From: Cytophagales bacterium
GTDB lineage: Bacteria; Bacteroidota; Bacteroidia; Cytophagales; 172606-1
NCBI GenBank assembly: GCA_030446715.1
Contig: JAUJMU010000001.1
Coordinates: 225,297-289,296 of the forward strand
Direction: 5' to 3'
Length of the DNA: 64,000 nucleotides
Made by a program: the position numbers and the translations under genes. The notes under the pieces were generated by a model, which was not told where the DNA came from, did no database searches, and was given only the letters and a program-made list of their open reading frames with translations. Positions 1 through 64,000 of this stretch are shown here, one piece after another (position 1 is the stretch's first letter; the number at the start of each line of letters is the position of its first letter).

Positions 1-267
1 GCAATGCCAGCCGAAGGCACGGAATGGGACGAGTAGGCTTGTCAGAATCAGGATTTACAGGATAAAGGATTCCGGAGATAAAAGTATGATCAGGATAAAA
101 AGATTTCGGGGATAAAAAGAATCAACAGGATAAAACGATTCCGGGCCCTTATCCTGCCAATCCTGTAATCCTATAAATCTTGGTTCAGACAAAAAATCCG
201 GAACAGGCTACCTCCCGTTCCGGACTCCGGCAATTGATAGACCAGACTAAAAGCTAACCGCTAACCA
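1..267. repeat. Gene-free left edge with iterated CAGGATAAA words
   Basis: No gene is visible here. From about 44 to 150 the words CAGGAT, GGATAAA and GATTCCGG recur on the + strand. From about 150 to 185 the inverted forms follow (ATCCTGCC, AATCCTGTAATCC), so the stretch is a loose, imperfect inverted repeat. It resembles the word-based spacers seen in other gaps of this window. The right part (197-224) is a hairpin that probably terminates the minus-strand gene beginning at 783. Confidence 0.6.
191..224 (-). terminator. Rho-independent terminator of the TlpA-like gene
   Basis: Arms TCCGGAAC (197-204) and GTTCCGGA (217-224) are perfectly complementary around a 12-nt loop. Read on the minus strand the hairpin is followed directly by a run of six T (191-196 on the + strand are A). 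It lies 44 bases after the stop of the minus-strand gene at 268. Confidence 0.75.
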
Positions 268-783
268 CTACTCTTCCGTGTCCATCACTTCTTCCATTTT
301 TTCCAGCTTGGTGTCGGAGTAGGCTCCCGAAGTCTGGTACACGATCTTGCCGGTTTTGTCCAGTACGAAAATATAGGGGATGTCGCGCTGATCCATCTTC
401 AGTGCTTTTTTGTAACTGGCTACCTCGCCTTTGTAGATCAGCACATTCTGGTGCAGTTCGGGAGGTGTACCTTTTTTCAGTTCTTTCTCCAGCACACCGG
501 CACCAGCTTCTTTGAGTCCGCCCAGCATCGGCACAAAATACACATGCAGGTCGTACTCCGGATCAGCCATAAAGTAGGAATAAATATTCTCAAACCACGG
601 GGCCAGCACTTGCTGCGCCTTTTGCGAATACACCAGGCCTACAATGGTATACTTACCCTGTGTGTTTGTCGGAATGGTTACGGTTTTGTTCTGCAGGCTG
701 GTAGCCGTCAGGCTTGGGAAATTCTGCGCCCGGGCGGCCAGGGCAATTGACGCCAGGGTCAGCGTCAGGAGAAATTTTTTCAT
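268..783 (-). CDS. Exported thioredoxin-fold protein without CxxC
   Basis: The 171-residue protein has a signal peptide (residues 1-19, MKKFLLTLTLASIALAARAQ) and a body that reads like a TlpA or ATP10-type thioredoxin fold. It has an N-terminal FPSLTATSLQNKTVTIP segment, a KYTIVGLVYS strand, and a cis-proline-like DIPYIFVLDKTGKIVY segment near residues 133-148. Where a redox CxxC would follow the first strand it has YSQKAQQ, and there is no cysteine in the mature protein. It is therefore unlikely to be a thiol oxidoreductase and may be a chaperone-like or assembly factor. It has its own terminator downstream. Confidence 0.6.
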   Translation of the reverse strand: MKKFLLTLTLASIALAARAQNFPSLTATSLQNKTVTIPTNTQGKYTIVGLVYSQKAQQVLAPWFENIYSYFMADPEYDLHVYFVPMLGGLKEAGAGVLEKELKKGTPPELHQNVLIYKGEVASYKKALKMDQRDIPYIFVLDKTGKIVYQTSGAYSDTKLEKMEEVMDTEE

Positions 784-820
784 AGCGGATTACAATTATC
801 GAAAAGTTGAATGGGTAACG

Positions 821-1321
821 TTAATACGCCACTTTTATTCCGTGGTAAGTCTCCTGCTGCTTGTAATCTTTGCGTAGGGGATGTCCGATCCAGTCGGCGG
901 CGCACAGAATCCGGCGCAAATCGGGGTGATTTTTGAACCGTATTCCCACCAGATCGTAGGCTTCCCTTTCGTGCCAGTCGGCCGTCTGCCAGATGTGGCT
1001 GACCGTCGGCACTTCGGGCAGTGGCTCCCCTTCCCGGTTTCGCGGGAACCCGACTTTCAGCACCAGGCTGTGCTCATAGGGAATGGAATACAGGTGATAC
1101 AGGATTTCCATAGTGGCTTTGACCGGACCGTTGTCAATCGCAGTCAGGCAAGAGAGAAAATCAAAGTATGTAGCCTCATTTTCGTGCAGAAAGGCGCATA
1201 TCTCTGCAATCCGGTCCACCGGCACGGTCAGGCCCGGTTGCAGGACCCCTTCGTCGGCTGCAAGGATAATGCTGTCGCCGAAGTGGCCGGTCAGCAGGGT
1301 TTTCAGTTCATTAAAAGTCAT
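821..1321 (-). CDS. nuoC: NADH-quinone oxidoreductase subunit C
   Basis: This 166-residue protein is the 30-kDa peripheral-arm subunit of respiratory complex I, which helps carry electrons toward quinone. The family signature is clear near residues 118-140: a W-E-R-E-A-Y-D-L-V-G-I core followed by HPDLRRIL. The length matches standalone NuoC, not a NuoCD fusion. NuoD is encoded separately at 38937-40157 on the same strand, and no other nuo gene is in the window, so complex I genes are dispersed here. The ATG start at 1321 is preceded by a long spacer. Confidence 0.9.
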   Translation of the reverse strand: MTFNELKTLLTGHFGDSIILAADEGVLQPGLTVPVDRIAEICAFLHENEATYFDFLSCLTAIDNGPVKATMEILYHLYSIPYEHSLVLKVGFPRNREGEPLPEVPTVSHIWQTADWHEREAYDLVGIRFKNHPDLRRILCAADWIGHPLRKDYKQQETYHGIKVAY

Positions 1322-1626
1322 GGCAGGAATTTAAGTGCCTGAGCAAAAGGAATAAGGTATCGGTTCCAACGGGAGGCGCTGGTATCCATAACATTGCATA
1401 CCGAACAACCAATAACCAACAACTATTGAATGGGCTGAAGGTCCGCAGAAGCGGATTGCCGGAGCCGGATTAACATTTAACTTTGCTTTTCGCCTCAGGA
1501 GTAAAATTACGGCGAACTTCCGGACTTATCTTCAGGTAGAGGCCAGTCATTTGATTTACTCCGGTAGCCGGCTCCCGCAGGGACAGTCAATGACAAATAA
1601 CCAATAACGAACAACGAATCATACCC
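1322..1626. repeat. Spacer with iterated AATAACCAACAAC words
   Basis: This 305-bp gap holds two word clusters. Positions 1405-1430 carry ACAACCAATAACCAACAACT, and positions 1588-1620 carry AAATAACCAATAACGAAC with neighbours of the same type. The reverse complement of these words recurs at 49124-49168. A candidate promoter for yebC lies between the clusters. Confidence 0.55.
1455..1485 (+). promoter_or_regulatory. Candidate Bacteroidota promoter for yebC
   Basis: A perfect -7 box TAACTTTG (1478-1485, consensus TAnnTTTG) is preceded by ATTG (1455-1458, consensus TTTG) at a spacing of 19 bases, the usual spacing in this phylum. It faces the yebC gene and would leave a leader of about 135 bases. 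Confidence 0.4.
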
Positions 1627-2334
1627 ATGGGCAGAGCATTTGAATTCAGAAGAGCCAGAAAAGAGAAGCGGTGGGACTGGATGGCCAGGACTTTCACCAA
1701 AATTGGCAAGGAAATTTCGATGGCCGTCAGACAGGGCGGAGCCGACCCGGAGAACAATCCCCGCCTGAGGACCATTATTCAGACCGCCAAAACCAGCAAT
1801 ATGCCCAAAGACCGCGTCGAAGCGGCCATCAAGCGGGCATCGTCCAAGGATGAAAAGGACTACGAAGAATTAGTGTACGAAGGCTACGGCCCCTATGGCG
1901 TGGCGATTCTGGTGGAAACCGCTACCGACAACCCGACCCGTACCGTTGCCAGCATCCGGATGTACTTCACGCGCGGCGGTGGTACGTTAGGCAAAACCGG
2001 CTCACTGGACTTTGTCTTTACGCGCAAGGGCGTTTTCCGCTTTGATGCTGCCGGGCTGGACCGTGAAGAACTTGAATTTGAAGGCATTGACCACGGCCTG
2101 GAGGAGATCACCGGGGAAGAAGGCGAACTGGTTGTTTATACACCTTATACCGAATTTGCCCGGATGCAGAAGTTTCTGGAAGAAAAAGGCATAAACGTTA
2201 CCAGCGCCCAGTTGCAGCGCATCCCGACCAGCTCCGTCGCCCTGACCGCCGGGCAGGAAGACGAGATCATGGAACTGATCGAGAAATTTGAGCAGGACGA
2301 AGACGTGCAGGCGGTTTACCACAACGTGTCCTGA
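1627..2334 (+). CDS. yebC: YebC/PmpR-family protein
   Basis: The 235-residue protein matches the YebC/PmpR family along its whole length: MGRAFEFRRARKEKRWDWMARTF at the start, then KIGKEISMAVRQGGADPENN, NMPKDRVEAAIKRAS (residues about 59-73), YEGYGPYGVAILVE, and a GTLGKTGSLDFVF segment. Members are described as transcriptional regulators and, more recently, as factors that relieve ribosome stalling at proline runs. The family runs about 240-250 residues, so this copy is full length. It appears monocistronic, and the ABC ATPase downstream converges on it. Confidence 0.9.
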   Translation: MGRAFEFRRARKEKRWDWMARTFTKIGKEISMAVRQGGADPENNPRLRTIIQTAKTSNMPKDRVEAAIKRASSKDEKDYEELVYEGYGPYGVAILVETATDNPTRTVASIRMYFTRGGGTLGKTGSLDFVFTRKGVFRFDAAGLDREELEFEGIDHGLEEITGEEGELVVYTPYTEFARMQKFLEEKGINVTSAQLQRIPTSSVALTAGQEDEIMELIEKFEQDEDVQAVYHNVS

Positions 2335-2352
2335 GTTGGAGGGAACAGCCGG

Positions 2353-3048
2353 TTACCGTACGCCGGCGTTCTCAGTTACCGTATCCGATACCAGCGCCCC
2401 GCCCCTGATGCGGATGATGCGACCGGTGCGGGCTGCCAGGTCAAGGTCGTGCGTAACCAGCACCAGCGTAGTTCCGGCCTCGCGGTTCAGCTGAAAAATC
2501 AGATCAATCACCTTTTCGCTGGTTTCAGTGTCAAGGTTACCGGTGGGCTCATCGGCAAACAGGATTTTGGGACGGTTGGCAAACGCCCGGGCCAGCGACA
2601 CCCGCTGCTGCTCACCGCCTGAAAGCTGGGTCGGATAGTGGTGGCTGCGCTGCCCCAGGCCTACTTTCTCCAGCAATTCCCGGGCTACCCGGCCGGCACC
2701 TTTCTCGCCGCGCAGTTCGAGAGGCACCATTACGTTTTCGAGGGCCGTCAGCGTGGGCAGCAGCTGAAAGTTCTGGAAGATAAAGCCCACGTACTGATTC
2801 CGGACGGCTGCCCGCTGGTCTTCGCTCAGGTCGTCGAGGCGGATATTATTGAGGTGCACGGTGCCCGAAGAGGCGCGGTCGAGGCCGGCGCAAAGGCCCA
2901 GCAGGGTGGTTTTGCCGCTGCCCGAAGGCCCGACAATGGAGAAAGTGTCACCGGGTTGAATCTCAAAACTGACATTGTCGAGTACGGTAAGGGTACGGCC
3001 GCCGCTCTGGTAGGTCTTGGTTAAATTGCTGACGCGTAATATGCTCAT
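2353..3048 (-). CDS. ABC transporter ATPase, YbbA/LolD type
   Basis: This 231-residue nucleotide-binding protein of the LolD/YbbA/MacB export group has a Walker [10 protein letters not shown] (residues 40-48), a Q-loop [13 protein letters not shown], a signature LSGGEQQR, a Walker [13 protein letters not shown] and a switch histidine in VTHD. It has no membrane domain, so it must pair with a separate FtsX-like permease. No permease is adjacent, and the nearest (54228) is far away. It is divergent from a TesA-like lipase gene, the same arrangement as ybbA and tesA in Escherichia coli, which favours YbbA over LolD. Confidence 0.8.
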
Positions 3049-3195
3049 GGGGAAAGGGCTGTTTCACCTAAACAAATAATAGGGAGAATGGATCAACTTA
3101 AGGGCATAAATTTGACGAATGGCGGCGGGAGTATCCCGGAAGGCAAATCTCCTTGTCATTTATCCGTAGTATGCATGGGATCAACGTACAAGATA

Positions 3196-3912
3196 ATGCA
3201 AAATCATAAATATGTTTTCTTCTGGCTGCTGACCATGCTGACCCTCGCCGGCTGCCAGGCCAAACAAGATACCAGCGAAGCCGGAAATCAGACTGCTTCT
3301 GCGCAGGCAGATGGGGCGCAGGAAACCGATCCGCAGCGGCAGAAGACAATTCTGTTTTTCGGCAACAGCCTCACGGCCGGCTACGGCCTCGACCAGGCAC
3401 AGGCGTTCCCGGCCCTGATTCAGGAAAAACTTGATTCGGCGAAATTCAATTACCGGGTGATCAATGCGGGGCTCAGCGGCGAGACATCGGCCGGCGGAAA
3501 GAGCCGCATCAGTTGGGTGCTGCGCCAGCCGGTAGATGTATTCGTGCTCGAACTGGGTGCCAATGACGGGTTGCGGGGCATTCCGCTGGAATCAACAAAG
3601 AGGAACCTGCAGGCTATTATTGACACCGTACGGGAGAAGAGTCCGCAGGCGCAGATTGTGATTGCGGGCATGCAGATTCCGCCCAATATGGGCCGCGCTT
3701 ATACCACTCAGTTCCGGGAGTTGTTTGGGGATCTGGCCAAAGAAAACAATACGGCCCTCATTCCTTTTCTGCTGGAAGGCGTGGGTGGTGTACCACGGCT
3801 CAACCAGCCTGACGGCATCCACCCCACAGAGGAGGGCCACCGGATCGTGGCGCAGAACGTATGGCAGGTGCTGCAGCCGGTACTGCAAAGCGGACCGGCG
3901 GGTGGAACGTAG
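3196..3912 (+). CDS. TesA-like SGNH lipase/arylesterase lipoprotein
   Basis: From the ATG at 3196 the protein (238 residues) begins with a lipoprotein signal, FFWLLTMLTLAGC, with lipobox LAGC. It therefore probably sits lipid-anchored in the envelope. The open frame extends upstream to 3088, but that would bury the signal peptide. SGNH blocks are present: FFGNSLTAGYG (nucleophile Ser), a Gly in the second block, LGANDGLRG (Asn), and DGIHPTEEGH (catalytic Asp and His). These fit lysophospholipase L1/acyl-CoA thioesterase I (TesA). It is divergent from the YbbA-type ATPase. Confidence 0.8.
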   Translation: MQNHKYVFFWLLTMLTLAGCQAKQDTSEAGNQTASAQADGAQETDPQRQKTILFFGNSLTAGYGLDQAQAFPALIQEKLDSAKFNYRVINAGLSGETSAGGKSRISWVLRQPVDVFVLELGANDGLRGIPLESTKRNLQAIIDTVREKSPQAQIVIAGMQIPPNMGRAYTTQFRELFGDLAKENNTALIPFLLEGVGGVPRLNQPDGIHPTEEGHRIVAQNVWQVLQPVLQSGPAGGT

Positions 3913-4805
3913 GAAACGGCAGCATCAGCAGACAGATCACCGAAATCAGTATTTTTGATCATTCTAACGTAAGTCAGGGATTGGCCGGCGAATACGATAA
4001 GATACTTGAGGAGAATATAGCTTCGGTTTTTATACCGCTTGCGGAGAAATATTTAGGTTTCAAAATCCGGAGGAGTGAAGAACTAAAGGATAAACTTCAG
4101 ACCACCATTGAAAAAGAGCCGGATTTTATCCGGATCGTGGAGGCTGATACCGGCGAACGGTTTATTCTGCACCTGGAGTTTCAGAGTGCGGATGAAGAAG
4201 GGATGATCTACCGGATGCAGGAGTATTACGGACTTCTGCGGCGGAAATACCAGTTGCCGGTCAGGCAGTTTGTGATTTATCTGGGGCAGAAGGCCTCGAA
4301 GATGCAGACCCAACCGGCCCCGGGAGAGATATTTAAAGGATTTGCTTTGAAAAGTTTGCGGGAGTATTCTTACCGGAACCTGCTGGCTTCGGAGATTCCC
4401 GAAGAAATCCTCCTGACAATCCTGGCTGACTTTGAAGGAAAGAAGCCGGTAGAAGTGCTGAACAGCATTTTAAACAAATTGAAAGAAATTACGCCGGAAG
4501 AGATTGTGTTACGCAGGTACATCCGGCAATTAGCCATTCTGGCCCGGCTTCGTAACCTGACCAAAGAGACTCAAAAACAAATCAAAGCCATGGGATTAAC
4601 TTATAATATCACCGAAGACTTCCTCTACCAGCAGGGTCTGGAAAAAGGACTGGAAAAGGGCCTTGAAAAAGGCTTGGAGAGGGGAAAAAAGGAACTCATC
4701 CTTGAAATGCTGAAAGACGGATCGTTGCCGCTGGAGAAGATTGCAGCTCTGGCCAAGGTATCGGCTGAGTACGTGAAGCAGGTAGCGGAAGAGCTGCAGA
4801 AGTAA
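3861..4805 (+). CDS. Rpn/YhgA-like PD-(D/E)XK nuclease family protein
   Basis: The product resembles the Rpn family (recombination-promoting nucleases once called transposase_31). It has DKILEENIASVFIPLAEKYLG near the start, a nuclease-core-like FILHLEFQSADEEGMIYRM, then YYGLLRRKYQLPVRQFVIYLG. The C-terminus (about residues 255-275) has four tandem GLEKG-type repeats ending in GLERGKKE, followed by a helical tail. The start is uncertain. The ATG at 3861 overlaps the lipase gene by 52 bases, and the recognisable family only begins near residue 29 (about 3945), so a non-ATG start after 3912 is possible. Confidence 0.7.
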   Translation: MAGAAAGTAKRTGGWNVGNGSISRQITEISIFDHSNVSQGLAGEYDKILEENIASVFIPLAEKYLGFKIRRSEELKDKLQTTIEKEPDFIRIVEADTGERFILHLEFQSADEEGMIYRMQEYYGLLRRKYQLPVRQFVIYLGQKASKMQTQPAPGEIFKGFALKSLREYSYRNLLASEIPEEILLTILADFEGKKPVEVLNSILNKLKEITPEEIVLRRYIRQLAILARLRNLTKETQKQIKAMGLTYNITEDFLYQQGLEKGLEKGLEKGLERGKKELILEMLKDGSLPLEKIAALAKVSAEYVKQVAEELQK

Positions 4806-4825
4806 TAACCTTTATCCCTTCCTTT

Positions 4826-5818
4826 ATGGCTCTTTTGTATACCACCCCTTTTCACTCCGGAGATCTCGGGGCCTACTCCTTTCTGGTGACCGGCGGCGCG
4901 GGATTTATCGGGTCCCATATCGTAGAATACCTGCTCAGGCACAGAGCCGGTAAAGTGCGTGTACTGGATGATTTTGCCACCGGCTTTGAACAAAATCTGC
5001 TTCCTTTCCGGGAAAATTCCCGTTTTGAGTTCATTCAGGGCGACATCCGTAACCCGGATGACTGCTGCAGGGCCTGCGAGGGAATTGATTTCGTATCGCA
5101 CCAGGCGGCGCTGGGGTCGGTGCCCCGCAGCATCAATGATCCGGCTACCACCAACGCCGTGAATATTACGGGCTTTCTCAACATGCTGATAGCTGCCCGG
5201 GACGCCGGCGTGAAGCGGCTGGTGTACGCCGCTTCGTCGTCTACCTACGGCGACAGCAGCCTGCTGCCCAAAGTAGAAGACCAGATTGGTAAACCGCTGT
5301 CGCCTTACGCCGTCACCAAATACGTGAATGAGCTGTACGCCGACGTATTTGCCCGCACCTACGGGATGAAACTGACCGGACTGCGTTACTTCAACGTATT
5401 CGGGCCGCGTCAAAGCCCGGAAGGTGCCTACGCGGCCGTAATTCCGCTGCTGATTAAATCCCTGCTGACGGGTACGTCGCCGGTGATTCACGGGGACGGG
5501 GAGCAGACGCGGGATTTTACCTTCGTAGCCAATGCCGTGCAGGCGAATATCCGGGCACTTTTTGCGCCTGAAGAAGCGGTGAATCAAGTGTACAACATCG
5601 CAGTGGGTGACCGGACTTCCCTCAATCAGCTGTTCCGCCTGCTGAAGAGAGCTGCCCGGTCCGACATCGAACCTACTTACGTGGCACCCCGCCCCGGTGA
5701 CATCCGCGACAGCCTCGCTGATATTTCCAAAGCCCAAAGGTTGCTTGGTTACCAGCCAACCGTTAAAATTGAGGAAGGATTGAAACTTACACTTAACTGG
5801 TTCAGAAATAGTCTGTGA
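4826..5818 (+). CDS. NAD-dependent sugar epimerase (WbpP/Gne-like)
   Basis: This 330-residue extended short-chain dehydrogenase has a Rossmann motif GGAGFIGSH (residues 23-31), ASSSTYGD with the catalytic Ser region, YAVTKYVNELYA with the Tyr/Lys pair, and a nucleotide-sugar-binding region RYFNVFGPRQSPEG. It most resembles UDP-GlcNAc/UDP-GalNAc or UDP-glucose 4-epimerases of the WbpP type. It starts 20 bases after the Rpn gene and is followed by rmlA, so the two probably supply activated sugars for surface glycans. Substrate is inferred. Confidence 0.75.
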   Translation: MALLYTTPFHSGDLGAYSFLVTGGAGFIGSHIVEYLLRHRAGKVRVLDDFATGFEQNLLPFRENSRFEFIQGDIRNPDDCCRACEGIDFVSHQAALGSVPRSINDPATTNAVNITGFLNMLIAARDAGVKRLVYAASSSTYGDSSLLPKVEDQIGKPLSPYAVTKYVNELYADVFARTYGMKLTGLRYFNVFGPRQSPEGAYAAVIPLLIKSLLTGTSPVIHGDGEQTRDFTFVANAVQANIRALFAPEEAVNQVYNIAVGDRTSLNQLFRLLKRAARSDIEPTYVAPRPGDIRDSLADISKAQRLLGYQPTVKIEEGLKLTLNWFRNSL

Positions 5819-5903
5819 GTGTAAGGGTTGAGGAGTTTTGCCTCAAGTCTACTTACCCCCAACTCCCAAACCCTTTAACTCCTCAACACCCAAACTCCCA
5901 CAC
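5815..5903. repeat. Spacer with inverted AACTCCTCAACCC words
   Basis: The gap between the epimerase and rmlA reads GTAAGGGTTGAGGAGTTTTG and then, inverted, CTTTAACTCCTCAACACCC, with AACTCCCAAACC copies between. It is one of the word-based spacers of this window. The open frame of rmlA runs through it, but it is not coding-like. Confidence 0.5.
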
Positions 5904-6767
5904 ATGAAAGGCATTATTCTGGCCGGCGGCTCCGGCACCCGTCTGCACCCGCTCACCCTCGCTGTCAGCAAACAGCTGATGCCGGTGTACGACAAACCCA
6001 TGATTTACTATCCGCTCTCCACGCTGATGATGGCGGGCATCAAGGATGTACTGATCATCTCCACGCCACATGACCTGCCCATGTTCCGGAAGCTGCTCAG
6101 CGACGGCAGTACCATCGGGTGCAATTTTTCCTACGCCGTGCAGCCTGAACCCAATGGCCTCGCGCAGGCCTTCGTGATCGGAGCAAACTTTGTGGGTAAT
6201 GACAAAGCCGCGCTGGTACTGGGCGACAATATTTTTTACGGCAGTGGCCTGCGCAAGCTGCTCAGGGCCAACAGCGACCCGGATGGCGGCGTTGTATTTG
6301 CCTACCACGTAAACGACCCGGAGCGGTACGGCGTGGTGGAGTTTGACAAGGAAAAAAGGGCCATTTCCATTGAAGAGAAACCTGCTTCTCCCAAATCCAA
6401 CTACGCGGTACCGGGCCTGTACTTTTACGACAATGAGGTAATATCCATTGCCCGCAGCCTGAAGCCCAGCCCGCGGGGCGAGTACGAAATTACGGATGTA
6501 AACAAAGCGTATCTGGAACGCGGCAAGTTGCAGGTAGGCATTCTGGACCGCGGCACGGCCTGGCTCGACACGGGTACTTTTGCTTCACTGATGCAGGCGG
6601 GCAACTTCGTGCAGGTAATCGAAGAGCGTCAGGGTCTCAAAATCGGCTGCATCGAAGAAGTAGCCTACCGCGAAGGCTTCATCACTGCCGACCAGCTGGC
6701 CCAGATTGCCCGGCCCCTCGTCAAGAGCGGTTACGGTAAGTACCTGATGAGTGTACTGGACTCATGA
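5904..6767 (+). CDS. rmlA: Glucose-1-phosphate thymidylyltransferase
   Basis: This 287-residue enzyme makes dTDP-glucose from dTTP and glucose-1-phosphate, the first step of dTDP-rhamnose synthesis. The start ATG at 5904 gives the canonical N-terminus [18 protein letters not shown]. Other family segments are [49 protein letters not shown] and [11 protein letters not shown]. The frame upstream to 5838 lies in repetitive spacer and is rejected. The rest of the rhamnose pathway (rmlBCD) is not in the window. Confidence 0.93.
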
Positions 6768-6835
6768 GGTCAAACAGGAGACGGGAGATTTCAGATTCTG
6801 ACATCCAGGTAATACCGGAATGAAACGGATGATGC

Positions 6836-6905
6836 GTATTTACGAAGTGGTGTATGGCTGTAAATCAGAAATCACCTATACAGCCATATAGCCATTCAAT
6901 CATCA
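6836..6905. repeat. Spacer repeat of the TATGGCTGTA / ACAGCCATATA family
   Basis: The gap holds GTGTATGGCTGTAAATC and then CTATACAGCCATATAGCCAT, an inverted pair. The same words recur at 17073-17135 and as a perfect 25-bp inverted repeat at 46761-46874. Confidence 0.55.
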
Positions 6906-7085
6906 TTTGGGTATAAGAAGGCGGAAACGTTCTTTTTGCAGCCGGCTGATCTGCTGCTGATAACTCCGTTCACTGCGCAGGAACTCCTCCTGTACAGCAC
7001 GCATCTCCTCCATATTCTGCATTGTTTCTTCCTGAATCTTTCTTTTCGGCCAAATTACCCAACTTGCAGGGAAAGGCGGATATGT

Positions 7086-7964
7086 ATGATCAGACTACTG
7101 GCACCTGCCCACTGGAAGGACTACCAGTTGGTGGATTCGGGCGGCTTTGAAAAACTGGAAAAATTCGGTGATTACACACTGGCGCGGCCGGAGCCCCAGG
7201 CCGTGTGGGATAAGTCGCTGCCGGAAGAAGAGTGGCAGCGTCGGGCCTCCGCTTTTTTCCGGAAGGAGAAGAACAATCCGGAAAAGGGCCAGTGGGAACT
7301 CAAACGCGGCATGAAAGACAAGTGGCTCATGGACTACCGCCACGACAGACTGCAGCTGACATTTAAAATTGCCCTTTCTTCCTTCAGGCACGTGGGCATT
7401 TTTCCGGAACAGGCCGCCAACTGGGATTATATTTTCGAGAAAACCAGCCTGTTTCAGAATCCGCGTGTTCTCAATCTGTTTGCCTACACGGGTGGCGCTT
7501 CTCTTGCCGCCAAAGCCGCCGGCGCCGATGTGGTGCACGTAGATTCAGTAAAACAGGTGGTCAGCTGGGCCCGCGAAAATATGGAAGTCAGCCGCCTCGA
7601 CAACATCCGTTGGATCGTGGATGACGCTACCAAATACGTAAAACGGGAAGTAAAGCGCGGCAGTCTGTACCAGGGCATTATCCTTGACCCACCAGCCTAC
7701 GGCCGCGGTCCGGAGGGCGAAAAATGGCTGCTCGAAGAACACATCAATGAGTTTCTGAAACTCTGCGCCCAACTGCTCGACCCGCAGGGCCACTACCTGA
7801 TTCTGAACCTGTATTCGCTGGGCTTTTCGGCGCTGATCGTGGACAATCTGATCACCTCCTGCTTCGGCAAAGTAGCGCAACCGGAGTACGGCGAACTTTA
7901 CCTGCCCGATTCATTCAACAAAAAGCTACCTCTGGGCGTTTTTTATAGGTTCAGCAACGTGTAA
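7086..7964 (+). CDS. SAM-dependent methyltransferase, RlmI-like
   Basis: This 292-residue class I methyltransferase probably acts on 23S rRNA. The SAM-binding motif is NLFAYTGGASLAAKAAGA with an acidic VDSVKQVV loop. The catalytic NPPF-like motif is LDPPAYGRGPEG, as in RlmI/RlmK-type enzymes. The ATG at 7086 (MIRLLAPAHWKDYQLVDSGG) is chosen because upstream frame sequence to 6936 is not conserved-looking and would add 50 odd residues. It lacks an obvious N-terminal PUA domain, so the precise target base is not known. Confidence 0.75.
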   Translation: MIRLLAPAHWKDYQLVDSGGFEKLEKFGDYTLARPEPQAVWDKSLPEEEWQRRASAFFRKEKNNPEKGQWELKRGMKDKWLMDYRHDRLQLTFKIALSSFRHVGIFPEQAANWDYIFEKTSLFQNPRVLNLFAYTGGASLAAKAAGADVVHVDSVKQVVSWARENMEVSRLDNIRWIVDDATKYVKREVKRGSLYQGIILDPPAYGRGPEGEKWLLEEHINEFLKLCAQLLDPQGHYLILNLYSLGFSALIVDNLITSCFGKVAQPEYGELYLPDSFNKKLPLGVFYRFSNV

Positions 7965-7969
7965 GTAAA

Positions 7970-8125
7970 TTGACAATTGAAATTGGATAATTGACAATTG
8001 GGGCGTGGAAGCAGGCATAAGTGGCAAGGTCAGGCAGCAAAAGTCTGGTTTGCCTTGCCTCTGCCCGATCAGCGCCGGTGAAGTATCATACATTTTCAAT
8101 TGTCAATTATCAATTGTCAATTAAA
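7970..8125. repeat. Spacer bounded by inverted AATTGACAATTG words
   Basis: The left edge (7970-8000) contains ATTGACAATTGAAATTGG and ATAATTGACAATTGG. The right edge (8093-8123) contains TTTTCAATTGTCAATTATC and CAATTGTCAATTAA, the reverse complement. Together they make an inverted repeat around about 90 bp of ordinary sequence. No gene is seen. Confidence 0.6.
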
Positions 8126-8127
8126 CC

Positions 8128-9204
8128 ATGAGTGACCGTTTTGTGCGCCTGCAATCCTTTCTCCTGCCATCATTTTACCGGGTACCGGCCATTTGCGTGG
8201 CGCTGGTACTGTTTTTTCTTTCTGCCTGCAACGGGTCGGGCCGCAGTGACGATACGCTGCGCTTTTTCCTGCGGGGGAATCTGAAACTGAAAGAAGGAGA
8301 ATACCGCCAGGCCATCAACTTGTACAGCGAAGCCATCAAAACGGACAAGACTTTTGCCGATGCGTTCAACAACCGGGGAATTGCCCGGTTTAACGTCGGT
8401 GACCATCAGGGGGCGGTAGCCGATTACAACGAAGCCATCCGGCTGGCCCCTACTTACACGGATGCTTATTTTAACCGGGCCAACGCCTACGAAAAGATCG
8501 GGAAATTTGAGCTCAGCCTCGCTGATCTTAACCAGGTGGCGGAGATTTATAAGGACACGGCCAAGGTTTTTCTGACCCGGGCCTCGGTAAAGGTGCAGAC
8601 CGACGACTACACCGGCGCCATTGCTGATTTTGACCGGGCTCTTGCCCTTCAGCCCAACAATGCGGAAGCCTACGTCAACCGCGGATTTCTTAAATTCAGT
8701 CTCCGCCAGTACGACGAAGCAACTGTTGATTTCGGAAAAGCGATTCAGCTCGATCCCCGGCAGGACTTTGCCTACAACAATCTGGGGCTGATCCGGGCCC
8801 GGAAGGGTGAATACGGCAAAGCCCTGGAACTGCTGAATCAGGCGCTGCAACTCAATCCGGAACAGCCGTATTACCTCAACAACCGGGGCTACGTAAAGCT
8901 GATGCTGGGGCAACTGGAGGAGGGCATGGCCGATATCCAGTTGTCCATCCGCAAAGACAGCACCAACGGCTGGGCTTACCGGAATACCGGCGTGTACCAA
9001 CTCAAAAAGAACCAGCCGGGCCTTGCGGCAGCCAGCTTTCAGAAAGCTTTGCAGAAAACTTCCGGCATTGACCTGGTTCACTACTACCTCGGCCTGGCTT
9101 ACGAAGCCCAGGGCAAAGGGAAAGAAGCTTGCCGCGAGTGGAAAATATCCCATCAGTTGGGCGAACCCGAGGCCCGGCCGCTGGTGGAGCAGAAGTGCCG
9201 GTAG
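8128..9204 (+). CDS. TPR-repeat lipoprotein
   Basis: The 358-residue protein has a lipoprotein signal ending in LFFLSAC (residues about 27-33). About nine tetratricopeptide repeats follow, each with the A/G/Y spacing of TPRs: NNRGIARFNVGDHQGAVADY, FNRANAYEKIGKFELSLADL, VNRGFLKFSLRQYDEATVDF and NNLGLIRARKGEYGKALELL are clear examples. It is probably an envelope scaffold for protein-protein contacts. No enzymatic domain is present. It is flanked by spacer repeats and appears to be a single-gene unit. Confidence 0.8.
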   Translation: MSDRFVRLQSFLLPSFYRVPAICVALVLFFLSACNGSGRSDDTLRFFLRGNLKLKEGEYRQAINLYSEAIKTDKTFADAFNNRGIARFNVGDHQGAVADYNEAIRLAPTYTDAYFNRANAYEKIGKFELSLADLNQVAEIYKDTAKVFLTRASVKVQTDDYTGAIADFDRALALQPNNAEAYVNRGFLKFSLRQYDEATVDFGKAIQLDPRQDFAYNNLGLIRARKGEYGKALELLNQALQLNPEQPYYLNNRGYVKLMLGQLEEGMADIQLSIRKDSTNGWAYRNTGVYQLKKNQPGLAAASFQKALQKTSGIDLVHYYLGLAYEAQGKGKEACREWKISHQLGEPEARPLVEQKCR

Positions 9205-9411
9205 ATGGGGTTAGAAAGTTAAAGAGTCAGGTACCCGGGCAGGAGTGATTGAGTGTCCTGAATGCCGGGTACTTTCCCTGATTACGCAGGTACTTGCTAT
9301 CTTTACTTCCACCACATCCGTCACCGGTCAGTCAATCAGGTTTTGATAACCCGCAGGCGGGCCTGTCCTGTAAATAGTGCGTAGGCAAAAGTCCAAACAG
9401 ATTCAACGAAA

Positions 9412-9999
9412 GTGCATACTCCCCCGCCAGAAGAAAGCAGCTACGTACTCGATGCAGCTGAACGCATGTTTCTGGAGCGGGGCTACGCGGGAACCAAGTT
9501 GCGGGACTTAGCCAACAGACTTCAGATAAAACCGGCTTCCTTGTACTACCACGCTCCGGGAGGTAAGGAAGAACTCTGGCAACTGGTAATGGACCGGGTA
9601 TTGAAACGGCATCGTTCTCAACTGGTTATTGCTGCCGAAAAGGCCGGTCCTGCCCTGCGCGGTCAACTCGAGGCCATGGCTGGCTGGTTGATTTCCCAAC
9701 CGCCCGTTAACATGCTTACGCTGATTTCCACCCGGCTTCACGATCCGGACCGGCAGGCTTCTTCCCAATTAGCTGACCGCCTGTACCAGGCAATGATGGA
9801 ACCTGTCGTCCATATTTTAAAAGCAGCCGTGGTACGGGGCGAAATACGGCAGGTGGAGCCTGACCTGGTAGCCGGTACTTTTCTGGTTTCAATCAATGGC
9901 CTGCTCCCTCTGGCTCAGAACGGGCAACTGCCCCGGCCTGCCGGGGAACTGGCGCGGGAACTTATTGGCATACTGCTGGATGGGCTGGTACCGCGATAA
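9412..9999 (+). CDS. TetR/AcrR-family regulator
   Basis: This 195-residue protein has an N-terminal TetR helix-turn-helix: ERMFLERGYAGTKLRDLANRL with QIKPASLYYHAPGGKEELW. A helical ligand-binding region with no recognisable ligand follows. The start is GTG at 9412, reading VHTPPPEESSYVLDAAERMF, and there is no in-frame ATG before the HTH. It lies 85 bases upstream of the TspO-like gene, and the gap contains a perfect palindrome suitable as an operator, so it probably regulates tspO. Confidence 0.8.
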   Translation: MHTPPPEESSYVLDAAERMFLERGYAGTKLRDLANRLQIKPASLYYHAPGGKEELWQLVMDRVLKRHRSQLVIAAEKAGPALRGQLEAMAGWLISQPPVNMLTLISTRLHDPDRQASSQLADRLYQAMMEPVVHILKAAVVRGEIRQVEPDLVAGTFLVSINGLLPLAQNGQLPRPAGELARELIGILLDGLVPR

Positions 10000-10037
10000 A
10001 ATCTGATAAAAATAAATGCTGTTTATACAAACTTATC

Positions 10038-10053
10038 TAACTAAAATTAGTTA
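10038..10053. promoter_or_regulatory. Palindromic operator candidate between tetR and tspO
   Basis: TAACTAA and TTAGTTA arms with a 2-base centre form a perfect 16-bp palindrome in the short gap between the TetR regulator and the TspO gene. The size and position fit a TetR-family binding site. Binding is inferred. Confidence 0.5.
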
Positions 10054-10084
10054 AAATACTATATTCACCTTAAACCATCTTTTT

Positions 10085-10624
10085 ATGCAAGACCAACAAT
10101 TAAGTTCACCCCGGCCAGCTCTGACTTCCCGGTCAGCTCCTTCCTATAAGTGGTGGCAGGCCGGTCTGGTGGGTGTGGCCGCCAATGTCATCAGTGCCTT
10201 ACCGGCTGGGTATAATGGCAATGAAGCTTTTTATAACAATCTGATCCAGCCCAGAATCGCGCCTCCCGACTGGGCTTTTGCTCCCGTGTGGTTATTCAAT
10301 AATGTGACTTCCCTGTATGCAGGTTTACTGGTTGCCAACTTACCTGGAGCTACCCCCGGCAGGAAAGCATTTTTAGTACTTGAGGGAACCGGGTGGGTGT
10401 TGTTCGCCGCCTTCAGTCCGTTGTATTTCGGGTTAAAGAGCCCGGTTTTGGGGGCCATTGATACGGCAGCGGGTTTAGGGGTAACGGCTGCCAGCCTGGC
10501 TGTAGCTGCGAGAATTCACAAAAAAGCTGCCCTGTGCATTCTGCCCCGTTTCGTCTGGCTGACGCTGGCCACCTACGTGTCAGTTTATGTGGCGGTCAAA
10601 AACCGGGATGCCCTGTTTGACTAA
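10085..10624 (+). CDS. tspO: TspO/MBR family membrane protein
   Basis: This 179-residue protein has about five membrane helices. TspO hallmarks are present: GYNGNEAFYNNLIQPRIAPPDW with the Px(W)AFAPVW element (PPDWAFAPVWLFNN, residues about 57-70), and a C-terminal LPRFVWLTLATYVSVYVAV helix. TspO proteins bind porphyrins and tetrapyrroles and act in stress signalling. The N-terminal 20 residues are unlike the family. It follows the TetR gene with a palindrome between them. Confidence 0.8.
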   Translation: MQDQQLSSPRPALTSRSAPSYKWWQAGLVGVAANVISALPAGYNGNEAFYNNLIQPRIAPPDWAFAPVWLFNNVTSLYAGLLVANLPGATPGRKAFLVLEGTGWVLFAAFSPLYFGLKSPVLGAIDTAAGLGVTAASLAVAARIHKKAALCILPRFVWLTLATYVSVYVAVKNRDALFD

Positions 10625-10793
10625 AGGGCAGTGCCCTGCCATCCGGTCATTTTCCTTCCGGTAGTCAATCACGGTTCCCCGTCAGGCGTCTGCTCCGGCC
10701 ATAATGCGTATGACAGTAACCCGACGCTGATGCTGTCGGGTGTTTGCAACGCATGTCTGTTTTGCGGAGCATTTGCAACGCCCACCAATCCGG

Positions 10794-10836
10794 GCACAAA
10801 AGCCGGAAAGCTGTAAATGCTTTCCGGCTTTTGTGC
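10794..10836. terminator. Strong bidirectional hairpin between tspO and DUF3857 gene
   Basis: Perfect 18-bp arms (10794-10811 and 10819-10836) enclose a 7-base loop. Because both flanking genes end here (convergent), it probably terminates both. The A/T part of the stem (CAAAAG and CTTTTG) supplies the U-rich end. Confidence 0.8.
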
Positions 10837-10857
10837 TTCCGGTCCCCGGTCTCCCTT

Positions 10858-12777
10858 CTAAAGCCCTTTGTTTACGAAAACGACCTGCATCTTGTCCGCT
10901 TTGGCTACTTTCCGGTAAAACTCCACCAGTTCCGGATAGGTGGCCGCGGGGTACCGGCCCTTGTGCATGCTCATCCGGCGGGTGTAGGTCAGCATCCCGT
11001 CTCTGGCCTCCATAGCGGCGCTGTAGGAACCAAATTTTGAACTGATCTCCACTTTTTCGGGCACAAACTCAATTCCAAAGCCCCTGGGCAGGTGGTATAC
11101 CACCGTATCGGTGTCAATAAAATCCATGTTGGTCACCACATCCGTACGGCGGTTTTCCACGGGCGGCGGCACCGAACTCCATGCCGACATCAGGTTGGGG
11201 GTCAGAAAAATACGGGTACCGCTTCTGGAGGCGTATTTGCGGACGGTCAGCGACAGCTTCTCGGTCACTGCCGGGATTCGGCCTTTCTGCCGGGTCAGCG
11301 AAAATTTGTCCATGTCGAAGCTGGGAATGCTGACCGACTTGTAGAGGTACTTTTTCTGATCCTCCGGGGACAACTGATTGATAACCATCTCCATTTCATC
11401 CTGCTGTAGTCCGGTGTACACGGTAGTAGCCTCGGCTACGGCATCGCCGGATGCGTCGAGGGTTACTTCTATGTGCCGCTGCTGCAGGTTATCGGTTGCC
11501 TTGTAGGTGGGCGTACGCACCAGCTTACCGCCTTCGGGCGTAGCCAGCAGGGCGTAGCGGTTGCCGGTAAAGCCGCCCATGTACCCGAATGCTTCCGTCT
11601 GACTGGTACATTCCAGCCAGATGGTGTCTTTGGGCATGGGTACGCACAGAATCATGTGGTTGGAATGGCTGCTGGGGAAATCCACGGGTGCCAGCGGGGC
11701 ATTGCTGCCAGCCATTACGGAGGCGCAGTACGAAGTAACGCCGGCCGCCTTCAGCAGGGCCATGGTGTAATTAGAAAGAGCCTTGCAATCCCCGTAGCCT
11801 TTTTCCGCCACGGTTTTGGCTTCGAAAGTCTGCCAGCCGCCGATCCCCAGCTGAATGCTGATGTACCGGGTATGCCCCTGCATGTATTCGTATACTTTAC
11901 GCACCTTTTCCACCGGGTCTTGAATTCCGGCCGTCAGCCTGATTACCTTCTGGCGGGCCTCTTCGGGCAACTGATCGCGCTTGGCATTCAGCTGATAGTA
12001 CCATTTGCCGAAATCTTCCCAGGTACGCATACTGCCTTTGATGCCGCCCATTTCAAAATCGGTGGGGGCCGTGTACACCACCGGCGTAGTCTCCATGAAG
12101 GTAGGGCTGTGCGGCTCTTTTTCACTGGCGGGAATATTTTCAAGTTCCCAATAGTAAACTTTGCCGGCGGGAGTGTTCTGGATGGCGGCTTTGGTGCCGG
12201 GAAGGTTCTGCTCGCGGTAGCGGAGTTCGAGACCGGCTGGCATCACCACCTGAAACGAGGCCTGCTCTACGGCAACGTCCATATCCAGTTGCGGATGCCA
12301 CCTCGGGTAAAATTTGGTAGCAGTAGTAGTTTCTTCATATTCAAACTCAACCGTGCAGGGATACTGAAAATGCTTGAATCTGCCGATTTTCACGCGGCTG
12401 CTTTCCATCAGCGAAATGGACGAAACCGCACTTACATCCATCAGGTCACTATTTTTCAGCTTTTCTACCGGCTTGCCATAACTGTCATAGAGGACTCCAC
12501 TGATGAAGTTTATTTTGTCAAGCTGGCTGTTGTACCCGATTGTCAGTTCGGCGTATTCTCTGGCTTTTTCGTGCAGCAGCGTAATCACCAGGTGGGTTTT
12601 CTGAACAGTCTCGGCCGGGCTTTTTACCGTAAAAACCGTTTCGTATTTACGTACCACTGCATGAGCATTTTCTTTCAGATGGGACGCAATGCTGCTTACG
12701 GGATAGTTGCCATCAGCGGCTTGCAGCAGGCCGGGCCCCAACAGGAGCCCGGCTGCCATGAGTAATCTTGACATCAT
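10858..12777 (-). CDS. Exported DUF3857 and transglutaminase-like protein
   Basis: The 639-residue protein has a signal peptide (MMSRLLMAAGLLLGPGLLQA). A DUF3857 region spans about residues 50-230, and a transglutaminase-like core lies near residues 300-380. The likely nucleophile Cys is in KGYGDCKALSNYTMALL and the His in SSHSNHMILCVP. A beta-rich C-terminal part follows. Such proteins are common in Bacteroidota and are of unknown function, with peptide-bond or cross-link chemistry inferred. Its ATG (12775-12777) lies only a few bases from the end of an IS5-type remnant, so its upstream control region is transposon-derived. Confidence 0.85.
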   Translation of the reverse strand: MMSRLLMAAGLLLGPGLLQAADGNYPVSSIASHLKENAHAVVRKYETVFTVKSPAETVQKTHLVITLLHEKAREYAELTIGYNSQLDKINFISGVLYDSYGKPVEKLKNSDLMDVSAVSSISLMESSRVKIGRFKHFQYPCTVEFEYEETTTATKFYPRWHPQLDMDVAVEQASFQVVMPAGLELRYREQNLPGTKAAIQNTPAGKVYYWELENIPASEKEPHSPTFMETTPVVYTAPTDFEMGGIKGSMRTWEDFGKWYYQLNAKRDQLPEEARQKVIRLTAGIQDPVEKVRKVYEYMQGHTRYISIQLGIGGWQTFEAKTVAEKGYGDCKALSNYTMALLKAAGVTSYCASVMAGSNAPLAPVDFPSSHSNHMILCVPMPKDTIWLECTSQTEAFGYMGGFTGNRYALLATPEGGKLVRTPTYKATDNLQQRHIEVTLDASGDAVAEATTVYTGLQQDEMEMVINQLSPEDQKKYLYKSVSIPSFDMDKFSLTRQKGRIPAVTEKLSLTVRKYASRSGTRIFLTPNLMSAWSSVPPPVENRRTDVVTNMDFIDTDTVVYHLPRGFGIEFVPEKVEISSKFGSYSAAMEARDGMLTYTRRMSMHKGRYPAATYPELVEFYRKVAKADKMQVVFVNKGL

Positions 12778-12783
12778 AAGAGG

Positions 12784-13265
12784 CTATTTGAAAACCTGGA
12801 AAGGGTCGGCAAGAGTGCAATTTTTCCAGACGATATGGGCACAGGCAAGGTGAAGAAAGGCCAGATAGTTGTCCACCTTCTTTTCCCATCGGATCAGGAT
12901 ACGCCGGAAGCGGTTCATCCAACTGTGGGTTCTCTCACAGACCCGTCTTCTGGCCCTGTAGCAGGTGTTTTAAGTTCCTGTTTTTCTTCTCCCCGGGCCT
13001 TGATGTGATCCTGGTAAAGAAACAAAAAGATGATTGTACGGATGTCCTCATAATCGTAGCCCTTGTCAGCACGGAAGTGCTGCGGATTTTCCTCGTCAGG
13101 CAAAGGTGGCAGCAGGGGCATGCTATCCGGCAGGGGTTTCACCTGCTTCTTGTCATGCGCATTGGCACCGGTTACCGTCAGGGCGATTGGTAAGCCGCGG
13201 GCCTGGGTAAGAATGTGTCTTTTGGTGCCTCCTTTGCCTCTGTGGGTTGGATCAGGCCCTGCGTC
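12784..13265 (-). pseudogene. IS5-family transposase remnant
   Basis: Minus-strand reading gives DPTHRGKGGTKRHILTQARG, then LPIALTVTGANAHDKKQVKP, ADKGYDYEDIR and HIKARGEEK. After a frame change near 12945-12960 it continues VCERTHSWMNRFRRILIRW and NYLAFLHLACAHIVW, stopping at 12784. These are typical C-terminal pieces of an IS5-family DDE transposase; DKGYD carries a catalytic Asp. The N-terminal part is missing because an IS1-like element begins at 13266. It is not functional as it stands. Confidence 0.8.
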
Positions 13266-14174
13266 GGTAGTGGTTAAGTTGCTACTGATTTAGAAAGATT
13301 GTAACGCACAATCATGGGCAAAAAGGCGGATGACAAGCTCATTGAAGAAATCAGACTTGGAGAAAGAGAGCCTCTTTCGGGTGAGTCTTCCCAGCCACTG
13401 AATTTTATCGGATGGTATTGTTCAGCGTTCCATATTTTGCGAGAACTAGGCTTTATAACCAGATTGGTTTGCCCGGACTCTTTGCCTGCTTTCTGGTGTT
13501 GCCCTGTCTGTTAATAGATGAAATTGCAGGCCTCCCGATCGGAGACGTTGTCACCACTACAGGTAGAAGTCGGAAAAGCTGGTCTGGTAGCGCAATCTTT
13601 CGGGAATCCTTTGCCAGAGCATCCTGCAACTTTTCATACTGTGATCCCCTACGTAGAAGGCAATGATTTTCCTGGTTTTGCGGCTGATTACCGTCCAGAG
13701 CCACCGCTTCTGGCTTTTTTGACAAAATGCTGCAACTCGCCTACTCTGGCACGTCCTGCCCGATGGGCACATCAGACTTAGAAAAAGAGAGCCGGCTCCA
13801 AATCAGCGGATGCTTTTCTCCTTGTTCTTTGAGCCAGACAGAGACCGTTTGCCTTGCTACGCCAAATACTCTTTCAATGCCCTGCATACTGGGTCTTTCA
13901 AAATAAGCCCTCAGAATTTCTGCTGAGCCAGCCTGGTCTCACTGTAACGAATGGGCAGCATCTCAAAGTGCTCATATTTACCACACTAAAGTGCCATATT
14001 TACCACACCCTTTGCAATGATACTTTTGCTTGCCGCTTTTCTTGTTATGGCCGTTGCTCACTAAATCAATGCTTCCGCAATGAGGACACGTTTTGGTAAT
14101 CTGAATCATAGTCTTATCCTTGACTTTCTTGCAAGTTACCCCTTTTGCAAATCAGTCTTAATTCAACCACTACC
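13266..14174 (-). mobile_element. IS1-family element with decayed transposase
   Basis: The ends are inverted copies: GGTAGTGGTTAAGTTGCTAC at 13266 and, on the other strand from 14174, GGTAGTGGTTGAATTAAGAC, both followed by TGATTT. The element is about 909 bp, a usual IS1 size. Flanks do not show a target duplication. The left flank is inside an IS5 remnant while the right flank is a different gene fragment, which suggests a later deletion or recombination through the element. Confidence 0.7.
13290..14110 (-). pseudogene. IS1-family transposase, multiply frameshifted
   Basis: From 14110 downward the minus strand encodes an InsA-like zinc ribbon (MIQITKTCPHCGSIDLVSNG, then KQKYHCKGCGKYGTL), and in a shifted frame SMQGIERVFGVARQTVSVWL. 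An InsB-like part follows (SQKRWLWTVISRKTRKIIAF, then VGDHSMKSCRMLWQRIPERL), then GKESGQTN and a KRLSFSKSD tail. At least four frame changes separate these parts. The pattern matches two-part IS1 transposases, but it could not make a full enzyme as written. Confidence 0.75.
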
Positions 14175-14175
14175 C

Positions 14176-14282
14176 GATATACTTGTACTGCCGTAGCAAT
14201 TTGCTCTGGAGTCAAAAAATGATCCTTACAAGCTGCCATTATTACTTCTTCAAGCTTTTCCCTTTTCAGTCGTTTTGGCATG
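14176..14282 (-). pseudogene. Truncated HTH-like gene fragment beside IS1
   Basis: Read on the minus strand from 14282, ATG starts MPKRLKREKLEEVIMAACKD, then HFLTPEQIATAVQVYR, after which it runs into the IS1 end. LTPEQIA is typical of a winged-helix opening, possibly the tail of an ATPase or RecG-like protein. The fragment is too short for a firm call, and the IS appears to have cut it off. Confidence 0.35.
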
Positions 14283-14391
14283 CTACAGGAAGGGCCCTGT
14301 CAACATCCTCTCACTTTATCTGCTCGTTTATACACTCCATTATTGCCTGATAAGAATCAGTACCTGACCTATTACCTGACCTGCAAAACAA

Positions 14392-14424
14392 AAAGCCCTG
14401 CAAACGATTGATTTACAGGGCTTT
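14392..14424 (-). terminator. Terminator of tRNA-Leu
   Basis: Arms AAAGCCCTG (14392-14400) and CAGGGCTTT (14416-14424) flank a 15-base loop that has further AAA/TTT pairing. It lies 16 bases after the tRNA 3' end on the minus strand and is followed by a T-rich run there (AAACAAAAA on the + strand). Confidence 0.7.
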
Positions 14425-14439
14425 ACACTCCAGCTAGCG

Positions 14440-14521
14440 TGTCCACGAGGAGAGTCGAACTCCTACACCTTGCGGCACCACCCCCTCAAGATGGCGTGTC
14501 TACCAATTCCACCACGTGGAC
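14440..14521 (-). tRNA. tRNA-Leu (anticodon GAG)
   Basis: On the minus strand the acceptor arm GTCCACG pairs with CGTGGAC. The D-arm is TGGTGGAATTGGTAGACAC. The anticodon stem CCATC/GGTGG holds the loop TTGAGGG (anticodon GAG). A long variable arm (TGCCGCAAGGTGT region) marks a class II tRNA, and the T-arm is AGGAGTTCGACTCTCCT. CCA is not encoded. It reads CUU and CUC codons. Confidence 0.93.
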
Positions 14522-14536
14522 AAGGATTCGGTGCTG

Positions 14537-14569
14537 CGAAATTAGCAATAAATGGGGTAATTCCACAAA
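14537..14569 (-). promoter_or_regulatory. Candidate promoter of tRNA-Leu
   Basis: On the minus strand TTTG (14569-14566) and TAATTTCG (14544-14537, one base from TAnnTTTG) are separated by 21 bases. The start point would fall about 10 bases before the tRNA 5' end, as expected. Confidence 0.5.
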
Positions 14570-14605
14570 ACTGCCCCAAACGCTTTTCAAAAAATAATTC
14601 CTGGC

Positions 14606-14639
14606 TTTGTGAAAACGATTCGGCAAAAGATTATATTTC
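14606..14639 (+). promoter_or_regulatory. Candidate promoter of the ECF sigma gene
   Basis: TTTG (14606-14609) and TATATTTC (14632-14639, one base from TAnnTTTG) are separated by 22 bases and face the sigma factor gene at 14677. It is back to back with the tRNA promoter. Confidence 0.35.
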
Positions 14640-14676
14640 ATATATTTAAACTTCTGTCTGAGTAGCCAGTGGTCCA

Positions 14677-15237
14677 ATGAAACAGCCTACCGGGGATATT
14701 GAGCTTTGGGAAGAATTCCGCAATGGAAGCGATGCAGCTTTTGCCCGCATTTACCAGACCTACTTCCGGCTGCTGTACAACTACGGTTGCCAGTTCTGCC
14801 GGGACGGTGAGCTGATCAAAGACTGCCTGCAGAACCTTTTCATTGACCTGCGCCGTAACCGTACCAACCTCAGCGTGGTGTATTCGGTAAAGCACTACCT
14901 GTACACGGCCCTGCGCCATAAGCTGGTGCGGGAAATGAGTGCCACCCGCAACCAGTCGGTACACCTGCCCGACGAGTACGCCTTCGAGATTGTGATTCCC
15001 TACGAAGACCAGCTGATTGCCCGGCAGTTTTCCGCCGGGCAGCGCGAAATGCTGGAACGGGCCCTGCAGCACCTGACCAAAAGGCAGCGCGAAGTGATCT
15101 TTCTGAAGTTTTACGAAAACATGAGCTACGAAGAGGTAGTTTCGGTCATGCAACTGGAAGACGTAAAATCGGCCCGTAATCTCGTCTACAAGGCCGTCCG
15201 TTCGCTGCGCGACATGTTTCTTACCCAGCCCTGCTGA
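14677..15237 (+). CDS. ECF sigma-70 factor
   Basis: This 186-residue sigma factor of the Bacteroidota ECF type has region 2 near residues 14-80 (FARIYQTYFRLLYNYGCQFC, DCLQNLFIDLRRNR) and region 4 near residues 128-175 (LTKRQREVIFLKFYENMSYEEV, a helix-turn-helix). It is followed 120 bases later by a FecR-type anti-sigma factor, its likely regulator. The pair usually controls an outer-membrane SusC/SusD or TonB receptor, but none follows here. Confidence 0.88.
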   Translation: MKQPTGDIELWEEFRNGSDAAFARIYQTYFRLLYNYGCQFCRDGELIKDCLQNLFIDLRRNRTNLSVVYSVKHYLYTALRHKLVREMSATRNQSVHLPDEYAFEIVIPYEDQLIARQFSAGQREMLERALQHLTKRQREVIFLKFYENMSYEEVVSVMQLEDVKSARNLVYKAVRSLRDMFLTQPC

Positions 15238-15356
15238 CGCTGCCAGGCATTTTCTCTGAAACCATGCCCTCTTATTTTAAAAATTTCTTTAAAAAATGAT
15301 GTCATCCGTCAGGAGGCTGTCTCTCAGAGATAATAAGATAATAAGCCGCCTGCCGT

Positions 15357-16364
15357 ATGGATGACCACCTCTACTCTGCCGAAGATTTTATTACGGATGG
15401 GCACTTTCAGGACTGGGTACAAAACCCTTCGCCGGAAAGTGACCAGTACTGGAAAAACTGGTTCCGTGAACATCCCGGACACCTGAAAGCCGCCGAAGAA
15501 GCCCGTCTTTTTCTCCGGATGACCCGCTTCCGCCAATATGTGCCCACCGTGGCCGATGAAGCCGGAGTATGGCACCGGATCGGGGCAGCTGAAGCAAAAA
15601 TGGTGTCTCTGAATCCGTGGCGCACCCTTTGGCGCGTAGCGGCCGGCGTACTCCTGCTCCTTGCAGCCGCGGGAGGATGGTACTTTTACCAATATGCGGG
15701 GCCTGCTACCGTCAGCACCTCTTATGCCCAGACCCGGATAGTTACCCTGCCCGACGGATCAGTGGTATACCTCAACGCCAACTCTCACCTGAAGTATAAC
15801 CGGTCGTGGCCGCCCCCCCACGACCGCGAAGTATGGCTGGAAGGCGAAGCATTTTTTGAAGTGACTAAAAAGCGTACTGCCGGCGGCGATGTGAGGTTCA
15901 GGGTACACGCCGGGGCGCTGGATGTGGAGGTGCTCGGTACCCGCTTCGACGTAAATACCCGCCACCAGGCCACGCGGGTGGTGCTGACGGAAGGCAAGGT
16001 GCGGCTGCGCAGTGAAGACAACCAGGAGATGACCATAAAGCCGGGCGAACTGGCCCACTTTCATGAGAAGGAAGGGCAGTTCCGGAAACAATCCGTTGAC
16101 CCGGAAGAATATTCTGCGTGGCGTGAAAACAGGGTGATCTTCAATGAATCCACCCTTGAAGAAGTAGCCCGGGGGCTGGAAGACTACTTTGGCTACCAGG
16201 TTTCCTTTGCCGACCCGGCCCTGAGAAGCAGGACGTTTCAGGGCACATTCCCCGCCGACAACCCCGAAGTATGGCTCAACACCCTGAGCAGGTCTTTTCC
16301 GCTGCGGGTGGATGAAAAAAATAAGAAAGCAGTATTCGGCGCTGATCCCGGTGCAGAACAATAG
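15357..16364 (+). CDS. FecR-family anti-sigma factor
   Basis: The 335-residue protein has a short cytoplasmic N-terminus that should bind the sigma factor (WFREHPGHLKAAEEA), one membrane helix (WRVAAGVLLLLAAAGGWYFY, residues about 86-105), and a periplasmic FecR domain. The FecR domain contains RIVTLPDGSVVYLNANSHLK, LEGEAFFEV and VEVLGTRFDVN. A C-terminal STN/secretin-like segment follows (FNESTLEEVARGLEDYFGY). It normally relays a receptor signal to the upstream sigma factor. Confidence 0.88.
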   Translation: MDDHLYSAEDFITDGHFQDWVQNPSPESDQYWKNWFREHPGHLKAAEEARLFLRMTRFRQYVPTVADEAGVWHRIGAAEAKMVSLNPWRTLWRVAAGVLLLLAAAGGWYFYQYAGPATVSTSYAQTRIVTLPDGSVVYLNANSHLKYNRSWPPPHDREVWLEGEAFFEVTKKRTAGGDVRFRVHAGALDVEVLGTRFDVNTRHQATRVVLTEGKVRLRSEDNQEMTIKPGELAHFHEKEGQFRKQSVDPEEYSAWRENRVIFNESTLEEVARGLEDYFGYQVSFADPALRSRTFQGTFPADNPEVWLNTLSRSFPLRVDEKNKKAVFGADPGAEQ

Positions 16365-16480
16365 TTTTCCCCAATAATCAATTGCGTTTATACTTAATCC
16401 AAGCCTTATGCGTGTACAAATACCTCTCACCGGCAAAATGGCAATCTGCTGCCGCAGAACCCGGGTTACTGATGACACTT

Positions 16481-16523
16481 CCCGGCCGGCCGGCGGCCCC
16501 TGACGGGTAACAGGCCGGCCGGG
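16481..16523. repeat. GGCCGGCCGGG hairpin after fecR
   Basis: Perfect 11-bp GC-only arms (16481-16491 and 16513-16523) flank a 21-base loop in the gap after the anti-sigma gene. No T-run follows on the + strand, so a termination role is uncertain. Confidence 0.4.
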
Positions 16524-16653
16524 TTCACAAAAAAATAATTACCTGAATGCGTCAGGCGTATGGACCGAACGGAATTTTTGGGGTAGTTTTTCGGTAGGGA
16601 GAAGTAGTTCACTTCATCCCTGTCAGAAGTTTTTATTCACCTGCCCCCTCTCT

Positions 16654-17031
16654 ATGAACCAGCCTTTAAAACCTTCCGATGTAAAAAAGCTTTTTTTTGC
16701 CGCTGCCTGGGTACTGCTGCTGCTTGGCAGTTGCCGGAGAGAGGAGGAGGGACTCACCTCCCGGACGGGCAATCTGGAAATCACTTTCAGGGCCGTCAAC
16801 TCCACGGTCCGGTTCAGGGGATATTTTCTGTATTCAGAAGCGGTGTATTTTTCTGCGACCCCTGACCGGGAAAATCTATGGCTGAGGAGAGGCGGATCGG
16901 GGGTGAACCGGATTGATATCAAAGGGCTGAACCCCGGCAACTACGTAATTGTGGTTGAACTGGAAGGAGGAGGCACCACGGTCGGCTCCGTGCAGGTAAC
17001 GGCCAGCCAGACAAACCGGTTTGCCTTGTAA
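16654..17031 (+). CDS. Small lipoprotein of unknown function
   Basis: The 125-residue protein has a lipoprotein signal (KKLFFAAAWVLLLLGSC, lipobox LGSC). A short beta-rich domain follows, with ITFRAVNSTVRFRGYFLYSE, then RIDIKGLNPGNYVIVVELEG. The second segment looks like a carboxypeptidase-regulatory or prealbumin-like strand pair (GLNPGNYVI). I do not recognise a family. It lies after the sigma/FecR unit on the same strand with a gap of about 290 bases. Confidence 0.6.
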   Translation: MNQPLKPSDVKKLFFAAAWVLLLLGSCRREEEGLTSRTGNLEITFRAVNSTVRFRGYFLYSEAVYFSATPDRENLWLRRGGSGVNRIDIKGLNPGNYVIVVELEGGGTTVGSVQVTASQTNRFAL

Positions 17032-17037
17032 ATAGTT

Positions 17038-17160
17038 TTTAGCAGTTAGCGGTTAGCGGGACTGACAGGGGGGTTATGGTTATATGGCTGCATTGCTCAT
17101 TTCCCGGGCTCCGACAATTTAACCATATAACCATTCAACCTCATTTGTCAGTATCAACAT
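17038..17160. repeat. Spacer repeat of the GGTTATATGGCTG family
   Basis: After AGCAGTTAGCGGTTAGCGG the gap reads GGTTATGGTTATATGGCTGC and, about 35 bases later, inverted AACCATATAACCATTCAACC. The same inverted pair occurs at 46761-46874 and partly at 6836-6905. Confidence 0.6.
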
Positions 17161-17190
17161 TCTGCCGGGACCGGAAAACTGTATTCCTCA

Positions 17191-18210
17191 TTGCACTTCA
17201 TGACTGATAAAAAGAAACTGTTCCTGGTACTGATGCTGGCGCTGCGGATTGCGGCACCAGGGCACAGCCAATCCCTGCAAGGCCGGCTGCTTGTATCGGC
17301 CAGGCCTCCGCAAAAAAATATCGTGGCTTCGTACAACAAGTACGACACCGGAGGCAATACTTCTGCGGCCCACGATCAGGCGGATGTTTACAAGTGGTCG
17401 GCGCAATCCCCCTACCGCGCCGAAGGCTGGGGGTATTTCCGGCCCGACGGTACGGAAGTGCCCTACATCAAACGGGACCGCGACCTTGGGCAGACTTTTG
17501 TCTGTGAGGGCACTGCCGCCAAAAACCTGGCAGCGGTCACCGTACGGCTGGGCTTCGGCTCAAATGTGGTGCGGCCGGGCATGTACGGGCAGAACCTGTC
17601 CCTGCAGCTATTTGAAGTGACGGGCACCCCGGTGCTGAACACCAATGGCTCAGACGCCGGTACCGGGGCTTATCACGGTTTCCCGCACGACCGGAAGGGT
17701 AAAAATATTGATCCTGTCCGGGACGACTATTTTGAGGGCGAGCAGTACAAAAGCCTGGCGGTCTTCCGGGGCTATACTTTTCCCGGTAAAAAAGCCTTTG
17801 GCCTGCCCGACGAACAGGCCGGGGTGTCGCCGGACGATCCGCGGCTGAAAGGCAGGTACCTGGCGTTCCGCCTGCCGGCTGCCAGTGCCATCCGGCTGGA
17901 GCCGGGGAAGCGGTATGCATTTCTGATTATGATCGACAGCATCGGCAGGGAAAAGGGCTTTACCCTGGCAAACAACTATTACGGCAGCTACGCCGGTGGT
18001 CATGCCATCCGCCGGGACGGCAACGGCATCTTTCCGCCGGTGCCCGCCCGGCCGGAGAAAAACTTTACCGATCCGGAGAACACGGCGGCGCTGGCCTCGG
18101 CGCATTTCCCGGCGGATTTTGAACAGAGAACCCACATCTCTCCGGGAACGAACGGGTATCCGGATGTGGATACGTGGCGGGACATGGTCTTTTTTATTGA
18201 AGCAAGGTAG
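17191..18210 (+). CDS. Exported protein of unknown function
   Basis: The 339-residue protein has a signal peptide (KKKLFLVLMLALRIAAPGHSQ). The likely start is TTG 17191 or ATG 17200 (MTDKKKLF). The body is beta-rich and aromatic, with YIKRDRDLGQTFVCEGTAAK, LGFGSNVVRPGMYGQNLSLQ and LEPGKRYAFLIMIDS. These resemble carbohydrate-binding or lectin-like jelly-roll proteins that describe a flow of properties over time, but no family is certain. It is followed at 18263 by a CapA-like gene, probably in one unit. Confidence 0.6.
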   Translation: MHFMTDKKKLFLVLMLALRIAAPGHSQSLQGRLLVSARPPQKNIVASYNKYDTGGNTSAAHDQADVYKWSAQSPYRAEGWGYFRPDGTEVPYIKRDRDLGQTFVCEGTAAKNLAAVTVRLGFGSNVVRPGMYGQNLSLQLFEVTGTPVLNTNGSDAGTGAYHGFPHDRKGKNIDPVRDDYFEGEQYKSLAVFRGYTFPGKKAFGLPDEQAGVSPDDPRLKGRYLAFRLPAASAIRLEPGKRYAFLIMIDSIGREKGFTLANNYYGSYAGGHAIRRDGNGIFPPVPARPEKNFTDPENTAALASAHFPADFEQRTHISPGTNGYPDVDTWRDMVFFIEAR

Positions 18211-18262
18211 AAAGGGACACGAACTGCGTGAGTATAAAGAAGAATTGTTAAGATCAGAGCTT

Positions 18263-19446
18263 ATGAAAAGTAACCTGTATTCACCCTTCCGGAAAGGCGC
18301 AAAGAGCTGCCTCGTATTTCTGCTCCTGTTGGCGGCCCTGCCCGGCGCTTACGGTCAGCAGCCCTGGACGTGGCAGCCGAACAAGGGAAAGCAGCTATCC
18401 ATCCTGCTCTTTGGTGATACCAATCTCCAGAACCGCAAAGATCCGGGTGAAGCTTTCCGGCACGTATTGCCCACCCTCCGGCAGGCCGACGTGCGGATTG
18501 TAAACCTCGAAGGTCCTTTTGCCGGCACCTCTCAGGACCCCCGCCTGCCTGATGTGCCGCATAAGGAAAACTGGAAGCATTCGCAGCCGGAAATGGTGAA
18601 GGGACTGGTACACGCCGGCATTGATATAGTGGGCGTTGCCAACAATGTAACTTACCCGTGGATGGCCCTGATGAGGAGTATTCAGGTTTTACGGGAAAAC
18701 AACATCCGTTACGCCGGCGGCGGAGAGAACCTAAAAGAAGCTCATGCACCCGTAATCATGGAAAAAACGGTGTGAAAATCGGTTTTTTGTCGTACGCCTG
18801 TACCGTTTTTCCCTACCAGCACGCTGCTACTGACGCCGTACCGGGCATTGCTTCCGTACGGGTAGACACGTATTACAAACCAGTGCGCAACCTGGACAAG
18901 CCGGGCATGAACATGGAAACCACCACCATTCCCCAGCCCGAAGAACTAAGCCGCATGCGCGACGACATCCGGAGTCTGCGGGCAAAGGCCGACGTGGTCA
19001 TTGTTTCGTACCACTGGGGCGTGTCGGATCACCAGCCGCTGCTGGACTACCAGGTTACGGTTGCCCACGAAGCGGTTGAGGCCGGTGCCGACGTGATCAT
19101 GGGTCACGGCAACCACCTGGTGGCCGCCGTGGAAACCTACAAAACCAAACCGATCTTCTACGGCTTGGGCAACTTTGCCTTTGACCGGGAAAAAATGCGT
19201 AACCGCCTGAAAGAAGGGCTGGCAGTGAAGGTAGACGTAAAAAACAACAAGCTGGACCGCATTTCCTTCCTTCCGCTGATGCGCGACGAGGCCAGCAACC
19301 CGGTGTTTCTAGACCCCGCTACCGGGCCGGGAGCAGCGGTATTCCGGCAGGTAAAAGAACTCACCGGCAATCTGTCGGCCCTGAAAATTGAAGGAAAAGA
19401 AATAATCGTATCCGCCGGCCGGATCAGCGCCACCGCCGGCAGATAG
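18263..19446 (+). pseudogene. CapA-family metallophosphatase-like protein, one frameshift
   Basis: Two overlapping frames together make one CapA/PgsA-like protein of about 394 residues with a signal peptide (CLVFLLLLAALPGAYG). Family motifs run across both frames: SILLFGDTN, VRIVNLEGPFAG, GIDIVGVANN in the first, and VIVSYHWGVSD, AGADVIMGHGNHLV, KPIFYGLGNFAFD in the second. The break is at a run of six A (18762-18767). One more A would restore EKNGVKIGFLSYA. CapA proteins act in poly-glutamate or capsule handling. The lesion may be a sequence error. Confidence 0.8.
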
Positions 19447-19474
19447 TAGCGTCGTTGCAGTGCAACGACGCTAC
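19446..19474. terminator. Near-perfect palindrome after the CapA-like gene
   Basis: Arms GTAGCGTCGTTGCA (19446-19459) and TGCAACGACGCTAC (19461-19474) surround a single base, beginning at the last base of the stop codon. In RNA it would form a long hairpin. There is no T-run, so it is either a terminator-like barrier or a REP-type element. Confidence 0.55.
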
Positions 19475-19500
19475 ATTGATCCATTTTACCTGTGAACAGC

Positions 19501-20634
19501 ATGAAAGGAAACAAACTATTGCATAAAACAAGCATTGTTGCGGTTTTATTTACCGTACTCATCACTGCTTTTACCGGCACGACTCAGGCCCAGCCGCCTC
19601 TCGGTTACCAGTTGCGCCTCGAGCCGGTGTGGTCGCGGGTAGCCGACGCCCTGGGCGAACCGGGTTCGGTAGAAAGTGCCGAGTTTTCTCCCGACGGAAA
19701 ATACATTGTCAGCGGCACCAAGTACGATCATTCGGTTGTGATGTGGCGCACCTCCGACGGTACCGAATTGTGGCGTCAGTACGCAAAGCAGGAAGTCGAA
19801 CGGGTCGGATGGTCGGCCGACGGCAAGTACGTAGCCGCCGCCAGTGAAGATTTTCTGGTTACCGTCTACGAATCCAAAACCGGCAAAGTGGTCAAAACCT
19901 TAAAGCATACGCAGGGAATTGACGGCCTGACGTGGTCCAACAAGGGCAGTCTGCTGGCTACTGGTGAGGAGGGAGCCCAGGGGGGAACAGGGCCGTCAAA
20001 AGGAGTCATCCGGATTTTCAGTATGCCCGCCGGCAACGGGATCAAAGTGCTGGATTTTGGCAGTACCACCAACGAACTGTTCTTTTCCAATGACGACCAG
20101 TACCTGCTGGCCGTTGGTCACGGCAACATCAAAATCTACAAGGTGGCCGACTGGTCGCTGGTGCAGACGCTGAAAACGGACTATTACGTAACGTTCACCA
20201 GCGGCGTCTTTTCGCCGGATGCGCAGTACGTGGCGGCAGTCGGCAGCAGCAAGGACGTGAGGGGGAACATTTTCGTCTGGGAATGGAAAACCGGCAAACC
20301 GGTGAAGCATTTCAACCACACGGGCAAGAAAATAGAATCGGTTACGTGGCACCCCAACGGCCGGTACATTGCCCACGCCGGTCACGATCCGTACATCTAC
20401 ATCTACCGCGTAGCCGACATATTCCGGTACGGCAACGATGCGATTCCGGTGGCGCACAAAGCCTGGGCCGGGGACCACGCCGAGTACATTGATTTCAACG
20501 CCGATGGCAGCTTTCTGGTCAGTGCCCACCAGAACGGCCTGATCAAGCTCTGGGTCTGGATGGGAGAAGAATCGGATCTGAATGCCACCCGGCACCAATG
20601 GATTCTGAAACAGCAAACTGACGCGGGGAACTAA
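19501..20634 (+). CDS. Exported WD40-repeat protein
   Basis: From ATG 19501 (or GTG 19492) the protein is about 377 residues. It has a signal peptide (SIVAVLFTVLITAFTGTTQAQ) and then WD40 blades: SAEFSPDGKYIVSGTKYDHSVVMW, VGWSADGKYVAAASEDFLVTVY, LTWSNKGSLLATG and ATWHPNGRYIAHAG types. The propeller is probably a periplasmic binding scaffold. A second, similar WD40 protein lies at 22213, and the two flank a CE15-like esterase gene. Confidence 0.8.
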   Translation: MKGNKLLHKTSIVAVLFTVLITAFTGTTQAQPPLGYQLRLEPVWSRVADALGEPGSVESAEFSPDGKYIVSGTKYDHSVVMWRTSDGTELWRQYAKQEVERVGWSADGKYVAAASEDFLVTVYESKTGKVVKTLKHTQGIDGLTWSNKGSLLATGEEGAQGGTGPSKGVIRIFSMPAGNGIKVLDFGSTTNELFFSNDDQYLLAVGHGNIKIYKVADWSLVQTLKTDYYVTFTSGVFSPDAQYVAAVGSSKDVRGNIFVWEWKTGKPVKHFNHTGKKIESVTWHPNGRYIAHAGHDPYIYIYRVADIFRYGNDAIPVAHKAWAGDHAEYIDFNADGSFLVSAHQNGLIKLWVWMGEESDLNATRHQWILKQQTDAGN

Positions 20635-20789
20635 AGCGACCCGTACCGGCAGATATACGTAAACTTTTGTACCTTACCCGTACCACTGATTTATACTGGT
20701 ATGAATTGGAGACCATTGTTGTATTTGATAATCAAATAAATGTTCCCCAATTCATCCGTTTGATCATATTCACCTGGTATTTTTCGCCC

Positions 20790-22088
20790 ATGAAAAAACC
20801 TATCCTGTACTGCTTCGTCCTGCTCCTGCTGGCAGCTTCCGGAGCGGCATATGCGCAGCCCGCCGATGCCAACTACGACGAGTCGAAAGTGGGGGCATAC
20901 ACCCTGCCCGACCCGCTGCAAGGTCCGGATGGCAGAAAGATCACTTCCGCCAAAGCGTGGACCGGCGGGCAGCGGGCCGCCGTGCTGAACCTTTTTGCCG
21001 GACACGTGTACGGCCGGATGCCCGGCAAGCCGAAGAACATGCACTTCAAGGTAGTATCGGAAGACAAAAACGCCCTGGGCGGCAAAGCCATCCGGAAGCA
21101 GATTACCGTGTTTTTTACCCGCGCGGCCGATTCGCCCGGCATGGACGTGCTGCTGTACCTGCCCAAAAGCGCCAAAGGTCCGGTGCCGGTGTTTACAGGA
21201 TTAAATTTCTGCGGTAACCACTGCGTAAGTGCCGACCCCGGCATTGCCCTTTCCGGTAGCTGGATGCGCAACAGCGCCGACTACAAAACCGTCAACAACC
21301 AGGCTACCGAAGCCTCCCGGGGCATCCACAGCCGCCGCTGGCCGGTGGAGGAGTTGATTGACAAAGGCTACGGGCTGGCAACCGTTTACTACGGCGACCT
21401 CGAACCCGACCACGAAGCCGGCTGGAAAACGGGCATCCGGACCACGATGCAAAAGGAGCTGAACACCAGGCCGGAGGAATGGTCAGCAATCGGTGCGTGG
21501 GCGTGGGGTCTGAGCCGACTGATGGATTATCTGGAAACCGACCCCGCTGTAAACGCGAAGCAGGTGGTGGTGACCGGCCATTCCCGCTTAGGCAAAGCCG
21601 CCCTCTGGGCTGCGGCCAATGATCTCCGTTTTGCAATGATTGTTTCAAATAATTCCGGGGAAGGCGGCAACTCACTGGCCCGCCGCAACTACGGCGAAAC
21701 CGTAAAGCGCATCAATACCGCCTTTCCGTACTGGTTTGTGGCAAAGTACAGGGAATACAACGACGCCGTGGACCGGTTGCCCGTAGACCAGCACATGCTG
21801 CTGGCCCTGATGGCCCCGCGGCCGCTGTACGTAGCCAGTGCCGAAGAGGACCAGTGGGCCGACCCGAAAGGCGAATTTCTGGGAGCCCGGCACGCGGAAC
21901 CGGTGTACGCCCTGTTTGGCAAAAAAGGCCTGGCTACGGAAGGGATGCCCGCGGTGAATCAGCCGGTGGGCGAGACGGTCCGGTACCACATCCGCACCGG
22001 TAAGCACGACATTACGGCCTATGACTGGCAGCAGTACATGGCCTTTGCCGATAAATACTTCCGGCAAGGTAAAGCGGCAGTCCGGTAG
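20790..22088 (+). CDS. CE15-like glucuronoyl esterase
   Basis: From the ATG at 20790 the protein (432 residues) has a signal peptide (FVLLLLAASGAAYAQ) and an alpha/beta-hydrolase fold. The nucleophile motif is GHSRLGKAALWAAANDLRF (Ser in GHSRLG), with GEGGNSLARRNYGE after it. A late His in TGKHDITAYDW is probably catalytic. This matches bacterial carbohydrate esterase family 15, which cleaves ester links between lignin and glucuronic acid of xylan. Neighbours (WD40 proteins, enolase-superfamily enzyme) support uronate-polysaccharide use. Confidence 0.82.
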   Translation: MKKPILYCFVLLLLAASGAAYAQPADANYDESKVGAYTLPDPLQGPDGRKITSAKAWTGGQRAAVLNLFAGHVYGRMPGKPKNMHFKVVSEDKNALGGKAIRKQITVFFTRAADSPGMDVLLYLPKSAKGPVPVFTGLNFCGNHCVSADPGIALSGSWMRNSADYKTVNNQATEASRGIHSRRWPVEELIDKGYGLATVYYGDLEPDHEAGWKTGIRTTMQKELNTRPEEWSAIGAWAWGLSRLMDYLETDPAVNAKQVVVTGHSRLGKAALWAAANDLRFAMIVSNNSGEGGNSLARRNYGETVKRINTAFPYWFVAKYREYNDAVDRLPVDQHMLLALMAPRPLYVASAEEDQWADPKGEFLGARHAEPVYALFGKKGLATEGMPAVNQPVGETVRYHIRTGKHDITAYDWQQYMAFADKYFRQGKAAVR

Positions 22089-22170
22089 TCCGGTTTTTCT
22101 TTGCGAAAACCTTTGCGTTTTTGCGTGAACCAGCTTTTTCACGCAAAGAGAAAAACCGCAAAATAGCTCA
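22085..22170. repeat. Spacer with iterated TTTGCG words
   Basis: The gap has CTTTGCGAAAACCTTTGCG, then TTTTTGCGTGAACC, then the inverted CACGCAAAGAG and CCGCAAA. It is another word-iteration spacer. Confidence 0.5.
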
Positions 22171-22212
22171 GGAGCAAACAATCATTCTTACTTAAGGCTT
22201 AAATTCCCGATC

Positions 22213-23403
22213 ATGCACACGAAGCACATTTTGTCTTCCCGGTCAGCCCTGCTGCCGGTCATGCTGGCGGCTTCCCTGTTTGCTGCCTGTACCGGCAAGG
22301 GTGACCAGCAGGCAGTCAGTACCGATTCTGCTTCCACTCCGGCTACGCTTACCTCGGCTGAGGAATCTTCGCCTGTAGCATTTGAAAATGTATGGGTGAA
22401 GCTGGGCGATTCGGAGGGCGGCATTGACTGCGAATGTGGCATTGCTTCCATTGAGTCGGCGGAGTTTTCACCGGACGGCAAATACATCGTTTCCGGCTCC
22501 AAAAAAGGCCGGGACGTGATCATGTGGGAAACGGAAACGGGCAACAGGAAGTGGGAGAAAAAGCTGGCCGAAGAGATTGAAGCTGTGGCCTTCTCCCGCG
22601 ATGGCCGTTACGTAGCCATTGGCGGCGAAGACAAATCCATTCACATCCTCAACGCGGGTGACGGCAGGGAAGTAAAGCTGCTCAAACTGACCGCCCCCAT
22701 TGACGGCATGCGCTTCTCCAACAAAGGCGACCTGCTGGTGGGCGGCGATGAGGCCGGCCTGATCCACGTGTGGCGCACTTCCGACTGGAAGGAAACCCAC
22801 ACCGCCAGACAAGGCGACGACGAAGCGGCGGGAGGTCCTAAAGGAAAGCATGCCGACATCAATTCGATTGACTTCACCAGCGACGACCAGTACATGAGCA
22901 CGGCCGGCCGCAACAGCGTCGTGAAGCTCTGGAAAGTATCGGATATGAGCCTCGTGCGTACGCTGGAAGGTCACACCGGCTCCGTAAAATCAGCCCGTAT
23001 TTCGCCGGACGGCAAGCTGGTCGCCTCGGCCTCCGCCGACCCGGATACGCTGAAAGGTGACAATTCCGTGCGGGTATGGGATTTTACCGGCCGGCAACTG
23101 GCCCATTTCAAACATCCCAAGGGCATGGAAGCGGTGGAGTTTTCACCTTCCGGCAAATTTCTGCTGGCTGGTGGGCGGCAGGGGGGCGGCTACGACGTCA
23201 AAGCCACCACCAACGGCTTTGTCTACGCCTACGCCATACCGGCCAATCCGCAAACGGAAGAGATCAAACTGGTAAACAAACTACCCGTTTTCCGCTCCGA
23301 ATACCTGCATTTTACGCAGGATGGCAAGCGGCTGGTTACGTCGCACGAAGACGGTACGCTGCGGCTGTGGAACGTGAAGGGGCCGGGGGTGAGGCCCCGA
23401 TAG
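22213..23403 (+). CDS. WD40-repeat lipoprotein
   Basis: The 396-residue protein has a lipoprotein signal ending in LFAAC (residues about 22-26) and at least six WD40 blades. Examples are SAEFSPDGKYIVSGSKKGRD, VAFSRDGRYVAIGGEDKSIH, SIDFTSDDQYMSTAGRNSVV and SARISPDGKLVASASA. It is clearly related to the exported WD40 protein at 19501, and both share the SAEFSPDGKYIVSG block. It is probably a binding scaffold on the periplasmic face. It ends 31 bases before the enolase-superfamily gene. Confidence 0.82.
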   Translation: MHTKHILSSRSALLPVMLAASLFAACTGKGDQQAVSTDSASTPATLTSAEESSPVAFENVWVKLGDSEGGIDCECGIASIESAEFSPDGKYIVSGSKKGRDVIMWETETGNRKWEKKLAEEIEAVAFSRDGRYVAIGGEDKSIHILNAGDGREVKLLKLTAPIDGMRFSNKGDLLVGGDEAGLIHVWRTSDWKETHTARQGDDEAAGGPKGKHADINSIDFTSDDQYMSTAGRNSVVKLWKVSDMSLVRTLEGHTGSVKSARISPDGKLVASASADPDTLKGDNSVRVWDFTGRQLAHFKHPKGMEAVEFSPSGKFLLAGGRQGGGYDVKATTNGFVYAYAIPANPQTEEIKLVNKLPVFRSEYLHFTQDGKRLVTSHEDGTLRLWNVKGPGVRPR

Positions 23404-23434
23404 CTTGCGTCTCAAATCTAAAATCTGCCTTATC

Positions 23435-24670
23435 ATGAAAACCTCCCGCCGACAGTTTCTCCAAACCGCCGCACAGGCAGGCTTTCTGGCCGCAGTGGCC
23501 CCGTCCGACATTGCGGGTGCCCGTACCCCCGCCGCCCGTTTTGCCGATACGCCGGGCCTGTTTAACCTGCACGGGCTGATCAAATCGCCGGTAACCATTG
23601 CTTCGGCAGACATTGTGCGGGCGGAGAAGGAACTGTTCGTGCGGGTAGTTTCCAAAGACGGCGTCACGGGCATCACGCAGGCCAACCAGCGGATGGAAAA
23701 CCTCTACTCCATGCTGAACGGGATGATCATTCCTTTCTTTAACGGAAAGGATGCCCGCGACATCGAGTTTCTGGTAGACGAAGTGTACCGCGTGGAGAGC
23801 CATTACAAATACGCTGGCATGCCCTTCTGGAACTGCGTGGGCCACGTAGAAATTGCCATCTGGGATATGCTGGGCAAAACCGCCGGCAAGCCGGTGCACC
23901 AGTTGCTGGGCAAACCGGTGCGTACCGAGGTGCCGGTGTACCTGTCGAGCCTCACCCGCGAGACTACTCCCGAAAAGGAAGCCGCCGACCTGGCGCAGAA
24001 ACTGGCCGAAACGGGAGCCAAAGCCATCAAAATCAAAGTCGGCGGCCGGATGCGGAACACGCCGGAAGACGAAGCCCGTACCCGCAGCCTGCTGCCGCAA
24101 CTGCGCAAGGTGCTGGGCAACGACATCACCATTTACGCCGACGCCAACAGTTCGTACACCGTAGAAGAAGGCATTGCCGTCGGCAAGTTTCTGGAAGATC
24201 ACAACGTAACCATTTTTGAGGAGCCCTGCCCGTGGGAAGACTACGAGGGCAACCGCAGAGTAACCGCCGCCCTGAAAAAGGTAAAAGTAGCCGGCGGCGA
24301 ACAGGACTCCAGCGCACTCCGGTTTGCAGATATCATCCGGACCCGCGTGTACGACGTCGTGCAGCCCGACCTGTACTACAACGGCGGCATCATCCGGGGT
24401 TACCGGGTGGCACAGATGGCCGCCAAAGCCGGTATGGGCGTGGCCCCGCACAGCCCCAAAGCTGATCCGCTGGAGGCGCCGTTTCTGCACCTGGCCACAG
24501 TAATTCCCAATCTGGAAGGTTTTCAGGAATATCCGGCCCGGCCCGGCAGGCAGCCATCGTGGTACACACCCCACATTCTTGTGAAAGACGGTAAGCTTTC
24601 CGTTCCGGCGGGGCCGGGGCTGGGCATTGTCTACGACGAGGCAATCTGGAAGAAGGCGGAGAAGGTGTAA
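23435..24670 (+). CDS. Enolase-superfamily enzyme (mandelate racemase/MLE type), Tat-exported
   Basis: From ATG 23435 the 411-residue protein has a twin-arginine signal (KTSRRQFLQTAAQAGFLAAVA). Superfamily motifs are present: KIKVGG (KxK), YADANSSY (metal Asp), FEEPCPWED (metal Glu), AGGEQDSS (metal Glu) and APHSPK (His of the His/Asp dyad). This places it near mandelate racemase or sugar-acid dehydratases. A sugar-acid substrate is inferred from its place next to the CE15-like esterase. Confidence 0.8.
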   Translation: MKTSRRQFLQTAAQAGFLAAVAPSDIAGARTPAARFADTPGLFNLHGLIKSPVTIASADIVRAEKELFVRVVSKDGVTGITQANQRMENLYSMLNGMIIPFFNGKDARDIEFLVDEVYRVESHYKYAGMPFWNCVGHVEIAIWDMLGKTAGKPVHQLLGKPVRTEVPVYLSSLTRETTPEKEAADLAQKLAETGAKAIKIKVGGRMRNTPEDEARTRSLLPQLRKVLGNDITIYADANSSYTVEEGIAVGKFLEDHNVTIFEEPCPWEDYEGNRRVTAALKKVKVAGGEQDSSALRFADIIRTRVYDVVQPDLYYNGGIIRGYRVAQMAAKAGMGVAPHSPKADPLEAPFLHLATVIPNLEGFQEYPARPGRQPSWYTPHILVKDGKLSVPAGPGLGIVYDEAIWKKAEKV

Positions 24671-24996
24671 CCGGTCATCTGCGGGCGGATAAACTGCCAA
24701 AACAGATCAGTCTTTCCAGATAAGTTTATCTATCAAAAATCCGGAAAGGCGGTATGGGTGATCAGCGATAAACAGTCCTCGGTTTTACCCGTGGGTGGAA
24801 GCGGGTTATGCCGAAACCGTTTAAGTGGTTTTTAATGACTTTTGCCCCTCCCCAACGGTTAAAACCGTGGGCTATTGATACCCATCCTGCTCTGGGGGCC
24901 ATAGAATCAGCCCTGTTTAACGCTGATTACGAACACCCTTCAGAGGAATGAAATCCGTTTCCGTTTTTTTACTTTGAAGACTGAACCGGAGATGCA
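24671..24996. other. Gene-free gap with AACGGTT palindromes
   Basis: No gene is seen in 326 bp. Positions 24855-24868 form ACGGTT-AA-AACCGT within CAACGGTTAAAACCGTGGGC. Related half-words (CGGTTTTACCCGTGGG, GAAACCGTTTAAG) lie just before it, so it looks like another decayed word-type spacer. Confidence 0.45.
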
Positions 24997-25293
24997 CTAG
25001 TCCACGAACTGACTGCGCAGCTTTTCGCTGGCGTCCCGGAGACAGTTGTTCCACGATGAACCCGTGCCCTCGGCGAACAGGTTATTGCCGGGTACGCCCA
25101 GCCGCCAGCGTGCTACCTTGTTGTTGTCGGGGTTGCTGCCTTCTTCCCGCAGGTACACATCAGCGGCTACAATATCGTTGCGGAAGCGCATGACCCGGCG
25201 GAGTTCCTTTTCTACCTGGTCTTTTATTTCGGGAGTTTCCTGAAAACCAACTGTCTGCAAGTCCATTTTGATATTATCCACTGAATATTCCAT
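24997..25293 (-). CDS. HPF/RaiA-like ribosome hibernation protein
   Basis: The 98-residue protein has the shape of the HPF/YfiA family: MDLQTVGFQETPEIKDQVEK, LRRVMRFRNDIVAADVYLRE, then a basic/aromatic strand RWRLGVPGNNLFAEG. Such proteins bind 30S subunits and stabilise idle 70S or 100S ribosomes when growth slows. It is a short-form member. It seems monocistronic, with a small gene of unknown function upstream. Confidence 0.65.
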   Translation of the reverse strand: MEYSVDNIKMDLQTVGFQETPEIKDQVEKELRRVMRFRNDIVAADVYLREEGSNPDNNKVARWRLGVPGNNLFAEGTGSSWNNCLRDASEKLRSQFVD

Positions 25294-25510
25294 AGCTTTA
25301 AGAGATTAAGTTGTCTGGTAAAACAATTTCCGGCCTGATTCCCGGTCAGGCGAGGCAATAACAGTTTTCTGTTTACTGACTCCCCTTATTTGGTAATACG
25401 GGTAACCGGGGAAGATGTTCAGATTTCGGGAAATGAGGTATCCAGCCACTGCGCAAGCTGCAGACGGGCAAACCCAGGCAGGATCAGGGGTGATATCAGG
25501 CAGTGTGAGG

Positions 25511-25762
25511 CTAGCCCTTTTGCCGGGCAGCGGCAATGGCGGATAGCAGTTCTTCGTCGGGCAATGCCTCTGACCAGTCTTCGGGTAGCTGGAGCCGGAC
25601 CGTCTGGGCTTTGCCGCCGGGCGTACATACCACGGTTACGGTTCCGTCGGCGGTGGTTGTTATTTCGGCCGCTTTTTCCGCCGCTGCGCCACTTACGCCG
25701 GCAAATGCCTGTATGCAATTCCAGGTGATATTTTCCTGATCAGTTACTTCGCGTCCTTCCAT
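25511..25762 (-). CDS. Small protein of unknown function
   Basis: The 83-residue open frame is acidic and alanine-rich (AFAGVSGAAAEKAAEITTTAD), followed by a beta-like pair GTVTVVCTPGGKAQTVRLQL and LPDEELLSAIAAARQKG. No signal peptide or membrane segment is seen. Codon use looks like neighbouring genes, so it is probably real. I do not recognise a family. Confidence 0.45.
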   Translation of the reverse strand: MEGREVTDQENITWNCIQAFAGVSGAAAEKAAEITTTADGTVTVVCTPGGKAQTVRLQLPEDWSEALPDEELLSAIAAARQKG

Positions 25763-25853
25763 GGGAGAATTTTAGTTTCCGTACAGACGGAAACTGCCGG
25801 TCAAATGTTGCTACCCATCTAACTTCGCCCATCTCAGGTCTCCTGTCCGGATC

Positions 25854-26363
25854 TCACCGCCGGAGCCGGTAAAAGCGGGAACCGATAAACCCGTACAGGA
25901 ACAGGTAGCCCAGCAAACTGATCAGTTCGATGACCACAATGACCAGATCGTAGCCGCTGCCGGATTTTTCGAGCTTCATGCGGTTGGTCCCCATTTCGGC
26001 TCTTAAAAACGCCGCCTGATTTTCCTGCAATGCTATTTCGCTGGTCAGTCTTTGCCGGGCATCGGGGTCGGCATCGGCCTCCTTCAGGTAGGGCGGCATA
26101 TCAGCTACTGCATTTTCTTCGGCGGCAATCCGTTGAAGCTCCTGCCGCAAACCCGCCGTCCGGATGGTAAGGAGTTGTAGCTGATAGTCCAGATCAATGG
26201 CGCGGTGCTTCAGTTTCATCTCTTCCGTGCGGCTCTTGATGGCAAGCATTGAATTATGATAAACGCTGGTAATGATACCGCAAAGGCTTGCAGTGGCAAC
26301 CAGAACGTAAAAGGCATTGACGATAAAAGGCGGCAATTTGGGTGACGGCAATTTCATAGGCAT
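25854..26363 (-). CDS. Membrane protein with coiled coil
   Basis: The 169-residue protein has two membrane helices: one near the N-terminus (FYVLVATASLCGIITSVYHN, residues about 18-37) and one near the C-terminus (VIELISLLGYLFLYGFIG). Between them lies a long charged helical stretch, KSRTEEMKLKHRAIDLDYQL through RLTSEIALQENQAAFLRAEM, with coiled-coil spacing. I do not recognise a family. No operon partner is evident. Confidence 0.55.
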   Translation of the reverse strand: MPMKLPSPKLPPFIVNAFYVLVATASLCGIITSVYHNSMLAIKSRTEEMKLKHRAIDLDYQLQLLTIRTAGLRQELQRIAAEENAVADMPPYLKEADADPDARQRLTSEIALQENQAAFLRAEMGTNRMKLEKSGSGYDLVIVVIELISLLGYLFLYGFIGSRFYRLRR

Positions 26364-26671
26364 GCAAGTGGCAATAATCCAATTTAAATTTACGGTTTTA
26401 CGTAAATTTTACAGGCTCTTTTTACGAAAAAGAGAGACAAAATGTGTCTTCGGAGGCATTCCGTCTGGTGCATCCGTCCTGTAACATCGTATTTTTGCAA
26501 CAGCCATTCCCAAACCGCTTTTTTCTCAACCGGGACTGAATACTCCCGTTGGGGTTAGGCTTTGGTCAGGCAATTTTCAAAATGTCGCGTAGTATAGCCG
26601 GATGCACGGCATCTCCGGATAAAGGAGAGTCACGGTTCGTTAAAAATACCGGCAAACAACTGATCTGATTT
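26364..26671. other. Gene-free gap with a promoter-like TATTTTTG
   Basis: In this 308-bp gap a perfect -7 word TATTTTTG (26490-26497) faces the ApnL-like gene, but no TTTG lies at the right distance upstream. Nothing else is recognisable. Confidence 0.35.
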
Positions 26672-28600
26672 ATGCCGCAGCCAGTTCTGTATTATGGTGA
26701 CCCTAATCCACTTCCGGAGCAGCGTCTCCTGAAAGCGGGCCCCCTGCGCATGGTTCTGGAAAAAGGGGCACTGCGCTACCTGAAGCTGGGCGACGCCGAA
26801 GTGGTGCGCATGATCTGCTCCGCCGTCCGCGACCACAACTGGATCACCGTGGAACCGGTCATTTCCGGAGAAGAGATAACGGAAAGCGAAAACGGCTTTG
26901 AAGTCAGCTTCGCCTGCGCGTACCGGCAGGACGACATTCACTTCCGGGCCGCGTACCGGATTACGGGTGATTATCAGGGTACGGTAACTTTCCGCATGGA
27001 CGGCGAGGCGCTGAGCACTTTCCGGAAAAACCGCATCGGATTATGCGTACTGCACCCAATCACCGGCTGCGCGGGCAAACCCTGCGAAATCACCAGTCCC
27101 GACGGGGCAGTGACCACAGCTTATTTTCCGGAAATCATCAGTCCGCACCAGCCTTTTGAGAACATCCGCGCCATGCGGTGGCCGGTAACGGAAAATCTGT
27201 TTGCCCGACTCACCTTCAGCGGGGATGTATTTGAAACCGAAGACCAGCGCAACTGGACCGACGCCTCCTACAAAACCTACTGCACGCCCCTCGCGTTGCC
27301 TTTTCCGGTGGTGGTGCAGCGGGGCGAACGCATCCGGCAAAGCGTAACGTTTGGACTGGAGGGCCCCTTACCCGAGATCACTCCGGCTTCCGGCGCGGGG
27401 AACCGGCTGACCATTGCGGCCGGCGGCAGCACCCGGCTGCCGGCCATCGGCGTCGGCCGGTCGGGAGAAGTGGAGCTGGGAGAAGAAGATCAGCTCCGGG
27501 TAAAAGGCCTTGGCTTTAGCCATTACCGCGCGGACCTGCGGCTGTACGAGCCGGGCTGGCCGGAAATCCTGCGGCAAGCGGCAGAAGAGGCCACGACCAT
27601 GAACCTGCGCCTCGAGCTGGCACTCCATTTTACGGATTCCGACGGCCAGACAGATCAATTCATTACCGGATGTCTGCTTTTGCAGCCCCCGCTGTACGCC
27701 CTGATGTTGTTTGGCAAGGATACGAAGGCTACTCCCGGTGAATTGATTTTTTCGGCCGTCCCGAAGCTGCGCAATAATTTTCCCGGTGTGAAAATCGGCG
27801 TGGGCACGGATATATACTTTACTGAACTCAACCGCAACCGGCCTCCGGCCACACCGGCCGATTTCCTGACCTTTAGTCTCAATCCGCAGGTGCATGCCTC
27901 CGACAATGCCTCCCTTACCGAAACGCTGGCCGCGCAGGGCGACGTGCTGGAGAGTGCCCGGCAGCTTGCGGCGGGAAAACCGGTTCACGTTTCGCCGGTG
28001 ACGCTGCGCCGCCGGTTCAATGCCGACGCCACCGGCCCGGAACCGCCCGTTTTACCCGGCCAGCTGCCACCACCGGTGGATGTACGGCAGATGTCACTCT
28101 ACGGTGCCGCCTGGACGCTGGGTAGCCTGAAATACCTCGCCGAAGCCGGTGCCGGAAGTATTACCTGCTACGAAACCGCCGGTCGCCGCGGACTTTTCCT
28201 GCCGGCCACTTCGCAACCCGACGAACTCTTTCCCGGCCGGCCGGGGGCGGTTTTCCCGATGTTCGCGGTCTTCAAAGAGGTGCTGGCGTACGCCGGAGCC
28301 GAAGTCGTGCCCTGCAAAAGCGACGGGCCGCTGGTGTTAGACGGACTGGTTCTCCGGCAGGAGGGCGGGCAGAAGATACTGCTGGCCAATTTTACCAGCC
28401 AGACAGTTTCCGTGCAGGTGCAACCCGTAACAGGCCGCGCAAAGGTGCGGCACCTGAATGCGGAGACAATTGGCGGAAAGTTGGACTGGCCGGCGGATTT
28501 TTACGGAAAGCCGGCGGAGGAGCTGGAAGTACAGGGAGATACCCTGGAAATAAGGATGTTGCCGTATGGGATTGGTGTAGTTGACCAGGAAAGGTGGTGA
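26672..28600 (+). CDS. D-apionate lactonase (ApnL)-like protein
   Basis: The 642-residue protein has no signal peptide. It begins with a beta-sandwich region (VLYYGDPNPLPEQRLLKAGP, LRYLKLGDAEVVRMI) and then a barrel-like region with GVGTDIYFTELNRNRPP and SLNPQVHASDNASLTETL. From memory this fits proteins annotated as D-apionate lactonase, an enzyme of plant-apiose breakdown, but the match rests on recall of the sequence pattern. It could also be a relative of glycoside-hydrolase barrels. It is a single gene with a hairpin downstream. Confidence 0.5.
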   Translation: MPQPVLYYGDPNPLPEQRLLKAGPLRMVLEKGALRYLKLGDAEVVRMICSAVRDHNWITVEPVISGEEITESENGFEVSFACAYRQDDIHFRAAYRITGDYQGTVTFRMDGEALSTFRKNRIGLCVLHPITGCAGKPCEITSPDGAVTTAYFPEIISPHQPFENIRAMRWPVTENLFARLTFSGDVFETEDQRNWTDASYKTYCTPLALPFPVVVQRGERIRQSVTFGLEGPLPEITPASGAGNRLTIAAGGSTRLPAIGVGRSGEVELGEEDQLRVKGLGFSHYRADLRLYEPGWPEILRQAAEEATTMNLRLELALHFTDSDGQTDQFITGCLLLQPPLYALMLFGKDTKATPGELIFSAVPKLRNNFPGVKIGVGTDIYFTELNRNRPPATPADFLTFSLNPQVHASDNASLTETLAAQGDVLESARQLAAGKPVHVSPVTLRRRFNADATGPEPPVLPGQLPPPVDVRQMSLYGAAWTLGSLKYLAEAGAGSITCYETAGRRGLFLPATSQPDELFPGRPGAVFPMFAVFKEVLAYAGAEVVPCKSDGPLVLDGLVLRQEGGQKILLANFTSQTVSVQVQPVTGRAKVRHLNAETIGGKLDWPADFYGKPAEELEVQGDTLEIRMLPYGIGVVDQERW

Positions 28601-28617
28601 CAAATCACTCATTCTTC

Positions 28618-28657
28618 CCCATTCTGGTTCAAGCGTGGACGCTTGAACCAGAATGGG
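28618..28657. terminator. Long perfect hairpin of the GCGTCCACGC palindrome family
   Basis: Perfect 18-bp arms (28618-28635 and 28640-28657) enclose TGGA, giving the core GCGTGGACGC. It sits 18 bases after the ApnL-like stop codon and between convergent genes. The same core in the other orientation (GCGTCCACGC) occurs at 49351-49378. Confidence 0.65.
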
Positions 28658-28659
28658 CC

Positions 28660-28700
28660 ATTCACAATTTAAAATCTACAATTTAAAATTGCGCAGCTAC
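28660..28700. repeat. Spacer with CAATTTAAAAT words
   Basis: CACAATTTAAAATCTACAATTTAAAATTGC is followed by GCAGCTACTCAA. A similar arrangement (AAAATTTAAAATTCACAAC, then GCGGCTACTTAA) lies at 57182-57222. Confidence 0.45.
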
Positions 28701-28725
28701 TCAAAGTCCAATGTCTCAGTACTGG

Positions 28726-29991
28726 TTACTTCCCGCGGGGTTTTAACATTTTGTTCAACCGGGCTGACATTACCTTCACGATTACTTGCCGGGTGAGTGG
28801 ATGATCCGGGTCTATTTTCTCCAGCATGTCCACGTAAGGCTGTACGCTTTTCAGTTCTCCCTTCTCAATCAGGTACTCGGCTACCAGGCTGTTGTAATTG
28901 ATTACTTCAGTAAAGTGAAAAAGATCCCGATCCGGGTAGACTTGCCTGATATCCAGCTTGTTGTCCAGTATACCGGCCACGCGGTCCAGATCCCCTTTCT
29001 GCAGAAAGAGCCGGGCGTAGTTCGTCCGGGCCAGCAGATAATCGGGGAAGGCATGGTACATCTGCTCCGTTAACTGATTGGCTTCGTCAGGCCGGCCGGT
29101 GTTCATGTAGGCTACCGACAGGTAGTTCTGGAGCAACGGGAAGAGCGGATACTTTACAATCAGTTCCTCCAGAACGGGTATGGCCTTTTCGGGCTGTTTT
29201 TTAGCCAGACCAAGCAGTTTCTCTACCTGATCGCCCAGCTCTTCGTAGTAAGTCTGGTACCTTTCATCCATGTGGGGTTCGTAGGAAATCTGGTAGCTGA
29301 CCATGTGCAAACGGACCACATCGCCATCCCTTTCCGCCGTTACTTCTTCGTCCTCATCAAATTCCTCTTCGTCCTCATCAGAATCATCGTGCCCGTCATC
29401 AGAATCATCGTCCGGATAGTCTCCCGCGTAAATGACCGTGAAGTTGCCTTCCCCCACGGCGGCTTTCAGCTTGCCGATGATCAGCGAAGTATTATCGTAT
29501 GGCCCGGTGATGTAGCAGGGCTTGCCATCTTTGCCGAATTCCAGTTCCAGCAGTTCTACGTGGTCGTCGTCTTCCTCCAGTATGTACTGACTGACCCTGA
29601 AGTCTTTTTGCGGCCGGAAACCAAGGTCTTCGGCGTACGCAATGGCTCCGTAGATGATGTTGTGCGCCAGTACGTAGTCACAGGGTTCGTACGTCTGTGT
29701 GCTGAATGCCATCTCTTTCAGTTCGTTTTCCAGAAAGAAATCGGATTCGTTAAAAAAGCAGGAGGTGTTTTTGAGGCCAAGACAGTATACGTCCACCAGA
29801 TAGACGCCTATGATCAGGTTTCCGCTGGGTTGCCGGCGGCTGATCAGAACCGTAGCCAGTCCGCTTGACCGCCAGTCAGGATTGTACAGACACTGGTCCA
29901 GGGGAAGGGCTCTTGCCTTTGTCTGGATATACTTTTCCGGCGAGATTCTGACGGGTTGGGTGTTGGCCTTCCGGCTTTTATTCCGTGCCAT
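28726..29991 (-). CDS. TPR-type cytosolic protein of unknown function
   Basis: The 421-residue protein has a basic N-terminus (MARNKSRKANTQPVRISPEK). A globular region follows that contains SGNLIIGVYLVDVYCLGLKN and YVLAHNIIYGAIAYAEDLGF. A very acidic linker (DDDSDDGHDDSDEDEEEFDE, residues about 192-211) comes next, and then helical repeats of TPR type (LLQNYLSVAYMNTGRPDEAN, ARTNYARLFLQKGDLDRVAG). Similar proteins occur in other bacteria, but their role is unknown to me. Confidence 0.6.
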   Translation of the reverse strand: MARNKSRKANTQPVRISPEKYIQTKARALPLDQCLYNPDWRSSGLATVLISRRQPSGNLIIGVYLVDVYCLGLKNTSCFFNESDFFLENELKEMAFSTQTYEPCDYVLAHNIIYGAIAYAEDLGFRPQKDFRVSQYILEEDDDHVELLELEFGKDGKPCYITGPYDNTSLIIGKLKAAVGEGNFTVIYAGDYPDDDSDDGHDDSDEDEEEFDEDEEVTAERDGDVVRLHMVSYQISYEPHMDERYQTYYEELGDQVEKLLGLAKKQPEKAIPVLEELIVKYPLFPLLQNYLSVAYMNTGRPDEANQLTEQMYHAFPDYLLARTNYARLFLQKGDLDRVAGILDNKLDIRQVYPDRDLFHFTEVINYNSLVAEYLIEKGELKSVQPYVDMLEKIDPDHPLTRQVIVKVMSARLNKMLKPRGK

Positions 29992-30090
29992 GTGTGGTTA
30001 CGTAAGTGGTTGTGCAGGGCAAAATTAACCAGGTTTTCTGAAGACTGGTCAAATCTTGATCTGATTACCCTGACGTTTCACCGCAGCCGC

Positions 30091-30321
30091 TTACCCCACC
30101 TTCTTCAGTTCCTCTGTATCCGGCTCGTAATCCAGCAGGTCGCCTGGCTTGCAGTCCAGGGCACGGCAAATGGCTTCCAGCGTAGAGAAGCGGATGGCTT
30201 TGGCTTTTCCCTGCTTCAGAATAGAAAGATTGGACATGGTCAGGTTCACCCTTTCCGAAAGTTCGGTCAGGGACATTTTCCTTTTTACCAGCAGCAAATC
30301 AAGATTTACCAGAATCGGCAT
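30091..30321 (-). CDS. XRE-family small regulator
   Basis: The 76-residue protein is a helix-turn-helix of the Cro/C1 type: MSLTELSERVNLTMSNLSIL, KQGKAKAIRFSTLEAICRAL, then DCKPGDLLDYEP. It starts 3 bases after the stop of the DUF2975 membrane protein gene upstream on the same strand. The two form the familiar DUF2975/XRE pair, in which the membrane protein may sense and the regulator respond. Confidence 0.85.
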   Translation of the reverse strand: MPILVNLDLLLVKRKMSLTELSERVNLTMSNLSILKQGKAKAIRFSTLEAICRALDCKPGDLLDYEPDTEELKKVG

Positions 30322-30324
30322 GGC

Positions 30325-30957
30325 TCAGACAGTTAATTCATTTTCTTCCCGCATCTGCGTACCCATCCGGAAAATTTCGGCAATCACCAGCAGCACCAGA
30401 CCGATCAGAACCGTTTGAAAATCAAGTTTGAGGTCCGGCGTGAAGTTGTTTTCCTTTGACCGGAAACTGGTGGTGATCAGCCAGAAGTTGTAGAAGTTGT
30501 TTACAAACTTAAGCGGAGCAAGCAAAATGATCAGAATGGCGATTTTCCGGAGACGGGCCGCATTCTCAGGTATAAATGGCGAACCGTCACTTCCGGTCAG
30601 CGTGGCAAAGATCTTCCGGAGCAGGTACGTAACGGTGAGGCTCAGGGCGGCAATGCAGGCAAACTGCCCGAGCATGAGCAGAATCATCGACCAGCTCAGC
30701 TTCGTTTTTACATGCAACACGCCCTCGCTCAGCTTCAGTTGCGCATCCCACAGGTCAGCGGAATTTGATACAATTCCTTTAATGGTCTGGTGTTCACGCA
30801 GCTTCACCGGAATGTCGCTGCCGATAAAGTCGCTTTTGATGCTCACGTACACCAGCACGCACAGGGCCAGCGAAAAAGCCGCCATTTGGATATACCATGC
30901 AGCGTTGATCAGGAACTTCAAGCCGGCAGCTACTGATTTCTTTCCGATTACTTTCAT
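30325..30957 (-). CDS. DUF2975 membrane protein
   Basis: The 210-residue protein has four membrane helices: MAAFSLALCVLVYVSI, MILLMLGQFACIAALSLTVT, RKIAILIILLAPLKFVNNFY and FQTVLIGLVLLVIAEIF. This is the DUF2975 pattern. A short XRE regulator follows in the same unit. The function of the pair is unknown. Its AT-rich upstream region (30958-31060) holds TTATTTATTGATAATCAATA, a palindrome that may be the regulator's binding site. Confidence 0.8.
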   Translation of the reverse strand: MKVIGKKSVAAGLKFLINAAWYIQMAAFSLALCVLVYVSIKSDFIGSDIPVKLREHQTIKGIVSNSADLWDAQLKLSEGVLHVKTKLSWSMILLMLGQFACIAALSLTVTYLLRKIFATLTGSDGSPFIPENAARLRKIAILIILLAPLKFVNNFYNFWLITTSFRSKENNFTPDLKLDFQTVLIGLVLLVIAEIFRMGTQMREENELTV

Positions 30958-31015
30958 AAGCTAAAGCTTTAGTGGTGAAACAGATATTTACGCAAAGAAA
31001 AAGAAATAATTTTGA

Positions 31016-31056
31016 TATACAACAATTATTTATTGATAATCAATAAATAATTGTTG
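31016..31056. promoter_or_regulatory. AT-rich palindrome upstream of DUF2975/XRE
   Basis: The arms ACAATTATTTATTGAT and ATCAATAAATAATTGT are inverted copies separated by a short AATC-type centre, a good candidate for XRE autoregulation. The A/T content alone could give some symmetry, so binding is inferred. Confidence 0.5.
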
Positions 31057-31244
31057 AAAGGCAGTTATGATTTAGAAAGAGTAGCACTGGAGGGGAGAAG
31101 TGTTGCCGTTCAGGAAAACGTTTCATTTATCTGAAAGCCATACAAGCAGGTATGGAACGGGCTACCCACCCCTGACCCCTCCAGGGAGGGGAGCCGCGAT
31201 GCGACACCTTCCGCCGGCCGGTTCACGCTGCGCCAGCGGTTTAC

Positions 31245-31496
31245 GGCCAGGAGACTGCGCTCCTGCAACGCTTTGTGCAGTACGACTTTACGTTCTTGCC
31301 CGAAGGGGTAAACAGCTACGAGGCGTTTTTTCAACCAAGGGCCGAACTGGTAAGCTGGCAGTTGCAGGACGATAAGTGTGACAACGCGTACGTGATGAAG
31401 GTCATGCACGAGTTGTTCCGGTTTAGGGATGCGTTCCGGGAGATGCGGGGAGAGAAGAGTGGTAACTGTAATTCTGCTTCAAAAGTAAAAGGATAG
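31245..31496 (+). pseudogene. Truncated ORF whose end is duplicated downstream
   Basis: Reading from about 31245 gives VYGQETALLQRFVQYDFTFL, then PEGVNSYEAFFQPRAELVSW and CDNAYVMKVMHELFRFRDAF. The last 36 residues closely match the ORF at 32229. The left part has no clear start and looks truncated. No function is known. Confidence 0.4.
31344..31452 (+). repeat. Direct repeat copy 1
   Basis: This 109-bp stretch is a close copy of 32283-32391; the final 40 bases (from TGTTCCGG in copy 2 and the matching stretch here) are nearly identical. Two different ends follow the two copies. The repeats bracket the DUF2442/DUF4160 pair. Confidence 0.75.
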
Positions 31497-31513
31497 CCTT
31501 TCGACTACCCTTT
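31487..31513 (-). terminator. GNRA-loop hairpin after the DUF2442 gene
   Basis: On the minus strand GGGTAGTC-GAAA-GGCTATCC folds into an 8-bp stem with a GAAA tetraloop and A/T flanks. It is a close relative of the xylA hairpin at 35681-35708. It lies about 90 bases after the DUF2442 stop. Confidence 0.6.
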
Positions 31514-31600
31514 CCGCTGCATTCTGCAAAGGCGCTGGTTGACGGTATGTAAAGCCTGCTGTCATTTCCGTTCAGCTCTTGCCCGCTGCCCTGCAATTCC

Positions 31601-31957
31601 TCACGCGACAATCCGCTCCGTGCTATTATCCGTGCCATTGGAAAATGCGTTGAGGGCCACCGTTTTGAGGAAGCCTTTCACTGACAAGTCTTCATTCAAT
31701 TGTTCCCACTCCACGGCCACGCCACCACCGACCAGCTTCCATTCCTGCAACTGCGCTTCGGTGGCCTGGTGAAGCCGGGGGTAATGGGATAGTTTTAACT
31801 TCAAAACGTTGGCGTTGTTGAGCACCACCAGCAGCAAGTCAAGTTCCTTGTCGAACAGAATGTGTTTTGCCCGCAGGCCCTTTTCAAATACCAACTGATC
31901 GAAGGGATCGGTTGACGGCTTATTGACGATTTTATCCGAAGTACTCATACCAGGCAT
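31601..31957 (-). CDS. DUF2442 protein
   Basis: The 118-residue protein matches the DUF2442 layout: DKELDLLLVVLNNANVLKLK, SHYPRLHQATEAQLQEWKLV, then VAVEWEQLNEDLSVKGFL. It begins inside the DUF4160 gene (overlap 31932-31957), so the two are translationally coupled. DUF4160/DUF2442 pairs are often listed as candidate toxin-antitoxin modules, but the role is unproven. Confidence 0.75.
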   Translation of the reverse strand: MPGMSTSDKIVNKPSTDPFDQLVFEKGLRAKHILFDKELDLLLVVLNNANVLKLKLSHYPRLHQATEAQLQEWKLVGGGVAVEWEQLNEDLSVKGFLKTVALNAFSNGTDNSTERIVA

Positions 31958-32174
31958 TGATTAAAGTTTGTTGATGCTGTACCACCAGTTCGCGGATGCG
32001 GCGTTGTTCCCGCACGGTAAAGCCGTAAAAGTATACTTCTTCCACATCAGGCACCAGCCAGAACTTGGCGTTTCCGTTCCCTTTGGTGATGTGGATGTGC
32101 GGTGGCTCTTCATTCTCATTGCTATAGAACTTGAACTTGTAGCCTTCAGTTTGCAGTACGGTTGGCATCTTCAA
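31932..32174 (-). CDS. DUF4160 protein
   Basis: The 80-residue protein has the DUF4160 signature: MPTVLQTEGYKFKFYSNENE, EPPHIHITKGNGNAKFWLVP and WYEYF at the end. It overlaps the DUF2442 gene by 26 bases. The ATG at 32168 (MPTVLQ) or 32174 (MKMPTV) could be the start. Biological role is unknown. Confidence 0.75.
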   Translation of the reverse strand: MKMPTVLQTEGYKFKFYSNENEEPPHIHITKGNGNAKFWLVPDVEEVYFYGFTVREQRRIRELVVQHQQTLINAWYEYFG

Positions 32175-32228
32175 TAAAAGTAACGTTTTCGGGCCTGTTT
32201 TTCATATTCTCTGTCTTCTTTAGCCTTT

Positions 32229-32399
32229 ATGAGAACAACCAGCGTACCCGACTTATACGAAGCGTTCTGTAACCGGGTGATCGAACTGATGCGCTGGCAG
32301 TTGAAAGGCGACAAGTGCGACAACTCGTACCTGATGAAGATCATGCACGAACTGTTCCGGTTTAGGGATGCGTTCCGGGAGATGCGGGGAGGGCAGTAG
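32229..32399 (+). CDS. Small ORF, duplicated end, unknown function
   Basis: The 56-residue protein (MRTTSVPDLYEAFCNRVIEL, then QLKGDKCDNSYLMKIMHELF, FRDAFREMRGGQ) shares its last 36 residues with the truncated ORF at 31245. It is divergent from the DUF4160 gene by 54 bases. Two copies with selection-like changes suggest a real small protein. I know no family. Confidence 0.5.
   Translation: MRTTSVPDLYEAFCNRVIELMRWQLKGDKCDNSYLMKIMHELFRFRDAFREMRGGQ
32283..32391 (+). repeat. Direct repeat copy 2
   Basis: Partner of 31344-31452; see that entry. The distance between copies is about 940 bp. Confidence 0.75.
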
Positions 32400-32675
32400 T
32401 GGGGTGGAGTATAACTAAATTACCAAGGGTGAAAATATCGCTGTATACAGCTGCACTCACAGGATAAGTGCTTGATAAATCAAAAAAAGGATTTTATCTT
32501 TACCCTCAATATAAATAAGGAGGAGGAGTAAAGGGTTGTAATCTGTACAAATATTATTGACATTGCAATACCAATATTGACCTTGCAATACCAAGTTTTG
32601 GAGGCTTGGCATTTCCGGAGCTTAGCCAATAGTAGTACCTCCTCCCTACTTTTTCACACTGGTGCAAATTAGTGA
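32400..32675. other. Entry to an AT-rich island; 20-bp tandem repeat
   Basis: From here to about 33980 the sequence is visibly richer in A and T than the rest of the window. Positions 32555-32594 are two tandem copies of a 20-bp unit, TATTGACATTGCAATACCAA, differing in one base. No gene is seen in this gap. Confidence 0.6.
32555..32594. repeat. Two-copy 20-bp tandem repeat
   Basis: Copy one spans 32555-32574 and copy two 32575-32594; only the eighth base differs (A or C). Each unit also holds the near-palindrome ATTGcaAT. It lies in a gene-free stretch upstream (on the + strand) of the DUF5343-like gene's 3' end. Confidence 0.7.
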
Positions 32676-33373
32676 TTATAAACTCAGTTTTCTTTTCAAT
32701 TTATTCAGCACGGCACTTACTATTTCCAAGTCTTCCTCTTCAGAAATATTTATTTTAGTGTCAATACCTGGGCCTAATATATGAACAGTGTATTCTTCTT
32801 TACCAAGCACTTTTGGAATATACACTTCGCTGTATTGTGCTATGGCATTTACCTTATTGCTACCTTCATCTGAATTCTGATGCGCCGTAGACCTATTAGG
32901 GTTATCTAAGTCAATCAATCTGTCCTCAATTAATAGATTGAATGACTTAACTCCTTCTGTAAAAAACGCCGAAATACGACCTGCTGAATTCCGGTCAACA
33001 CCAAATTCTCTTATTAGTATGGTGCCCAGTAGACGAACTGGCAATTCTTTTCCTTTAAATTTATCGTATATTTTTCTAAAGGTTGGCGGTGATAAAAATG
33101 CTTTAATTTGATTAGATACTTTTTCTTCTGAAGAATAGGCCAGCTTGATACTTTTGTACAATTCAGTAACTGCTAAATTTGATTTTTGGAATCAATTAAA
33201 TCAAATTTAGAAGTAGAAGCCAATAGAGTAACAAATCCGCCACTTGTTGGAGATCGTCCCAAACGCTCAGCACATGTCTCTACCGAACAAGAGCCTCCTA
33301 GGTAATCAACTGCTTCGGCTAATTCTAAAGCCTTACTAAAAGCGTCTTTAGGATACTCAATTATCTTGGCCAT
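32676..33373 (-). pseudogene. DUF5343-like protein, one frameshift
   Basis: Two minus-strand frames join into one protein of about 232 residues. The first is MAKIIEYPKDAFSKALELAE, CSVETCAERLGRSPTSGGFV. The second is NLAVTELYKSIKLAYSSEEK, FLSPPTFRKIYDKFKGKELP, ILIREFGVDRNSAGRISAFF. The layout of an HTH-like start plus a RIYDKF-type middle recalls DUF5343. The break is at five T on the + strand (33183-33187); one more would restore the frame. The AT-rich codon use suggests transfer from elsewhere. Function unknown. Confidence 0.5.
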
Positions 33374-33982
33374 GTACTGCGTTTTAACAAATATAGCTTA
33401 AAGTTAAACACAATTCAAAGGATACTATGACCAAGTTGGAAAAAAAGTTATGCTCACAGAGAGATAAGTTAAACTATCTCGCCGCATAATCGATGTATAA
33501 TTACATATTTTTCTGATAATCAAACGTTTAATTATATTAGCATTTTGGCAGACTAGTTTAGCCTAGTGATTCAAAGAGTTTATCTTTTTTATCTAGTATG
33601 ACACGTTAAGCTGTTTCCAACTATTTTGTATAATCAACGGAAATTTTTGTGCAAAAACATGAATATCTTATATTTATGTTGTTCCTGCGAACAAAAAGGC
33701 TATTCATCCGCTCATATAGTTATAGCCGTGAACAGCAACGCTTTAAAGTAATCGTGTATATTACTGAATATCAATTTGTTAAAAAAATAAAATTTGGGTT
33801 AGTAAATTTATGCTTTAATCGCGACCAGCAGTACTTTTTGTACTAAGAATTTCAACTTGTTACAGGATAGTCTTTGGCGGTTTCGCCTGTGTCAAGTTAC
33901 TGGAACGTAATGCCAATCAATTCTGTGATATTCAAATAAGGTTCAAACGTGATTATGCATTATGGCGCTGTAAATCAACGAT
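33374..33982. other. AT-rich gene-free stretch
   Basis: This 609-bp gap is strongly AT-rich. It holds a 65-codon open frame (33649-33846, + strand) with a basic, aromatic and Cys-poor product that has no support as a gene. I see no clear promoter or hairpin. Confidence 0.5.
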
Positions 33983-35591
33983 TTATTGCAAAAGAATATT
34001 TTTCATTCTCTCCCTAAACCACTCCGTCCGTACCAACCGGTCCTGCGGAACATTCAGTGGCTCAATCAGCTTCTTGTTGAACCGCGATTTCATGTCGTAG
34101 AAGCGGTAGAAGGTTTCGAAGTCATCGCTTTGCAGACTCTGGGTAATGGATAAGGTCTCCTTTTTTGGCATGTTGGCCTCTTTGAGTTCCTCGTAATTGT
34201 CCCGCGACTTCTGGATGTTAGGAATGATGTAGTCAATAAGCTGCTCGTTCTTTTGCCGCCGGATTTCGGCCGTGTACGCGTCCTTGTCGTACCCGGGCAG
34301 GTCCAGTTCGGCGAGGTTGTCGGGGTGGTACAGGTAGTTCTCGAAGGCGTAGTACCGCAGCACCCGGTAGTTGGGAAACCGGCTTTCGATGGTCGCAATC
34401 TCCCCGTCGGTGAGAAAGTCGGTCCCGCACGCCGTAGTAGCCCGGCTCCCGCTTGATCTTGATGAACACCGCGTTGCTGTTGTGGACGCCCACGAACAAC
34501 GTATCCTCAAACCCGAGCAGGTTGTAGTACTGGTCGTTGCGGTTTTCGCAGATAAATATTCGCTTGTCGCGGAACAGCTTCAGCAGCGTTTCCTGTGGCA
34601 CGGCGATTTCGTACACTTCCAGGCGGTTTTTGGGCTGCGGCAACAGCACCTGCGGCGCGTCGAAGTCCAGGTCGTCGAAGTCGATGATGGCGGCGTGTCC
34701 GGCGTCGTTGGCGTAGTCGATGAAGCCCAGGGAGTGGCTGGCCGTCCAGAACTGGCACCCGTCCGGAATCCAGTGTTCGGTAATCTCTTTGAGCAGGTTA
34801 TACTGGAGCCGCGTATTGAGGTGCAGGTCGATCTCATCGAAGAAGTAAACCGTATCTTGGTACAAGCCTCGACGGCTGAGCAGGTTGATGAGAATGTTGA
34901 ACACCTCTTTTTCGCCGCTGCTGAGCAGGTTGTAATGTATTTCGGCTTCGCCCTTGCGGAAAAGAATGTCTGCCACTTTACCTTCCAGTGGTGGGTTCAG
35001 TACGGTAAGCCGGAGCGTAGTAGCCTGATTGTCGCCGAAAATCCGCATGAACGCCTGGTTGATGGGGTTGACGAATCTTTCCTTAATGTCCGCGGTCTGG
35101 CTGTTGGTTCTGAACACTTCCCGCAGAATCTGTTCGGTGATTTTTTCAATGTCGTTTTCAAAACGTTCATCCCGGTCAATGAATCGGCGCGGGCGGTCAG
35201 AGTCACTTTCAAAATCTACAGGTACTTGGCCCAGCGCCGTTCGGGTTAAACTGGAAATCTGGCGAAGACTGCTTCGTCCATAGAAGAAATGATTACTTAC
35301 CTCCTCAGTGCTCGTTATCGAAGCAAGCCGGTGATATGTCTTGCCGTTAGATAATACGATGGACACTCTGAAGTCCGATGTACCAGATTTCGTAAGGTAT
35401 CCGTCGTCACCATTCCGACCATCTTTGCTAACAGTAGCTATTGCCTCAAACGCATCGAAAACCGAAGACTTTCCACTACCGTTGCTGCCGATAAGCAATA
35501 CCAGTTTAGGAGGCTGTGCCAGATTCCTTAAATCAATGTTTAGATGGGTGAATCTTTTAAAGTGGGCGAGTTGCAGGTAGGTGACGAACAT
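33983..35591 (-). pseudogene. AAA ATPase with DUF4435/TOPRIM-like end (OLD/PARIS type), one frameshift
   Basis: The start is ATG 35591 (MFVTYLQLAHFKRFTHLNID). An SMC/RecF-type ATPase follows: Walker A LIGSNGSGKSS, signature LLSSGEKEVFNILINLL, Walker B TVYFFDEIDLHL and a final His in TASHSLGF. The C-terminal part (IFICENRNDQYYN, then FLTDGEIATIESRF, YYAFENYLYHPDNL) looks like a DUF4435/TOPRIM segment. The frame breaks near 34418-34424. The combination resembles OLD nucleases and fused AriA-AriB of the PARIS anti-phage system, so a defence role is inferred. Intact length would be about 536 residues. Confidence 0.65.
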
Positions 35592-35680
35592 GACGGACGT
35601 TTTAGTGTCGGTTACGGACCGATTGGGTATTCTATACAATTACGTTTATCTCCAAGTTAAGGATAATCCCCCTCCAAAGA

Positions 35681-35708
35681 AAAAGGGCAGCCTCTCGACC
35701 ACCCTTTT
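35681..35708 (-). terminator. GNRA-loop hairpin after xylA
   Basis: On the minus strand GGGTGGTC-GAGA-GGCTGCCC makes an 8-bp stem (with G-U pairs) capped by GAGA and flanked by AAAA/TTTT, then a T-run. It lies about 30 bases after the xylA stop. Pairs differ from the hairpin at 31487-31513 in a compensating way. Confidence 0.75.
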
Positions 35709-35738
35709 CCCCAGGCAAAGCCAGGTTCTTCCCAGCTC

Positions 35739-37073
35739 TTACTTAATATACTGATTGATTACATTCTCGTATAGCTCCTGCTTGCCGCTGACCTGGCGGG
35801 GTTCGCCCTGGGCGGCTAGTTTGGCCAGTTCTTCCAGCGTCAGCTTGCCCTCTTCGAATAATTTTCCGTCGCCGGCGTCGTAGGAAGCGTAGCGGGCGGC
35901 CCGCATTTTCGGGTAAACGGATTTTTGGAGTACGTCAGCCGCCGTCATCAGGGCACGGGCAAAAACGTCCATGCCGCCGATGTGGGCAATGAACAAATCT
36001 TCCAGATCGGTGGAGTTGCGGCGCGTTTTGGCATCGAAGTTCACGCCGCCGTCCTTAAAGCCGCCCGCTTCCAGAATGATCAGCAAAGCTTCGGTCAGTT
36101 CGAGTACGTCGTTGGGGAACTGGTCGGTGTCCCAGCCGTTCTGGTAATCGCCGCGGTTGGCGTCAATGCTGCCCAGCATGCCGTTGTCGGCGGCAATGCG
36201 CAGCTCATGCCCGAAGCTGTGCCCGGCCAGCGTGGCGTGGTTGGTTTCAAGGTTCAGTTTGAAATCCTTGTCCAGCCCGTAATGGCGCAGGAAGCCGATT
36301 ACGGTGGCAGCATCGTAGTCGTACTGGTGCTTGGTAGGCTCCATCGGCTTGGGCTCAATGTAGAACGAGCCTTTGAAGCCCTGCCTGCGGCCGTAGTCAC
36401 GGGCCATCTGCAGGAAGCGGCCGAGGTGGTCGAGTTCACGCTTCATGTCAGTGTTGTGCAGGCTCATGTAGCCTTCCCGGCCGCCCCAGAACGTGTAGCC
36501 GGTGCCGCCAAGGGCAATGGTAGCATCAATGGCGTTTTTTACCTGCGTAGCCGCAAACGACACCACCTGAAAATCAGGATTGGTGGCCGCGCCGTTCATG
36601 TAGCGGGAATGCGAAAACAGATTCGCCGTGCCCCAGAGCAGTTTTACGCCTGATGCCTGTTGCTTTTCTTTGGCGTATTCCACCATCGTACGCAGGTTTT
36701 TCTCCAGATCACTGAAGACCGGCCCTTCGTCCACCACGTCCACGTCGTGGAAGCAGTAGAAGCCGGCACCCAGCTTGGTGATAAATTCAAAAGCGGCATC
36801 CATCTTGTCTTTGGCCCGGCCCACTATGTCGGACTTCTGGTCCCAGGGAAAGGCTTTGGTACCCGGGCCGAAAGGATCGTTGCCGGTGCCGCAGAAGGTG
36901 TGCCAGTAGGCCACGGCAAAGCGGAAGTGGTCGCGCATGGTTTTGCCGGCCACGACCTTGTCAGCGTCGTAAAATTTGAACGCCAGCGGGTTGTCGGATT
37001 CCCGTCCCTCGTATTTGATCTGCGGAATGCCGGGAAAAAATTCTTTGTCTCCGGTAATTACTTTAGTAGCCAT
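35739..37073 (-). CDS. xylA: Xylose isomerase
   Basis: This 444-residue enzyme converts D-xylose to D-xylulose. The start at 37073 ([20 protein letters not shown]) is chosen over the extension to 37118. Family landmarks: [12 protein letters not shown] (catalytic His region), [50 protein letters not shown] (metal ligands) and [16 protein letters not shown]. It lies 115 bases after xylB on the same strand, forming a xylBA unit that ends in a hairpin. Confidence 0.95.
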
Positions 37074-37188
37074 AAGTGTAATTGAAAATTGATAATTATT
37101 AGTACGATGATTTTGCAACGGGATCGGGTTACCGGAAAAGCCGCCTGCTCCGGCATCCTGTTCATCCTTTCATCCCGGAAATTCTGAT

Positions 37189-38670
37189 TCAGACATTCAA
37201 TTCCGCCAGCAGGCAGCGCAGCCACCGGACGTACGCCTCCTGATAGGCGTCGCGCAGGGATGTTTTCGGCTCAATCACCCGCGTGGTGCGCAGGCCGGTG
37301 AAAGCCTCAGCAGCGTTTTTGTAGATGGCGGCACCAATGCCCGCACCCCGGGCGGCTCCCTGGGCACCGTCGGTGTTGTACAGCTCTACGGCGGCACCAG
37401 TTGTACTGGCAAAGGCCTCGCCGAACAGCGGACTCAGGAACATGTTGGCGTCGCCGGCCCGGACCGTGCCCGCCCGGCAGCCAAGATTACTCATGATATC
37501 AAAGCCGTAGTTGAGAGCAAACACGATGCCTTCCTGCGCCGACCGGAACAGGTGCGCCTGCGTGTGCCGGTTGAAATCCAGTCCGTGCACCGATCCGCCG
37601 GGCTGCTTGTTTTCGAGTACCCGTTCGGCACCGTTGCCGAAGGGCAGCGTCAACAGTCCTTCCGATCCGACGGACACCTTAGCTGCCACCGCGTTCATCT
37701 GGTCATAGCCAAGGCTGCCGGCCACGTGGTGCTTCAGCCAGCTGTTCTGGATGCCCGTGCCGTTGACGCACAGCAGAATGCCGTACCGCGCCGCTTCCGC
37801 CTTGTGGTTGACGTGCAGGAAGGTATTCACCCGGGAGGCCCGGTCGTAGTCCTTCTGCGCCGTAATGCCGTACACCACGCCCGAAGTACCCGCCGTGGCG
37901 GCAATTTCGCCCGGTTGCAGCACGTTAAGCGAAAAGGCGTTGTTGGGTTGGTCGCCGGCGCGGTAGGCCACGGGAATGCCCGGCGTCAGGCCCAGTTCGG
38001 CAGCCACGGCGGCGGTTACGCCTCCCTGCGGCGCAAATGTGGGGCGGATCTCCGGCAGCAACTCCCGCCGGATGCCGTAGTGGTCGAGCAGCAGCCGGGC
38101 CGGGCTTTCCTCCGCAAAATCCCACAAAATGCCTTCCGATAAACCAGAGGCCGTGGTGCATACTTCGCCGGTGAGCCGGAGGGCAAGGTAATCGCCGGGC
38201 AGCATGATTTTATAAATTTTCTCGTACAGATCCGGCTCATTTTCCCGCACCCACCGCAGCTTGGAAGCCGTGAAGTTGCCGGGAGAGTTGAGCAGGTGCG
38301 TCAGGCAGGTTTCTTCGCCGATGGCCTGAAATGCCTTTTCGCCGATGCCCACGGCGCGGCTGTCGCACCAGATAATGGAAGGCCGCAATACGTTGTGGTT
38401 TTTGTCTACCACCACCAGACCGTGCATCTGGTAGGAGATGCCGATGGCCTTTACCCGCTTCAGGTCGGCTTTCTGCCCCAGCTGCGCGGTGGCGGCTTTG
38501 GCGTTTTCCCACCAGGTGCCGGGGTGCTGCTCGGCCCAGCCGGGCTGGTGGGCAATCATGCCCATTTCGGCGGCCGGGGCACTGGCCGCCGCTACCAGCC
38601 GACCGGTTCCGGCGTCCAGCAGGGATGCCTTTACGAAGGAACTGCCGATGTCGTAGCCTAATAAATACAT
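37189..38670 (-). CDS. xylB: Xylulokinase
   Basis: This 493-residue FGGY-family sugar kinase phosphorylates D-xylulose to xylulose-5-phosphate for the pentose phosphate pathway. Motifs: GYDIGSSFVKASLLDAGTG at the N-terminus, WCDSRAVGIGEKAF, AGTSGVVYG and a late GGCRAGT-like region LGCRAGTVRAGDANMFLSPL. The next gene downstream is xylA, so the two steps of xylose use are co-transcribed. Upstream (38671-38775) is a word-repeat spacer. Confidence 0.93.
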   Translation of the reverse strand: MYLLGYDIGSSFVKASLLDAGTGRLVAAASAPAAEMGMIAHQPGWAEQHPGTWWENAKAATAQLGQKADLKRVKAIGISYQMHGLVVVDKNHNVLRPSIIWCDSRAVGIGEKAFQAIGEETCLTHLLNSPGNFTASKLRWVRENEPDLYEKIYKIMLPGDYLALRLTGEVCTTASGLSEGILWDFAEESPARLLLDHYGIRRELLPEIRPTFAPQGGVTAAVAAELGLTPGIPVAYRAGDQPNNAFSLNVLQPGEIAATAGTSGVVYGITAQKDYDRASRVNTFLHVNHKAEAARYGILLCVNGTGIQNSWLKHHVAGSLGYDQMNAVAAKVSVGSEGLLTLPFGNGAERVLENKQPGGSVHGLDFNRHTQAHLFRSAQEGIVFALNYGFDIMSNLGCRAGTVRAGDANMFLSPLFGEAFASTTGAAVELYNTDGAQGAARGAGIGAAIYKNAAEAFTGLRTTRVIEPKTSLRDAYQEAYVRWLRCLLAELNV

Positions 38671-38689
38671 GGAAAAAGTAGTTAGCCGT

Positions 38690-38770
38690 AAGTGGTAAGT
38701 GACCAGTGGTTAGTGGTAAGTAAAAGTCTGTAAGTTATCGCATTCCACTGACCACTGACCACTCCCTAAG
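38690..38770. repeat. Spacer with inverted AGTGGTTAGTGGT words
   Basis: TAAGTGGTAAGTGACCAGTG and TTAGTGGTAAGTAAAAG are followed by the inverted CCACTGACCACTGACCACTC. This lies between xylB and the nuoD gene end. Confidence 0.6.
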
Positions 38771-38936
38771 GGGGTTCAAATTGCCCAATTATAGGCTAAA
38801 ATACAATTTCATCTACGGGTGGTTATAAAAGATAGGCCAAGGATAGGCGGGATGGCATCTGTCAGCCCTTTCAGCGCATTGATTGCATCCGGTGTGGTCA
38901 TTCAGAATCCAGAATTTAAAATTCAACATTTCCCTA

Positions 38937-40157
38937 TTACCGGTCAACTTCGCCCATGACCAGGTCCAGCGAACCGATGACCGCCACAAGATCGGCAATG
39001 AGGGCGCCGCGGGAGATTTCGCCAATGACCGAAAGGTTGTGAAACGAACAGGACCGGGCCTTGCAGCGGAAGGGAATATCACTTTTCCCTTCGGGATCGG
39101 TGCGGAAGAAGAAGCCCAGTTCGCCCTTGGTGCTCTCCGCCCGGATGTAGAAGTCCATCGGCTTCGGCCTTATTTTCTTCGGCACCAGTGCTTGCGGGTC
39201 GAACGCTGGGGTGCGTTTAAGGTCGCCCTCCAGCCGGTTGAGGCACTGCTCCACGATGCGCAGAGATTCGTGGCATTCGAGCACGCGCACGTTGTTGCGG
39301 TCCCAGCAGTCACCTATAGTGCCCATCTCACCGGTGCCGATGGGTATATTAAACTCCAGTTCCGGGTACACCGAGTAGCCGTCTACCTTTCGCAGGTCAA
39401 ACCGCAAGCCCGATCCGCGCAGCACCGGACCGGAGCAGCCGTAGTTGATGGCCAGCGGCATCGGCAGTACGCCCACGTTGGCGGTGCGCTGCACGAAAAT
39501 CTTGTTTTGGAGCACCAGTTGCTGCAACTCGGCCAGCTTTGGCCTCAGGTAGGCAGTCAGTTCGCGGCAGCGTTCCTCAAAGCCAACCGGCAGGTCGTAA
39601 AAGAGGCCGCCGATCCAGATATAATTGTAGAGCATCCGGGCGCCGCAGACCCATTCGAGCAGCCGCCCAATGTGCTCCCGGTCGCGCATCAGCCACAGAA
39701 ACGGCGTGTAGGCGCCAATGTCGAGGGCGTACGTGCCGATGGCAATAAAGTGCGACGCGATCCGGTTCAGTTCCGCCACCAGCACGCGGATGTACTCGAC
39801 CCGTTTCGGAATATCTTTATCAATGCCAAGCATCCGTTCCACCCCCATTGCCCAGGCGTGTTCGCAGTTCATGGCGCCGAGGTAATCGAGCCGGTCTACG
39901 TAGGGAATGGCCTGGTTGTACGGCACCGACTCGGCGTGTTTCTCAAAGCAGCGGTGCAGGTAGCCCACGTGCGGCACCACGTCCACAATCACCTCGCCGT
40001 CCGTAATCACCTCAAGCCGCAGTACGCCGTGCGTGGAAGGATGCTGCGGCCCCACGTTCAGAATCATTTCCTCCGTCCGCAGGCTTTCCGGATTGTATTT
40101 ATTCGGCTCCGAACGGGCAAAATGCGCCGGGTCGTACTGGTACTGGATTGTGGACAT
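38937..40157 (-). CDS. nuoD: NADH-quinone oxidoreductase subunit D
   Basis: This 406-residue protein is the 49-kDa subunit of complex I, forming part of the quinone site with NuoB. Landmarks: NVGPQHPSTHGVLRLEVITD, YLHRCFEKHAESVPYNQAIP, RLDYLGAMNCEHAWAMGVER, and a C-terminal LVAVIGSLDLVMGEVDR. The start at 40157 (MSTIQYQYDP) fits the family better than the open frame to 40178. NuoC (821-1321) is not next to it, so complex I genes are scattered. Confidence 0.95.
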   Translation of the reverse strand: MSTIQYQYDPAHFARSEPNKYNPESLRTEEMILNVGPQHPSTHGVLRLEVITDGEVIVDVVPHVGYLHRCFEKHAESVPYNQAIPYVDRLDYLGAMNCEHAWAMGVERMLGIDKDIPKRVEYIRVLVAELNRIASHFIAIGTYALDIGAYTPFLWLMRDREHIGRLLEWVCGARMLYNYIWIGGLFYDLPVGFEERCRELTAYLRPKLAELQQLVLQNKIFVQRTANVGVLPMPLAINYGCSGPVLRGSGLRFDLRKVDGYSVYPELEFNIPIGTGEMGTIGDCWDRNNVRVLECHESLRIVEQCLNRLEGDLKRTPAFDPQALVPKKIRPKPMDFYIRAESTKGELGFFFRTDPEGKSDIPFRCKARSCSFHNLSVIGEISRGALIADLVAVIGSLDLVMGEVDR

Positions 40158-40167
40158 GGGTAAAATA

Positions 40168-40201
40168 ACAAATTGCAAATTACAAATTGCAAATTACAAA
40201 T
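40168..40201. repeat. Tandem ACAAATTGCAAATT repeat
   Basis: Two exact 14-bp units (40168-40181 and 40182-40195) plus ACAAAT follow the nuoD start region. It is the simplest of the word-type spacers. Confidence 0.75.
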
Positions 40202-40269
40202 AGCCGACCCGAGATGAAGGTCGCTTATCGGGTATTCCGAATGCTGAGGATGCTTCCGGCAACCAACCA

Positions 40270-41274
40270 TCAGTTTTCAACCGCCAGCACGATTTTGCCG
40301 AACTGCGCCGCGTTGTCCATGTAACGCAGGGCGGCCTCCCCGTCAGCAAGTGGAAAGACTTTGTCTACCACCGGTACGATCCGTTTTTCCGCCACAAATT
40401 GCAGCATGGCTTCAAAGTCCGCTTCGGAGCCCATCGTGGTGGACAGGATGGAAAGTTGCTTCCAGAACACCTTGCCGGGCACGATACCGTTGATCAAGCC
40501 GGTAGTGCCGCCGTAGAAAACAATCCGCCCGCCCGGGGCGGCGAGGTCAATCAGTTTAATAAACCCTTCTCCCGCCGCGCTGTCGATAATTACGTCAAAG
40601 GACCCGGCCTGCGCCTTCAGCCCTTCGGTCCAGTCGGGTTGCCGGTAATTGGCGCTGCCCGATGCACCCATCTGCATGGCTTTGGCGATTTTCTCGTCCG
40701 AGCCGGAGGTAACGAATACCTGGGCACCCCGGGCAACCGCAAACTGCATCACCAGCTGAGCCACGCCGCCACCGGCTCCGGTGATCAGTACTTTTTCTCC
40801 CGGTTGAAGTCCGGCGCGGGTAAAAAGGGCCCGGTAACCGGTAAGGCCGCCCAATGGCAGGGCCGCGGCTTGTTCAAAACTGAGGTGGGCCGGCTTTGGA
40901 TGCACGTACGCAGCGGGCACTTTCACGTAGCCGGCAAAGGTGCCGTCGTCGGGCAGCCCCAGTATCCGGAACGTTTTGCGGTCATGCGTCCGCGGATTGT
41001 CGCCCCAGAACAAGCCGGGGTTGATGATCACTTCTTTTCCAATCAGGGTTGTATCCGCACCCATTCCGGCTTTGGTAACGATACCGGCTCCGTCCGAGCC
41101 GGGAATCACCGGAAACTTCAGCCCCGCATATTGTCCCTTCTGAATCCAGACGTCGCGGTGATTGAGGGCGGCAGCTTTCAATTGTACCAGCACTTCGCCG
41201 GTTCCGGGTTGCGGGTCAGGTACTTCCTTCAGCCGGATGGGTTGGTTTACGCCTTCCAGAACGAGTGCTTGCAT
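40270..41274 (-). CDS. Quinone-oxidoreductase-like MDR protein
   Basis: This 334-residue member of the medium-chain dehydrogenase/reductase superfamily has an NAD(P)-binding motif GAGGGVAQLVMQFAVARGAQ, a preceding GLTGYRALFTRAGLQPGEKV, and LNHRDVWIQKGQY-like GroES-fold start. Structural-zinc cysteines are not visible, which favours the zinc-free quinone-reductase branch. It is a monocistronic gene upstream of the nuoD region. Its substrate is unknown. Confidence 0.75.
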   Translation of the reverse strand: MQALVLEGVNQPIRLKEVPDPQPGTGEVLVQLKAAALNHRDVWIQKGQYAGLKFPVIPGSDGAGIVTKAGMGADTTLIGKEVIINPGLFWGDNPRTHDRKTFRILGLPDDGTFAGYVKVPAAYVHPKPAHLSFEQAAALPLGGLTGYRALFTRAGLQPGEKVLITGAGGGVAQLVMQFAVARGAQVFVTSGSDEKIAKAMQMGASGSANYRQPDWTEGLKAQAGSFDVIIDSAAGEGFIKLIDLAAPGGRIVFYGGTTGLINGIVPGKVFWKQLSILSTTMGSEADFEAMLQFVAEKRIVPVVDKVFPLADGEAALRYMDNAAQFGKIVLAVEN

Positions 41275-41795
41275 TGGGAATGAGGATGGTGAGCAGGGTG
41301 CAAAGGTGGAGATTTGGCGGGATATACCGGGGAAGACATTACTTTCGGGAACGGCACACTACACAAGTTTCAAAACTTTTGTGTCCTTTGCCTCACCACT
41401 CCCCGCTTTGGGCAAAGTCGGGCCGAACAATAGCGATACGTCTGCGACCGGAAAAATGAAGTATATGCAGTGACGGATTTGCGGCAACGAAGCCGGTAAT
41501 GTCCCCTACAAGGCCCGCCAAATGATGTCCGGGCTCCGGGAAACCTTCGGGTATTTTCAGTGTGCCACCGGATTCCTGGACGTTTCCGTACATTTACGGA
41601 AATGTTGGCTTGACTGACATTGCATCACAAGGAAGAGGCTCCCGGCACATCATGTATGGCATCGGGCTCAGGTTTCAGGCATCCGGACAAACAGCGTCTG
41701 GTGGTCTGATCTGCATTTCTCAGGAATCATCAGCTTTTCTTATTCCGGACAGTGACTAACTTCTGCCAGCAACCCTTAGATTTCAACTTTCAGTA
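41275..41795. other. Gene-free gap of about 520 bp
   Basis: No credible gene or strong hairpin is visible. Short open frames on both strands lack family resemblance. It may be decayed sequence or a long regulatory region. Confidence 0.4.
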
Positions 41796-42446
41796 ATGAG
41801 TACACAGGAGGAAAGGAAGCCTGATTTCTACTACGACGGTGACCGGGAAGATATGCTCAAATATGTTCCTGCCAATGCCAAAGTAATACTGGAGGTGGGT
41901 TGCGGTGAGGGGAATTTTGCGTTTGCCCTTAAAAGACGAAATAATGCTGAGGTCTGGGGTATGGAACTTGATCCGGTAAGCGGCCGGAAAGCCGGCGGGA
42001 AACTGGATAAAGTGCTGATCGGAGACGCCGGTCCGCTGGTGAAGGAACTGCCTGACCGTTATTTTGATGCTGTGGTTTTCAATGATGTGCTGGAGCACCT
42101 TGTTGATCCATACAGCCTGCTTGATTACGTAAAAATCAAGCTGAAGTCCGGGGGAGTAGTCGTGAGTTCAGTTCCCAACATCCGTTACTTCCGGGCATTG
42201 ATTGAAATCATATGGCACCAGCAGTGGCGTTACACCGATTACGGTACATTTGATCGGACTCATCTCCGCTTCTTTACACAAAAAAGCATAGCTGATATGT
42301 ACGGAGAGGCAGGCTACCGGGTGCTGCAGATGGAAGGAACGCGCCGCAGTAAGTCCATCCGGCCTGTTTTACTGAACATTCTGTTTTTCGGAAAATTGTC
42401 CGACAGCAAATACCTGCAGTTTGCTACCGTTGCTACACCTGCCTGA
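41796..42446 (+). CDS. SAM-dependent methyltransferase
   Basis: The 216-residue protein has class I motifs: ILEVGCGEGNFAFALKRRNN (SAM-binding, residues about 32-51), MELDPVSGRKAGG, FDAVVFNDVLEHLVDPYSLL, and KSGGVVVSSVPNIRYF. The C-terminal half (RTHLRFFTQKSIADMYGEAG) is of the MetW/UbiG-like family often seen with glycan synthesis genes. Its acceptor is unknown. The gene is isolated. Confidence 0.75.
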   Translation: MSTQEERKPDFYYDGDREDMLKYVPANAKVILEVGCGEGNFAFALKRRNNAEVWGMELDPVSGRKAGGKLDKVLIGDAGPLVKELPDRYFDAVVFNDVLEHLVDPYSLLDYVKIKLKSGGVVVSSVPNIRYFRALIEIIWHQQWRYTDYGTFDRTHLRFFTQKSIADMYGEAGYRVLQMEGTRRSKSIRPVLLNILFFGKLSDSKYLQFATVATPA

Positions 42447-42480
42447 AGCCACGGCCACGGGTTAGAATTGCATAACCAGT

Positions 42481-42499
42481 CCCGAAGATTTCCTTCGGG
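42481..42499. terminator. CCCGAAG hairpin after the methyltransferase
   Basis: Arms CCCGAAG (42481-42487) and CTTCGGG (42493-42499) flank 5 bases, about 35 bases after the stop. There is no T-run, so the role is uncertain. Confidence 0.4.
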
Positions 42500-42519
42500 T
42501 CCCGCCGGACGTATATGCC

Positions 42520-42558
42520 TGGAGGCGTGCCATGGTTCAAAACCGTGGCACGCCTCCA
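42520..42558. terminator. Long hairpin at the end of the methyltransferase and msbA genes
   Basis: TGGAGGCGTGCCA and TGGCACGCCTCCA (42520-42532, 42546-42558) pair, and the centre continues with GGTT/AACC around CAA. The result is an 18-bp stem with one wobble. It lies between convergent genes. Confidence 0.6.
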
Positions 42559-42598
42559 ATCGCGGTATGCCTGCTTCTACTCCCGCCGCTAACCAACT

Positions 42599-44426
42599 TT
42601 AAATCGCCTGCAGCTGGCTCAGTTTGCGGTAGACGCCGTTGGTCACTTCCAGCAGCTCTTCGTGGTTGCCGCGTTCCACGATTTCGCCGTTCTGAATCAC
42701 CAGAATCTGGTCGGCGCTCTGGATGGTGCTCAGGCGGTGGGCAATCACCACGGTAGTACGGCCCTGCATCAGGTTGCCCAAAGCCTCCTGCACCAGCTTT
42801 TCCGACTCCGTATCCAGCGCCGAAGTGGCTTCGTCCAGAATCAGGATGGGCGGGTTCTTGTACACAGCCCGGGCAATGGCCAGCCGCTGGCGCTGTCCGC
42901 CGGAAAGCCTGGTGCCCCGGTCGCCGATGTTGGTCCCGTAGCCGTCATCCGTACGGATAATAAACTCGTGCGCATTGGCAATCCGGGCGGCCCTCTCTAC
43001 CTGTTCGGGCGTGGCATCGGGATCGCCGAAGGCAATGTTGTTGAATACGGTGTCGTTGAAAAGGATGGATTCCTGCGTAACGATGCCCAGGTGCTGACGG
43101 AGCGACTCTACGGTGCAGTCGCGGATGTCGGTGCCGTCAATGAGTACGCTGCCTTCCGACGGGTCGTAAAACCGCGTGAGCAGATCGGCAATGGTGGATT
43201 TGCCGCCACCCGAGGGCCCTACCAGGGCCACTGATGTTCCCTTCGGCAGCGAGAAGCCGACATTCCGCAGGGTTTTGCCACCCGGCTGATAGGCGAATGA
43301 AACATTGCGGAATTCCAGGCCGCTTTCAAATGAGTTCTTCTCCACCGCGCCGGGTTTGCTCCGGATGACGGGGGTGGTGTCAATGAGTTCAAACACGCGT
43401 CCGCCAGCGGCAATGCCCCGCTGCAAATGGCTGAAAGAGTTGGATATTTCTTTAATTGGTCTTAATACCTGCGAAAAAATGGCGATGTACGCAATAAAAG
43501 AGGCTGCGCCAAACTCCCCGAAAGCACCAGGGAACCGCCGTACAGCAGTATACCGGCTACTACGCTTACACCGGTAAATTCAGAAAACGGGGAAGCCAGT
43601 TCACGGCGGTTGGCAAAGCGGCGCATGGAATCGCGGTAGTGCAGATTTTCCTGCATAAACTTTCCGGATGTAGCTGAAGGCATTGAAACCTGCAATAATC
43701 CGGATACCCCCGAAAGTTTCATCCAGAATACTCATCAGTGTTCCGAGAGATGACTGCACTTCTTTGGCCTGCCCTTCAGCCGCTTGGCAATCCCTCCGAT
43801 GAACAGCCCCGATATGGGAATAATAATGAGGGTGAACAATGTCAGCTGAACTGACATAGTGAATAAAGTGATAAAATAGGCAATCAGGCTGACTGGTTCC
43901 TTGAATGCAGCATTAAATACGCTGGTGATGGAGTGTTCGACTTCCTGCACGTCGTTGGTGAGGCGCGAAAGCAAATTACCTTTCCGTTCGCTGGAAAATA
44001 GCCAAGGTCGAGTGAAACGGCCCGGTCAAATGCATCCTGCCGGAAGTTGGACACCGTGAAGGCCCGGAAATGCTCCAGCACCCGCTGGGCCAGATACCGG
44101 AACACATTGGACAGAAACACGGAAGTAACAATCACCACGCAGACAAACCCGAAGCCCTCCCATTTTGCCGTACTGCCGGATGATCTGCCCGAAGTAATAA
44201 TTGAAAGACCGGATGAAAAAGTCTGCGTTCAGTTCAAAAGCAGGCTTCCGGAGGACCTCCTGCGCTTCGGCCTGACCCAGTGTCCCGAATAAAACTCTCA
44301 TCAGCGGAATGATCAGCGTGAAGTTGACGATGCCGAATATGATGGCAAAGAGCGAAAAATGGCAAAGGGTATGGCAAACTTCTGGAGTGGACGGGCGTAT
44401 GAAAGAAGACGGAGCAGTATTTTCAT
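42599..44426 (-). pseudogene. MsbA-like ABC exporter with six frame breaks
   Basis: The ATG at 44426 starts MKILLRLLSYARPLQKFAIP. Fragments in successive frames encode the whole transmembrane domain (NFTLIIPLMRVLFGTLGQ, TSVFLSNVFRYLAQRVLEHF, LTNDVQEVEHSITSVFNAAF, PFSEFTGVSVVAGILLYGG). An intact ATPase domain follows (Walker A GPSGGGKST, LSGGQRQRLAIARAV, ILDEATSALD). Breaks fall at 44355-44359, 44163-44166, 43995-43998, 43772-43774, 43661-43663 and 43516-43519, all at short base runs. An intact protein would be a lipid flippase of about 609 residues. Sequence error is likely. Confidence 0.8.
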
Positions 44427-44637
44427 GAAAACGATAATGTGTACCGGGCAAAATAGCCTCTGGATTCAGCCGGAGCCGGCAGCCGGATCTGCTGATTCTG
44501 GTGAGTTACTGCCCCTTGCAAATATAAGTAAAATGAGGAAGGGCAGTCAGCGGGCCACCGGCTCCGGGCGTAAGGCCGGCGTCAGACCACATTGTACAGC
44601 AGCAATGGCAGCCGAAAAACAGCCGGCCGGCGTACAG

Positions 44638-45678
44638 TAAATTAACGTGAACTATGGATTAAAAAAAGACATAAAGGGCTTCAGATGAAGTAGTTTTGTA
44701 TCGACCAAAACACAAAACCCTCACCCTGTCCCTTTATGCATATCCAATTTAGTGAAATTAAACTCATCGAGCTATTCATTGATGTAGATGATCTGCTCAA
44801 AAGCTTCAAAGCGTATCAGCAGTCGCGGCAGGTGGGCCAGCCCCGCCAACCCACTCGGGTACCGGAGTTGAGTGAATCGGAGGTGTGTACGATTCTAGCG
44901 GCTTACCATCTATCGGGCTATAAGTGCTTTGAATACTACTACCGGAAGTGATCCAAAAGAGCTACTTGAGTTTTTCCAAAAGCCCCCAGCTACGAGCGGT
45001 TCCTAGTGCCGGTGAGCCGGTCTTACAAGCTCATGTGGCTGTGGTCTTTGCATTGTTGCTTGAAAGCCTCAAGGACCGGTTTGTATATCATTGACTCCAA
45101 ACGATTGGAAGTGTGCCATCTTAAAAGGGAGCATTCGCACCGGGTTTTTTGGGCTCTGCCCGCAAAGGTAAGACTTCTACAGGCTGGTTTTATGGCTTCA
45201 AAGTACACTTAGTCATCAATGACCGAGGAGAAATTGTTAACTGGACCATCACTGCGGGCAATGTGGCCGATAACAATAAGGCCCTCTTACAAAAGCTGCT
45301 CTCAGGATTGAGCGGTATTTGTCTGGCTGACAAAGGCTACTACAGCCCTTTTCGAGTGGTTCTATCAGCACAAACTCCACCTGGTAGTTAAACCAAAGCG
45401 AAACATCAAGCAAGACTGCCTTAGCCTGATTGACCATCAGCACTATCTCAAAAAGAGAGCTTTGATCGAATCGGTCAATGACTTGCTTGTATCCGTATGT
45501 GATCTGGAACACACCCGCCACCGTAAACCAGAGAACGCCTTTGCTCATATTGCCGGTGCTTTAATTGCTTACCAGTTCCTTGAGCATAAACCCGCTATTT
45601 TCATCCCTAATCACCAAGCCAACCATAACAGGGCCGCTTAACTATTCCCTTTTTTAATCCATAGTTCACGTTAAATTA
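44638..45678 (+). mobile_element. IS982-family insertion sequence with target duplication
   Basis: The element runs 44645-45671 (1027 bp). Terminal inverted repeats (44645-44666 and 45650-45671) match perfectly over 22 bases: ACGTGAACTATGGATTAAAAAA. A 7-bp target duplication TAAATTA flanks it (44638-44644 and 45672-45678). The ends and duplication are intact, which points to a recent insertion. Confidence 0.85.
44736..45641 (+). pseudogene. IS982-family transposase, frames broken
   Basis: Parts in different frames add up to one IS982 transposase: MHIQFSEIKLIELFIDVDDL, LSESEVCTILAAYHLSGYKC, YERFLVPVSRSYKLMWLW, LYIIDSKRLEVCHLKREHSH, KTSTGWFYGFKVHLVINDRG, LADKGYYSPF and LIESVNDLLVSVCDLEHTRH. 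Breaks sit near 44948, 44978-44981, 45145-45150 and 45349-45352, each at a short homopolymer. Given the intact ends, the open frame may in fact be whole in the living cell. Confidence 0.8.
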
Positions 45679-45739
45679 CCATTTCCCTGCTTACTTTTGT
45701 TCAGATCTCATTATTCCGCCATCTTTTACCAAAGACATT

Positions 45740-46759
45740 ATGCAAAACAAACATTTACCCATTCAAAAAGCAGCCAGGTACATATTGATTCCTTTCCTGC
45801 TGCTGATCGGCGGGCAGTGGCTGTCTTCCTGCGTGACGGCCCGCAAGTACGACCGGCTGCTGAGCCAGTACAACTCCCTTGCTGCCGACAGCGCGGAAAA
45901 TGCCCGGCAACGCCGCCAGTTTGAAGAAGACCGCGAACAGCTGCAGGCGCAGCTTACCCGCCTGACCGAAGAAACCAACAAACTGAAGGCCGACAGCGCC
46001 GAAGCCGGTAAGCTTTACCGCCGCAACAAGGCCCTGCTCGACGACCTTTTTGAAAAATACGAACGGCTGGACAAATCCTACAACAGTCTGCTTTCCAACA
46101 GTTCGGTTGAAGCCGGAAAACTGGCCGGCAACTTATCCCAGAAAGAAAAGGAATTACTGGCCATGGAGCAGAACCTGCTGGCCAGCAAATCGCAGGCAGA
46201 CAAGCTGAGCCTCGACCTGCAGGCCCGCGAAAAACGGGTTCAGGAGCTGGAAAAGATCCTGGCGGATAAGGAAAAAGCCGTAAATGAACTCAAAAACCGC
46301 GTCAGCAGTGCGTTGCTGGGCTTCAAGGAAGGTGACCTCACGGTAAATGTCAGGAACGGCAAGGTGTACGTGTCGCTGGCCGAACAACTGCTGTTCAAAT
46401 CGGGCAGCTACGCCGTAGACCCGCGTGGCGCAGATGCCCTGAAAAAGCTGGCAGCAGTGCTCAAAAGCCAGCAGGACGTAAACGTACTGGTGGAAGGCCA
46501 TACCGATGATGTGCCCGTTTCCGGCGGCATTGCCGGCGTGAAGAATAACTGGGACCTGAGCGTGATGCGGGCCACTTCTATTGTGGACGTACTGCTGAAG
46601 AATGGCGTGAATCCGGTAAAACTCACGGCGGCCGGCCGGGGCGAACATGTGCCCGTAGCCACCGGCAAAACCCCCGAAGCCCGGCAGAAGAACCGCCGCA
46701 CTGAGATCATCCTCACGCCTAACCTGGATGAGCTGTTTCAGCTGCTTGGGAGTAATTGA
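45740..46759 (+). CDS. OmpA-domain protein with coiled coil
   Basis: The 339-residue protein has a lipoprotein-type start (GGQWLSSC, Cys about residue 31). A long coiled coil follows (FEEDREQLQAQLTRLTEETN, ASKSQADKLSLDLQAREKRV, residues about 60-190), then an OmpA-like peptidoglycan-binding domain (VLVEGHTDDVPVSGG, NNWDLSVMRATSIVDVLL, ARQKNRRTEIIL). It probably tethers the outer membrane to the cell wall. It lies just after the IS982 element, whose insertion may have moved its promoter. Confidence 0.85.
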   Translation: MQNKHLPIQKAARYILIPFLLLIGGQWLSSCVTARKYDRLLSQYNSLAADSAENARQRRQFEEDREQLQAQLTRLTEETNKLKADSAEAGKLYRRNKALLDDLFEKYERLDKSYNSLLSNSSVEAGKLAGNLSQKEKELLAMEQNLLASKSQADKLSLDLQAREKRVQELEKILADKEKAVNELKNRVSSALLGFKEGDLTVNVRNGKVYVSLAEQLLFKSGSYAVDPRGADALKKLAAVLKSQQDVNVLVEGHTDDVPVSGGIAGVKNNWDLSVMRATSIVDVLLKNGVNPVKLTAAGRGEHVPVATGKTPEARQKNRRTEIILTPNLDELFQLLGSN

Positions 46760-46760
46760 G

Positions 46761-46874
46761 GTTGAATGGTTATATGGCTGTATGGTTAATTGTTGCATTG
46801 TTTAATTGTTAAACGGCTGATTGCTGCCCACGAGCCAATCTGCACTCAGCCATACAGCCATATAACCATTCAAC
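46761..46874. repeat. Perfect 25-bp inverted repeat in an intergenic gap
   Basis: Arms at 46761-46785 and 46850-46874 are perfectly complementary over 25 bases (GTTGAATGGTTATATGGCTG... and its inverse). Between them are AATTGTT words and a 65-bp spacer. The same words occur at 6836-6905 and 17038-17160. It lies between convergent genes (OmpA-like and copper OMP). Confidence 0.85.
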
Positions 46875-46885
46875 AATTAAACCCT

Positions 46886-48343
46886 TTAATTTCTCATCCT
46901 CATCAGGTGCGGGTAGAGGCGCAGGTAGATCTGGCCGGCTAAGGGATTCTTGCCGTAAACCGGGTACAAATCTTTGTCGGGCATATACAGGCTGCCCTGT
47001 ACACCTAGGCTCAGGTTGGTGTTATAAGCCCGCAGCACGGTATAGTTGGTGCCAATGGTCAGGGCGTTTACCGCAAATATCCGGTCGTGTTCAAACCCCG
47101 TCACCTGTAGTTCAGTGGCCGATTTCTGAATCCACTCGTAGCGGCCGTACACGGCGAAGCGGTCCAGCTGCAGGTTTGATTCAAAGGTCGCCGAGTGTTC
47201 CTTGTGGTCGCCGCCGGCATCGTTGTATCCCCAGATCAGCGCCGAAGTAAGATTGTAGTTGCCGGGCAGCAGCGGCAGCGAATGCAGCACGGAAGCCGTG
47301 GTGCGACGAACATCTTCATCGGGCTCAACCGGTTCGGGGCTCTTGAGAAAAGCCTGCGAAGCCTGCAATGCCAGCGTCGGGTGCGGATTGACAGAGAGCC
47401 GGTAAGAATAGGAGTCGAACCGGGGCTTGTCGAAACCGTAGCGGGCTTCGCCGGGTTCGCGGCCCGTAAACACCGAACCTTCCAGTTTCAAGATCTTGTA
47501 CCGCAGCCCCAGCGTGGCTACTCCGAAAGTAATGTGCGTGGCATCCTGCCAGTGGTGGCCCAGCGGCGAATCCAGATTATTCTGGCTGGAGGGCCGGTGC
47601 ATAAACGCAACGGGACCCAAAGCTGGCTCACCCGGATAAGCCAGGTACACGAAAGCATCCACATCGCGGTTAATCATGTGCGTGTAGCCCACCGAAAGCT
47701 CCGAGAACAGGTTGTGCGGGTGCTGCCGGTCTACCAGCGGCCGGCCCTGAAATGTCTCGCCGGTCTGGAACAGGAGCGGATAGCCATCTCCGCCGAACAG
47801 CGGGTCCAGCGAAAACATAGTGCTGAACCGGAACAGGCCCCGGTTGCCTACGCGCCGCTGCCCCATGCCCATCACCCAATTTGGTGCATCGATTTTACTG
47901 TCGCCGCGGGTGCCTTTATTGGTAATGTCCTGATTGTTGTAACGGAGAAACACGTTGCCGTGTACCATGTACATCCACTTGCGGCTGTGCACCATGTAGC
48001 CGTACATCGGCGAGGCGTCTGGTAGCCAGCCGGTGCCCGAACCGTTGCGGTTCATGGGCAGGTTGAGGGAAAAGCTGTGGCCCATCGGCACATTACCGGC
48101 GGTGTTCATCTCTTGCATGTGCTGCCGCGATCCGGCGGAGCCATCCATCTGCATCCCGTGGCCGGCGTGCTGTGAATTGCGGCCTTTATGCGGTGAATGG
48201 TCCATTTCCTCCTTATGGGCGGGGGCAGCGTGTTTTGCCGAATCAGCCTGCTGCTGGTGCTGGTGGTGTTCGTGCTGCGCAAGGGCGGGCCGGGCAAACA
48301 GCCCGAATATTACCAGTGAACAGGCTAAATAGTTTGATTTCAT
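46886..48343 (-). CDS. His/Met-rich outer-membrane protein of the copper module
   Basis: From ATG 48343 the 485-residue protein has a signal peptide (MKSNYLACSLVIFGLFARPALA). A His/Met-rich segment follows (EHHQHQQQADSAKHAAPAHK, HAGHGMQMDGSAGSRQHMQE), then a beta-barrel-like body rich in aromatic strands (LFRFSTMFSLDPLFGGDGYP, LNLPMNRNGSG). It is probably a metal-binding outer-membrane protein, like the CopB/PcoB idea but not a clear family member. It is the last gene of the copper module. Confidence 0.65.
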   Translation of the reverse strand: MKSNYLACSLVIFGLFARPALAQHEHHQHQQQADSAKHAAPAHKEEMDHSPHKGRNSQHAGHGMQMDGSAGSRQHMQEMNTAGNVPMGHSFSLNLPMNRNGSGTGWLPDASPMYGYMVHSRKWMYMVHGNVFLRYNNQDITNKGTRGDSKIDAPNWVMGMGQRRVGNRGLFRFSTMFSLDPLFGGDGYPLLFQTGETFQGRPLVDRQHPHNLFSELSVGYTHMINRDVDAFVYLAYPGEPALGPVAFMHRPSSQNNLDSPLGHHWQDATHITFGVATLGLRYKILKLEGSVFTGREPGEARYGFDKPRFDSYSYRLSVNPHPTLALQASQAFLKSPEPVEPDEDVRRTTASVLHSLPLLPGNYNLTSALIWGYNDAGGDHKEHSATFESNLQLDRFAVYGRYEWIQKSATELQVTGFEHDRIFAVNALTIGTNYTVLRAYNTNLSLGVQGSLYMPDKDLYPVYGKNPLAGQIYLRLYPHLMRMRN

Positions 48344-48468
48344 ATTTTGTATGGTTGATAAGCTGATGCTGATGTGCGGGAAGAGGCAGGGAAACATCCG
48401 CGCACGGATAGAACTCCCGCTGCTTCTCCTGAAGGCAGGTCCGGGGAATCAGCAGAAAGGGAGATGAT

Positions 48469-48813
48469 TTACAGGTTGCCGGCCATGCTCATCATATTCC
48501 GGCACTCTTCGGCGCAGCGGCGGCAGGCTTCGGCACACCGCTGGCAGTGGTCATGGCCGTGCTTTTCGCATTCTTCTCCGCAGGCGTCACAAACCCGGGC
48601 GCACAAATCACATATTTCGCCGGCGAAGTTGCTGTCACGGGCCATATAAGCGGCGGCCAGTGAGCAAATCTGGGCGCAGTCCATGTCGAGCCGGATGCAG
48701 CGGGCCATCATTTTTACGTGTTCCTCCTGCAGGCAGGAAGCGGCACAATGGTTACAGGCGGTTGCACAGGCCAGGCAGGCGTCAATGCAGCTTTGGAACT
48801 TCAGATTTGTCAT
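48469..48813 (-). CDS. Csp-type copper storage protein
   Basis: The 114-residue protein is a four-helix-bundle, Cys-rich protein: 19 cysteines, most in CxxxC or CxxC spacing (CIDACLACATACNHCAASC, CDLCARVCDACGEEC). There is no signal peptide, so it fits cytosolic Csp3, which holds many Cu(I) ions in its bundle. It lies between the HMA chaperone and the His/Met-rich outer-membrane protein, which makes it the buffer of this module. Confidence 0.85.
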   Translation of the reverse strand: MTNLKFQSCIDACLACATACNHCAASCLQEEHVKMMARCIRLDMDCAQICSLAAAYMARDSNFAGEICDLCARVCDACGEECEKHGHDHCQRCAEACRRCAEECRNMMSMAGNL

Positions 48814-48906
48814 AGCGGTATAAGTTTAGAGGGTTTACATAATCCTTACGTTTTTAAAGCTATCGGGTTGATGCACGGCGGAATGATATATTGACTGATC
48901 CCTTGG

Positions 48907-49116
48907 CTACAGCTTTTCCGCCTTAAAACCGGCAGTCTGCACGGCCTCTACGATGCGGCGGGGCTCCACGTCTTCAAATTCTACCGTCAGGACTTTATCC
49001 GGACTGGCAGTATCTACCTGCCACTGCCGGACGCCGTCCACGTTGTTGAGGTGGGGCGTTACCTGGGCTACGCAGCCGCCGCATTTGATGTTGGTCTTGA
49101 ATTTCAGCGTTTTCAT
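48907..49116 (-). CDS. HMA-type copper chaperone
   Basis: The 69-residue protein is a single heavy-metal-associated domain with the Cu(I) site IKCGGCV (residues 11-17), KTLKFKTNIK before it and VQTAGFKAEKL at the end. It probably hands Cu(I) to CopA, which lies upstream in the module. A word-repeat spacer and a hairpin separate it from copA. Confidence 0.85.
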   Translation of the reverse strand: MKTLKFKTNIKCGGCVAQVTPHLNNVDGVRQWQVDTASPDKVLTVEFEDVEPRRIVEAVQTAGFKAEKL

Positions 49117-49123
49117 GGGTTGT

Positions 49124-49168
49124 GGTTATTCGTTGTTAGTTATTCGTTGTTGGTTATTCGTTATTCGC
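49124..49168. repeat. Tandem GTTATTCGTTGTT repeat
   Basis: Three near-copies of a 14- to 15-base unit (GTTATTCGTTGTTA, GTTATTCGTTGTTG, GTTATTCGTTATTCG) lie just upstream of the HMA chaperone. Their complements match the AATAACGAACAACGAA words in the nuoC-yebC gap. Confidence 0.7.
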
Positions 49169-49350
49169 TTTTACTCCCCTGATCAGTACCATGTTTACGG
49201 GTTTTGTCGGACAAAGGTAAAAACCAGTGCTGCCTCCGGCTTTACATCATTCCGGCTATGGTTTATATAATTTTTTGCTGAAGCCGGGTTCAATCGTCAG
49301 CACCTTATCCTATCCTATGCAGGACTTTCTCAAAAGAGGGAACTGTTGTG

Positions 49351-49378
49351 CTGGTACAGGCGTCCACGCCTGTACCAG
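49351..49378. terminator. Hairpin of the GCGTCCACGC palindrome family, after copA
   Basis: Arms CTGGTACAGGCG (49351-49362) and CGCCTGTACCAG (49367-49378) enclose TCCA. The core GCGTCCACGC is the reverse complement of the core at 28618-28657. It lies 22 bases after the copA stop (minus strand). Confidence 0.65.
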
Positions 49379-49400
49379 TCCGGGGTGCCGGCCGGTTCTC

Positions 49401-51667
49401 TTACAGTTTCGCTGCCTTCAGCCGGAGGCTGTTGGTCACTACGAATACCGAACTTAGCGCCATGGCGGCACCGGCAATCATGGGGTTGAGCAGGAAGCCG
49501 TTGACCGGGTAAAGCAGACCGGCGGCAATGGGTATGCCGATCAGATTGTAGATAAAGGCCCAGAACAGGTTCTGCCGGATGGTTTTCACGGTCAGGCCGG
49601 AGAGCCGGAGGGCCTTCGGCACCATGTTGAGGTCGGAGGTGATCAGGGTCATTTTGGCTACGTCCATGGCAATATCGGAGCCCCGGCCCATGGCAATGCT
49701 TACGTCGGCCTGCGCCAGCGCCTGCGAATCGTTGATGCCGTCTCCGACCATGGCAACGGTTTTGCCCTGCGCCTGCAAGGTTTTGATAAAGTCAGCTTTG
49801 CCGGAAGGCATCACCTCCGCCTGGTAGTGCCGGATGCCGGCCTGCTCCGCCACGGCCCGGGCCGTCCGGGCGTTGTCGCCGGTGAGCATGTACACCTCAA
49901 TGCCCTGTGCCTGCAGCTTCGCTACGGCCTGCTGAGAGGTTTCTTTCAGGCGGTCGGCAATGGCCAGAACCGCCAGCACTTCCTTGCCCGAAGCGAAATA
50001 AATCACCGTTTTTGCCTCTTCCTGCAGCCGCTTTGCCTGCGTCTGTATGGATTCGTTCACGGGAATTTCGTAATCCTGCAGCAATTGGCGGTTGCCCACC
50101 AGATAGGTTTCGCCGCCGTAGCCGGCCTGCACGCCTTTGCCGGTAATGCTGGTGAAGTTTTGGAGGGCAAGATCGGAAGGAGATTCATTTTTAAGCCGCC
50201 GCACCACTGCCTCGGCCAGCGGGTGCTCCGAACTGACTTCAATGGCCCGCAGAATGGCAGCATACTTCTCCTGCTGCGCCTCGCCGGCCAGCCATACGAG
50301 GTCGGTTACTCCGGGCTTGCCTTCGGTGATGGTGCCGGTTTTGTCCAGCACGACCGCATTTACCCGTGGCCCAGCTCCAGACTTTCCGCGTCACGGATCA
50401 GGATGTTGCTTTGGGCACCTTTGCCGACGCCCACCATAATGGCCGTCGGCGTAGCGAGGCCCAAAGCGCAGGGGCAGGCAATGACCAGCACGGTCACCAT
50501 GGCCAGCAGGGCGTGGGTAAGGGCATTGTTGCCGCCCAGCACCATCCATGCAATGAAGCTGAGCAGGGCAATGCCAATGACCACGGGCACGAAAATACCC
50601 GCCACTCTGTCAACCAGCTTCTGCACGGGAGCTTTGCTGCCCTGCGCCTCCTGCACCATCCGGATGATCTGCGCCAGCACGGTGTCACCGCCGATTTTTC
50701 GGGCTTCCAGCCGGAAGCTGCCCTTCTGGTTCACAGTTCCGGCAAATACCTTGTCTCCGGCTTTTTTCGCAACCGGCACCGGCTCGCCGCTGATCATGCT
50801 TTCGTCTACGTACGAGCTGCCGGCTTTTACTTCGCCGTCTACCGGCACTTTTTCGCCGGGACGGACAACAATAATGTCGCCCAGGGTCACTTTCTCCACG
50901 GGAATCTCCTTTTCTGCGCCGCCGGTCACGGTCCGCACCGTTTTGGGCTGCAGCCCCATCAGCTTCTTCAGCGCCGCCGAAGTGTTGGATTTGGCCCGTT
51001 CTTCGAGCAGCTTACCCAATAGGATAAAGGCAATGATCACCGTAGCCGCTTCAAAATACACGTGCGGGTGAATGCCCCGGCTGTGCCAGAACTGTGGAAA
51101 GAAAGTCGTAAAGGCACTGAACAGGAAAGCAATGCCGGTGCTCAGCGCCACCAGCGTATCCATATTGGCCTTGCCGTGCCGGAACTGCTTGTAGGCATTG
51201 ATATAGAAGTTACGGCCCAGCCACAGCACCGGCAGCGACAGTACCATCATGATCGGATTGGCGTAAGGCATGTCCATCAGAAACATGCCGATGACCACCA
51301 CCGGCACCGACAGGATCGCCGCCCAGATGGTTTTCTTTTTCAGCGCCTGGTAATGGTTTTGGCGGGCTTCCTCCTGCTTTCCGGCAGCATTTTCCTGCTC
51401 AATAATCAGGTCGTAGCCGGCCGACTGCACGGCCTGCCGCATCTGGGGCAGGGAAATGGCGGCGGGATCATATTCCACCCAGGCATTCTGGGAGGCAAAG
51501 TTTACGCCGGCATCACGCACACCAGACTGTGCTTTCAGCATAGACTCCACGCTTACCGCACAGGCCGCGCAGGACATATCCGTGACGGGCAGCATTATTT
51601 TGGTAAAGGCTCCTTTGGCAGCCTTTTTTGTTTTTGAATTTTCGGGAATCGCTTCGTCCGTTTTCAT
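49401..51667 (-). pseudogene. copA: Copper-exporting P-type ATPase, one frame break
   Basis: From ATG 51667 the product would be about 755 residues. It has an N-terminal HMA domain ([12 protein letters not shown]), membrane helices with the CPC motif ([17 protein letters not shown]), a phosphorylation motif DKTGTITEG and GDGINDSQALAQADV. The frame breaks at CCC/GGG 50363-50365, between LELGH and [10 protein letters not shown]. One extra base restores it. It should pump Cu(I) out of the cytosol. The lesion may be a sequence error. Confidence 0.88.
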
Positions 51668-51839
51668 CTTCGTAATGGTTTGGATGAGGTAACGATGCAA
51701 AGGTAACACCGTCTGGACCCGTAGTCTTTACATAATTGACGGAGCTTGTTATACCTTTTTTGTCTTACTTCACTGTGCTTTAACATAGGTTTAGGTACGG
51801 CTGGTTCGGATTTTGCGGAGGCGGACTTTACCGGAAGGG

Positions 51840-51910
51840 GATTCTACCGCAGAGCGCAGAGGCTGGGGGGAAAATCTCTGTGTTCTCTGCGCCCCCGGCG
51901 GTTTATGTTT
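51840..51910. repeat. Spacer with CTCTGCG and GCGCAGAG words
   Basis: CCGCAGAGCGCAGAGGC is followed by inverted CTCTGTGTTCTCTGCGCC. It lies directly before the end of the HMA-AraC gene. Confidence 0.45.
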
Positions 51911-52468
51911 TTAAATTTTCTCCCGGTACTGCGAGGGAGATAAGCCGGTTACCTTCCGGAACTGATTGGAAAGGTGATGTACACTGCTGTAATTGAGCCG
52001 GAAAGCAATTTCGGTAAAAGACAAATCACTGTTCTTCAGCAAGTCCTGTACTTTGCCGACGCGCCGCCGGATCAGGTACTGCTCAAGGGTAATGCCTTCA
52101 GTTTGGGAGAAAAGGGCGCTGACGGTGCCGTAATCGGTGTGTAAGGCCTCTGTCACCATTTGGGAGAAGTTGTGATTCGCGTGGTCAGATCCGGAAAGGT
52201 GCTCCTCCACCAGTTCCTTTACCCAGGCTACGGTCCGCGACTGCTTGTCGTCCAGCAGGGAGAATCCTTCCTCCTCCAGCCGCCGGGAGACTTCTTTCAG
52301 GGAAGCGTCAGCTGTTGGAGAGGTGTAAGATACCTGGCCCAGATCAATTCCGGAAACGTTAAACCCTGCGTCCATGAAGATTTCCTTTACCGTTTCGATG
52401 CAGCGGCGGCAAACCATGCCCTTGATCCTTGCTTTTGCTTCCATCTCCATTTTTGTTTCAGATTTCAT
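51911..52468 (-). CDS. HMA-AraC fusion regulator, copy 2
   Basis: The 185-residue protein joins an N-terminal heavy-metal-associated-like domain (KGMVCRRCIETVKEIFMDAG, MxCxxC at residues about 18-23, about residues 12-75) to a C-terminal AraC DNA-binding domain (LRRRVGKVQDLLKNSDLSFT, AFRLNYSSVHHLSNQFRKVT). Its ATG overlaps the end of copy 1 by 11 bases, so the two are coupled. It lies next to copA, pointing to a Cu-responsive regulator. Metal sensing is inferred. Confidence 0.75.
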   Translation of the reverse strand: MKSETKMEMEAKARIKGMVCRRCIETVKEIFMDAGFNVSGIDLGQVSYTSPTADASLKEVSRRLEEEGFSLLDDKQSRTVAWVKELVEEHLSGSDHANHNFSQMVTEALHTDYGTVSALFSQTEGITLEQYLIRRRVGKVQDLLKNSDLSFTEIAFRLNYSSVHHLSNQFRKVTGLSPSQYREKI

Positions 52469-53024
52469 CCAGCGGCCGGCGTTTCTGCTCTTTCAGCTCT
52501 TTGAAATGGGATGGCGTCAGGCCGGTCACCTTGCGGAACTGACCTGACAGGTGCTGCACGCTGCTGTAGCCCAGCTGGCCGGCAATCTGGCTGAGGGTGA
52601 GTTCGTCGTACACCAGCAATTCTTTCACCCGTTCGATGCGCTGAAGAATGATGTATTTTTCGATGGTGATGCCCTCGGCCGCCGAGAAGGAGGCGCTGAG
52701 CCACGCGTAATCCATGCCCAGCTTTTCGGCAATCAGATGCGAAAAGTTCAGGTGCGTCTGCCCGCCGTAATGCACCAGCTCCACTACCCTATCCTTGATT
52801 TTCTGAATTATCCACTCTCTGCGGTCGTCGACCAACCCGAACCCGTGAGCCGCCAGTGCCGCCCGGATGGGTTCTTTGTCGAGACTATCTACCGCTTCCT
52901 CTAAGGTTGCCTCGCCCAGCGTCACCTGCCCGGGATGCAGTCCCAGCGACTGCAGCTGAGCAGTTACCACCCGGATGCAGCGGGGGCAAACCATGTTTTT
53001 GATATGAAGCGTGTGGTTTTCCAA
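52458..53024 (-). CDS. HMA-AraC fusion regulator, copy 1
   Basis: From the likely TTG start at 53024 (MENHTLHIKNMVCPRC) the protein is 188 residues. It has an HMA-like domain with MVCPRC and then the same AraC part: IQKIKDRVVELVHY, YIILQRIERVKELLVYDELT, QIAGQLGYSSVQHLSGQFRK. An open frame extends to 53117, but that would add a run unlike the HMA start. It is a paralogue of the next gene, sharing both domains. No ATG lies at the HMA boundary. Confidence 0.72.
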   Translation of the reverse strand: MENHTLHIKNMVCPRCIRVVTAQLQSLGLHPGQVTLGEATLEEAVDSLDKEPIRAALAAHGFGLVDDRREWIIQKIKDRVVELVHYGGQTHLNFSHLIAEKLGMDYAWLSASFSAAEGITIEKYIILQRIERVKELLVYDELTLSQIAGQLGYSSVQHLSGQFRKVTGLTPSHFKELKEQKRRPLDEI

Positions 53025-53049
53025 AGGGTCGGGAAAATTAACTGAAAAG

Positions 53050-53818
53050 TCAGGCGGCGGTACGCATTCTTTTGCGCATCCGCCGGATCGTGCGGGAACT
53101 GAGATAATAAAGCACAAACCCCGACAAAATCGTAAACAGTCCGAAAATGGAGAAGGTTCTCAGCAGCAGGTTGCCGAAGTGGTCGCGGGAAGAATAATCC
53201 ATCGTGTGCAGCATCCACAGAAAGTCAAACACCCGCCACTTCTCGTTCCGGAACTTCTGCACGGTGCCCAGTTCGGCGGCTACGTAAACGGGGGTGCGGC
53301 TGGGGTGCCTGAACCGGACGGCATATGCCGGCAGCGGATTTTGCCGGTACCCGTGGTGGGCTTCGGTTGTCGTGAGGTACTCGGCCGCTGTCCACTTCAG
53401 GTGTGCCTTTGAACCGGTTGAGGGCAAGCCCAATGGCCTCCTGACGGGTCAGCGGCCCGCGCATCTTGCCCGTAGCGGCCATTGCCAGCTGCACTTTGCG
53501 GGCATCCTTTGCGCCGGTCTGCGCCTGATACACCACCTGGTATACCGGCTCACCAAACAGATCAATCAGCTGCATTGATACCAGTGACAGGGACGGATGC
53601 ATTTCCTGCAGGCTATCGAGCACCACTCCCGGCGACACCAACGCCTGCCCGACCCTGATCAGAGGTGCCGGTAGCCGCTGATGGTCACCGTGAATCTCAT
53701 CCATGTCGCTCCAGCTGAAACAGAGGCCTCCGGCCGTCCACAGCAGAAACTGGATTCCCGGCACCAGCCCCAGATACCAGTGGACCCGGCGCATACGTAT
53801 ATGCATATTATGATTCAT
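53050..53818 (-). pseudogene. PepSY-type membrane protein, one frame break
   Basis: From ATG 53818 (MNHNMHIRMRRVHWYLGLVP) the first frame gives a membrane helix (YLGLVPGIQFLLWTAGGLCF) and a periplasmic PepSY-like part (ALVSPGVVLDSLQEMHPSLS, LTRQEAIGLALNRF). The second frame gives GTVQKFRNEKWRVFDFLWML, HTMDYSSRDHFGNLLL and a final helix FSIFGLFTILSGFVLYYLSS. The break is near 53392-53393. It resembles PepSY-TM proteins that often sit by metal genes. It could be a metal reductase partner. Confidence 0.7.
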
Positions 53819-53829
53819 TGCTCTGAAAA

Positions 53830-54054
53830 TTATTGTGCCTGTGAACCTGGCTGGCAGCAGTTGCCCGACTGCACCGAAGGGCATTTGGCGGTTCCGTACG
53901 AACAGAATACGCAGCAATGGCCCTCCTGCGGACGCAGGATGGTGCGGCAGCCTTCACATTCGTAAAAATACTGACAGGAGTCTTCCGGCATGATTTCTTC
54001 TTTCCGGTAACCGCACTGCGGGCAACTGAGCACTGAAACCAGCATTTCTTTCAT
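53830..54054 (-). CDS. GDCCVxC-type Cys-rich small protein
   Basis: The 74-residue protein has 11 cysteines in the pattern SCPQCGYRKEEIMPEDSCQY, YECEGCRTILRP, then GHCCVFCSYGTAKCP. It matches the GDCCVxC family, often beside metal-resistance genes and sometimes a selenoprotein; here the site is GHCC, with His in place of Asp and no UGA. It opens the copper module. Confidence 0.75.
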   Translation of the reverse strand: MKEMLVSVLSCPQCGYRKEEIMPEDSCQYFYECEGCRTILRPQEGHCCVFCSYGTAKCPSVQSGNCCQPGSQAQ

Positions 54055-54227
54055 TGAAAACGATGTTGCAAAAGGTAAAATATAAAGATAAGCCGCCAGT
54101 CTGAATTACGTGCCTTCACCTCGCCGCCGGCCGGATAAAAACTACCGGTGGGTTTGCCGGATAGTTGGGGAGCACCCGTTATTCCTTTAAATTGCCGTAT
54201 CCACTTCACCCCCGTTATCCAAGTCAA

Positions 54228-55454
54228 GTGCCGTCTTTTAATCTCCCGTTATTCATTGCGCAACGCATCCGTCGTACCCAGGGGCAGTCATTTTCGGCTA
54301 CCGTGGCCCGCATCGGAGTGGCCGGTATTGCAATGGGGCTGGCTGTGATGATTATTTCCTTTGCCATTCTGGGTGGGTTCAAAGACCGGATTTACCAGAA
54401 GATATTCAGTTTTGGCGCCCATCTGCAGGTATCTTATTTTGAAGTAAATGATACGTTTCAGGAAAAGCCGGTTTCTACGGAAAGCAAACTGTACCGGCAG
54501 TATAAACGCATCCCCGAAATTGCCCACATTCAGAGTTTCAGCCTGAAGGCGGCCCTGCTCAAAACCGAGAATGAGGTGCAGGGAGTGGTGCTCAAGGGAA
54601 TCGGCAGGGATTTCAACCAGGCGGCTTTTCTGCCCAACATGAAGGAGGGAAAGCTGGTAACGCCCGGCGACACTTCGTACTCCCTTGACATGGTGATCAG
54701 CCGCAAGCTGGCCAACCAGCTGAACCTGAAGCTGAACGACGATGTATTTCTGTACTTCGTGCAGACGCCGCCCCGGGTGCGGAAGCTGACAATATCCGGC
54801 ATTTACGAAACCGGCATGGAGGAGTTCGACGAAAGCATTGCCCTTTGCGACATTGCCCTGCTGCAGCGGCTCAACAATTGGGGCAATAATGAGGTTGGCG
54901 GCTTTGAGATTTTTCTGAAAGATTTTAATCAGATCGAAGAGGCTGCGGGCAAAGTCTTCAACCTGATGGATTTTTACATGAAGGTAGTGCCCGTAACGGA
55001 GCAGTACCTCCAGATTTTTGACTGGCTTTCTCTTCTGAACAACAATGTGGCCATCTTTCTGGCACTCATTCTGTTTGTGGCCTGCTTCAATATGGTGGCG
55101 ATTGTGCTCATCCTGATCATGGAACGTACCCAGATGATCGGCCTGCTGAAGGCTTTGGGCAGCCAGGACGGGCAGGTGCGGCGTATCTTCCTGATTAGTG
55201 GAATCCGGCTGGTGGGCGAAGGCCTCCTGTGGGGCAACATCGCCGGTATCGGCTTCTGTGCCTTGCAATACTTTTTTCATCTGATTCCGCTTGACGCCGA
55301 AGCGTACTACATGGATACCGTACCCATTGAATGGAATTTTCCGCTGATCATGGTCCTCAATGCGGTGGTATTCGTGCTGGTGACGCTGATTCTGCTCATT
55401 CCGACGGCGATTATTTCCCGCATCCAGCCGGTAAAGGCACTGCGGTTCAGTTAA
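54228..55454 (+). CDS. LolC/E-like FtsX-family ABC permease
   Basis: From GTG 54228 (MPSFNLPLFIAQRIRRTQGQ) the 408-residue protein has one N-terminal membrane helix (GVAGIAMGLAVMIISFAILG), a large periplasmic MacB-type domain, and three C-terminal helices (VAIFLALILFVACFNMVAIV, ALQYFFHLIPLD region, VFVLVTLILLIPTAIISRI). A typical FtsX segment is MERTQMIGLLKALGSQDGQV. It needs a LolD-type ATPase; none is adjacent, but the gene at 2353 is of the right type. It probably moves lipoproteins from the inner membrane. Confidence 0.82.
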   Translation: MPSFNLPLFIAQRIRRTQGQSFSATVARIGVAGIAMGLAVMIISFAILGGFKDRIYQKIFSFGAHLQVSYFEVNDTFQEKPVSTESKLYRQYKRIPEIAHIQSFSLKAALLKTENEVQGVVLKGIGRDFNQAAFLPNMKEGKLVTPGDTSYSLDMVISRKLANQLNLKLNDDVFLYFVQTPPRVRKLTISGIYETGMEEFDESIALCDIALLQRLNNWGNNEVGGFEIFLKDFNQIEEAAGKVFNLMDFYMKVVPVTEQYLQIFDWLSLLNNNVAIFLALILFVACFNMVAIVLILIMERTQMIGLLKALGSQDGQVRRIFLISGIRLVGEGLLWGNIAGIGFCALQYFFHLIPLDAEAYYMDTVPIEWNFPLIMVLNAVVFVLVTLILLIPTAIISRIQPVKALRFS

Positions 55455-55748
55455 TGGTGATGACAGGAGATTTGAGACGTGAAACAAGAGACCACTGACC
55501 ATAGCCGGAGGCTCAGAAGGGTTAACTTTTCTTAATTTCTGGTCAGTTTTTAACAGCTGGCTACCCCAATGGTCAACACAACCCTTTACGACTTCTCATG
55601 AGCTTTTAACGGGCAAAAAGGAGGAACGGTAATATTCAGAGAGGAAGCCGGTGATATCCGCCAGATCAGAAAGAATGAATTTAATCAGAATCAGAGCGGG
55701 TGTTAAATGAAGACAGTTGCTCCCGGTACAAACCTTGCCCCTCGTCAC
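55455..55748. other. Gene-free gap between lolC/E-like and DPM genes
   Basis: This stretch contains word-type spacer elements (GGAGATTTGAGACGTGAAAC, GAGACCACTGACCATAG) that resemble those after xylB. No gene is seen. Confidence 0.4.
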
Positions 55749-56486
55749 TTACCGCCCTGCAGCGTAGTGCCGGAAGTAGCTGTTGATTTTCATGTAAATC
55801 ACGCCGAACACGGCCTCCCGGAAGATGTTGATGCTCATCTTGGAGTTACCCCTTGCGCGGTCCGTAAATACGATCGGCACTTCCCTGATCCGGAAACCAA
55901 ATTTCCAGGCCGAAAACTTCATTTCTATCTGAAAGGCGTAGCCTACAAACCGGATGCGGTCCAGATCAATGGTTTCCAGCACTTTGCGGCGGTAACACTT
56001 GAAGCCCGCGGTGGCATCGCGTACGGGCATACCGGTGATGAATTGTACGTATCGTCCGGCGAAATACGACATCAGCACCCGGCTGATGGGCCAGTTGATT
56101 ACATTCACGCCGTTGATGTAGCGGGAGCCGATTGCCAGATCATACCCCTCATCGTGGCAGGCGTGGTACAGTTTCAGCAGGTCCCGGGGATTGTGCGAAA
56201 GGTCAGCGTCCATTTCGTACACGTAGCTGTATCCTCTCCCCATTGCGTACTTGAAGCCGAAGATGTAAGCCGTGCCGAGGCCAAGCTTTCCCGGACGCTG
56301 GTGCAGGTGCAGCCGCTCCGGGTAACGCTCCTGTAATTCCTTTACTTTACCGGCAGTGCCGTCCGGTGAGCCATCATCCACGATCAGGATATGAAAAGGC
56401 AGCGGCAAGGCAAAAACCTTACGGATAACCAGTTCAATATTTTCAATCTCATTGAATGTCGGAATGATTACAAGGGAGTCGTTCAC
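55749..56486 (-). CDS. Polyprenol monophosphomannose synthase-like GT2
   Basis: This 245-residue family 2 glycosyltransferase is of the DPM1 type, which moves mannose or glucose onto polyprenol phosphate. Motifs: VIIPTFNEIENIELVIRKVF, ILIVDDGSPDGT, YEMDADLSHNP (DxD), IGSRYINGV, and CYRRKVLETIDLDRIRFVGY with a basic C-terminal region. No C-terminal membrane domain is present. It is isolated from other glycan genes. Confidence 0.85.
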   Translation of the reverse strand: MNDSLVIIPTFNEIENIELVIRKVFALPLPFHILIVDDGSPDGTAGKVKELQERYPERLHLHQRPGKLGLGTAYIFGFKYAMGRGYSYVYEMDADLSHNPRDLLKLYHACHDEGYDLAIGSRYINGVNVINWPISRVLMSYFAGRYVQFITGMPVRDATAGFKCYRRKVLETIDLDRIRFVGYAFQIEMKFSAWKFGFRIREVPIVFTDRARGNSKMSINIFREAVFGVIYMKINSYFRHYAAGR

Positions 56487-56691
56487 GGATACGCAGAAAA
56501 TAAATAGCGTAAAATCACTAAAAAAAAGCGTACAATCAAAAGACAGTCTACCAAAGGGGCAATTTTGTTACAAATTGCAGTATGCCTCCATGGTTGGTAT
56601 CTTTAGGGGTCCCCGGCTCCGCCCAATGCATTGCTGAAACCATCACCCCGGTTTTCCGGTAAAAGCTGAGATGGATTACAATTCTGAGAGC

Positions 56692-57051
56692 ATGAAAAAG
56701 ACAGTGGTTTTAGGCGCGACAGAAAATCCGGACCGGTACGCTTACCGGGCGGCCCACAGCCTTACAAGGCACGGGCATCCGGTTGAGTTGGTGGGTCAGC
56801 GGGAGGGCATTGTGGCCGGTGTGCCCATTCACACGGATCAGCCTTCCCTCGAAAACGTACATACAGTGACCTTATACGTGGGCACCCGTAATCTGCCACC
56901 GCTGTACGATTACATTCTGAGCCTGAATCCGAGGCGCATCATCTTCAATCCCGGCACCGAAAATTCCGAACTGCGCCAGCGGGCGGCGGCTCAGGGCATC
57001 GAAACGGTGTACGGCTGCACCCTGGTCATGCTGGCCACTGATCAGTACTAG
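56692..57051 (+). CDS. CoA-binding protein (YccU-like)
   Basis: This 119-residue protein starts at ATG 56692 (MKKTVVLGATENPDRYAYRA). It has a Rossmann-like CoA-binding fold: VVLGATENPDRYAYRAAHSL, then PRRIIFNPGTENSELRQRA, and a final YGCTLVMLATDQY. The family binds CoA thioesters in unclear roles. It is a single gene. Confidence 0.8.
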   Translation: MKKTVVLGATENPDRYAYRAAHSLTRHGHPVELVGQREGIVAGVPIHTDQPSLENVHTVTLYVGTRNLPPLYDYILSLNPRRIIFNPGTENSELRQRAAAQGIETVYGCTLVMLATDQY

Positions 57052-57181
57052 ATCAATTGAAAATCAGGTTCAGTCCGACCCCGGTACCTTAAGAATCAGC
57101 TGATGCCAAAATTAATCCGGTATTCCGGACTTTAGCATTGTAATTAAAAAGGCCTGAGGCTCAGTGAGTTGTTTTGGCCAT

Positions 57182-57222
57182 TGAAAATTTAAAATTCACA
57201 ACTCATAATTGAGCGGCTACTT
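57182..57222. repeat. Spacer with AAAATTTAAAATTC words
   Basis: TTGAAAATTTAAAATTCACAAC and ACTCATAATTG precede GCGGCTACTTAA, echoing the gap at 28660-28700. Confidence 0.4.
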
Positions 57223-60200
57223 AATTCAGCAGGCTGGCCGGAGTCAGGTAGTTGACCGGGAGGGTCAGCGATACTTCGGCACCACCTCCGGGCTCCGAAC
57301 TTACCTTCAGGCTGCCGCTCAGTTTACGGGCCCGGCTCTGCATATTCATCAGGCCATTGCCCGCGCCTTCGCGGTCCGTTCCAAATCCCCGGCCATCGTC
57401 GGTCAGGCTGGTTTTCAGTTGACCGGAAGTGAGCTCAAACCGCAGAGACACACATTTTGCCTCCGAATGCTTGAGTACATTGCTCATCGCCTCCTTGAAC
57501 ACCAGAATCAGGTGACGGCTCTGGCCCATGGGAAGCATGGCCGTACGCAACTCATCGGTGATGCCATCCGTCAGAAAAACCACGGATGTTTTGTCAAAAA
57601 CGTCATCCCCGAAATCCTTCAGCCTGACCGCCACCTCAAAAACGCTGTCGTTGTGGGGGTTGAGTGACCAGATAAAGTCCTTGGTGCCCTGGTAAAGCTG
57701 ACTGGAGTTGTCCCGGATCTTGTTCAGCAGGTCTTCTACTTCCGCGCCGTGCCCGTTGAGCCGGGCTTTGATCAGGTCGGTCAACAGGGAAATGCGGGTC
57801 AGGCGGTTGCCAAACTCGTCGTGCAGGTCTTCAGCGGCCAGCTTGCGGACGCGTTCATTTTCGGCCAGCTTCACCCGTTCCAGCTCCATAAGCCGGGTTA
57901 CGTTGGCTTTTACCCGGTACTCGTGCAGCAGCGAAGCCACCACAGCCAACAGCACGGCTACGGCAATGTAAAACCACCACGTTTTCCAGAAAGGCGGGTG
58001 AATGGCGATCCGGATCGAGGCAATTGCATTTTCATTCCATACGCCGTCGCTGTTGGAGCCTTTCACCCGGAAAGTATAGTTGCCGGGCGGCACATTGGTA
58101 AAATTGGCGTAGTGGCGGTTTCCCGAATACACCCAGTCGTCGTTGATGCCCTCCAGCTGATAAGCATACTGGTTTTTGCGGGGATTGGTATAATCAAGGG
58201 CCACAAATTCAAAAGAAAAGAAATTCTCCCAGTACCGGAGCCGGATCTCCCCGGCCGCCGCGGTGAGGCTGTCTATGTTCAGGGGCCGCTCGAATATTTT
58301 GAAGGAAGAGAGTGCCACCCCGGGCAAATGCCCATTGCGGCGCATGGCAGCCGGCCGGAAACTGACCACGCCGCTGTTGCCGCCAAAAAACAGCTCTCCG
58401 TCGGCGCTTCGGTGGAACGCACCTTCATTGAACTCATTGCTGGGCAAACCGTCGCCGGCATCGTAGTTCTTCACCTGGCCGGTTCCGGGGTCCAGCCGCG
58501 ACAAGCCAAGGTTGGTACTCATCCAGATGAATCCCTGCGCGTCTTCAGTGGCACCATAAATAAAATTGTTCGAAAGTCCGTTCTTTTCCGTGTAGTGCAT
58601 AAATTCCGGCTCTCCGCCGGCGGAAAGAACCATTTTGTTCATGCCCTTATCCGTGCAGATCCAGAGGTTGCCCTTGCTGTCTCTCAGCATATTCCACACG
58701 GCTGAGCTGATCAGGCTCTTACGGTTATTGTATTCGTGCCGAAAATGCGTAAAGCGGCCCGTTTTGCGGTCAAAGCGGTTAAGTCCGTAGCGCGTACCCA
58801 CCCACAGATTGCCGGCCTTGTCTTCCTGAATGGAGGTTACATAATATTCATGCAGGCTGTTAGGGTCGCCTGCCTTGTGGCGGTAGCTTTCGGTGTGGCC
58901 GGTGACCGGGTCAAACTTTTTCAGGTCATACATAGTGCCCACCCAGAATACACCGTGGCTGTCTTCGTACATCACCTTTACGTTGTTCTCGCCGGACTTC
59001 TTGCGGATGCCCTCCGCAAAATGATATCGCCGGAACCTGCCTTTCTTCCGGTCGAAAAGATTCAGCCCGTCCACAGAGCCGATCCAGAGATTGCCGCGGC
59101 GGTCTTCATATACCGAACACACAAAATCATTGCTCAGGCTGCCGGAGTCGTTGGGGTGGTGTTGGTAATGCTTCACCGTAAGGTCGTTCCGGTTGATACT
59201 GAGCAGGCCCTTCACAGTGCCGATCCAAAGCAGGTTATGGCGGTCAGTGCCGATGGCAAAGGTAGAGTTGAGGCCCGACGACTTATCAAGGTTCGTCAGG
59301 CGGCTCCAGAGGGTAAAGGAGTTTTTGGTGCGGCTGTACTTATGCACTCCGGCTCCCCGGGTGCCGATCCAGACAATATCTTCGCCGGGGTCTTTGCTTT
59401 CGTACAGCGAGTAGATAAGACTGCTTCTCATGCCTTTGCCCGAAAAAGGCTCTTCCTTGTAGTGCACCATCCGGGCTACAGAAGCTTCGTCTTCAATGGT
59501 AAACCGGCAGAGGCCATTGGTCTGGGAGGCAATCCACAGATTATGCTGTCCGTCCATCAGCAGGTCCATTACCACATCATCAGTATTGGGATTGGGCTTG
59601 TGGTGCTGGCAGGCAATATCCTGTACCGTTTCTTTGCGGGGGTGAATGCGGGTAAGGCCCTTGTTGGTACCCAGCCAGAGGGTGCCGAAGGAGTCACCGG
59701 TAATGCGCCGCACCACCGGATTCGGGAGCCTGTAAACCGGGCTTTTGCTGTTCCGGGCGTTTTCAAACAATACCCGCTGTCCTTCTGCCGGCATCCGGGG
59801 GTTGATGATCCGGATCCGGTTGAGTCCGTTGCGGGTACCTACCCAGATTTCGCCGGCCCCATCCTGGTAGAGCGACAACACGGCATTATGGGTGATGGTT
59901 TGGAGATTGGCCGGGTCGGGCAGGTAGTGCCGGATCCGGTACCTGATTTTTCCGTCGGAGGTTTTGACCGGGATCAGTCGCTTCAACCCGCCCCACGTAC
60001 CAACCCAGAGGCTTCCCCAGGTATCTTCCAGAATGGTATTTACGTACTGCTCATCCCCGGTTTCTTCGCCTCCTGATTCTGCTGACACCAGCTGATTGTA
60101 GCGGATAAAACTTCCGGTTGCGGGATCGAGCCGGTTTAGTCCGTGGGCAGTACCCACCCAAAGGTTGCCGGTACGGTCTTCGCAGAGGGCAACCACTTCG

Positions 60201-60463
60201 TTGTTGGAGAGAGAGGTGCTGTCAAAAGGGTCGTGCTTGAAGTGCTGAAAGTTATAGCCGTCGTATTTGTTTAACCCGTCCACCGTTCCGAACCAGATAA
60301 AGCCTTTCTGATCCTGGCGGATGCTCATGATCTCACTTTGTGACAACCCCTCCTCCACCGACAAATGGTCGAAACTGGCCGTGTTGTACTGGGCTCCCGC
60401 AGTGCCGGCAAGGCATAGCCAAAGAGCCGGCAAGAGCAGCGCAGGCAATCTGATTTTTTTCAT
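57221..60463 (-). CDS. Propeller-type sensor histidine kinase
   Basis: This protein of about 1080 residues starts near 60463 (MKKIRLPALLLPALWLCLAG signal). It has two seven-bladed-type propellers with many WVGTxxGLNR repeats (LWVGTAHGLNRLDPATG, LWIGTVKGLLSINRN, LWVGTRYGLNRFDRKTG), then a YYY domain (NPRKNQYAYQLEGINDDWVY, FTNVPPGNYTFRVKG), a membrane helix (WWFYIAVAVLLAVVASLLHE), and a HisKA_3-type kinase (AAEDLHDEFGNRLTRISLL; HATPase N-box FKEAMSNVLKHSEAK, DDGRGFG). Its response regulator is not adjacent. It probably senses a glycan or similar signal. Confidence 0.9.
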   Translation of the reverse strand: MKKIRLPALLLPALWLCLAGTAGAQYNTASFDHLSVEEGLSQSEIMSIRQDQKGFIWFGTVDGLNKYDGYNFQHFKHDPFDSTSLSNNEVVALCEDRTGNLWVGTAHGLNRLDPATGSFIRYNQLVSAESGGEETGDEQYVNTILEDTWGSLWVGTWGGLKRLIPVKTSDGKIRYRIRHYLPDPANLQTITHNAVLSLYQDGAGEIWVGTRNGLNRIRIINPRMPAEGQRVLFENARNSKSPVYRLPNPVVRRITGDSFGTLWLGTNKGLTRIHPRKETVQDIACQHHKPNPNTDDVVMDLLMDGQHNLWIASQTNGLCRFTIEDEASVARMVHYKEEPFSGKGMRSSLIYSLYESKDPGEDIVWIGTRGAGVHKYSRTKNSFTLWSRLTNLDKSSGLNSTFAIGTDRHNLLWIGTVKGLLSINRNDLTVKHYQHHPNDSGSLSNDFVCSVYEDRRGNLWIGSVDGLNLFDRKKGRFRRYHFAEGIRKKSGENNVKVMYEDSHGVFWVGTMYDLKKFDPVTGHTESYRHKAGDPNSLHEYYVTSIQEDKAGNLWVGTRYGLNRFDRKTGRFTHFRHEYNNRKSLISSAVWNMLRDSKGNLWICTDKGMNKMVLSAGGEPEFMHYTEKNGLSNNFIYGATEDAQGFIWMSTNLGLSRLDPGTGQVKNYDAGDGLPSNEFNEGAFHRSADGELFFGGNSGVVSFRPAAMRRNGHLPGVALSSFKIFERPLNIDSLTAAAGEIRLRYWENFFSFEFVALDYTNPRKNQYAYQLEGINDDWVYSGNRHYANFTNVPPGNYTFRVKGSNSDGVWNENAIASIRIAIHPPFWKTWWFYIAVAVLLAVVASLLHEYRVKANVTRLMELERVKLAENERVRKLAAEDLHDEFGNRLTRISLLTDLIKARLNGHGAEVEDLLNKIRDNSSQLYQGTKDFIWSLNPHNDSVFEVAVRLKDFGDDVFDKTSVVFLTDGITDELRTAMLPMGQSRHLILVFKEAMSNVLKHSEAKCVSLRFELTSGQLKTSLTDDGRGFGTDREGAGNGLMNMQSRARKLSGSLKVSSEPGGGAEVSLTLPVNYLTPASLLN

Positions 60464-60573
60464 AATCATCTCTTCTTCACACCCTCTGGCGGCTGAGTGG
60501 CAGGGGAGTGAATAAAAATAAGCATTTTTCCGGCAATCGGACGCGGGTAATTCAAAGCTGAACTGATACTGTA

Positions 60574-61956
60574 CTACTTTACCTGGAGGTCAGCAAAATG
60601 CTTGTAGAACAAGGCAATGGTCTCGATGCCCTTGAGATAATTGAAAATACCAAAATGTTCGTTCGGGGAGTGGATGGCATCTGAATCAAGCCCAAAGCCC
60701 ATCAGTACACTTTTCAGGCCCAGTTCCTTTTCAAATAAAGCTACAATCGGGATGCTGCCGCCACCCCGCGTCGGGATCGGCTTTTTGCCCCATGCCTCTT
60801 CAAAAGCCTGGCTGGCTGCCCGGAAGCCCACCGAATCTGTAGGAGTTACCACCGGGTGGCCGCCGTGGTGAGGTTTTACGACTACTTTTACAGTTGCCGG
60901 AGCAATGGACTGGAAGTGATTTTTGAACAACTCCGTGATCTGATCCGGGTGCTGTTGGGGCACCAGCCGCATGCTGATCTTGGCGCAGGCTTTGGAAGGC
61001 AGCACCGTTTTGGCACCTTCTCCGGTGTAGCCGCCCCAGATTCCGTTTACGTCCAGCGTAGGCCGGATAGAAGTTCTTTCGGGGGTGGTGTAGCCCTTTT
61101 CGCCGGCCACGTCACCGATTTCCAGATCCTGATTGTATGCCTCCTGATCGAAGGAGGCTTTGGCTAATTCATCCCGTTCGGCCCGGCTCAGCTCAACCAC
61201 TTCGTCGTAAAAACCGGGTATGGTTATGTGTCCATCGGCATCTTTGAGCGAAGCAATCATCTCGCAGAGCACGTTGATAGGATTGGCTACGCCGCCGCCG
61301 TACACACCGGAATGCAGGTCGCGGTTGGGGCCCGTGACTTCCACTTCCACGTAACTGAGCCCGCGGAGGCCTGATTCGAGGGACGGCGTGTCGTTGGAGA
61401 GGATACTGGTGTCGGAGATCAGGATTACGTCGGCTTTCAGTTTCTCCTTGTTTTCGCGCACGAAAATGCCGAGGTTGTCCGAGCCTACTTCTTCCTCGCC
61501 TTCAATCATAAACTTTACGTTGCACGACAGATTTCCCGCAGCCACCAGGCCTTCTAAAGCCTTGATGTGGGCGTACACCTGCCCTTTGTCGTCGCAGGCA
61601 CCGCGGGCAAAAATGGCTCCGTCGGGGTGAAGTCTGGTCTGCCGGATGACGGGCTCAAATGGCGGCGTTTCCCAGAGGTTCACCGGGTCGGCAGGCTGCA
61701 CATCGTAGTGTCCGTACACCAGCACGGTCGGCCGGTCCGGACCAATCATCTTCTCGCCGTACACAATCGGGTGACCGGCTGTTTCGCAGAGTTCAGTATG
61801 GTCGGCACCTGCCTGCCGGAGTTTCCCGCGGATGAATTCGGCAGCCCGGCGCACATCCTCCTTGTGGCGGCTGTCGGCACTTACCGATGGGATACGCAAC
61901 AGGTCTGATAATTCGGCAATGAAGCGGTCTTTATGCTGATTGATGTATGATTGCAT
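60574..61956 (-). CDS. M20-family dipeptidase
   Basis: The start at 61956 (MQSYINQHKDRFIAELSDLL) fits the family; upstream open frame is rejected. The 460-residue enzyme has YGHYDVQPADP with a metal His and Asp, GACDDKGQVYAHIKALEGL, EGEEEVGSDNLGIF (catalytic and metal Glu), and late DSDAIHSPNEHFGIFNYLKG (metal His). This matches carnosinase-like M20 dipeptidases that cut dipeptides in the cytosol. It is a single gene next to plsY. Confidence 0.88.
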   Translation of the reverse strand: MQSYINQHKDRFIAELSDLLRIPSVSADSRHKEDVRRAAEFIRGKLRQAGADHTELCETAGHPIVYGEKMIGPDRPTVLVYGHYDVQPADPVNLWETPPFEPVIRQTRLHPDGAIFARGACDDKGQVYAHIKALEGLVAAGNLSCNVKFMIEGEEEVGSDNLGIFVRENKEKLKADVILISDTSILSNDTPSLESGLRGLSYVEVEVTGPNRDLHSGVYGGGVANPINVLCEMIASLKDADGHITIPGFYDEVVELSRAERDELAKASFDQEAYNQDLEIGDVAGEKGYTTPERTSIRPTLDVNGIWGGYTGEGAKTVLPSKACAKISMRLVPQQHPDQITELFKNHFQSIAPATVKVVVKPHHGGHPVVTPTDSVGFRAASQAFEEAWGKKPIPTRGGGSIPIVALFEKELGLKSVLMGFGLDSDAIHSPNEHFGIFNYLKGIETIALFYKHFADLQVK

Positions 61957-62054
61957 AGGGGTGCAAAATAAAGGTTGAATGGAGAAATATGGTTGGCCTT
62001 CCCTCCCTCTTCCGGCAGGAGGTAACCCGCAGTTGTGGTTGCAAACATAAAACA

Positions 62055-62089
62055 AAAAGACTTTGGAGCACGGGCTTCCAAAGTCTTTT
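62055..62089 (-). terminator. Terminator after plsY
   Basis: Arms AAAAGACTTTGGA (62055-62067) and TCCAAAGTCTTTT (62077-62089) flank a 9-base loop. It lies 32 bases after the plsY stop on the minus strand, and the A-run on the + side gives a U-run there. Confidence 0.8.
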
Positions 62090-62120
62090 GTCAATGGGTG
62101 AAATCTTTCTGACAGAATGG

Positions 62121-62762
62121 TTATTTCTTGCGGAGGCGGATATTGGTGCGGCTTTCCTCACCGTTGATCAGCCGGACAATGTTTTTCTGATGGGTAATGA
62201 TCACGATGGCAAACATGATAAAGCCAAAAACGATCATCATCGGATCGTCGGGGCTGAAACGCGGCAGCAGCAGCAGGATCGGGAAAGCCAGGGCTGCAAT
62301 CATGGAACCCAGCGAGACGTATCTGGAAGTGAGCAGCACTACAAAGAATATCAGCATGCACAGCAGGGCGGCTTCCGTATGGATGGCCAGCACCATGCCC
62401 AGCAGCGTAGCCACGCCTTTGCCGCCCTTGAACCCGACGTACACCGGAAAGATATGGCCCACTACCGATAAGATACCAAACAGCAGTTTGTACATCAGCA
62501 GGTTTTCAAACGGAATCACGCCCATAAAATACAGCAGCAGGGCCAGCGAAGTAGCTGTCCAGCCTTTTAGAATATCCACCAGCATGACAATACTGCCGGC
62601 CCGGCGGCCCAGCACCCGGAACGTATTGGTGGCTCCGGCATTGCCGCTGCCGTAGTCCCGCACATCAATGCCAAAGAAAGCTTCGCCCAGCCAGACCGAT
62701 GTTGGTAGTGAACCCAGCAGGTAAGCCATCACGAATCCGGCAATGATCAGAAGTAAATCCAT
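62121..62762 (-). CDS. plsY: Glycerol-3-phosphate acyltransferase
   Basis: This 213-residue membrane enzyme adds an acyl group from acyl phosphate to glycerol-3-phosphate, the first step of phospholipid synthesis. PlsY signatures are GSLPTSVWLGEAFFGIDVRD, YGSGNAGATNTFRVLGRRAG, and FPVYVGFKGGKGVATLLGMV, with about five membrane helices. It is a single gene with its own terminator. Confidence 0.92.
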   Translation of the reverse strand: MDLLLIIAGFVMAYLLGSLPTSVWLGEAFFGIDVRDYGSGNAGATNTFRVLGRRAGSIVMLVDILKGWTATSLALLLYFMGVIPFENLLMYKLLFGILSVVGHIFPVYVGFKGGKGVATLLGMVLAIHTEAALLCMLIFFVVLLTSRYVSLGSMIAALAFPILLLLPRFSPDDPMMIVFGFIMFAIVIITHQKNIVRLINGEESRTNIRLRKK

Positions 62763-63143
62763 AATTGGGTTAATGGTTTCTCGTTAAGGATAGATTTTGG
62801 TTATATACGGAAATGGGCTGTATAATATTAAGTATATATTAACTTTTCAAATTTAGGGAAGAACTTTCCGAAATCCCAGACATTGGCAATCCCCTCCTGC
62901 CGGTCAGCCAACCGGCTTTACCCAGCACCTCAACGCACCCTGTTACGGAAACATTTTGCTTTGAGATACCGGAAATGCGAACCTCCCGCCTGACGATGCA
63001 GCGGGAGGTTCGCAAATAACAGACTGCTATGTAGTGAATGAGCTCAGAGTTAAAGAGGTTAGGAGTGATAGCCGTAATGGAGACTGATTACAAAAAAGTT
63101 TTCACTGCAGATTTCTCACTACTGAGTACTCATGTCTCCTTTC
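62763..63143. other. Gene-free gap of about 380 bp
   Basis: The left part is AT-rich (GTATATATTAACTTTTC near 62831-62847). The right part has the hairpin described next. A short AT stretch could serve as a plsY promoter, but no clear TTTG/TAnnTTTG pair is seen. Confidence 0.4.
62976..63014 (-). terminator. Terminator of the right-edge gene
   Basis: Perfect 14-bp arms TGCGAACCTCCCGC (62976-62989) and GCGGGAGGTTCGCA (63001-63014) flank an 11-base loop. It lies about 130 bases after the stop of the minus-strand gene at 63144. Confidence 0.6.
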
Positions 63144-64000
63144 CTAAAATCCGTCCTTCTTCTCTTCCTTTTCTGCCGGCTTCTCCTCTTTTTTCTTCTC
63201 CTCTACTGGCTTGCGGGGTTCGGAGGTTTTGGCGATGACGCCGTTGTACGTTTTGTTGAAATTCTCGACGAACAACAATTTTTCGTCACCGGTAGCGGCC
63301 CCTACACTGTACTGACCCGGCTTGCCCGATTTGCCTTTGCCGTTTACGAGGCTGTTGAACTTGTCGTCAGAGCCGATCAGACTGAGTTTTTCCTGCTGGT
63401 AGTTGATGAAATACCACTGCTCAGGGCCAGCCTGCAGGTAAATCGTGATCTGGTCGCCACTGGCGTGCTTGCGGATCTCTACCATGCCTTCCATCTCCGT
63501 GTTGATATCCGTTTTGCCAATGTTGGACAAAACAACCTTGCCGGTGCTGTGAAAAGATTTGTTGGCTTCGTGCCACTTCAGGTTTACATCCGAGAATACC
63601 ATTGTGGTCAGAAAGTGCCGGGATGCCTGAGTGAGCGGAACGTAATTGCCGTTGGACTTTGCCTTGTAGCTTTTGGCAGCACTTTCACCCGCCACCTGAG
63701 CCACTTTGTTGATCATGGCCTCAATATCCGGGCTGGCCTCGCGGCTGCCCGACCCGTCGCGGTTGATGATGGCTTCAGCCATATTGTCGAGTATCTGCTG
63801 GGCCACCGGAAAATTAAGCCCCAGCAGCGTGTTGAACTGGTAGGTGTTGGCATTCAGATCCACCAGGGCTTTGCCGGCCGCAAATACGTAGTCATTCTGC
63901 ACACTGTTAAAGAAATCAATCCGGCCTTCCATTTCCACTTTGCCCTTGCCATCGTCGAGAATCAGTTGATTGCCGGCGAGGTTGCCCTTCCGCTCCGGAG
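63144..64000 (-). CDS. Partial protein of unknown function (cut by window edge)
   Basis: The frame stays open to the window edge, so the protein starts beyond 64000. Visible residues include GNQLILDDGKGKVEMEGRID, FFNSVQNDYVFAAGKALVDL, NFPVAQQILDNMAEAIINRD, a beta-rich middle, and a lysine-glutamate-rich tail (EKKKEEKPAEKEEKKDGF). The content resembles the C-terminal part of a large envelope protein, but I do not recognise a family. A hairpin follows. Confidence 0.5.
   Translation of the reverse strand, partial: PERKGNLAGNQLILDDGKGKVEMEGRIDFFNSVQNDYVFAAGKALVDLNANTYQFNTLLGLNFPVAQQILDNMAEAIINRDGSGSREASPDIEAMINKVAQVAGESAAKSYKAKSNGNYVPLTQASRHFLTTMVFSDVNLKWHEANKSFHSTGKVVLSNIGKTDINTEMEGMVEIRKHASGDQITIYLQAGPEQWYFINYQQEKLSLIGSDDKFNSLVNGKGKSGKPGQYSVGAATGDEKLLFVENFNKTYNGVIAKTSEPRKPVEEKKKEEKPAEKEEKKDGF

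Follow-up and report, generated by a model that had tools for sequence, protein, structure and literature searches.

Genes A and B, two overlapping genes of a Cytophagales bacterium, are predicted to encode one-component, Cu(I)-responsive activators of the Bacteroidota which act on a 35-bp direct-repeat site located before copper genes; from sequence comparison and structure models we put the probability of this reading at a little under 0.8. The computed basis comprises the domains of the proteins, a conserved thiol site, a neighbourhood of copper genes, and a conserved DNA site with its spacing. We infer that the metal is Cu(I), that its loading alters DNA binding and results in activation, and that the site is bound by the HMA-AraC protein itself.

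Organization of the region

In the window (the whole stretch of 64,000 nucleotides that was analysed) A and B are adjacent open reading frames on the minus strand, overlapping by 11 bases (52458-52468), just as the initial annotation had placed them, and the MVCRRC and MVCPRC motifs ascribed to them are both present (Table 1). The open frame of B reaches upstream to at least 53117, and the two proteins are 37% identical. The neighbours (copA, a PepSY-like gene and a "GHCCVFC" gene) also lie where they had been described, but two of them, copA and the PepSY-like gene, are each divided between two frames in this assembly, and the last encodes a GDCCVxC-domain protein (NF041374). The frameshift in copA (about 50351-50365, minus strand) falls in the catalytic core and represents either an assembly error or a broken gene. 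The PepSY-like gene (53050-53917, minus strand) is likewise in two frames, this second split lying about 3 kb from that of copA. Unrelated species also have GDCCVxC-type genes close to the regulator: besides the one in the window, assigned with NCBIfam, they were recognized by eye at L013 (6665-6865) and L070 (4097-4303).

Table 1. Coordinates (window positions) of the genes, domains and candidate regulatory sites.
Feature	Coordinates	Strand	Basis
Gene A, HMA-AraC regulator, ATG start, 185 aa, MVCRRC	51911..52468	-	ORF list, Pfam, alignment, model
HMA-type domain of A, about residues 9-73	52250..52444	-	model; family profile
AraC DNA-binding domain of A, about residues 92-185	51914..52195	-	Pfam, model
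C-R-R-C codons of A	52400..52411	-	sequence
Gene B, HMA-AraC regulator, 188 aa from TTG at 53024, MVCPRC	52458..53024	-	ORF list, Pfam, alignment, model
HMA-type domain of B, about residues 1-66	52827..53024	-	family profile, model, fold comparison
AraC DNA-binding domain of B, about residues 87-181	52482..52766	-	Pfam, model, fold comparison
C-P-R-C codons of B	52977..52988	-	sequence
copA, two frames (50360-51709, 49401-50351); likely ATG near 51667	49401..51709	-	ORFs, Pfam
Small HMA protein, 69 aa, probable copper chaperone	48907..49116	-	ORFs, Pfam, NCBIfam
DUF326, Csp1-like copper storage protein	48469..48813	-	Pfam, NCBIfam
GDCCVxC-domain protein	53830..54054	-	NCBIfam NF041374, E 7.8e-28
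Candidate operator before small HMA gene, direct repeat, 28.4 bits	49240..49274	-	R1, matrix scan, spacing
Promoter box TACCTTTG, 20 bases past operator of small HMA gene	49212..49219	-	spacing analysis
Candidate operator before copA, 21-bp period, weak (9.5 bits), position and spacing right	51726..51760	-	matrix scan, spacing
Promoter box TACCTTTG, 20 bases past copA operator	51698..51705	-	spacing analysis

Domain composition of the regulators

The Pfam models HTH_18 and HTH_AraC scored above cut-off in A and B taken singly and matched all 86 near relatives examined. The DNA-binding part of both proteins corresponds to AraC models and chains, not to a MerR, CsoR, CopY, ArsR or TetR domain. 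For the N-terminal part, the Pfam HMA model gave no match to A or B singly at E ≤ 1 and reached E ≤ 0.01 in 10 of the 86 members taken singly, while in NCBIfam the best HMA-type matches, to CopZ models, were weak (E 0.009 for A, 0.07 for B). The TRASH domain likewise had no Pfam match in either protein at E ≤ 1. A profile of the 86 relatives, when compared with solved structures, matched HMA domains with its N-terminal part (Copper-transporting ATPase 2 [E 3.6e-10], CopA [1p6t; 1.4e-7] and CopZ [2qif; 5.7e-5]) and AraC domains with its C-terminal part [8.8e-13]. The stand-alone CopZ-like proteins of three relatives also match the HMA-AraC family profile (E 2e-12 to 5e-11). Single-sequence Pfam scans alone would miss the HMA domain of A and B.

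The AlphaFold models of A and B (mean pLDDT 91.9 and 87.9, respectively) show a beta-alpha-beta-beta-alpha-beta arrangement followed by a long helix and the AraC domain; the HMA fold that had been proposed is seen in both. In fold comparisons of B, for which Foldseek was also run, residues 67-188 resembled AraC-domain chains (Z up to 12.0) and the first 68 residues resembled CopZ, Atx1 and GolB (Z 6.6-6.8; CopZ and Atx1 at 6.7-6.8) and a domain of AcuB (6.4). Since AcuB scores close to CopZ and Atx1, the assignment to the HMA domains rests mainly on sequence. Across the alignment of 86 near relatives the M, both C and the R of the motif do not vary; the motif reads N-M-V-C-x-R-C, with Arg in 115 of 125 C-x-x-C members. 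At the level of sequence and model, A and B are each confirmed as an HMA-type domain with a C-x-R-C site joined to an AraC-type DNA-binding domain.

Association with copper genes

From 558 relatives of B the 80 best were taken for a study of their loci, some of which are partial, and 46 of the 80 contain a copA-like ATPase gene; a frequent order on one strand is regulator, copA, small HMA protein. Among the C-x-x-C members of these near-relative loci a copA-like gene lies within 5 kb in 51 of 84, and any copper or metal marker in 73 of 84. When the 40 genomes with the strongest regulator matches in a search of 296 were considered, a regulator among the matches listed was found within 5 kb of a copA-like ATPase in 30, compared with 0.23 expected on random placement. 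These figures tie the relatives strongly to copper genes, in keeping with the initial annotation.

The C-x-R-C site might instead respond to a different metal that binds thiols (Zn, Cd, Hg or Ag) or to redox signals (oxidants). HMA domains can bind several soft metals, a few members adjoin CzcD-type genes (5 loci in one neighbour cluster), and the GDCCVxC genes recur at L013 and L070. We consider this unlikely in view of the neighbours and site targets, which are chiefly copA, CopZ-like, CusCBA-type, multicopper oxidase, HYC_CC and DUF3347-type genes.

Candidate operator and promoter geometry

The gaps between the regulator and the next gene on the same strand numbered 68, of which 33 are 79-92 bp long, and a conserved block is visible in them. 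Three gaps of less than 30 bp were dropped and the remaining 65 searched for motifs, the best having a log-likelihood of 822 against 110-121 in three shuffled sets. This direct-repeat motif occurs in 50 of the 65 gaps, 15 being without it according to the model. A site model was built from 47 of the 50 sites, which align without gaps to give the 35-bp consensus TAAATcTTAyAAATCatttCCaaAATtntryAACA. The self-similarity of the matrix is 0.198 at a shift of 21 and at most 0.072 at the other shifts from 15 to 25, while the best inverted value is 0.127. A TTTG sequence starts 24 bases past the site in 44 of the 50 cases and 23 bases past it in three; it forms the end of a TAnnTTTG box in which the first base is T in 18 of 50. 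Judged from these alignments, the direct repeat with its 21-bp period is the likely target site of the HMA-AraC regulator.

An operator upstream of the regulator gene itself was also sought, in 91 of 113 regulator places (the remainder having under 40 bases left), and the motif search returned only the general TAnnTTTG box and leftover coding sequence. Alignment of these upstream regions on the box (27 rows) revealed no further strong conservation. An RNA element in the gap was set aside as well, the repeats being direct rather than inverted and lying upstream of the promoter box.

In the mechanism that we propose, the N-terminal HMA domain would take cytoplasmic Cu(I) via its C-x-R-C site in the manner of CopZ, and the C-terminal AraC domain would bind the 35-bp site as two direct-repeat half-sites 21 bp apart. 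The nearer half-site would stand in for the -33 promoter element and keep a constant spacing to the TTTG box at -7. Once loaded with copper, the protein, probably by dimerising or by a rearrangement of its domains, would recruit RNA polymerase and so activate copA, the gene of the small HMA chaperone and further copper genes. Since no separate dimerisation domain is visible, the HMA domain may supply this function. AraC activates araBAD from half-sites 21 bp apart, the nearer of which is at the -35 element (araI). It is from the AraC-like geometry of the site that we infer a Cu(I)-responsive activator, and activation is our first choice because the half-sites are 21 bp apart with the nearer at -33/-35, as in AraC at araBAD.

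The same sensor and site could also serve a repressor, the apo protein lying over -33 and blocking RNA polymerase until copper releases it, as with CsoR or CopY; the nearer half-site does sit where the -33 element would be. We regard this as improbable: AraC proteins are mostly activators, the spacing of TTTG is fixed to one base, and the scarcity of T at the first position of the box fits a weak promoter which needs an activator.

Sites in the window and its genome

Site calls in this genome were based on the matrix scan, position, period and spacing. The best matrix score in 20 shuffled windows was 16.9 bits, a value well exceeded by the candidate operator before the small HMA gene, while that before copA lies within the range of the shuffled sequences. 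The copA site ranks fourth in the window by matrix, behind two places without a known role among others, and would not stand alone. The likely ATG of copA lies downstream of the promoter box. A pattern which matches only these two places in the window was written after they had been seen, and so describes them and tests nothing. R1 models the site from sequence alone; its single match in the window is at the small HMA gene, and in the whole genome it has nine matches at E 0.02-10, none of which is significant.

Two targets had been suggested initially. For copA the suggestion is supported by a candidate site that is weak in the window and strong in many relatives. The 54054 gene fared differently, there being no site near it among the six best-scoring places of the window; the strong site precedes the small HMA gene instead.

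Elsewhere in this genome, a 15.1-bit place is found directly behind the stop codon of a third copy of the regulator (L255, about 9791-10398). Near-identical sites of 24.6 and 21.9 bits (L257, 7071-7105, minus strand; L258, 7045-7079, plus strand) precede copies of a small gene beginning MTPPDFALLNSG; from its position behind these sites, this gene is a possible further target of the regulator.

Relatives without the cysteine pair

The initial annotation had raised the loss of the two Cys in relatives as a point against the idea. Loss does occur: one or both are absent in 44 of 85 members of a wider sample (L186-L265), which have Ser for the first Cys (MVSLRC, MVSNRC) or no motif at all (DINTIC, DFNALC). 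The Cys-less members are, however, mostly on separate branches, and the motif is invariant in the 86 near relatives. They retain the sequence pattern of the fold and the AraC domain; L188 (7048-8260) and L226 (7023-7574) are examples in which the AraC domain is kept, mostly without copper neighbours.

The 60 stretches L186-L245 were chosen from a listing biased towards the relatives of a Cys-less member; in them, copA is near 8 of 24 C-x-x-C members and 2 of 43 others (p=0.003), and any copper marker is near 10 of 24 and 5 of 43, respectively (p=0.012); 14 of the 24 C-x-x-C members have no copper marker within 5 kb. Twenty further stretches, partly chosen for closeness to copA, were kept out of these tests; with them the values for copA become 19 of 41 against 2 of 44. 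A sign test on Cys loss and copper neighbours could use four independent pairs and had no power, with five changes on the tree. Since so few evolutionary events are involved, the link between loss of the Cys and loss of copper neighbours is suggestive only. The MACESC group (L214, L221, L228, L237, L243 and L244) has kept both Cys and has no copper marker within 5 kb; its members may respond to a different metal or act on genes farther away.

An operator-like site precedes two Cys-less family members (L143 and L152), a hint of a common DNA site. One could therefore suppose that the HMA domain is a dimerisation or delivery module and that the copper signal comes from another protein, the Cys-less relatives having kept both the fold pattern and, in these two cases, the site. 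Two observations make such a non-sensing role quite improbable: all 86 near relatives have kept the two Cys and the Arg, and most Cys-less members lack copper neighbours (2 of 43 near copA against 8 of 24).

Distribution of the regulator and its site in the Bacteroidota

An HMA-AraC match at E ≤ 1e-25 is present in 142 of the 296 sampled Bacteroidota genomes, with up to five per genome. R1 was scanned against the same 296 genomes with stricter filters (E ≤ 0.001) and gave 28 sites in 26 genomes, all of them regulator-positive (p=1.4e-9), although the species scanned may overlap with the training loci. At this threshold none of the 154 regulator-negative genomes had a site, nor did 116 of the 142 regulator-positive ones. 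The regulator is directly upstream of 20 of the 28 sites, and TTTG is found at 23-25 in 22 of them. The first recognized gene downstream is a copper or metal marker for 21 sites (copA-type 15, HMA-DoxX 3, and one each of multicopper oxidase, HMA protein and HYC_CC protein) and a match to the family profile for five (three CopZ-like genes followed by copA, and two Cys-less regulators), with two having neither. Some sites also stand before multicopper oxidase, HYC_CC and HMA genes distant from the regulator.

That the conserved block is mere promoter sequence or background among close relatives is very improbable, for while it adjoins the -7 box and the model was trained on loci of the closest kin of B, regulator upstream regions show the -7 box only, all 26 genomes with strong sites carry the regulator, and sites occur before copper genes away from it. 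Since only 26 of 142 positive genomes match and the genome of the window has no significant match, either the motif drifts or R1 is too narrow.

Comparison with known systems

AraC of Escherichia coli, of the AraC/XylS family, has the same two-HTH C-terminal DNA-binding domain as A and B, and its half-site spacing of 21 bp is that of the site predicted here; its N-terminal domain senses arabinose, whereas A and B have an HMA domain in this place. CopZ, Atx1 and the HMA domains of copper ATPases share the beta-alpha-beta-beta-alpha-beta fold with M-x-C-x-x-C at helix 1, the family of A and B differing in N-M-V-C-x-R-C, with its near-fixed Arg, and in the fused DNA-binding domain. CueR, CsoR, CopY, BxmR and ComR are one-component bacterial copper regulators, as A and B are predicted to be, with other DNA-binding folds and metal sites.

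The archaeal CopR/CopT, as described in the accessible part of the source (PMC7830388), is also a one-component copper regulator encoded beside copA and combining a DNA-binding with a chaperone-type metal domain. It differs in being archaeal and in having the reverse order, an N-terminal HTH and a C-terminal TRASH domain (same part of PMC7830388). YbtA belongs to the AraC family and has a copper-linked input, and its CXXC double Ser mutant lost activity; it differs in needing Cu(II)-yersiniabactin, in controlling siderophore genes and in that the accessible text describes a Cys-rich ligand-binding domain and no HMA domain (PMC8725597). A review of copper regulators, in its accessible part, lists CueR, CopY, CsoR, BxmR and ComR among one-component types, reports for its few marine Bacteroidota only two-component and ECF-type copper regulators and no classical one-component homologue, and contains no occurrence of "AraC" (PMC10141476).

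A literature search, with most subscription journals outside its reach, found no description of the HMA-AraC build. This is consistent with the earlier remark that no well-described copper regulator is built in this way; in the matches listed, its members routinely carry AraC-family or helix-turn-helix names. On the sequence evidence the family is probably a widespread and undescribed type of bacterial copper switch; it would be an AraC-branch metalloregulator of the one-component kind whose sensor domain is new. Because 142 of 296 genomes carry the family and the survey of marine bacteria, in the part of it available, found no classical one-component sensor in its few Bacteroidota (PMC10141476), it is a good candidate for the missing copper sensor of the Bacteroidota.

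A wider proposal, to which we give somewhat less than an even chance, is that these fusions of a CopZ-type domain with an AraC activator are the main cytoplasmic Cu(I) sensors of much of the Bacteroidota. They may be loaded by CopZ through HMA-HMA transfer, so reading the load of the chaperone and not free copper; tandem A and B would bind the half-sites as a heterodimer, and the Cys-less sisters would keep the operator and read another signal. The use of a chaperone domain as sensor raises the question of whether copper is read by exchange with CopZ. The predicted operator, the promoter geometry and the natural Cys-less paralogues make metal and mechanism directly testable, and a short copper-responsive promoter is a prospective tool for the Bacteroidota.

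Gene copies, phylogeny and plasmids

The genome of the window has three copies of the regulator, A, B and one on another contig which is 48% identical to B and has copA-, CusB-, RND- and DUF3347-type markers within 5 kb (L255). In a FastTree phylogeny of the family, which has several long branches and gave warnings, the two regulators of a tandem pair in Rhodocytophaga aerolata have different partners, the second grouping with A (support 99) and the first with B (support 86). Since A and B group separately with the members of that pair, the A/B pair is older than this genome. The two may differ in metal or pair as a heterodimer, as had been suggested at the outset; beyond their being old, separate lineages in the tree, nothing speaks in favour of this suggestion.

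At L130, L145 and L146 the gene order is regulator, site, stand-alone CopZ-like gene, copA; this CopZ-like gene, kin to the HMA domain of the regulator, is perhaps a trace of the origin of the fusion.

Plasmids also carry the regulator, with 31 records at E ≤ 1e-20; among the 15 matches listed the proteins are named AraC-family, helix-turn-helix or response regulator. R1 gave nothing on two of three plasmid loci (L266 and L268), where similar repeats are readable by eye. The three plasmid regions inspected contain P-type ATPase, multicopper oxidase, RND efflux or Csp-type genes, and on these Hymenobacter, Runella and Pontibacter plasmids (L266, L267 and L268) the regulator rides within copper/heavy-metal islands.
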